A stretch of DNA of 28,565 nt from a virus. Positions within the stretch are counted from its first letter, which is position 1, and the number at the start of each line of letters is the position of its first letter. The position numbers and the translations under genes were made by a program. The DNA lies in IMG/VR virus record IMGVR_UViG_3300044533_001575, positions 1-28,565 of that record. One strand, given 5' to 3'. Shown here one piece after another: positions 1 to 28,565 of this stretch. Below the pieces are notes generated by a model that saw only the letters and a list, made by a program, of their open reading frames with translations, did no database searches and was not told the origin of the DNA.

Positions 1-1
1 T

Positions 2-520
2 ACCCACGTCATCCGAGATGGTAAACGTTATAGGGTAGACGATTCTGATAGCTCCCCCAATGATTTAGGTATCATTGAAAAGGCTAAACCAAAAACCGGA
101 TCAGCAAGGGAGATGGCTGGCGGTAAAAAACAAAAATCAAGAGTAGAACAGATGTTAGATGGGTACAAAGAAACATCGGATGAAAACATAAAGAAAACAA
201 TTAGTTATTTAAGAAAAAGTGCAGGGGATTTGGAGTCTGACGGCACAAGGTTAGGGTCTTCTATTAAGCAAAGAAAATCCGAGGAGTTTCTTTCTGACGC
301 TGAGCAATTAGAAAACTATTTAAAGAAACGCGCCAAGAAAAACAACTTTAACTCCAACCTTAAACTCGCTCAATTTGGAGGCAATAACTTGAGGATACTG
401 AAATCTAAACTCGCTGACTTCTCAAAACCCGGATGCTGTTGTGAAGCATCCAAACCATTAAAACGCAGGAAAACAAAACAAACCCCTAGACTGAAAAGAA
501 GGGGGAATAAATATGCTTGA
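2..520 (+). CDS. Unknown protein, 5' end outside the window
   Basis: The reading frame is open from base 2, so the gene begins upstream of the window. An internal ATG at 113 would give 135 residues but it has no clear advantage as a start. The product is hydrophilic and lysine-rich, with a central part likely to be helical, a CCC cluster (GCCCE) about 30 residues from the end, and a very basic tail (KRRKTKQTPRLKRR). Its stop overlaps the next start by 8 bases, so it belongs to the tail operon. A basic tail just ahead of tail-completion genes would fit a small virion or DNA-contacting protein, but I do not recognise the family and assign no function. Existence is well supported; the role is unknown. 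Confidence 0.75.
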   Translation, partial: THVIRDGKRYRVDDSDSSPNDLGIIEKAKPKTGSAREMAGGKKQKSRVEQMLDGYKETSDENIKKTISYLRKSAGDLESDGTRLGSSIKQRKSEEFLSDAEQLENYLKKRAKKNNFNSNLKLAQFGGNNLRILKSKLADFSKPGCCCEASKPLKRRKTKQTPRLKRRGNKYA

Positions 521-959
521 TCCTGTATGTAATGGATTAGCTAAATATTTGCAGGAGTGGTTAAATTCTGAACTTAAAAAGATTGACCCCAATCTGATCG
601 CGTGTCGGGATACAGTTTGTTATGATGCCGTCAACCCTGACCTATCAAGATTTCCGCTACTCAAAGTTTATCGGTTGTCAGATAACTTTGAGTATGGTCA
701 TCCCAAATCACAAACCAGCTTTGTAATTTCCTATTGCCTATCCTTCCCAGATCAAGAGGTTCTGCCAGGAATCTTGAGGTGGGTTAGTTGGCAACTTAAT
801 GAGGCTTTGACTCAGTGGAAAGAGTCTAAGAACTGTTCCCCAATTATAACACAAGGAAGTTTTAGATCCGAGTACAGGATCATGGTTAATGAACTGTCTC
901 AACCCGTCTATGCTTTCTTGCGTTTTAGTTTTACTGGAATTGATTATTTAGAGGCTTAA
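513..959 (+). CDS. Putative tail completion/terminator protein
   Basis: This is a 148-residue protein. The ATG at 513 overlaps the previous stop by 8 bases and has a purine-rich site (GGGGGAA) a few bases upstream, which supports this start. There is no signal peptide or membrane segment. The sequence alternates predicted beta strands and helices (LLKVYRL, FVISYCLSF, YAFLRFSFTGI), compatible with the small alpha/beta tail-terminator or head-tail connector fold. No diagnostic motif is visible. The assignment rests on position: immediately upstream of the putative major tail protein, where many long-tailed phages carry the tail terminator. Other head-tail joining proteins remain possible. Confidence 0.45.
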   Translation: MLDPVCNGLAKYLQEWLNSELKKIDPNLIACRDTVCYDAVNPDLSRFPLLKVYRLSDNFEYGHPKSQTSFVISYCLSFPDQEVLPGILRWVSWQLNEALTQWKESKNCSPIITQGSFRSEYRIMVNELSQPVYAFLRFSFTGIDYLEA

Positions 960-963
960 AACA

Positions 964-1773
964 ATGGCTCAATCACAACGTGACGCGGTAACGTTTCAGT
1001 TTATTGCCAATACCAACGCAACGCTAAGGGATTTAAAAACCGGACTCGTTTACAACTGGAAAACCCCATCCAACATTGCCATTAACCCTAACCGCCAAAC
1101 TCGGAAAACAACCCGACGCAACAACTTAGGGGAAAACATTACCGACGATATTCTAATTCAAAGTTCTGATCCCGTAGCAACTTTGACCTACTCAGGTTTC
1201 AATTTTGAAATGCTTGCCTTTGCTATGGGAAAACAACTTGAATCCGGCACTTACGACGTTACTCAACCCTTCCAAGTTCAGGCTAAGACAGCCACTTATG
1301 CGGCTGCAACAACTGGACAGGTGGGATTTGGTATCGTTGCCGATGCCGAGACCTACGGCTCGAAAACCGACATTGCCGGAGCTAAAAAATCGGTTCCTTT
1401 AACCCAGCAGCCCTTCGCTAGTTTTTCGGGAACAACTGCTAATACTTTTGCTGTTGGTGCTAATCGGGCTTTGAAATTTTCCGATAACTTGGTTGAGGAC
1501 GGAGCATTTGTTACCCTTTCAATTAGTCGGTCAATCGCTGGCAATTCTATGGGTGATCCTTTGAATGCCCATGAGTTTTCTGGGTTAGTCGTAGGGACTG
1601 ATAAACGGGTAATGATTATCTATATTCCAGAGGTAATTATCGATCCGTCTCAAGGTCAATTTGATCCTAGTTCTGAACAGCTACAAATCCCTATGCAAAT
1701 CATCCAACCCCTTGATTGGTGTGACCCGTTCAAACTAATCGACACCGCAGAAACCGTATATTGTGCAGCTTAA
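964..1773 (+). CDS. Putative major tail (tube) protein
   Basis: This 269-residue protein starts 4 bases after the previous stop, with GAGG about 10 bases upstream. It is rich in Thr, Ala, Ser and Asn and alternates short hydrophobic strands with polar loops (AVTFQFIANTN, VATLTYSGFNFEMLAFAMG, VMIIYIPEVIID), with very few lysines in the core. This is typical of an abundant beta-sandwich virion subunit. A Thr/Ala-rich stretch near residues 105-125 may be an exposed loop. It lies between a small completion-type gene and the chaperone pair ahead of the tape measure, which is the standard place of the tail tube gene. No sheath gene follows, so a siphovirus-like tail is more likely than a contractile one. 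The assignment is from composition and synteny only. Confidence 0.6.
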   Translation: MAQSQRDAVTFQFIANTNATLRDLKTGLVYNWKTPSNIAINPNRQTRKTTRRNNLGENITDDILIQSSDPVATLTYSGFNFEMLAFAMGKQLESGTYDVTQPFQVQAKTATYAAATTGQVGFGIVADAETYGSKTDIAGAKKSVPLTQQPFASFSGTTANTFAVGANRALKFSDNLVEDGAFVTLSISRSIAGNSMGDPLNAHEFSGLVVGTDKRVMIIYIPEVIIDPSQGQFDPSSEQLQIPMQIIQPLDWCDPFKLIDTAETVYCAA

Positions 1774-1777
1774 AAAT

Positions 1778-2293
1778 ATGACTGAAATTAAAAAAAGACA
1801 ACCCAGACGGACGGCAACAGTTAGTTATTATGATCCGATAACAGGGGAATTTATCACCTCTGAATTAATCACGGCTGCACCCTTTGTTAAATGGGGAAAA
1901 ATTGCAGAAATTCAGAAGTTAATCCTTGAATTATATGTTGAGATTGGGGGATCTATTGGTGACTTATTTTGCCATGAAACCTTTATCCCATTGTGTCAAC
2001 AATTATCAACATTAATTCCGGTTGTCGGCCAAACCCGCCCGATTGATTTTCAGGCTTTAGTCGATGCCGATGACTGGCCCCAAATTACCCGACTATTTGT
2101 TACCACGTCCTACGATGACGCTGGTAATCGAGATGTTGACGCTAAAGGCGAAGCCACGCTAATCGAACCCGGAACAATAGCGGATCTGCACAATCTCAAT
2201 TTTTTGCAAATCCTAGTGGACAAAGAGAGGGAACGGCAGAAAATACGGGAGAAGGAACTCGCCGAATTAGAAGCAGTGGAAGTTACGAAATAG
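1778..2293 (+). CDS. Putative tail assembly chaperone, short form (gpG-like)
   Basis: The protein has about 171 residues from the ATG at 1778. A GTG at 1763, overlapping the previous stop, would add five residues; neither start has a clear ribosome binding site. The N terminus is basic (KKRQPRRTATVSYYD), the middle is helical with one hydrophobic stretch (IQKLILELYVEIGGSIGDLF), and the C terminus is a charged helix (KERERQKIREKELAELEAVE). In lambda-like phages the gene between the major tail protein and the tape measure is a chaperone made in two lengths by -1 frameshifting. Here a TTTTTTG heptamer in the correct phase (2200-2206) opens a -1 frame that runs to 2583. Position and frameshift signal together support the call; I do not recognise the sequence itself. 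Confidence 0.65.
   Translation: MTEIKKRQPRRTATVSYYDPITGEFITSELITAAPFVKWGKIAEIQKLILELYVEIGGSIGDLFCHETFIPLCQQLSTLIPVVGQTRPIDFQALVDADDWPQITRLFVTTSYDDAGNRDVDAKGEATLIEPGTIADLHNLNFLQILVDKERERQKIREKELAELEAVEVTK
2200..2206 (+). promoter_or_regulatory. Probable -1 programmed frameshift site TTTTTTG
   Basis: The heptamer reads T TTT TTG in the frame of the chaperone gene (codons AAT at 2198, TTT at 2201, TTG at 2204), which is the canonical X XXY YYZ arrangement for simultaneous -1 slippage. After slipping, translation resumes at GCA (2206) in the -1 frame, which is open from about 2146 to the TAG at 2581-2583. No other heptamer in the overlap fits in phase. I could not identify a convincing downstream stimulatory hairpin. 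Confidence 0.65.
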
Positions 2294-2583
2294 ACCTATT
2301 AGCTCAGTTAGTAGAAGCCTACGAACCTCAAGGAGCGATCGCCCTCTCGAAAGAGTATCCGGCTGAGTTTCTTGAGTGTTTGTTATTCCAAACTGTTGAA
2401 CATCGGATGAGCGACGAGGATCGGGCAAAACGTCAAGCTGAGGAAACTTTGAAAGGTCAAAAAGCCGATCTCCTAAAACGGGAATTGAGGATCTCAATCT
2501 CAGGGGAACGGATGCCACGGATTCTGTCTATGGCTTCATTCTTTCCAGATGCAAACACGGGGGAAAATGGGGATCAAACTTAG
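2206..2583 (+). CDS. Frameshift extension of the tail chaperone (gpT-like)
   Basis: This open frame lies -1 relative to the upstream chaperone gene and overlaps it. It encodes 125 residues after the proposed slippage point and has no ATG until well inside, at HRMSDEDRAK; a TTG at 2380 would give only 67 residues. The translated product looks like real protein, with amphipathic helices (DLLAQLVEAYEPQGAIALS, AEFLECLLFQTVEHRMSDE) and a charged region. Joined to the first 148 residues of the upstream frame it would make a protein of about 268-273 residues, as for the lambda gpGT product, which recruits the tape measure protein and tail tube subunits. Its end overlaps the next gene. The model depends on the frameshift being used. 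Confidence 0.6.
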   Translation, partial: ANPSGQREGTAENTGEGTRRIRSSGSYEIDLLAQLVEAYEPQGAIALSKEYPAEFLECLLFQTVEHRMSDEDRAKRQAEETLKGQKADLLKRELRISISGERMPRILSMASFFPDANTGENGDQT

Positions 2584-3028
2584 CATTGATTCATCAGAAA
2601 TCAACAAAGAAATTAAACGGATTGCAGGGTTTAAACTCAGGGCGGAAGATATCACCGCCGCCGCCCCCGCGATTCGTTTGATGATGCAAGAAGATGTAGA
2701 TACCCGTTTCAATAACGCCCCATTAACAGAAGTTGGAGGGGATGTTTACGGGGGTGTTCAATGGCGATCACTCTCGGAATCTTATCTAGTCCAAAACCCT
2801 AGACGTTATGGGGGTCAAATCCTTAGAGACACGGGAGAACTTCAGCAGTCATTAACAGCCGAGGGGCATCCATACGGTGTTTTTGAAGTCACTGAATCAC
2901 AGATAGTATTTGGGACAGCATTAGCCAAAGCCTCTCGATTACAACGTGATTTTCCGTTTATATTCTGGCATCCAATCTTATTAGAAAAGATTGCCAATTA
3001 TTTAGTTAACTGGGTACAGGGAGGTTAA
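2549..3028 (+). CDS. Phage virion morphogenesis protein (Mu gpG / P2 gpS-like)
   Basis: The protein has 159 residues from ATG 2549, or 153 from ATG 2567, which has a G-rich tract close upstream. The recognisable region is residues 60-120: a WRSLSESYL segment, then RYGGQILRDTGELQQSLT, then a predicted strand ending in VFGTALAKA. The order 'W.pLs..Y', 'ILrdTGeL..Sl', '..v.iGt...' is characteristic of the phage virion morphogenesis / tail completion family that includes Mu gpG and P2 gpS, which act in tail completion and head-tail joining. It overlaps the frameshifted chaperone frame and stops 4 bases before the tape measure gene. Its place between chaperone and tape measure is slightly unusual; it more often sits upstream of the tail tube gene. 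Confidence 0.75.
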   Translation: MQTRGKMGIKLSIDSSEINKEIKRIAGFKLRAEDITAAAPAIRLMMQEDVDTRFNNAPLTEVGGDVYGGVQWRSLSESYLVQNPRRYGGQILRDTGELQQSLTAEGHPYGVFEVTESQIVFGTALAKASRLQRDFPFIFWHPILLEKIANYLVNWVQGG

Positions 3029-3032
3029 AACA

Positions 3033-6000
3033 ATGGCAGACGCAACCGCTAGTTTAAAGTTAGGCTTAATTGATGATGGATTTGTTGCTGGTGTTTCAAG
3101 TGCATCAACTCAATTAACAAATTTACAACTAGCTTCCACTGCGGTTAGTGCTGCCCTTCCCTTGCTTGAGAAAGGGTTAAGAGCTAATGCTACTCAATAT
3201 TTATTGGGATCTAAAAATGCCGAACTCTTAGCAACAAATCTCGGTAAAATTGTTAACTCCAACAAAGAACTAGGAAGTCTATTAGGCAAGGCATCTAACG
3301 TCGCTTTTTATGCTCAACAACTTTCACTTTTAGCTAAAGGTGCGTCCGATGCCTACGCTACCCTAAACAGGATTCCAGAAACCCTAGAACAAATGAATCG
3401 GTCGGGAGTTAGTACCGATTCCATTCAAGGGTTTATGACTCTAAGGGATGCTATTTCTGGGAGTCAAGTTGCGGTTGAAAGTTTTGCTCAGGTAGCTGTT
3501 GCCAAACTCAACGCAGTTGAAAGTGCGTCCGCAAGGGTTGGGACTATCCTTAAATCCTCCACTGAGTTTACAGAATCGGGGACGGCAAGACGGGCAACGG
3601 CTACCGACTTAAATAAAAACAGGAAACAGATCCAAAAGTTACTCAGGGATAAATTAGATAATACTGTCACCACAACCGACGCATTACTCGGACAATATGA
3701 AGTTTTGTCTGGGGGTTTTACTTCTGAAAAAACATCTCAACAGGTATTAGAATCAGGATCTAAATTAATCGGAATTGCAGGGGCTGGCGGTCAAGCCGTT
3801 GACCCGACTGCCACACTTCAGTTATTAACAAAAACCCTCCGGGCTTATGGTTTAGAAGCATCTCAAGCCAACCGGGTTTCAGCTATTTTAAATGGTACGG
3901 TAGAAAATGGGATTACCACGATTCAAGAATTATCCCAAACTTTCGGACAGGCTTCTCAAGTAGCTAAAACCGCAGGGATTAGTATTGAAGATTTAGCCGC
4001 AGCAACGGCAGTCTTAACCGCCCAAGGTACATCAACACCCGTGGCATTAACAGGTATTCAGGCTTTAGCTAGAAGTATTATTGATAAAACACCCGAAGCT
4101 GCAAAAGAGATCGCTAAACTACGAGATAAAGAAGGAAACCGGATTAGATTTGATATTAGAGAAGTTCAGCAAAAAGGGCTGGCAAAATCAGTTCAAGATA
4201 TTTTTGAAGCGACGGGGGGAGATCAAACCAAGTTAGCTCAAATCCTACCAGATACCCTAGCTTATCGGACGGCGTTAGGTTTAAATTCCAACAAAGGACA
4301 GGACTTTACAAATGTCACAGCAAACATCAAAGCTAACGCCAACGTCACCAGTTTAGACGAAGTTTTTAAGGGTGCTACCGATGACAAGATTTCTAGGTTT
4401 CAAAAGATAGCCAACCGCTTTGAAGAAACAATAATCCAGCTAGGAGAATCATTAGCACCTGTATTTGAACCTGGACTTAAATATTTAGAACAGGCAAGTA
4501 AATTAGTTGCCAATATTCCCGACCCGATTAAGAAAGCTATCGGTGCTTATCTATCATTTCAGATTCAAACTAAAACGGTCGGATTAGCATTCAAGCAACT
4601 ATCGGGCGCTGTAATTTCTGTACTCGGTAACTTTGCCTTACTGCGAGTCATTAACTTAGTAATCACAGGTCAACTTGGTAAACAAGCTGCCGTGATTAAA
4701 GATTTAATCTTACAGAAGAAAGGACTCGGTGCAGTTGTTAAGCAATTGTTAGGACTTGATCAATCTCGATTATTAGTAACTAAAGAAGCAACGGACGCTA
4801 TTGTTAAAGAAGGGGTAATTCAAAAAACCGTAAACGCTGCCAGAGAACAAACTAACAATATTATTAAAAAGAATATTAAGGGATTTGTTGACCAAACAGA
4901 AGTAGTTAAAAATAGCGGTGTAGTAATCAATAGCACTAAGGGTAAATTTGCTGAATTTGTTGAGGCAATCAAAGGTACAACGGTTGGCAAAAAGATTGAG
5001 GAAATCACAGGAAAGTTTTCGGGTCAAAAAGCTGCAATTCAAGAATTAACCAAAAAGACGCAGGAATATTTTAATACCCTTAAAAATACAGCAGGTGAAG
5101 GGATTGAAAAAATAAAAAGCCCTCAACCGTCTGAGATGGATCGGCAAGTTGAAGCCTATGCTGCCAAAAGACGCGCTGAAATAGAGAAAAACATCCCAGA
5201 TTCCCCCGATAGTTTTGGGGAAATGTTAGAGGTAGACCCCGAAGCAAAAAGGGAAACCAGACGGCGGGAATTATTGGCAGAACGGGAACGCAGAAATAAG
5301 ATTAGACGGCAACAAAGGTTAGACAGTTTAATCCCAGACACAGAAGGGAAAACCTTTGGCGAAAGTTTTGGTATTGATTTACCCTTTGGAGACTTTGCAG
5401 AAATAGAAAATAGAGAAGCTAAAAACAAGCGTCGGCAGTTATTAGAAGATATCAGAACTAGACGGGCTGCCAGAGATGCGGGGGTTGCGTCTGTTGCCTC
5501 TAATGCCGTCGGTGATGGGTTATCCTTTGGTGATTTTCTGTCGGGTGGCGGTGATGCTCCGAGAGTAGATCGGGATTCATTGAGAGATCGGGCTGCGGGT
5601 CGGGGTTTTGGTAACTTAAACAGAACCAGGGAACGGTCGGCTATAGCTTCGCGTGCCATTGCTTCTCAGGTGTCTTTATTTGAATCCTTAAAATCTGTCT
5701 CAGGTAGTGCGTTCTCAGCTATTGGTAAGGGTGTCAAGTCTAGTTTTGGACTAATTATTGAGTTAGCCGGGGGAGCTATCACGGCACTCGGCCCTATTGT
5801 TCCATTAGGTTTGGCTATTGGTGCGGCGTTTGCACTTGCGGGCAAAGAAATTATTCATATTTTCGGCGGCGGTACTGCCAATAAAATCAGCAAAGGCATT
5901 GACGAGATAACTAAGGCACTCAAGGAATTAGAAAAGGAATCTGGAAAGGATGGGGCTTTATTGGAGTTTAAAGCCAATCTAGTTGCACTCTCGGAATCCA

Positions 6001-9000
6001 ACACCGGAAACGCCGACGCACTCGATCCCCTCAAAAACAAATTAAACGAATTAAAAGAAGCTGGCAATCTTACCTCTGGACAATTCGCAACTATGTCCAA
6101 GGCTATGCAAAAAGCAGGGGAAGACGGAAAAGTCACGGCTCAGGAATTATCTATCTTACAGAATCAAATCGAGGCTTTCAGAGCAGGCGCACCGGGTGAA
6201 ATTGAGAAGGGAATTGGTGATCGGATTGGCGAGGTTTTTTCGCTAGAGGGTTTAGGGAAAGCTACTAATTTTATAGGAAATCTTAACGCTGCGGTTATCA
6301 CTACCCTTTACAACCCGTGGAAAGGTATTACGACTATTGACGAAGCTAACGCTAACCGAGAAGGCGATCGCTTAATCAAGATGCAATCTAAACTCAGAAA
6401 CGAGATTTTAAATGAAGTTGGTGACAATACCACTGACACAATTAAACAAACTAAAGAACTTAACGCTGGTTTATTCCAAACAGAGGAAGCCAGAAAATTA
6501 GCATCAAAAGGATCACAAGTTCAGGGTGTTGTTCTGGAAAAAGAGAATAAGGAAACTAATGATTTAATTAAAGCCAACGAACTCTTAATATCTGGTTATC
6601 AATCCCAACAGAAAGAACGACAAAAACTACTTGATGAGACTACAGACACAGGATTAAAGGAACAAATAAAAGGTCAATTTGATAATGCTCAAAATCAAAT
6701 TGATAACCTTCAAAAACGTACAGAGGCGTTAAAACAAGCTAGGGAACAAATCACCAAATATTATAATGAGACTCTACCAGTATTACAGCAAGCGGTGGTA
6801 GCTTCGTCTGTTAATCCATTAGAGGGAAATAACGCTTTAGATGATGCCTTCTCAGTGTTTAAAGAAAAATATATTGACAAGGGTAAAGTATTTTTAAAAG
6901 ATGTCCAACAGCAAAGAACTGAAGGGCAAGCGGTACTAGATCAAATCCTGCAAAACTATGACCGGAATCTATTAAAAAGTGGTGATGTTGCCAACAAAGT
7001 TAAAGATGTTTTAGATAAGTCATTTATTACCTTAACCAAGGATGGAAAACAGATTAAGGGTTCTATTTTTGATATTGATACCCAGAAAAATTTAATCAGT
7101 CAAATCGCCCAATTTAGCTCTCAAGCGACGGCAGAAAGAATCTCCCAAATTGAGTTAGAATCTTCTACCGCAGTAACAGCCGGACAACTCCGTCAAGCCA
7201 CAGAGGAAGATGTTATTAAGAAAACCTCTGGACTGCAACAGGAAAAACTAGGGTTACAGAAAAAACAACTTGAGTCAGAAATTGAACTCCGTTTACAATA
7301 TGGAATCAAAGTTACCGACCTAGAGAATCAACTTAAACAGACAAACCTTGAGATTGCACAAGCTGAATTTAATGAACGGGAAAAGCTAATTCAGAAGCGA
7401 TTAGAGCGTCAAATTCAGGCTATGGAAACCGAGAAAACCTTGATTTCTGCACAAGTAGCTGAACGGGGTTTGTCTGAAGAAGATGCTCAGACAAAAATGG
7501 CGGGTTTGCAGATTAAAGAATCTAAATTAAGAGCCGATGAATTAAAGCGTCAACTTGACCAATTCAAAGCTAACGGGGTTAAAAATGTAGAACTTGAGAA
7601 TGAATACGCACAAGCTAGAAACCAAATTAGAGGAGCCGAAGCTAAGGAAAAAGAGCGATTAATTCAACAGGAATTGCAGGAGAAAATCAAATCTTTAGAT
7701 ATTGAACAATTGGCGGTTGAAGTCGGACTTTCTGAACGTACAACATCAGAAAAGAGTGCTCAAAATGCAATTAGTAAATATCGAATTGATCAAGAAAAAC
7801 TAAAGTTAGCAGAATTAGATCGGCAATTAGAGGAATTAAAATCTAATGGCAGTAAGTCAGTTTCTTTAGAACAAGAGACTGCGATCGCTCGCTCTCGCGT
7901 TAGAAAAATGGAGGCAGACGAAAAAAACCGAGTAGAAGATTTGGATTTTGAAACCCAGAAAAAACAACTTGAGAATGAGAACCAACGGGCGGGATTAAGA
8001 AGACAGGCTTTAGAATCTGAATATGACTTACTCCAAAAACAAGCGCAACTTGTAGAAGCCATCACCAGCAGTAGGAATCAATTAGCTGACACTGAATCGC
8101 GTTATGTGCAATCACAGCTACAGAACCAAGCTAAGTTAACCCGTGACCCATTAAAACAAGCTGAAATTGAATTAAGAATAATTAAAGAAAGGGAAGTTGA
8201 TTTAGTTCGGACTCAAAAAGCTGAATTAGAAAGTTTGGCTACCCGTCAAAAACTTGCAGATTTGGATTTAAAGCGTCAAGTTTTCCAGATTCAATCACAA
8301 AAACTTGAGGCGGAATCCCAGGCTCAAATCCTAAAATTTGAACTAGAAAGGGCAACCAGGCAAAAGAGATCGCCCGAAGAAATTGAGGCGATTAAACTTC
8401 AAATTCAAGGGAATAAACAACGGACTGAATCACTTACTCAACAACTAAACTTAACGGGTCAACAAATAAACCAACAGGGAGAAATAAACAAGAATGAACA
8501 AAAACGAGTTAGATTAACCCAACAGATTGAATCAGAGAATGCCAAAATTGAAAAGAAATTAGCCAAGCAAAAACTGATACAGGAACAGATTGATAAAGCT
8601 ACCAAGCCGTTTGTTTTAAGTCAGCAACAAATCCAACAGGGATATGATAAACAGACGGCTGCACTGGAAAAACAGAATACAATCTTTAGCTTTCAAAAAC
8701 AATTAATTGAGGCTAAACAACGGGCTATCAGTGACAGGTTGGGTATCGTTACCTCTGAACTGGGTTTAGCTTCCCAATTAATAGTTAACGATAAACAAAG
8801 ACAGGTATTAGCTCAGGCGACGGCTACGATCAAATTAAAGGCGTTAGATCAGCAACAAAAAGCTGAGCGCGAGGTCTTGTTGCTTAATCAACAGCAAGCT
8901 AAAGTTCAGCAACAGATTGATGCTATTAAATTAAAAGGGCAACAGGCTCAAAATAAAGCTGAGGTAGCGCAGGCACAAGCTGATTTGGCTAAACTCGAAG

Positions 9001-9830
9001 CGTCAGGAGCTACACCAGAAGAAATCGTTGCGGGTCAAATGAATCTTGAAGCGAAGCTAATGGCAGGACAAGGATTAGCTTTGCAAGCCTCACTTTTACC
9101 CTTACAGTCTCAACTATTGGATTTTTCCCAACAACAGGAAATCATGAGTTTAGACCAAAAACAAAAGCTAGACCGGATGCAAGCTAAGTCTGAACTAGCT
9201 AACACATTGCCAGAGGGAAGACAGAAAGCACAACTAAAGCAATCAATTATCAATGAAGCCTTGAGTGATGTTTTTGGTAAGAATGTTACCGATTGGAACT
9301 ATACCAGCGTCCTAGATCAAATTCAACGAGGTAATCAAGCCGACCTGAATAAATTAATTACAGGGAAGGATCGAAGGGTGATGCCTCGAAATATGGGATA
9401 TGTTTATACTGACTATGGGAAAGCCCCCGAAGTTCAGGGGTTAAACGTTCCATCAGATCACGAGGATCGAACCTCAATGAGACAACGATCAGGGTCGGTT
9501 TATATAGATTACGGGAAAGCCCCCGAAGTTCAAGGGTTAAACGTTCCATCAGATCGCTTTGATGAGATATTAAAAAAAATACAATCACTAAGCGATCCCA
9601 TTTCTCCTGACTTACGGATGGGGACACCTTCCGCACCAAGTCTTAGTATTGGCCAGACGGAGTACACTCGATTCCAACAATATGCTCAGAACGTAGAGAA
9701 TAACGTCAAGATGGAAGTGGGGGGGATAAAGATAACAGTTACTTCGCCGGGTGATGTTGGTAAAGACTTAGAACAGGAAATGTTAAATACTTTTGATCGG
9801 ATTATGGTGGAAGCTAAGAGACGGATGTAA
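3033..9830 (+). CDS. Tail tape measure protein, 2265 residues
   Basis: The start ATG has a strong GGGAGG site about 10 bases upstream. Residues about 215-480 carry the TP901-type tape measure core (helical, with a segment like TIQELSQTFGQASQVAKTAG followed by SIEDLAAATAVLTAQG, and later ATDDKISRFQKIANRFEE). Two hydrophobic stretches follow, near residues 495-550 and strongly at about 906-936 (LIIELAGGAITALGPIVPLG onward), a common feature of tape measures that may insert into the host membrane. A Gln/Glu/Lys-rich coiled coil runs from about residue 1370 to 2010. Near the C terminus a 19-residue segment (residues 2124-2142) is repeated at 2156-2174. I see no lysozyme or peptidase domain. At roughly 1.5 angstrom per residue the tail would be about 340 nm. 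It closes the plus-strand tail run. Confidence 0.95.
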   Translation: MADATASLKLGLIDDGFVAGVSSASTQLTNLQLASTAVSAALPLLEKGLRANATQYLLGSKNAELLATNLGKIVNSNKELGSLLGKASNVAFYAQQLSLLAKGASDAYATLNRIPETLEQMNRSGVSTDSIQGFMTLRDAISGSQVAVESFAQVAVAKLNAVESASARVGTILKSSTEFTESGTARRATATDLNKNRKQIQKLLRDKLDNTVTTTDALLGQYEVLSGGFTSEKTSQQVLESGSKLIGIAGAGGQAVDPTATLQLLTKTLRAYGLEASQANRVSAILNGTVENGITTIQELSQTFGQASQVAKTAGISIEDLAAATAVLTAQGTSTPVALTGIQALARSIIDKTPEAAKEIAKLRDKEGNRIRFDIREVQQKGLAKSVQDIFEATGGDQTKLAQILPDTLAYRTALGLNSNKGQDFTNVTANIKANANVTSLDEVFKGATDDKISRFQKIANRFEETIIQLGESLAPVFEPGLKYLEQASKLVANIPDPIKKAIGAYLSFQIQTKTVGLAFKQLSGAVISVLGNFALLRVINLVITGQLGKQAAVIKDLILQKKGLGAVVKQLLGLDQSRLLVTKEATDAIVKEGVIQKTVNAAREQTNNIIKKNIKGFVDQTEVVKNSGVVINSTKGKFAEFVEAIKGTTVGKKIEEITGKFSGQKAAIQELTKKTQEYFNTLKNTAGEGIEKIKSPQPSEMDRQVEAYAAKRRAEIEKNIPDSPDSFGEMLEVDPEAKRETRRRELLAERERRNKIRRQQRLDSLIPDTEGKTFGESFGIDLPFGDFAEIENREAKNKRRQLLEDIRTRRAARDAGVASVASNAVGDGLSFGDFLSGGGDAPRVDRDSLRDRAAGRGFGNLNRTRERSAIASRAIASQVSLFESLKSVSGSAFSAIGKGVKSSFGLIIELAGGAITALGPIVPLGLAIGAAFALAGKEIIHIFGGGTANKISKGIDEITKALKELEKESGKDGALLEFKANLVALSESNTGNADALDPLKNKLNELKEAGNLTSGQFATMSKAMQKAGEDGKVTAQELSILQNQIEAFRAGAPGEIEKGIGDRIGEVFSLEGLGKATNFIGNLNAAVITTLYNPWKGITTIDEANANREGDRLIKMQSKLRNEILNEVGDNTTDTIKQTKELNAGLFQTEEARKLASKGSQVQGVVLEKENKETNDLIKANELLISGYQSQQKERQKLLDETTDTGLKEQIKGQFDNAQNQIDNLQKRTEALKQAREQITKYYNETLPVLQQAVVASSVNPLEGNNALDDAFSVFKEKYIDKGKVFLKDVQQQRTEGQAVLDQILQNYDRNLLKSGDVANKVKDVLDKSFITLTKDGKQIKGSIFDIDTQKNLISQIAQFSSQATAERISQIELESSTAVTAGQLRQATEEDVIKKTSGLQQEKLGLQKKQLESEIELRLQYGIKVTDLENQLKQTNLEIAQAEFNEREKLIQKRLERQIQAMETEKTLISAQVAERGLSEEDAQTKMAGLQIKESKLRADELKRQLDQFKANGVKNVELENEYAQARNQIRGAEAKEKERLIQQELQEKIKSLDIEQLAVEVGLSERTTSEKSAQNAISKYRIDQEKLKLAELDRQLEELKSNGSKSVSLEQETAIARSRVRKMEADEKNRVEDLDFETQKKQLENENQRAGLRRQALESEYDLLQKQAQLVEAITSSRNQLADTESRYVQSQLQNQAKLTRDPLKQAEIELRIIKEREVDLVRTQKAELESLATRQKLADLDLKRQVFQIQSQKLEAESQAQILKFELERATRQKRSPEEIEAIKLQIQGNKQRTESLTQQLNLTGQQINQQGEINKNEQKRVRLTQQIESENAKIEKKLAKQKLIQEQIDKATKPFVLSQQQIQQGYDKQTAALEKQNTIFSFQKQLIEAKQRAISDRLGIVTSELGLASQLIVNDKQRQVLAQATATIKLKALDQQQKAEREVLLLNQQQAKVQQQIDAIKLKGQQAQNKAEVAQAQADLAKLEASGATPEEIVAGQMNLEAKLMAGQGLALQASLLPLQSQLLDFSQQQEIMSLDQKQKLDRMQAKSELANTLPEGRQKAQLKQSIINEALSDVFGKNVTDWNYTSVLDQIQRGNQADLNKLITGKDRRVMPRNMGYVYTDYGKAPEVQGLNVPSDHEDRTSMRQRSGSVYIDYGKAPEVQGLNVPSDRFDEILKKIQSLSDPISPDLRMGTPSAPSLSIGQTEYTRFQQYAQNVENNVKMEVGGIKITVTSPGDVGKDLEQEMLNTFDRIMVEAKRRM
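9402..9555 (+). repeat. Tandem-type direct repeat inside the tape measure gene (period 96 bp)
   Basis: Bases 9402-9459 and 9498-9555 match at about 53 of 58 positions, offset by 96 bp (32 codons, so in frame). Both copies encode a segment containing DYGKAPEVQGLNVPSD. The segment between the copies is unrelated, so this is either a duplication of a 32-codon unit with divergence of the linker, or an insertion between copies. Confidence 0.9.
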
Positions 9831-9877
9831 ATTGTTTTTATTAAATTGTATGTTCTATACTACAACTTAATAAAAAA

Positions 9878-9886
9878 TGATATAAT
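9878..9886 (+). promoter_or_regulatory. Extended -10 promoter TGATATAAT
   Basis: TATAAT (9881-9886) is preceded by TG one base away, an extended -10 element. No good -35 box is seen. The same nine bases occur at 25370-25378, also shortly before a structured leader and a regulator-like gene. Confidence 0.6.
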
Positions 9887-9899
9887 TAATAATAACAAA

Positions 9900-9930
9900 A
9901 CCCCTCGCGGTGCGCTTAACACCCAGGGGT
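9900..9930 (+). ncRNA. Structured leader, copy A
   Basis: ACCCCT (9900-9905) pairs with AGGGGT (9925-9930). Inside, an unpaired CGCG (9906-9909) precedes GTG (9910-9912), which pairs with CAC (9920-9922) across loop CGCTTAA, and an unpaired CC (9923-9924) closes the other side. The ribosome binding site AAGGA (9944-9948) lies in the loop of a second hairpin, ACTATT/AATAGT (9938-9954). Alternatively the loop CTTAA (9915-9919) can pair with TTAAG (9942-9946) and mask it. There is no U-tract, so it is not an ordinary terminator. The geometry matches the element at 25392-25421, with compensatory changes. Confidence 0.6.
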
Positions 9931-9957
9931 AGTAACTACTATTAAGGAAATAGTCAC

Positions 9958-10500
9958 ATGGATAATATTACCAGAGCCGAACGTTCTACAGTTAAATTTT
10001 GTGAGGGTGTCGAAGTCGATGGGTATTTATTGCCGTCCGGTGAGTTTAGGGTTGGCAAAATTTCGACTGCGCTGGCACTGGGATACGGAAAAGATTGGGT
10101 AACTCGGACTATAAACGGGGTCGCATCGGGCAAAGGTAAAGACGCTGAAACCCTTACCCAGTGGGGATTTAGTGGGGTCGCATCCCCTGTAGAAATCACT
10201 GGATCGGCTAGAGGGACTACAATCTCGGAAACTATCAGCTTAAAAGATTTTCGGCAATTGATTAGATTAGCTGCAAAGAGAGGTAAACCACAAGCTGAAG
10301 CGTTACTGGATGCCCTGTTAGACGTGGGGATTGAGGATTGGTTTAGATTGGCTTTCGGTCAAGAGCAACTTACCCTAGAGGAAAAGCGCAATAGATTTTA
10401 TAAAGCATACGCGGCGACTATTGACTGGTTACTTGAGGATAGGCAGGAATTGAGATTGATTGAGGATCAAGAATTATTTTTAGCTGGCAACTGGAATTAA
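9958..10500 (+). CDS. Putative phage regulatory/antirepressor-like protein
   Basis: This is a 180-residue protein starting at the ATG 9 bases after AAGGA. Its first part reads as a small domain around LLPSGEFRVGKISTALALGY and TRTINGVASG, like the N-terminal 'option' part of phage antirepressors that reuse host-type DNA-binding folds. The second part (LKDFRQLIRLAAKRGKPQAE, then LLDALLDVGIEDWFRLAFG) resembles the C-terminal helical region seen in cyanobacterial phage-associated regulators. I see no enzyme motif, signal peptide or membrane segment. It follows the tape measure gene after a 127-bp gap and has its own promoter and structured leader, so it is probably expressed separately from the tail genes. 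The family assignment is by general resemblance only; hypothetical protein is the safe alternative. Confidence 0.5.
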   Translation: MDNITRAERSTVKFCEGVEVDGYLLPSGEFRVGKISTALALGYGKDWVTRTINGVASGKGKDAETLTQWGFSGVASPVEITGSARGTTISETISLKDFRQLIRLAAKRGKPQAEALLDALLDVGIEDWFRLAFGQEQLTLEEKRNRFYKAYAATIDWLLEDRQELRLIEDQELFLAGNWN

Positions 10501-10512
10501 GCATTTAAAAAG

Positions 10513-10532
10513 GCACGGATTTAACCCCGTGC
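10513..10532. terminator. Hairpin between convergent genes
   Basis: GCACGG (10513-10518) and CCGTGC (10527-10532) form a 6-bp GC-rich stem with an 8-base loop. A U-rich stretch (ACCTATTTTAT) follows on the plus strand and an A-rich stretch precedes it, so it could end transcripts from both the plus gene ending at 10500 and the minus gene ending at 10574. Confidence 0.6.
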
Positions 10533-10573
10533 ACCTATTTTATGGATTGAAATAATAAAGACAATCCCAACAA

Positions 10574-13500
10574 TTATAAGAAAGTTGATGGCGGGATTAA
10601 TCGAGATGGGACATTCTCTAATTCAAAAACCCCTTGAGCTCCGAACAAAGGATCTAGCCAAACCTCCAAAGGATAGCCTGTGCCTAACTTGTCTCTATCT
10701 GTGGCACTGTTAGGGATTAATTCTTGATCTAATACAAAATCAATCTCAATCGGATATCCCACGCTAAGGGTCATCGTCCCTGTGGCAAAAGGTTTATTAT
10801 TCAGGTTGCCTTGAAAAACGATGGTAGAAGATATAGATAGAATCCTGCGCTTGCGTCTTTCCCCATTAACAAAATAGGTTAGCCGATCACCTGGACGCAT
10901 CGAGGGATTAAAAAAAGTGGTGAAGTTTTCCGTGTAACTGTTCCGAGCGTTCTCTATATCCAGATTGGTTTTAATTGCCGTCCTGACTTCCCCTAGAGTT
11001 TTGGCATAAGGAAAGCTCATTGACCCCGATACTAATTGGTCAAAAGGTGTTTTGTCCGGTGCTGATGGTGTCCAGACTTTATAACGGTATCTCTTAGGAT
11101 CGGATTGGTTTTGCTTTTCCTCTGTTTCTGCCGGGTTCTCCTCCTCTACCCGCTCCCAGATTGGAGGTAGTCGTCTTGATGATTCCGGTCTACCTTCAAC
11201 TTCCTCTGTTTTGTTTTCTGCAATCTGAGAGCCAAATCCCGACCCATTCCCCCCTGTTGATGATGATTTTGTATAGGCAATAAAAGTATCTTTTTCGCTA
11301 TCTCCAGTATTCCTATATCCCGGCGTGTTTAAACTTCGATTAATTTTTACCTTGTAGGATTCAGAGGTTTCCGAGCCTGTAGTTAAAGGGGGAAATTCTG
11401 GCTTTTCCTTTTCGTTATTGGGTTTCTTCTGATTAAATTCTCTGATTGCGGGATTCCTGGGATCTTCCATTGATGCCATAGCCCTAACTATTTTACTCCT
11501 AGCTGTAACAATATAAGGTTGTTGAAACGTCCTGTCTATTGCTGCCAATCGTCGGCTCGTTCCGTCTGGCATACACCACTTAACCTCATCAACACCCTGA
11601 ACCGCCGCGTCTTTGTAATATTTATCCATTGGCTCATGATAGTAAGTCTCCCTCTCAAAGATAGAAATTCGCTGCGGGGTATAGGCTTTTCCTGCTAATT
11701 CCTTAGTCATTCGGTCGGCTTCGGTGGCTTTGTCTCCTAGTTCGCTATATCGTTGTTGAGATGAGAGTGTGGGATATTGTTCCGTTGGATCGGCTTCTGA
11801 ATCTGAAACATTAATTTCTGGCTCCGTAGCGAAAACGTGAAACCGCCATCCTGTTTTTTGATAACCCAAATATAAGCCTTCATAAGCGGTTTCTCCCTGA
11901 CTATAAGAATGTTGGGTTGTAGTTTCTTCTATTATTTGCCAAAACCCTCTAACGTCAACTTTCTTTAACTTCCAAACGCCCTGATTGTATTCGTAAATAT
12001 CCTTAGCTAACGGCCCATTGAAAGCATATTTTTGTTCTGTAACTTGAAACTCAAAACCATCAATAGTTTTAATCTCTCGTTTAACCTTGACGTAGTTTTG
12101 TCCAGACTTCCAGAAGGAAACCGACAAATCATTAATATTAACTGAATTAGGCGGTGTAGCTGCTATATCAGGGTCTTCTGTCCTTTGCTCATATTTGCGC
12201 TGTCTCATTCGGTATTCTGGCAGTGTAGGCGCTCTATTCCCTTGATTTTCCTCCTTCTGTTCCTGGAACTTTTCAAGAAATTCTCCCGTGACTTCTTGCT
12301 TCGGCCATATATAAGAAGCCCCATAAATATTAGTTACATCTTCATTCTTTAAGGTAATAGTCTGTTTGGGTGTGATACTGTTTGGCAATCCCACAATAAT
12401 TTCCTGTTGAAAGGCGGAATTAGGGGTAAGCGATCGCTGTTTACCTGTGGAACAGTTAACAGAAATTGCCGATAAAACATCCGTTTCTTGTAATAGCCAT
12501 TCCTTTGTTGAGTCCCATTTTTTGCAGTAGACAGTATCAGAGTCCGATAAATCTAAAAAACAATTATTCTGTCTTAACCTCGATTGAATTTCACTCCGTG
12601 GTATTCTCCCTTCCTCTGGACTAACATCATTGGGGACTGGTATTTCCCCCTCCATTCCTGATAACTTCCCCCCAGCTTCACTGCAAAGCCACGTTAACGT
12701 TCTTGATTCAGCTAATTTACTTTCGGGTTGCGATGGGCTGTTAGTTAAGCATTCAGGGTCAACACCTGAGCTGAGTGAGAAAGCATGGTAAGAAATCTTC
12801 CAATCCCCAGAATAGAGAATAGGTGACAGTCCATCCAGAGGATCATTGTCATTGTACTTTCTGGGAACCAAAGGAACCTCTGTATCAAGCCACCAATGGG
12901 GATCTGTTAAGGAAATTGAAACCTCTATTTTTGGGTGCGATAACTCCGATCTCATCTTTTCATTAATCTCTAGCCCATCCACTCGCCACCCAATCCCGAA
13001 CGCTTCAAACTTTGCGCCCCGGCATAAATGTTTCAAAACTAAACTCTTATAACTAAACCAAGTCTCGAAACTCATCTGTCCGTTTTGAGATTGTTCTAAG
13101 GATGTGGAATAACTGAACTGACCCAATAAAGGCAACCATTGTAAAACCGTTGGCAACTTATCTATATAGTCAGTATCGTAATTAATATTAGATGTGTTGT
13201 TGACAACCGATATCTTAATGGGTGTAGTATTTGCTGTTACCTTAACTCCCGATACCTGTACAGCTAAATTTTGCGGGGCTGTGAGGATGGTTTTGGCTAA
13301 AGACTGAACAGGAATAAAGGTTAATTCTTGGGATGTAGAATTGTAAACCGCTTGACCCTGTACCAAGTCTCCAGCAAGTGTTTCGGGCGGTTTGACCGTG
13401 TAGCTAATCCCACCAATATAGACACTCGTAGCACTGCTATAGTTTGGGACTGATACGGTTACGGGGTTGGCAGGGGATGTGACTTGAATATATTTTGGTT

Positions 13501-13813
13501 CTGAGTATTGAGCGATCGCCACCTGTTGAGTATAGGGATTATAAATAAATTCATCCGGTGCGAGTTGTGCCGTGTCTACTGATTCCGATAATTGGTAAAC
13601 CTTATTATTGACAACAACTGAGACAATCTTCTGACTTTGAGGTGTAGGGATAATTAAAACCGGATCGGTCGTGGGACTTACTGCTACAATAGAAACATCA
13701 TCTTTAACTAATATTTCCTTACTTAACCCGTCGGGAACTCCCAAGGATAAACCAAAAGCACCGGACTGTTTAGTATTTAGATTTAATTGCGGGGTGTTTA
13801 ATTTTAAGTACAT
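10574..13813 (-). CDS. Large putative tail-tip/hub structural protein, 1079 residues
   Basis: The protein is long and beta-rich, without signal peptide, membrane segment or enzyme motif. The N terminus holds two related beta units, about residues 42-102 and 106-168, each with a Val-rich strand, a VNNKVYQL or IGGISYTV strand and a 'YN..T..' turn. Residues about 230-330 (MSFETWFSYKSLVLKHLCRG, then FEAFGIGWRVDGLEI, then DPHWWLD) and the C-terminal part (NPSMRPGDRLTYFVNG, then RRILSIS, then MTLSVGYPIEID) have the look of the beta-barrel hub domains of phage tail tips, where an RPGD turn precedes a strand and 'I.si' follows. Size and position after the tape measure agree with a tail-tip role, but it is on the opposite strand. 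A TATAAT on its strand only 6 bases before the ATG suggests a leaderless transcript. The function is inferred. Confidence 0.5.
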   Translation of the reverse strand: MYLKLNTPQLNLNTKQSGAFGLSLGVPDGLSKEILVKDDVSIVAVSPTTDPVLIIPTPQSQKIVSVVVNNKVYQLSESVDTAQLAPDEFIYNPYTQQVAIAQYSEPKYIQVTSPANPVTVSVPNYSSATSVYIGGISYTVKPPETLAGDLVQGQAVYNSTSQELTFIPVQSLAKTILTAPQNLAVQVSGVKVTANTTPIKISVVNNTSNINYDTDYIDKLPTVLQWLPLLGQFSYSTSLEQSQNGQMSFETWFSYKSLVLKHLCRGAKFEAFGIGWRVDGLEINEKMRSELSHPKIEVSISLTDPHWWLDTEVPLVPRKYNDNDPLDGLSPILYSGDWKISYHAFSLSSGVDPECLTNSPSQPESKLAESRTLTWLCSEAGGKLSGMEGEIPVPNDVSPEEGRIPRSEIQSRLRQNNCFLDLSDSDTVYCKKWDSTKEWLLQETDVLSAISVNCSTGKQRSLTPNSAFQQEIIVGLPNSITPKQTITLKNEDVTNIYGASYIWPKQEVTGEFLEKFQEQKEENQGNRAPTLPEYRMRQRKYEQRTEDPDIAATPPNSVNINDLSVSFWKSGQNYVKVKREIKTIDGFEFQVTEQKYAFNGPLAKDIYEYNQGVWKLKKVDVRGFWQIIEETTTQHSYSQGETAYEGLYLGYQKTGWRFHVFATEPEINVSDSEADPTEQYPTLSSQQRYSELGDKATEADRMTKELAGKAYTPQRISIFERETYYHEPMDKYYKDAAVQGVDEVKWCMPDGTSRRLAAIDRTFQQPYIVTARSKIVRAMASMEDPRNPAIREFNQKKPNNEKEKPEFPPLTTGSETSESYKVKINRSLNTPGYRNTGDSEKDTFIAYTKSSSTGGNGSGFGSQIAENKTEEVEGRPESSRRLPPIWERVEEENPAETEEKQNQSDPKRYRYKVWTPSAPDKTPFDQLVSGSMSFPYAKTLGEVRTAIKTNLDIENARNSYTENFTTFFNPSMRPGDRLTYFVNGERRKRRILSISSTIVFQGNLNNKPFATGTMTLSVGYPIEIDFVLDQELIPNSATDRDKLGTGYPLEVWLDPLFGAQGVFELENVPSRLIPPSTFL

Positions 13814-13852
13814 AATATTATTATAAATTCATAAGTCTATTCTAATTATAAT
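13814..13852. promoter_or_regulatory. Divergent promoter region
   Basis: This 39-bp AT-rich gap separates two divergent genes. On the minus strand TATAAT occupies 13825-13820, 6 bases before the ATG at 13813. On the plus strand TATAAA at 13822-13827 would give a short leader to the ATG at 13853. No -35 boxes are evident, and the two elements overlap, so the two directions may compete. Confidence 0.45.
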
Positions 13853-14434
13853 ATGGCTGTAATCACTGGCAAGTTAATTTTTGAAACTCCATCCTCAATC
13901 AAAGATAAATATTATGAAGCCCTGACCTGGAGGGATGGCGACGGTGCAATCCGTAAATCCTACTTTAACGACAGTGGAAACCTAGAGTTAATGATTCCGG
14001 GTGACAAGTATCAAGAGAACCCCAACCCGTCCCCCGGCTCCGTATCTAATCGCTTCGGCGGTGACTGGGTACAAGTTAGTAATATCCGGTTTGGCTTCTC
14101 GATTGACGTGATTGAAGAAATGGCAGAATTGCGTTTTATCTTTCAGGAATTAAGGCGTTACCAAGGGGCAACTATTCAAAGCAGTAAATCATTTAGGGCT
14201 TTAAGGGTTTGGGATTATGTAGGGTTTGATATTGCTGATTATGCCGCGGGCGTTACAGAGCGTCATGTTAAAATATTAGGGATAGAACCTCAAGGGGGAT
14301 CGGGCGTGATGCAAAAAGGATCTCAACAGTGTGTTAGTGGTAGTGTAACTAATACCCCCGACAGTCCCAGACGGTTTTTAGGGCAACCATTTAAAGTTAC
14401 ATTTGAGGAGTTTGGACACCGTGAAACCTATTAA
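13853..14434 (+). CDS. Unknown phage protein, possibly virion-associated
   Basis: This 193-residue protein is rich in beta-prone segments (KLIFETP, WVQVSNIRFGFSIDV, FKVTFEEFG) with a helix around EMAELRFIFQELRRYQGA. There is no membrane segment, signal peptide or catalytic motif. The ATG at 13853 has no Shine-Dalgarno sequence and lies close to TATAAA, so translation from a short or leaderless message is likely. It is divergent from the putative tail-tip gene and leads a three-gene run whose members overlap or nearly touch. The phrase 'WVQVSNIRFGFSIDVIEEM' and the loop-rich Gly/Ser C-terminal half would suit a structural protein such as a distal tail component, but I do not recognise the family. 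Confidence 0.5.
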   Translation: MAVITGKLIFETPSSIKDKYYEALTWRDGDGAIRKSYFNDSGNLELMIPGDKYQENPNPSPGSVSNRFGGDWVQVSNIRFGFSIDVIEEMAELRFIFQELRRYQGATIQSSKSFRALRVWDYVGFDIADYAAGVTERHVKILGIEPQGGSGVMQKGSQQCVSGSVTNTPDSPRRFLGQPFKVTFEEFGHRETY

Positions 14435-14438
14435 TGTC

Positions 14439-14648
14439 ATGACAGAAATAAAAGGAAAATATCAAATTTCATTATGTAGAGGTCAAAACTGTTGCCCTCA
14501 GTTAATCATTGAGAATGGTAAGTATATTATTACCGATGATTCCGGCGGGAGGGTTGTACTGGATAAAAGTAATATTGACGAATTAATTAATCAGTATCAG
14601 GAATTTCAGGATTTAAAATCACTCAAGGAATGGTCGTTAGGTAAATAA
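14439..14648 (+). CDS. Small Cys-containing hypothetical protein
   Basis: The protein has 69 residues from the ATG at 14439, 4 bases after the preceding stop. Upstream in-frame starts (GTG 14421, TTG 14403) overlap the previous gene; GTG 14421 has GAGGAG about 10 bases upstream and is a fair alternative. The N-terminal part contains a compact Cys cluster (CRGQNCC) and beta strands (LIIENGKYIITDD, GRVVLD), ending in an acidic/amphipathic helix. Three cysteines are too few for a standard zinc ribbon. The stop overlaps the next ATG by one base, so the two are translationally coupled. Function unknown. Confidence 0.6.
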   Translation: MTEIKGKYQISLCRGQNCCPQLIIENGKYIITDDSGGRVVLDKSNIDELINQYQEFQDLKSLKEWSLGK

Positions 14649-14959
14649 TGCTATCTGATTTAATTGTTTTCCTATTACTGTCTCTCGGTTTGCGGTGGTT
14701 TATTTTTAAGCACTCCCTACTCTATCCTGTTCGGGTGTGGCTTGAAAGCTCCAAGGCACAGTCATTCTTTAGTAAATTATTTCAATGCCCCTACTGCCAA
14801 ACCTTTGAGGCTTCTGTTATTGTGTATCTGGTACTCATGCCATTTTCACCTGCTATTGGGTTTCTAGCAGGTTTATTTAATGGCTATGTTGCGATCGCAG
14901 TTGAAAACTTAATTGAATCCCAAATTGATAAGTTTGAGGCAAGAAACGAAAACAAATAA
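14648..14959 (+). CDS. Small membrane protein with CPYC motif (DUF1360-like)
   Basis: This 103-residue protein begins with a hydrophobic segment (residues about 5-25) and has a longer one at about 54-80 (VIVYLVLMPFSPAIGFLAGL). Between them lies FQCPYCQTFEAS. A membrane protein of this size with a CPYC placed just before a transmembrane segment resembles the DUF1360 family found in phages and in Bacillus spore-related loci, whose role is unknown. The CPYC could be a redox-active dithiol or half of a metal site. It overlaps the preceding stop by one base. A signal-anchor orientation is likely for the first segment. The similarity is from motif and topology only. Confidence 0.55.
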   Translation: MLSDLIVFLLLSLGLRWFIFKHSLLYPVRVWLESSKAQSFFSKLFQCPYCQTFEASVIVYLVLMPFSPAIGFLAGLFNGYVAIAVENLIESQIDKFEARNENK

Positions 14960-15016
14960 AAAAGTAAGTGCGCTGCAAACGGTTAGGTTGAAATTGCTGC
15001 ATAAAAAGTTAGGGAT

Positions 15017-16366
15017 TTAAGCGATATCAAATAGACTCAATTGTTTAAATTCAGGTTTGTTTAATTCTTTAATTTCTATCTCTAATTCTGAGTATTCCCT
15101 GGGTTGATTAATCCTGTCACAAGCAGTATCAAAATACTCCTTTTCCTTTTCGATGCAGATATAATTCCGTCCTAATTCTTTGCAGGCTAAAGCTGTTGTG
15201 CCACTGCCACAAAACGGGTCTAAAACTATTCCATTCTCAGGGGTGATTAAAGTAATTAAATATTTCATCAGGTGACGACTCTTGACCGTTGGGTGAGTGT
15301 TTTTAATCTCTCCACTGTTTGACCTATCACTAGGGGATGCCTTGGCTTGATAATAGACGCTAGGGATGGTTTCTGGGTCAAAGGGGAGTTGTTTAAAGAA
15401 TCGGGCGGCGGTTCCGGTGTCACCAACAACGTAGGGAATATTTTCTCTTTTGTTTAACCCTGTAAAATATTTTTCATCTCCCGTTGTTTTTCGTCCTGAG
15501 CCACTCGTACAAATCCCACTCTGTTCACCAATCACCGTCACCGGACAATCAGGGCTATGATTCTCGCCTTTGCAATTAGCACCGCAGGAAAGGATTAGGT
15601 TAGCAGGGTATCGTCCTATATCTTTAGGCCCTCTAGGACATGTTACATTTCCTATACCAACGCCAAGCACAGTTTTATGGAAATCGCTTGATTTTGTTGG
15701 GTTTATCCTATTATTTGGGTCATTTTCTTTTACACCAATTCTTGTAGCCTCAATATTCAAACCACCAACGCCATGTTTTAAAATATTCCTAGCAATACTT
15801 GATTCTGATATAGGCTTTTGAACTAACCACCAACCCTCAACGGCTGGTTTTAGTGCGGGCGTTTTCCATCCGTCCCATTGCTTGGCTTCGGGTGATGATG
15901 GGGCGGTTATTTGTTGGTTATAAGTCTGTAAAGAATTTCCATAATTCCATTTTTCGTTAAACGAAGGCGTTTTTCTTTTTGTTTCCACAATCTCTCTTTC
16001 TTCACCCGCTAATTTGTCCAACATTTTCCCAATATCTTGACCTTTCGGAAAACCAGAACCTTGGCAGTGGTGAATTATATCAATCAACCTAAACCCTGCT
16101 AACTCCAAAGCTATACCCGTCCAGTGAGATGTTCTAGGGAGACTCCAAACCAAGCCACAAGCTCCGGGTTTCATCACCCTTAAACATTCTGCCATTATCT
16201 CAGATAGCCAATTAATCCAGTTAAGCATTCCCCCTTTGTTATGGTCAAATTCCTTTGACATAAAGCTAATTCCTGCGGGTGGATCGCTTATTAAACTATC
16301 AAAATAATTATCAGGAATATTCTTTAAAACTTCAAAACAATCCCCATGAATAATTTGATTTAACAT
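15017..16366 (-). CDS. Phage DNA methyltransferase, beta-class order (DPPA)
   Basis: This 449-residue S-adenosylmethionine-dependent enzyme probably methylates adenine N6 or cytosine N4. Motif IV reads DPPA (residues 28-31, within SDPPAGISFMSKEFD) and motif I, the cofactor-binding DPFCGSGT, is at 383-390. Motif IV ahead of motif I is the beta-class order. DPPA in place of DPPY is shared by a widespread phage enzyme group with the same 'PAGI.FM.KE.D' and 'W.LPRTSHWT' segments, so I read it as a family trait rather than inactivation. The middle holds the probable target-recognition region, including SCGANCKGENHSPDC, a Cys/His-rich insertion that may bind zinc. No restriction nuclease is nearby, so it is an orphan, plausibly protecting phage DNA or regulating genes. 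The next gene upstream on this strand is the DinD-like antirepressor. Confidence 0.9.
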   Translation of the reverse strand: MLNQIIHGDCFEVLKNIPDNYFDSLISDPPAGISFMSKEFDHNKGGMLNWINWLSEIMAECLRVMKPGACGLVWSLPRTSHWTGIALELAGFRLIDIIHHCQGSGFPKGQDIGKMLDKLAGEEREIVETKRKTPSFNEKWNYGNSLQTYNQQITAPSSPEAKQWDGWKTPALKPAVEGWWLVQKPISESSIARNILKHGVGGLNIEATRIGVKENDPNNRINPTKSSDFHKTVLGVGIGNVTCPRGPKDIGRYPANLILSCGANCKGENHSPDCPVTVIGEQSGICTSGSGRKTTGDEKYFTGLNKRENIPYVVGDTGTAARFFKQLPFDPETIPSVYYQAKASPSDRSNSGEIKNTHPTVKSRHLMKYLITLITPENGIVLDPFCGSGTTALACKELGRNYICIEKEKEYFDTACDRINQPREYSELEIEIKELNKPEFKQLSLFDIA

Positions 16367-16402
16367 TTAGTTTAGTTGAGTTGATATTATCAGCAAATCT
16401 TT

Positions 16403-16429
16403 AAGGGTAGAGACTGAATCTCTACCCTT
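16403..16429. terminator. Strong hairpin between two minus-strand genes
   Basis: An 11-bp perfect stem (AAGGGTAGAGA, loop CTGAA, TCTCTACCCTT) lies between the DinD-like gene (stop at 16464) and the methyltransferase (start at 16366). A U-tract follows on the plus-strand side, whereas the flanking genes run on the minus strand. It may end the DinD-like transcript weakly, block antisense transcription, or fold in the methyltransferase leader. Confidence 0.55.
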
Positions 16430-16463
16430 TTTAATTGGTGGTTTTAACCAAGATTTCTGCCAA

Positions 16464-17297
16464 CTATTCCCCAATAATCATCTGGCGATCGCCTTTCTGA
16501 TTTGCCCACAATTCTCGAACCTCATCAACCAACTCCGCAGGGATATAGTCGGTTTGAACTGGACGCATTGCTTTAGAAATTAGATGATCTTTACCGCAAG
16601 ATTCTAACCATTTTTGAAAATCCTTTCCAGTTTTGAATTTCAATTCTTTACCGAGTTGAGCCAATGATTTCCCACGAAATACAGCTAACTGTTTTCCGTC
16701 TTCATTCATAACAACTGATTCAAACTGGGTTTCAGTTTCTCTCACTACTGCGTCAGGACGACCTTGAATGAGTGCCAAAGTTCCCACGCCATGAAGTGAA
16801 ACAATAGCGGAGCCAGACTCTAAAACAAGCCTTTGATCTCTCATGCTACTAGCTTGGGCTTCAGCAATTCGGACTTGTAACCGGAGAAATTCTAGCTCAT
16901 CATTTTGTTGGGGGATGACGGTTTCAGCTTCACGGGTTTTGATGACAAAATAGGCTTGAGCTTGTGCAATTTCCGGTTTTCGGGGGTCGCCGTTCATAGC
17001 CGTGAGATAAGCCCCAAATCGAGATAATTTGTAATCTTCTTTTGGGCGACCGCCACTTTTTAGGATTGACACTGAAAAGTGCTTACCGACTTCGTTTGAG
17101 CCTTGCTGTGCTTCACAAGAAACCATTGCTCGTTCAATGGCTACCTTAAATTCATTCCATCGGGGATATCCCAATAAACTCATCAACTCCCGTGCCAACC
17201 AGTATTCGCGCCCTTCACAGTCAATGCGCTTAATTGAGTCAAAAGGGGATTTGGATTGACTGTGATCTTGATTGCCAGATAATGCTATATTAGACAT
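16464..17297 (-). CDS. DinD/BRO-like antirepressor
   Basis: The protein has 277 residues from the ATG at 17297, which has GGA five bases upstream; the open frame continues upstream to 17390 but that part overlaps the leader hairpin. The N-terminal domain (about 24-125) matches the DinD/BRO-N pattern: REYWLARELMSLLGYPRWNE, then HFSVS, then EDYKLSRFGAYLTAMNGDPR, then IAQAQAYFVIKTREAE. In E. coli DinD is DNA-damage inducible; BRO-type domains are common in phage antirepressors. A helical linker follows (135-160), then a C-terminal domain with helix-turn-helix-like segments (SLAQLGKELKFKTGKDFQKW, DYIPAELVDEVRELWAN), typical of phage antirepressor C-terminal modules. It has its own promoter and leader hairpin. 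Probable role: interference with a repressor, possibly damage-linked. Confidence 0.85.
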   Translation of the reverse strand: MSNIALSGNQDHSQSKSPFDSIKRIDCEGREYWLARELMSLLGYPRWNEFKVAIERAMVSCEAQQGSNEVGKHFSVSILKSGGRPKEDYKLSRFGAYLTAMNGDPRKPEIAQAQAYFVIKTREAETVIPQQNDELEFLRLQVRIAEAQASSMRDQRLVLESGSAIVSLHGVGTLALIQGRPDAVVRETETQFESVVMNEDGKQLAVFRGKSLAQLGKELKFKTGKDFQKWLESCGKDHLISKAMRPVQTDYIPAELVDEVRELWANQKGDRQMIIGE

Positions 17298-17327
17298 AGA
17301 TTTCCAATAAATTATTACAACGTTTTT

Positions 17328-17379
17328 GAGAAAAGCCGGAGAAGGTAGAAAACCTCTGGCTTTTCTCTTTTCTATTATA
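17328..17379 (-). promoter_or_regulatory. Promoter and leader hairpin of the DinD-like gene
   Basis: On the minus strand TATAAT (17379-17374) is followed by GAGAAAAGCC (17367-17358), which pairs perfectly over 10 bp with GGCTTTTCTC (17337-17328). Inside, AGAGG and CCTTCT form a smaller bulged stem with a 7-base loop, and CC sits just before the closing arm. The general plan (outer stem, inner stem, CC) recalls the leaders of the other regulator genes, though the sequence differs. Confidence 0.55.
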
Positions 17380-17408
17380 CACCAAAACACTTTAAGCTAT
17401 TTATTCCA

Positions 17409-20400
17409 TTAACTCCCTGCTCTCAACTTTCCTAATTCTTCCCTCTGATTATTTAACATCCCAACAACCTTAAATAAATCTTGATTCTTGCGGGTGATGC
17501 TACCCTCCAAAGCATTAAGTCTATTTTGGCGTTTAATGCCCGATGCCGACCCATCTAACGGCTGCTCTTTGAGTGCGGTTATTTCCCGTCGCAGTGTTGC
17601 CATTTCAGATTGAATACCCGTTAACTGTTTCTGGGTATTTACTATCTGACCTTTAAGGATTTGGATTTGCTCATTCTGTAATGGCGGTAATCTCAAGTCT
17701 CTAACATCTTGAATAACCTCCCCTAACTGCTGTTGTTTAATCTGTTTTTCTAGTTGTAACTTACTCAGTTGAGCCTCTAACTTTTTAGTTCCTTTCTTGG
17801 CAATACTAAGCTGTTGAATTTGTTGTTGAATTTCAGATATTTTAGGCTCTAATTCAGTCAAGGCTTGATTAAGAATATTCCGATCTCTAATCATTGCCGA
17901 GGCTTTATCAGCTTGATAAGTTAGCGGTTCCATCTTGATTTCTCTCATGTTCAGAGATTGTTTTAACTTATTCTCAATCTCATCTAATTGTTTAAATAGT
18001 TCCCCCCTCTCGATAGCTTTTCCTTTCACATCAAAGAATACGGGTTTACCAGCATCCTGTCTGACCTTCTCCCATATTTGTAGGGTGTTGTCTGCGTTAT
18101 CTCTAATTAGATTTGAGCTATCAAGATTGTATCTATCAAGTTGTTCCAATAGAATATTTTGCTCATTTAATAATTTCTTCTGAGCATCATTTAAGGATCT
18201 AATTCCATTCCCTGTTACCTCTCCCTGTTCCTTGAGTACAGTATATTTACGTTGCCAGTCTTGATATTTGCCTACGGTTTTCCGTAGTTGACCTTGTACA
18301 TCATCGGGCTTGATTGATTGTCTAGCCTGTAAGTCTGAAGCCTTTTTACCCTCTAAAGATTTCCAGAGTTTGTCAACTCGCTCATAACTTGACCCCTGCC
18401 AGTTGTCAGATGTTGATGATTTAATTTGGTTCTGCCAGTACACGGCTTGATCTTCTGCCCATTTTAAAAACTCGCCTTCCTCAATTAATCCATTTTCAGT
18501 AAATACTTTAAACTGGGTATCTTTTTTGAGTGTTCTAATACTGGACTGGACAATACTGTACTGCCTTAAAGTTTCGTCAGCTAACTGTCTAATGGCTTCA
18601 TAACCCACTTTTTTACCAGTAAGCGGTAAAAAAGTCAAGTCTTCAGGTGAAAGCCCGTTAGCATCAAGCCACCGCCGAACCTTGAGAGCTTTTCCCGTGG
18701 CATCAACACCATCATCAATCTTTTGACCGATATCAATTAAAAACCCTATATTCCAATCCTGACCTATGGCTTCCAACTTTTTAACAGCATCCTCAATTTG
18801 AAACATGCGAGACTCAACCATTGGGGATAGATTCTTTTCCCATGATGGAGTCTGTTCATCCCCAAACCGTTGTTTTTCGTATTGCTGATAGGTTTTATTT
18901 TGTGACTTTAAAGACTCATCAAGGTTAACCCTACTAGCACCCGCTAACGCTTTTAACCGTTTAGTTTCCTCTGTAATCTCACGGGATATTTTGCGCAATT
19001 CGACCGCCGCGTTATACGTCCCCATGTCAGAGTCGGGGATTTGAGTTTTGGTTATGGGAAGTTTAGAGGTATCAGCTAGAATACCATCAATTTCTTTCTG
19101 CAATTGTTCAAGTTTTTTAGTCTGTATAGCGATATCAGAAATAGTGGACTTGGCATTATCTAATCCAGGTCTAAACCTACTCTCTAATTCCTTTTTGAAC
19201 TTAGGGACTTGAGCTTTAATATCCATAGCATCCTGAGTCAACTTGTCTAACGGTTGTTGTCTTTCTATCTGACTAAACGGCTCGTAGGTTTGCTCGTAGT
19301 TTTTAGTTTTCTTAACTCTATTTTCCCAATCTAATATCTGAGATTCAAGTTCTTTAGCTTGTTTTTCTAGTTGCGCTCCGGTCTTTAGATAACCCATTCT
19401 CCCTAAGATTGATTCAGTTTGATTGGTTGTAGCTGTGAGGGTTTGATCGGTTCTTTTCAATAGTCTAACAGAACTATCAATCTCGGCCTTAACCCTTTTT
19501 AGTTCGGCGCGAAGTGATGTCAATTCATTTTGAATATCACGCCCAAAAAAGTTCTCAGGGTAAAGAGGATCTAATAGGTTTTGATAGTGGGATTGGAGTT
19601 CAGTTAATTTAGATTGTAAACCCTCTAGGTTTGTTTTTTCAATCAGATTAGACACGGGTTCTATAATTAATTTAGCACGGTTATTTGCTTGTTCTAGCCC
19701 CGCTATTTTCTTGTTAGGAGGGATGAAACCTTTAGACATTTGGCTGTCTATCTCGTTAGATATTTGAGCCTTCAAGCTATTGGTAGCATCGGACAGACTA
19801 GATCCTTCATTCCCTAGATTCTCAACAGCTTGGTTTCGTAGTTTGGCTGCGGGTGTGAGATTGGGGATATCTAATTGATTAAGTGCCAGATTAGCTTTTT
19901 CAAGTTGCAATCCGATGGCGTTGGCTTTTTTTTGGGCTTGTTCTATTTTTGTTTGAATCCGAGCCTGTCTAACTTCTCTAATTCTAATTTCTTCAGGTGA
20001 GACGAACTCCTTGGGATTCCGTTTGTTCATGCGACGAAGACGGACATTAAATCTGCTCTCATCGGATCTAATTTTAGCTAACTCAATTCCTAGATCCTTG
20101 ATTTCTTGTAAGGCTTCGCGTCGTTGTTGTAGCCCGATTTCCCTCTGTTTGATAATTTTACCAACTGCAATCTCTGGAGTGTCTAAAGTCACATCATCGG
20201 GAATCATTGGGACGTAATCATCTAATCCCACAACCTGACGTTTTTCTTGTGCTTCGATTGATTTAATTTTATCTATAGCTCTCTGTATCCGGTCATCAGA
20301 AATACCACGCTTTTTGAGTCTACGTTTTAAATCACTCCATGACTTAGAAGGTTTATCTTTTAATTCGTCAAAAATTGCCTTGGATTCTGAACGGGAAAAG

Positions 20401-21839
20401 CCCAAATTCTTTAACCATAATTCCGAGGGACTGGTTAGCTTTTCTAATTCAATCCTGAGTTTATCTTTATCAGCTAAACCCTGCAATATTTTAAAGGCTT
20501 TACTTTTGCGAGATATCCCCTTGACATCCAATAAATCATCAATAGAACTAACTTTATTCTCTTGTAAATAATTGATTAAATCATCTAATTGTTTTTTAGG
20601 TAAAAATTCTTTTAATCCCTCTCTAATTTCTTCAGGCGTGGCGCTGTTTAACTCAACTCCATTTAAAAATAATCGGGGTTGAATCTCAATCACACCTTGA
20701 CCCGGCAATGATTCAGTCTGATTCTTGCGACGTTGACGGATCTGTTCTGCCGTCTGCACCTCTCCCGTCGCTTTGGCTATCCGGTGAAGTTGAGAGGCAA
20801 GGGCAACATCTACAAGTCCCCGTTCAACAGCCTCCCTGACTGGAGATGGGATCGAAATTCCTGGTGAAGCGACACCCGACCCCGGAACCCGTGCCTTTTT
20901 CTGTGACAATAGAATCGCTGCTAAGATACCCGCAGCTAACCATTTGGGCGGTGCATTAAATAACTTTCTTTTTTTAGATGATTGGCTGTCCTTGTCTAGC
21001 TCATCTTGATTAGAGGGATCTGCCAAACGGGGAGATAGTACACAGCGACACATAACGTGCATCGGCGGGGTATTAGCTGAAACAGTCTCTATATCATTAA
21101 GATCAATAGTCATCCCGTGGCGGTCTTCGCACACCTGACAACGGCGATCATCCATGATTGACAGGAAAACAACATGAGACACTAAACCCGAATCCTTGTA
21201 AGTCTGCAACCTTCCGGCGTTATAAGCAAAAGTCAGTTCAGTGCGGGCTATCTTTTCAGCGCGATTCTTGAAACCCTTATCACCTAACTCTGAATTGATC
21301 CGCTTGAGAAGTTCTGATCTGTTTATCGGTTCCCCTGTTTCGGATTGGGGTTGGATTGCTGCAAATAGATGATTCTTAATTTTCCCCCATTGAGTTGTCG
21401 AGATGTCAGATGCCAGAGTTTTTGAACGATTAGCGATCGCAGTCTGAGCAGGGACATTCTCTATAGATGCTAATTCCGTATCTAGTAGATCCTCATCAAA
21501 ATTAGCCGTTCCCTTTTTCTGTTGAGACTTAATTTCATTGTTTCCATGTTTCCGCCCGATGTTCCAACCCCCTAACCACATTCCATAAATTGATTTAGTC
21601 AACTCAGGAATTAAGACGGCTTGATAATCCTCAATTGCCTTTGAGTCCTTGGTTCTAATCGCTCCGTCTAAATCCTTTAATGCTTTAGAAACCACGCGAC
21701 TAAAGGCATCGGTTAAAGTATTAACCCCACCACTCTCTAATCTATTTAGATTAATTTTTATCGACTTTGGCTTAACGTAGTCGGGTGTTTTAGCCCGGAA
21801 TATTGCGGAACTATTTGGAGAGAAAACGGAGTCAAACAT
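17409..21839 (-). CDS. MuF-type head morphogenesis protein with long coiled-coil extension
   Basis: This 1476-residue protein has the Mu gpF-like minor head domain at about 190-270: RAEKIARTELTFAYNAGRLQ, FLSIMDDRRCQVCEDRHG, and PPMHVMCRCVLSP. Cys234, Cys237, His261, Cys264 and Cys266 form the usual zinc-site pattern. A short hydrophobic segment follows (residues 301-312). Next come helix-hairpin-helix-like elements (SSIDDLLDVKGISRKSKAFK at about 431-450, and KKRGISDDRIQRAIDKI further on), then about 900 residues of Gln/Glu/Lys-rich coiled coil to the C terminus. MuF proteins are usually about 250-500 residues; the known long forms carry toxins or enzymes, but no such domain is recognised here. 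It lies directly downstream of the terminase on the same strand, with TATAAT in the gap. The head role is well supported; the extension's role is unknown. Confidence 0.85.
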   Translation of the reverse strand: MFDSVFSPNSSAIFRAKTPDYVKPKSIKINLNRLESGGVNTLTDAFSRVVSKALKDLDGAIRTKDSKAIEDYQAVLIPELTKSIYGMWLGGWNIGRKHGNNEIKSQQKKGTANFDEDLLDTELASIENVPAQTAIANRSKTLASDISTTQWGKIKNHLFAAIQPQSETGEPINRSELLKRINSELGDKGFKNRAEKIARTELTFAYNAGRLQTYKDSGLVSHVVFLSIMDDRRCQVCEDRHGMTIDLNDIETVSANTPPMHVMCRCVLSPRLADPSNQDELDKDSQSSKKRKLFNAPPKWLAAGILAAILLSQKKARVPGSGVASPGISIPSPVREAVERGLVDVALASQLHRIAKATGEVQTAEQIRQRRKNQTESLPGQGVIEIQPRLFLNGVELNSATPEEIREGLKEFLPKKQLDDLINYLQENKVSSIDDLLDVKGISRKSKAFKILQGLADKDKLRIELEKLTSPSELWLKNLGFSRSESKAIFDELKDKPSKSWSDLKRRLKKRGISDDRIQRAIDKIKSIEAQEKRQVVGLDDYVPMIPDDVTLDTPEIAVGKIIKQREIGLQQRREALQEIKDLGIELAKIRSDESRFNVRLRRMNKRNPKEFVSPEEIRIREVRQARIQTKIEQAQKKANAIGLQLEKANLALNQLDIPNLTPAAKLRNQAVENLGNEGSSLSDATNSLKAQISNEIDSQMSKGFIPPNKKIAGLEQANNRAKLIIEPVSNLIEKTNLEGLQSKLTELQSHYQNLLDPLYPENFFGRDIQNELTSLRAELKRVKAEIDSSVRLLKRTDQTLTATTNQTESILGRMGYLKTGAQLEKQAKELESQILDWENRVKKTKNYEQTYEPFSQIERQQPLDKLTQDAMDIKAQVPKFKKELESRFRPGLDNAKSTISDIAIQTKKLEQLQKEIDGILADTSKLPITKTQIPDSDMGTYNAAVELRKISREITEETKRLKALAGASRVNLDESLKSQNKTYQQYEKQRFGDEQTPSWEKNLSPMVESRMFQIEDAVKKLEAIGQDWNIGFLIDIGQKIDDGVDATGKALKVRRWLDANGLSPEDLTFLPLTGKKVGYEAIRQLADETLRQYSIVQSSIRTLKKDTQFKVFTENGLIEEGEFLKWAEDQAVYWQNQIKSSTSDNWQGSSYERVDKLWKSLEGKKASDLQARQSIKPDDVQGQLRKTVGKYQDWQRKYTVLKEQGEVTGNGIRSLNDAQKKLLNEQNILLEQLDRYNLDSSNLIRDNADNTLQIWEKVRQDAGKPVFFDVKGKAIERGELFKQLDEIENKLKQSLNMREIKMEPLTYQADKASAMIRDRNILNQALTELEPKISEIQQQIQQLSIAKKGTKKLEAQLSKLQLEKQIKQQQLGEVIQDVRDLRLPPLQNEQIQILKGQIVNTQKQLTGIQSEMATLRREITALKEQPLDGSASGIKRQNRLNALEGSITRKNQDLFKVVGMLNNQREELGKLRAGS

Positions 21840-21868
21840 AATCTTTTCAATAATTAATTATTATAACA

Positions 21869-23554
21869 TTAAGTAAACAATTCTCTAACCTTCTTAACAG
21901 ATACCTCCTCTGGATTAAATTGCTGCTGCTTAACTTTTTCCTTGAGTACATCCTGTTCTGATACCCCATCGGAAAACGTAGGATTGGGACAAGATGATCC
22001 AATGATCACCGAGTCCCCTGCATCCGGTGAACGTTTCAGTCTAGCCCGGACGTGCTTCTTACTCTCACAAGCTATCTGTCTATCTTCCCCACCTTTTCCC
22101 GATAATGAGTAACGGTGTGATGACAGATCCTCGAATACCTGATCCTCAATATCTCCGAGGGGTGCGATCGCTATTTTCCCTAACCTTAACCCGTCCCTAA
22201 GTTTCCAGAATAGCTCGGTCTTACGGTTTGAAAACTCATGGTTATTTTCAGCAGATTCTCCAAAAGCACAACCACGGACAAAATACCCCTGTTGTTTTAA
22301 TCGTGCTAACGTCCCCGCACCCACGCCCGTTTTATCAACCGCAGCATAATAAGCACCCCCTAGTTTCCTAATCTTTTCAGCAACAATATCAGCAATTCTA
22401 ATTGTGTCTAACTCATCCCCTTGAGTGGGATATAAGACTACTTCATAAAGGACATCACCGCGCCATAATGCAACGGCGTGACTATCCCCTCCATCCCCAA
22501 CATCAACCCCAAGTCTCCAAGGCGAAATAATAGCCCGTCTATCCCAATACTCAGGATTAAAGTCGTAGCGTTCCCTTGCAGCTTTTAACCAAGTGGAAGG
22601 GATGATTCCCTCGATGATATCTTCTGGAAAAATACCCTCTACCCGACCTTGCCAGAACACAGAAAACTCACCCTTGTCTTGCCTGACTTCTTCAATCCAT
22701 TTCAGGGATATAGCGCCGGGGATGACATCATGGGGAAACTCGGGGGGCCATTTATCCTGAGTTTTAACTAATCCATTTGAGTCTAAAAGTTGAATTGCCA
22801 CCGATGGTTTTAATCTATGGATTAACCTTAACTTACCAGCCGGATCTATCACTTCCTCAAGTTGATATGCCCAAGCCACATTGGGGTGATTCCATGCAGG
22901 GATTGTAATATTAGTGCGATCGCAAGCCTTAGAGAATGGGGATTGTTTATTCAGAGGGTTGCCAATTCTTAACCCTCTGTTTGACGATCCGGTTAGGCAT
23001 GACTGAAAACCATCGTCAATAATTTCTGAGATGCCATCCGCTTCATCTGCTATGAGTAGCAACCTATCCGCGTGTTTACCTTGGAATGAGTTGGTGTCAT
23101 AGTTGCGAGCGGTGAAACCATAGGCCCGTGCCGTCTCGGATTTCCTGACAAATAACTCCCCACGGGTTCCGCCTAACTTTTCTTTGTTGCGGTCATATAT
23201 TTTCCGTATCTCAGACCAAAGGATTTGCTTAACCTGATCCTCTGTTGGGGCTGTAGTGATTGCCAGACCGTCAACGGCAAAAACCCACCACAAAACACAT
23301 ACAGCCGAACCGATAGACTTTCCTACCCCGTGCGCGGCTTTAACGTTTGTTTCTGGGTTATCTCGGACACTCTCAAGGAATCGCTGTTGATCCTCTGTTG
23401 GTTCGACTCCAATAAACCGAGAGAAACCTACGGGGTCATTTTTAAATCGAGTTAAGGAATTACGACCGGATTTAGTTTGTTTCTGCTGCCGTCGTTTCCT
23501 TGCTTCCCTTAATTCTTTCTTGAGTCGCTCCCCTTTTTGGATAGCTCGAAGCAT
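21869..23554 (-). CDS. terL: Terminase large subunit
   Basis: This 561-residue packaging motor has an N-terminal ATPase and a C-terminal RNase H-like nuclease. Walker A is AHGVGKS (74-80), Walker B is LLLIADEADG (165-174), and a coupling-type TGSSNRG follows at 188-194. The nuclease has GVDVG (349-353, Asp351), AVDKTG (405-410, Asp407) and SPDAGDS (509-515) as candidate metal ligands, in the expected order. Length agrees with the family. GAGGA lies 9 bases before the ATG, inside the end of the small upstream gene, so the two are coupled. It cuts concatemeric phage DNA and pumps it into the prohead. A portal gene, which normally follows, is absent; the MuF gene follows instead. Confidence 0.95.
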   Translation of the reverse strand: MLRAIQKGERLKKELREARKRRQQKQTKSGRNSLTRFKNDPVGFSRFIGVEPTEDQQRFLESVRDNPETNVKAAHGVGKSIGSAVCVLWWVFAVDGLAITTAPTEDQVKQILWSEIRKIYDRNKEKLGGTRGELFVRKSETARAYGFTARNYDTNSFQGKHADRLLLIADEADGISEIIDDGFQSCLTGSSNRGLRIGNPLNKQSPFSKACDRTNITIPAWNHPNVAWAYQLEEVIDPAGKLRLIHRLKPSVAIQLLDSNGLVKTQDKWPPEFPHDVIPGAISLKWIEEVRQDKGEFSVFWQGRVEGIFPEDIIEGIIPSTWLKAARERYDFNPEYWDRRAIISPWRLGVDVGDGGDSHAVALWRGDVLYEVVLYPTQGDELDTIRIADIVAEKIRKLGGAYYAAVDKTGVGAGTLARLKQQGYFVRGCAFGESAENNHEFSNRKTELFWKLRDGLRLGKIAIAPLGDIEDQVFEDLSSHRYSLSGKGGEDRQIACESKKHVRARLKRSPDAGDSVIIGSSCPNPTFSDGVSEQDVLKEKVKQQQFNPEEVSVKKVRELFT

Positions 23555-23559
23555 GATAT

Positions 23560-23871
23560 CTAATCCTCACTATCATCTTCAGAGTTATCGAAGTTTTCAA
23601 TAATAATACTGAGTTGATAACTATGTTCGTCTATCAACATAATTGTTTTTAATCCGTCCATTGCATTTTTAGATTGGACATGAACCCCTGACTTTGTAGC
23701 TTTAGCGCAAGCCTTAACCGCATCCTGATCCTTGGCAAGATCACGATAGGCTTGATTCGTTACCTTGAAACATTGGGCTGTATTGTCTTTTAGTGCATTT
23801 CTAAAAATATCTATTTCGCGTTGTCGCTCTAAAAGTTTTTCTCTAAGTTCGGTCTTTTCTTGTTCAGACAT
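23560..23871 (-). CDS. C-terminal part of putative terminase small subunit
   Basis: The first ATG in this frame gives 103 residues, mostly charged helix, ending in an acidic tail (NFDNSEDDSED). The stop is 5 bases ahead of the large terminase start. In-frame sequence upstream of this ATG (to 24090) encodes a clear helix-turn-helix, the DNA-recognition part of small terminases, so the ATG at 23871 is probably internal and the annotated piece would be a headless fragment. The full gene would start at ATG 24102 but is blocked by a TAA as codon 4. Position next to the large subunit and the helix-turn-helix support the small terminase identity. Whether a functional protein is made is uncertain. 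Confidence 0.65.
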   Translation of the reverse strand: MSEQEKTELREKLLERQREIDIFRNALKDNTAQCFKVTNQAYRDLAKDQDAVKACAKATKSGVHVQSKNAMDGLKTIMLIDEHSYQLSIIIENFDNSEDDSED

Positions 23872-24102
23872 TGGTTTTAATACCTCTGCATATTTGTGGA
23901 ATATCTTATATTTGGTTTCTTCCCATATCGGGTGTTTTTTCCAGTGCCTTATAGAACTTTCGCTTACCCCAATCTGTTTGGCTATCTCACAGTTGGTTAG
24001 CCAAGGTTTATCAAGTAGGAGTTGAACCGCTTGCTCAATTAAATCAAGTCTGAATTTTTTTATTGCGGTTAATAACGAATAACTACTATTTTAAGTTAAC
24101 AT
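23872..24102 (-). other. In-frame helix-turn-helix region of terS, interrupted by TAA
   Basis: Reading from 24102 on the minus strand, ATG-TTA-ACT is followed by TAA (24093-24091) and then by 73 open codons that run into the gene below. AAAGG lies 9 bases before that ATG, a good ribosome binding site. The open part encodes LIEQAVQLLLDKPWLTNCEI, AKQIGVSESSIRHWKKHPIW and EETKYKIFHKYAEVLKP, a typical small-terminase-like helix-turn-helix with its WKK-P-W recognition region. After the TAA there is no ATG, GTG or TTG in frame before 23871; only ATA at 24063 or ATT at 24039 could start it. Confidence 0.65.
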
Positions 24103-24129
24103 AGCTATAAACCTTTCTACAACTTAAAT

Positions 24130-25356
24130 ATGACTAAACCTAAAATTATTGAAACAAATATTTCAAATCTGACACCCGATCCGAATAATGCCCGAAAAAG
24201 AACGCCGTTATCAGCTAAGGTGATTTCCAAATCCTTAGAACAGTTTGGGGCTTGCCGTTCTATTGTGATCGACGAGAATGATGTTATCAGGGCGGGTAAT
24301 GGAACCTTTGAGGAAGCGGGTCAATTAGGGATTGAGAAAGTTTTAGTTGTAGAAGCCGATGGTAATACGATTGTTGCTGTTAAGCGTAAAGGGTTGTCAG
24401 AGTCGGATTGGAAACAATATGCGATCGCTGATAATACCGCCTCTGATTTCAGTACATGGGATTTTGATATTTTAAATGATTTAACTCAGGAAGTTGATCT
24501 GAGTGAGTTCTTCCCTGATTATAAATTAAATGAATTGTTGGAATCGTTTGGCAAGGGTGAAGGGTTTGGCTCGACTGAACAGGTAGAGGAAGATGAGGAA
24601 GCGGTTAATGATTTATTAGATAAGGTAGATGAAATTGAAAGCCGTGTTAAACCTGGTGAAATATGGCAGTTAGGACGACATAAAATAGCTTGCGGTGATT
24701 CTACTATTGATGGGAATGTTAGGGCTTTATTGGGGGATAGGTTTGGGGATGTGGGGATGGTTTGGAGCGATGCCCCATACGGTTTTGGTTTAATGAAAGA
24801 AGGTTCTATAGGGAAGATTGGCAATAGTCGAGAGTATGTAGCTATCGCCAACGATCAGGATACGAAATGCGCTCACAGTGCTTTTAATACCTGTAGAATA
24901 TTTGATTGTGTTCAGGTATGGTGGGGAGCGAACTATTTTACTGATGTGAATTTACCGTCGTCAAAATGCTGGATTGTTTGGGACAAAGACCATCACGGGA
25001 TGACCTTTGCTGATGCCGAACTTGCTTGGACAAACATAGACAAACCAACAAGATGCTTCCGCCATGCCTGGAGTGGAAATCACAGGGATTCAGAGCAGGG
25101 AGTGGACAGGGTACACCCAAATCAAAAACCCGTCGCACTCTGCGAGTGGTGTTTTGAAAAATATGGTCAAGCAAATGATGTAATTTTTGATCCCTTTTTA
25201 GGGTCGGCACCTTCTATTATTGCAGCCGAAAAAATGGAAGGCGATCGCACCGTTTACGGATTCGAGCTATCACCCGCATACTGTGAAATTATCTTACAAA
25301 GATTCGAGAAACTAACAGGAATTGAACCTAAACTAATCGGAAGATTGCCAGATTAA
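24130..25356 (+). CDS. ParB-like nuclease-domain / DNA methyltransferase fusion
   Basis: This 408-residue protein has two parts. Residues 5-105 resemble the ParB/sulfiredoxin-like N-terminal domain (ISNLTPDPNNARKRTP, SLEQFGACRSIVIDENDVIR, AGNGTFEEAGQLGI, WKQYAIADNTASDF), common in phage modification enzymes. After an acidic linker (150-172) comes a beta-class methyltransferase: motif IV as SDAPYG (213-218) and motif I as DPFLGSAPS (354-362), followed by an acidic GFELS. The usual forms are DPPY and F.GSGT, so both key motifs are altered here; activity may be reduced or specialised. HPNQKPV before motif I is conserved in the class. The promoter is probably TATAAA at 24106-24111. It is divergent from the terminase genes and has no restriction partner. 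Confidence 0.88.
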   Translation: MTKPKIIETNISNLTPDPNNARKRTPLSAKVISKSLEQFGACRSIVIDENDVIRAGNGTFEEAGQLGIEKVLVVEADGNTIVAVKRKGLSESDWKQYAIADNTASDFSTWDFDILNDLTQEVDLSEFFPDYKLNELLESFGKGEGFGSTEQVEEDEEAVNDLLDKVDEIESRVKPGEIWQLGRHKIACGDSTIDGNVRALLGDRFGDVGMVWSDAPYGFGLMKEGSIGKIGNSREYVAIANDQDTKCAHSAFNTCRIFDCVQVWWGANYFTDVNLPSSKCWIVWDKDHHGMTFADAELAWTNIDKPTRCFRHAWSGNHRDSEQGVDRVHPNQKPVALCEWCFEKYGQANDVIFDPFLGSAPSIIAAEKMEGDRTVYGFELSPAYCEIILQRFEKLTGIEPKLIGRLPD

Positions 25357-25369
25357 TTAATATTAATTG

Positions 25370-25378
25370 TGATATAAT
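25370..25378 (+). promoter_or_regulatory. Extended -10 promoter TGATATAAT
   Basis: This is identical over nine bases to the element at 9878-9886. It lies 13 bases before the structured leader of the AntA/AntB gene. No -35 box is evident. Confidence 0.6.
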
Positions 25379-25391
25379 ATTAACAGTAAAT

Positions 25392-25421
25392 GCCCTTCGC
25401 GATGCTGAAACATCCAAGGGC
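25392..25421 (+). ncRNA. Structured leader, copy B
   Basis: GCCCTT (25392-25397) pairs with AAGGGC (25416-25421). Unpaired CGCG (25398-25401), then ATG (25402-25404) pairing with CAT (25411-25413) across loop CTGAAA, and unpaired CC (25414-25415) complete it. Compared with copy A, three base pairs changed on both sides while CGCG and CC stayed the same, which is strong internal evidence for a conserved RNA fold. Downstream, CCTA-N6-AGG forms a small hairpin over the ribosome binding site of the gene starting at 25447. Confidence 0.6.
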
Positions 25422-25446
25422 TGTAAACCTAACTAACAGGATCACA

Positions 25447-26223
25447 ATGATTGATTTTAGCAAAGAACTAGCTCTAAGTTTACTCGGTTCCGGTAAAGAA
25501 TACCCCGTTGATTTTGAAGACGCTTGGCAATGGTTAGGATATTCAAGTAAACAGGCTGCCAAAAAGAAGCTAACCCGCAACTTTGAACAAGGGGAAGACT
25601 ATTTATCCGAATGGATGAAAACCCCTGATGGCGGTCGTCCTAGCGAATCCATCTATCTCACCGTCGATTGCTTTAAGGCGTTAGGCATGATGTCAGGGAC
25701 GGAACAAGGGAAGGCAACTCGACAATATTTCCTCCGGTGCGAAAAGGAATTAAAATATTCTAAGTCCACTGGTGGGATAAACCTGTTGGACAAACCCTCA
25801 CCTCAGTTGATTAGTGATGCGATTATGGCAGTCTTCCGACCTACCAATGTTGACCCAACACTTGTCTCAGGGATTATTGCCAACAATATCGCTAAAACTT
25901 ATCCGGCGTTGGCTCCTGCGATGGAAGAAGCCAAAAAACATCTAACCGTCGAAGTTGAGGGAAAACTTCTCACGCCCACCGAACTCGGATTAATTTTAGA
26001 ACAGCGCACTGGACAAAAACACTCGGCGCAACGGGTCAACAAACTATTAGCTGAGAATGGATTGCAAACCCCAAACCCTCACGGGAAAGATCCGGCATGG
26101 CTACCGACGCCAAAAGGTTCTGAATTTTCTAAGTTGTTACTCGCCGCACAGAAGGGCGTTAAGGATGCGACCCGTCAACATTTGCAGTGGCTTGAATCTG
26201 TTGTTGATGTTTTGGCAGTGTAG
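25447..26223 (+). CDS. AntA/AntB-type antirepressor
   Basis: The protein has 258 residues from ATG 25447, which follows AGGA by 6 bases; the open frame begins at 25390 but that stretch is the structured leader. Residues about 18-100 match the AntA/AntB antirepressor domain: KEYPVDFEDAWQWLGYSSKQ, then AAKKKLTRNFEQGEDYL, then GGRPSESIYLTVDCFKALGM, then GTEQGKATRQYFLRCE. The C-terminal half (LLTPTELGLILEQRTGQKHS, VNKLLAENGLQTPNP, WLPTPKGSEFSKL) is a winged-helix-like module seen in phage antirepressors and KilA-related proteins. Such proteins antagonise the phage repressor and favour lytic growth. It has its own extended -10 promoter and a two-hairpin leader, and ends 110 bases before a terminator hairpin. 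Confidence 0.9.
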   Translation: MIDFSKELALSLLGSGKEYPVDFEDAWQWLGYSSKQAAKKKLTRNFEQGEDYLSEWMKTPDGGRPSESIYLTVDCFKALGMMSGTEQGKATRQYFLRCEKELKYSKSTGGINLLDKPSPQLISDAIMAVFRPTNVDPTLVSGIIANNIAKTYPALAPAMEEAKKHLTVEVEGKLLTPTELGLILEQRTGQKHSAQRVNKLLAENGLQTPNPHGKDPAWLPTPKGSEFSKLLLAAQKGVKDATRQHLQWLESVVDVLAV

Positions 26224-26280
26224 AAGGTTGAAATAGTATAGTGCCACACCAAGACGAATATATCTCAAAAATAGCGAAAA

Positions 26281-26330
26281 TCTATATGTGTTGTGGAAAC
26301 ATATATAGAAAAGTGGCATTTTCTATATGT
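26281..26330. repeat. Three TCTATATGT-type motifs, possible operator
   Basis: TCTATATGT occurs at 26281-26289 and 26322-26330 in direct orientation, with a near-inverted copy ACATATATAGA at 26299-26309. The first two can form a dyad spaced by nine bases. It lies between the antirepressor and the terminator hairpin. It may be a binding site for a regulator, or only an AT-rich coincidence. Confidence 0.4.
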
Positions 26331-26333
26331 CAA

Positions 26334-26368
26334 CTAAAAACCCAGGATGTTAAGTTCTGGGTTTTTAG
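26334..26368. terminator. Bidirectional terminator
   Basis: A 12-bp perfect stem (CTAAAAACCCAG, loop of 11, CTGGGTTTTTAG) lies between a plus gene ending at 26223 and a minus gene ending at 26390. Runs of T or A flank the GC core on both sides, so it should work in both directions. Confidence 0.8.
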
Positions 26369-26697
26369 TTTGGCGATCGCAGTATCGATCTAAGGTTGAG
26401 ACTTTTTAAATAATCCGGGTTTGATTAGATGATTGATAAACCACTCCCAAGCCTCCGTCCCGTAATTCAGGATGATAATATCGCTCATTGCTAAACCACG
26501 TTCCTCACAATAGTTCCCGTGTCTCTCCCCTAGTAATTCATCGAATGCTATTACATCCAGAACGGGGCGATTAAGTGTCCTTGAGGTTGAATAGTTAATG
26601 ACGCTATTAAAATCTTTGATTTCAAAATATTTCAATAGCTCTTGCTGAAATTTGAGAATATCCATTTTTGTCCTATGTGTTTTAGTTTGGCGATCGC
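26363..26697. repeat. 18-bp direct repeats flanking a small gene
   Basis: TTTTAGTTTGGCGATCGC occurs exactly at 26363-26380 and 26680-26697, 317 bp apart, each ending in the HIP1 octamer. The gene at 26390-26665 lies wholly between them. The left copy overlaps the terminator; the right copy touches the stop of a KilA-N remnant. This could be the trace of a duplication or an insertion by short-homology recombination. Confidence 0.8.
26390..26665 (-). CDS. Small hypothetical protein
   Basis: This 91-residue acidic protein (LKFQQELLKYFEIKDFNSVI, DVIAFDELLGERHGNYCEER, then TEAWEWFINHLIKPGLF) has no signal peptide, membrane segment or motif that I recognise. AGGA lies about 6 bases before the ATG, which supports the start. 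The gene sits exactly between two 18-bp direct repeats and is on the same strand as the regulatory genes upstream. It could be inserted cargo, for example a small anti-host or anti-phage protein, but nothing in the sequence shows this. A shared terminator closes it. Confidence 0.65.
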   Translation of the reverse strand: MDILKFQQELLKYFEIKDFNSVINYSTSRTLNRPVLDVIAFDELLGERHGNYCEERGLAMSDIIILNYGTEAWEWFINHLIKPGLFKKSQP

Positions 26698-26918
26698 TTA
26701 ATTCCCTGACTCAATAGACCAGCTAGAATAAGCCTCGATATCGTAGAAGCGGTCATCAATCGAGTCAATGTCTAGGGAAGTTTTGCCGTCTGACATCAAA
26801 ACAAAGATATGGGCATTACACCACCGATGAAACTCAGGACTGATCCACTGAGCCAACAAAATAGCGATTTCAGGATCTCCCCCCTTCTTAACCTCGATAA
26901 TTCCCGAAGCGGGAATCT
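26698..26918 (-). pseudogene. Remnant of a second KilA-N domain
   Basis: On the minus strand, in a frame different from the preceding gene, the sequence reads through IPASGIIEVKKGGDPEIAIL, LAQWISPEFHRWCNAHIF and VLMSDGKTSLDIDSIDDRFY to a TAA at 26700-26698. 'II.VKKGG' and 'IAI.LAQWISPEF' are the C-terminal hallmarks of the KilA-N domain, but the usual QGTWVHP between KGG and IAI is missing and there is no start codon. It directly follows the stop of a complete KilA-N gene. I read it as a leftover after recombination between two KilA-N genes at their shared EV-K-GGD segment. Translation by frameshifting from the upstream gene is a less likely alternative. Confidence 0.5.
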
Positions 26919-27506
26919 TTAGCCAGAGAATGTGGCAACAACATTTAGCTTTGCGGAATAAGAAATAACCATCTGTTTAAAATCTTGAGAGCATTTTCCA
27001 AAAAGGTGTATTCTGGGCTGTCTATCTGGGAATTCAAGCTGATAAACCAAAACCTGTCCTATTGCGCTTTTCCATGCCTGAACATCTTTGACTTCAATGA
27101 TTTCCGTATCCGTCAAAACATCAATCCGCCCGGTCTTGGTTACAACCTCAACATCTCCATTAAGCATTTTAGCAAGGTTATTTTGGTGGAATTTCTCAAA
27201 ACTATCACCTTTTCTATTTAACGCAGACACTTCTATCCATGCAGCCAACTTTTCGGCAATCTTGGGATGTCCCCAAGATCCTTGTAATCGGCAGTCACCA
27301 CCCTTTACGACCTCGATAAACTTGGAAACGACATTCCCCGTATCGGCTGCCATGCTTGAGATGTAGGCTTTTGTAGACTTGAGTGCCAGAAAATGCCCTA
27401 GTAGTTTTCCGTTGGCTTTACACATCTGAGTCAGGTTAACCCAACCATCAGATTCTCTTTTGGAGATAGCGAAATTATTGTAGCTCGATGAGATAAGATC
27501 ATCCAT
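26919..27506 (-). CDS. KilA-N / PD-(D/E)XK nuclease-like fusion protein
   Basis: This 195-residue protein has a KilA-N domain at about 10-92: DGWVNLTQMCKANGKLLGHF, then EVVKGGDCRLQGSWGHPKIA, then EKLAAWIE. KilA-N is a DNA-binding module of phages and large DNA viruses. The C-terminal part (about 115-190) reads GDVEVVTKTGRIDVLTDTEI, IEVKDVQAWKSAIGQVLVYQ, then RIHLFGKC, with Glu120, Asp129, Glu138-x-Lys140 and Gln151 in the order of a PD-(D/E)XK nuclease core. An intact D...ExK suggests activity. Its promoter (TATAAT at 27577-27572) and leader are on the same strand. Probable role: site-directed DNA cleavage or interference with host or rival phage DNA; a purely regulatory role is possible. Confidence 0.8.
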   Translation of the reverse strand: MDDLISSSYNNFAISKRESDGWVNLTQMCKANGKLLGHFLALKSTKAYISSMAADTGNVVSKFIEVVKGGDCRLQGSWGHPKIAEKLAAWIEVSALNRKGDSFEKFHQNNLAKMLNGDVEVVTKTGRIDVLTDTEIIEVKDVQAWKSAIGQVLVYQLEFPDRQPRIHLFGKCSQDFKQMVISYSAKLNVVATFSG

Positions 27507-27577
27507 TAGTGAACCTCGGTACTAGGTGAACTCACATCCCCGAATGCGGAAACATTGCGGGGACACTTATTATTATA
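27507..27577 (-). promoter_or_regulatory. Promoter and structured leader, copy C
   Basis: TATAAT (27577-27572) is followed by UCCCCG (27563-27558) pairing with CGGGGA (27542-27537). An inner AAUG/CAUU stem (27556-27553 with 27546-27543) has loop UUUCCG. Nearer the gene, CCTA-N6-AGG places the ribosome binding site AGG in a small hairpin. The plan matches copies A and B, but the CGCG internal loop is not conserved. Confidence 0.5.
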
Positions 27578-27582
27578 ACAAT

Positions 27583-28014
27583 TTAATCAGTCCCAAACTT
27601 TTCCCTGAGTGCCAACATAGCTTTTTTCTTCTTATGTCTGAGATATGATTCGGCATCGGTCAGGTTCCGACCTGGATAGATTCTCGGCCTCCCTACGGGC
27701 TTGGGGTCTGAGGTCGTGATTTTCTCATGGATTCTCGGTCGCCCCTCTGGTTTGGGATTTGAAATTTGGGACGCTCCGCAGGGTGTACAGCGCCACTTTT
27801 GTCTCCCGTCCGAATGAACCCCGTTTTTTTTCATCTTGTGTCCGCACTTTGGACATGGCGGGTTTTTCTTGGCTTCATTGGATTTTCGATTCCGCAACCA
27901 ACAGGGATTGCAGAAATACTTTTGTTTTCCGGTTGGCGTTATCCCAGACTTCCACATCTTCCCACCGCAAGTTAAGCAGCGCGGGTTATATTTTTCCGTG
28001 TTATCTTTGTCCAT
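27583..28014 (-). CDS. Double zinc-ribbon, double AT-hook DNA-binding protein
   Basis: This 143-residue basic protein has two zinc ribbons of the C-x2-C ... C-x2-C type: Cys13/16/35/38 and Cys54/57/76/79. The two are related (CLTCGGKM-KSGITPTGKQKY and CPKCGHKM-KNGVHSDGRQKW), pointing to internal duplication. Two AT-hook-like motifs follow in similar repeats, PEGRPRIHEK (89-98) and PVGRPRIYPG (106-115). The C terminus is a lysine-rich helix. Such ribbons occur at the N termini of transposases and in phage regulators; no transposase catalytic domain is present and the length is self-contained. A role as a DNA-binding regulator or anti-restriction factor is an inference. It has a leader related to the other regulator genes. 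Confidence 0.75.
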   Translation of the reverse strand: MDKDNTEKYNPRCLTCGGKMWKSGITPTGKQKYFCNPCWLRNRKSNEAKKNPPCPKCGHKMKKNGVHSDGRQKWRCTPCGASQISNPKPEGRPRIHEKITTSDPKPVGRPRIYPGRNLTDAESYLRHKKKKAMLALREKFGTD

Positions 28015-28072
28015 TAGTAGCCTGTTCTGTAGGTTTACTCAAGTCCCCAGGTGTGACAAAACATCGTGGGGA
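28015..28072 (-). promoter_or_regulatory. Structured leader, copy D
   Basis: On the minus strand UCCCC (28072-28068) pairs with GGGGA (28048-28044); an inner UGU/ACA stem with loop UUUGUC sits between an ACGA and a CCU internal loop. Closer to the ATG, CCTA-N6-AGG again covers the ribosome binding site. There is no good TATAAT just upstream, so this leader is probably in a message that begins at the 28314 gene. Confidence 0.45.
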
Positions 28073-28080
28073 TAATTTTT

Positions 28081-28314
28081 CTATGTCAATACAATTGCAG
28101 CCGGATAAATTGCTATGTAATCGTTTTCACCTAAGCTAATTTTCTGCTGCTCAACTAAAGAAAAAATTGCAAACCAGAATACTTTTTCACTCAATCCCAA
28201 ATCCTTCTGAGCTTTAGAGGGATAGATAAATACTGCCCTCTTTCCTAGGAATTGAGGGATTAACCATTTTTCCACAATGGTGATCGCATTCTCTAGTTCT
28301 TGAGTATTAATCAT
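28081..28314 (-). CDS. Small hypothetical protein
   Basis: This 77-residue protein opens with a charged helix (TQELENAITIVEKWLIPQFL), has a central GLSEKVFWFAIFSLVEQQKI and ends in a strand pair (YIAIYPAAIVLT), as in a small winged-helix-like fold. No catalytic or metal-binding motif is seen. TATAAT on its strand (28348-28343) lies 28 bases before the ATG and overlaps the promoter of the divergent gene at 28380. It is upstream of, and likely cotranscribed with, the zinc-ribbon gene. Function unknown. Confidence 0.6.
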   Translation of the reverse strand: MINTQELENAITIVEKWLIPQFLGKRAVFIYPSKAQKDLGLSEKVFWFAIFSLVEQQKISLGENDYIAIYPAAIVLT

Positions 28315-28342
28315 AATTTAATCAGCACAAAACTATTGTTTT

Positions 28343-28352
28343 ATTATATAAT
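28343..28352. promoter_or_regulatory. Overlapping divergent -10 boxes
   Basis: ATTATATAAT contains TATAAT on the plus strand (28347-28352) and on the minus strand (28348-28343). Each lies about 28 bases from the start of its gene (28380 on plus, 28314 on minus). Two polymerases could not use it together. Confidence 0.55.
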
Positions 28353-28379
28353 ATAAACAGTTCTAAACGCTAACAAAAT

Positions 28380-28565
28380 ATGGCAATTGCAACAAACCTA
28401 AACCAAAGAATAGAAGGGCAAAAACTTCTATTCACGGCTGCCACCGATACTATGATTATCGGGGGAATAGTTAGCAATCTTTCTGTAACGGATGCCTACT
28501 TTAGCTTAAAACCTTTTATGGTTAATGCTAAGATAGATCGGGGTTTTCCATTCCAACTTCAAACC
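28380..28565 (+). CDS. Virion-protein-like gene, 3' end outside the window
   Basis: From the ATG at 28380 the frame is open for 62 codons to the end of the window. The visible N terminus (NLNQRIEGQKLLFTAATDT, then IGGIVSNLSVTDAYFSL) is rich in small residues and beta-prone segments, as in phage structural proteins that start with a beta sandwich. No Shine-Dalgarno sequence is visible. It is divergent from the regulatory island and may begin another plus-strand structural run, for example more tail or head genes. The identity cannot be set from this fragment. Confidence 0.6.
   Translation, partial: MAIATNLNQRIEGQKLLFTAATDTMIIGGIVSNLSVTDAYFSLKPFMVNAKIDRGFPFQLQT

Follow-up and report, generated by a model that had tools for sequence, protein, structure and literature searches.

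The window analysed here is the whole 28,565-nt stretch (~28.6 kb) of the IMG/VR viral record IMGVR_UViG_3300044533_001575. Its gene content includes tail tape-measure, terminase-like and methylase genes. For four further genes, here called A, B, C and D, the closest isolate relatives lie in a single genome, that of the Planktothrix phage PaV-LD, and, judged from its sequence, the window is a cyanophage fragment akin to this phage. Each of the four genes (Bro-N-fold, AntA, KilA-N and Lar-like, respectively) is preceded by a copy of the same hairpin, P1, which lies at the predicted mRNA 5' end and 25-29 nt ahead of the start codon (Table 1).

Table 1. Promoters, hairpins and genes of the four P1 leaders in the window. 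Scores are those of covariance model R1; SD, Shine-Dalgarno sequence.
Feature	Position	Strand	Evidence
Extended -10 TGATATAAT, leader A	9878..9886	+	Sequence
P1 of leader A, two bulged C's	9900..9930	+	R1, 41.8 bits; fold
P2 of leader A, SD (AAGGA) within loop	9938..9954	+	Fold; group stem test
Gene A, phrog_32599, predicted Bro-N-like fold	9958..10500	+	PHROGs; AlphaFold model; structure search
Extended -10 TGATATAAT, leader B	25370..25378	+	Sequence
P1 of leader B, two bulged C's	25392..25421	+	R1, 44.4 bits
P2 of leader B (weak), CCU pairs with AGG of SD, 7-nt loop	25428..25440	+	Folding-energy and stem tests
Gene B, AntA-type antirepressor	25447..26223	+	Pfam AntA, E 1.7e-4 (below curated cut-off); PHROGs Ant families
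-10 TATAAT, leader C	27572..27577	-	Sequence
P1 of leader C, one bulged C	27536..27565	-	R1, 34.4 bits
P2 of leader C, ACCU/AGGU, 7-nt loop, SD in 3' arm	27513..27527	-	Fold; stem test
Gene C, KilA-N	26919..27506	-	Pfam KilA-N, E 4.6e-16
P1 of leader D, one bulged C, no TATAAT	28043..28074	-	R1, 25.0 bits
P2 of leader D (weak), CCU/AGG, 7-nt loop	28021..28033	-	Stem test
Gene D, Lar-like zinc-ribbon protein	27583..28014	-	phrog_6422, E 1.3e-37

The original prediction described two of these leaders, A and B, as sharing a fold behind an identical extended -10, and both hairpins and both promoter elements lie where it placed them. The distance from P1 to the ATG is 27 nt in leader A (ATG at 9958) and 25 nt in leader B (ATG at 25447). 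Copies C and D, which it had also named, are genuine members that carry one bulged C instead of two. A TATAAT box is absent from leader D in the window and in L057 and present in L030; the promoter of this leader may have been lost or may be a different one. Neither Pfam nor a PDB fold search (at E < 0.001) gave a match for gene A. Its AlphaFold model (pLDDT 75.8) matches Bro-N/antirepressor models in a viral library (six at E < 0.001, probability 1.0). Its family, phrog_32599, is annotated as having unknown function, and a Bro-N-like fold is predicted for it from the model. Weak relatives of this family were detected in 4 of 386 cyanobacterial genomes.

P1 is best described as a helix of 11 bp that is interrupted by one or two single bulged C's, all of them confined to its 5' strand. 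From 5' to 3' it consists of an outer stem, an optional C, a G:C or A:U pair, a further C, a 4-bp stem and a loop of 4-8 nt. The fold proposed for A and B holds, except that the CGCG, described as unpaired, contributes its last G to a pair with the first C of the opposing CC. The three compensatory differences reported between the two leaders (A-U/G-C, C-G/U-A and G-C/A-U) are present, and covariation extends to the whole helix in larger alignments. Among 26 hand-picked distinct sequences (alignment A2), both members of each of the 11 pairs vary and still pair, and compensatory changes occur at every pair among 34 distinct model matches (alignment A3).

The unpaired positions behave differently from the helix. 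The two bulge columns hold C in 39/39 and 37/39 distinct sequences and are less variable than nearly all P1 helix columns; the bulged C that separates pairs 8:26 and 10:25 on the 5' strand is present in 37 of the 39 and in all four window copies. At the columns that close the loop, 37 of 39 sequences have C·A (n=23), U·G (n=11) or U-A (n=3). C·A and U·G wobble pairs are isosteric, so the loop appears to be closed by a non-Watson-Crick pair that is conserved, a sign of selection at the RNA level. Paired cells make up 92.8% of A2 (26 sequences), against 26-57% when the partner strand is slid, and 90.7% of A3, no slid control exceeding 57%, and the C·A/U·G exchange was matched by none of 5000 label shuffles; many of the leaders derive from contigs that are close relatives, so that these cell counts and shuffles overstate the number of independent events and their significance. 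The argument for P1 rests on the same pattern being found before unrelated genes.

P1 is also an inverted repeat between the -10 and the start codon of regulator genes, as expected of a DNA operator, that is, an imperfect palindrome just after the promoter bound by a dimeric repressor. We find this scarcely credible considering the covariation, the one-sided bulges and the C·A/U·G exchange: the sequence of the arms drifts with complementarity alone being kept, and the orientation of the element is fixed.

With filters off, covariance model R1 finds exactly four copies in the window, and the best non-overlapping match on either strand reaches 11.4 bits. The antisense strands of the P1 copies score at most 16 bits. 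In PaV-LD, R1 gave five matches, all in leaders (ORF068, ORF099/100, ORF028, ORF091 and ORF105), and most of the related viral contigs carry one to six copies. Pattern scans of IMG/VR retrieved additional contigs with P1 before more distant genes. In total, the distinct leaders observed numbered over 40. A hold-out model, R2, was trained on A- and B-type leaders alone. It recovered C-, E- and F-type leaders in other contigs, located before PaV-LD ORF028 and before PD-(D/E)XK, HNH and KilA-N genes; every other match scored at most 14.8 bits. R2 misses leaders C and D of the window, which join the family through intermediates such as L042, L101, L090 and L182. Chance similarity is ruled out by the R1 score gap (25.0 bits or more against 11.4), the compensatory changes at every pair over the 34 sequences and the recovery of leaders by R2.

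In most leaders, 3-14 nt separate a TATAAT-like box from the start of P1, and this box is often accompanied by an extended -10. Where the gene is intact, P1 lies 25-35 nt upstream of the start codon, or ~41 nt in the initiator family. It is always in the sense orientation relative to its gene and is never reversed. Across the family, P1 lies ~25-40 nt upstream of a start codon on the same strand, the exceptions being broken or missing genes. Truncated or missing genes were found behind P1 in L024:3396, L149, L089, L018, L086, L198, L200, L204 and L220. In L081, L082, L157 and L158, two P1 copies lie 230 nt apart, and no ORF follows the upstream one.

Further matches upstream of KilA-N, Bro-N and AntA genes were found in dozens of viral contigs by covariance-model and pattern searches. 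Family searches identified as cargo AntA, KilA-N, Bro-N, phrog_32599, Lar-like zinc ribbon, HNH, PD-(D/E)XK and PAPS reductase. GIY-YIG genes and the gene of a predicted replication initiator, both named from their sequences and not from family searches, also follow P1. With such a mixture of families, the term 'regulator-like', which the original prediction applied to the downstream genes and which suits A (Bro-N/antirepressor fold) and B (AntA), is true of most P1 cargo and not of all.

Near-identical leaders before different genes, and leaders that outlive broken genes, would suit a recombination patch, in which common promoter-leader DNA serves cassette exchange between phages and any RNA role is secondary. 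Homology-driven exchange keeps sequence, not pairing with changed sequence, and we give this explanation almost no weight. The observations establish how P1 is folded, that it is conserved, where and in which orientation it lies, and that it recurs before unrelated genes. It is near certain that the P1 leader is a real RNA element, and it constitutes a new RNA family. The initial observation is thus confirmed, and its extent is larger than was first seen.

No Rfam family accounts for the leader, in agreement with what had been predicted. Rfam 15 gave no match in the window at the curated gathering threshold, and leader B had none at E ≤ 5 with relaxed filters. No tRNA or tmRNA was found. An intrinsic terminator was ruled out, as P1 has no U-run on its 3' side. 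A literature search among open-licence papers retrieved no description of the P1 leader.

Within the limits of the searches, no convincing P1 was found in cyanobacterial genomes. R1 returned one weak coding-region match from 291 cyanobacterial genomes (25 candidates per genome scored). Of the exact-pattern searches of 386 cyanobacterial genomes, one gave a single match, which lay in GC-rich DNA and lacked any leader context, and the other gave no match. Considering the number of candidates scored per genome and the narrowness of the patterns, the absence of P1 from host genomes is likely, not proven. Among phages, P1 was not found in Mic1, kac68v161, CL131 and A-1(L), in a run with PaV-LD as positive control, nor in Ma-LMM01, PA-SR01, 2AV2, A-4L and N1, in a run without one. 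Homologues of genes A and B outside PaV-LD-like viruses, including host and plasmid genes, lacked P1 at the loci checked. From PaV-LD, and not contig by contig, we infer cyanobacterial hosts for the viral contigs.

Between P1 and the start codon, the leaders contain a short linker (GUAA or GAGUNA) followed by P2, a short hairpin that can accommodate the SD either in the loop or in the 3' arm and often has a 7-nt loop. P2 stems that include the SD vary by gene family with complementarity kept (ACCU/AGGU, UGUCU/AGACA, CAACU/AGUUG, AUUCU/AGAAU and UCAAU/AUUGA). Added together, the P2 stem lengths come to 91, compared with 71.2 in shuffles, with 11 of 2000 shuffles reaching 91. The folding energy of P2 is not significant, 59 of 300 shuffled sets being at least as low. 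P2 is thus a likely but weak feature.

Other leaders have hairpins of their own. The antirepressor leaders L111 (CL131 gp002) and L037 consist of a 5' hairpin, unrelated in sequence to P1, followed by an SD hairpin (ACCCG-CAGGAA-CGGGT or TCACT-ATAAGGA-AGTGA). The CL131 and L037 leaders share only the layout with those described here, so a two-hairpin arrangement may be common, with P1 as one solution. The Bro-N gene at 16464-17390 of the window and PaV-LD ORF095L have another common 5' hairpin, AGAAAAGCC...GGCTTTTCT, which is terminator-like and lies directly after TATAAT (window 17303-17390, minus strand; PaV-LD 70058, minus strand). In the ORF095L leader, an SD hairpin (AACCC-AAAGGA-GGGTT) is found 3' of AGAAAAGCC...GGCTTTTCT. 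This hairpin may be an attenuator, or it may represent another family of leaders.

The fixed bulges in a drifting helix, the 5' position, the SD hairpin and the unrelated single genes argue for protein recognition and for control of translation or mRNA life. Our main reading, to which we give a probability of roughly 55%, is that P1 is a 5'-terminal cis-acting RNA that is recognized by a phage or host protein and sets the translation or stability of single-gene cassettes. The transcript would start just upstream of P1, from a phage promoter (TATAAT, in many cases with an extended -10), leaving the hairpin at the predicted mRNA 5' end or within ~10 nt of it. The stem would be free to drift, with the bulged C or C's and the C·A/U·G loop-closing pair being fixed. 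A phage-encoded or host protein would read the bulged-C helix and, once on P1, would set the opening of the adjoining SD hairpin or the lifetime of the mRNA. All P1 carriers, namely antirepressors, KilA-N/Bro-N regulators and nucleases, would then be controlled jointly after transcription. The weakness of P2 and the leaders before broken or absent genes count against a protein-read element. The interpretation first offered for A and B, a sensing element or the target of an RNA-binding protein, is supported, with either role being putative.

Alternatively, P1 is a plain 5'-terminal stabilizer without a specific partner, shielding the message from host RNase E or 5'-end-dependent decay. A 5'-terminal hairpin could suffice to stabilize an mRNA without any partner; P1 starts within ~10 nt of the expected transcription start, and unrelated 5' hairpins occupy the same place in other cyanophage antirepressor leaders (L037 and CL131). 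A stabilizer needs neither fixed bulged C's nor a C·A/U·G pair, both of which are kept while the stem pairs drift, and we consider this explanation rather unlikely. The location of P1 directly 3' of phage promoters, in several copies per genome, would also fit a transcription element that acts on RNA polymerase from the nascent RNA, through put- or nut-like antitermination or pausing. Such an element is distinctly improbable for leaders that precede single genes with the start codon ~30 nt away, that show no recognizable boxA-like partner in the linker and that have no U-run 3' of P1. A small ligand-binding riboswitch would explain the conserved unpaired bases and the SD hairpin in the leader. 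We judge it very unlikely: a single 31-nt hairpin in which only two to four unpaired bases are fixed would make a small aptamer, and the downstream genes have no common pathway.

The translational operator of T4 gene 43 is a hairpin ~40 nt upstream of the AUG that is bound by gp43 (PMC3014915). Hairpins also cover the ribosome-binding sites (RBS) of the phage homing endonucleases I-TevI, segB and mobE, and the seg43 hairpin lies just upstream of its RBS (PMC2988022). The gene 43 operator resembles P1 in being a phage leader hairpin a few dozen nucleotides from the start codon, near the ribosome-binding site. However, it is autogenous, serves one gene and has conserved loop bases, whereas P1 precedes many unrelated genes and has bulged C's. 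The homing-endonuclease hairpins similarly belong to leaders of HNH/GIY-YIG single-gene cassettes, with the SD in or beside the hairpin, as may hold for P2, but they are gene-specific, whereas P1 is one family across gene types. In the I-TevI type, a late promoter bypasses the hairpin, while P1 is part of every transcript from its upstream promoter. No such promoter inside the hairpin was found for P1, TATAAT-like boxes being located 5' of it in most leaders. The gene 43 operator and the T4-type homing-endonuclease hairpins are the nearest known cases; they are single-gene systems, and none is shared across gene types.

The manA, wcaG and PhotoRC-II RNAs are structured leaders of marine cyanophages present in Rfam (PMC2864571). 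Like P1, they are structured cyanophage 5' leaders found by comparison; unlike them, P1 has no Rfam match and differs in hosts and downstream genes. Operators of the MS2/PP7 coat-protein type are short helices with a fixed bulged A and a conserved loop, and are read by protein. P1 is likewise a short helix with a fixed bulge, but this bulge is a C and the loop is variable.

KilA-N, Bro-N and AntA rank with the commonest accessory genes that phages and large DNA viruses carry and, to our knowledge, little is known about how their expression is restrained. A strongly covarying RNA common to these messages offers a concrete, testable handle on their control. P1 would also give genome annotation a further RNA family, since the majority of copies lie unannotated before 'hypothetical' genes, including the five in the PaV-LD reference genome. 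PaV-LD-like phages are abundant yet poorly expressed in Planktothrix-type bloom-forming cyanobacteria (PMC10343443). One factor would probably control all P1 carriers. More tentatively, with rather less than even confidence, we suggest a phage-wide post-transcriptional regulon in which one RNA-binding factor would act on the same bulged-C hairpin at the mRNA 5' end of every accessory switch gene (KilA-N, Bro-N, AntA and homing-type nucleases). If this is true, phages of bloom-forming cyanobacteria would connect new single-gene cassettes to a control circuit already in place by leader acquisition.
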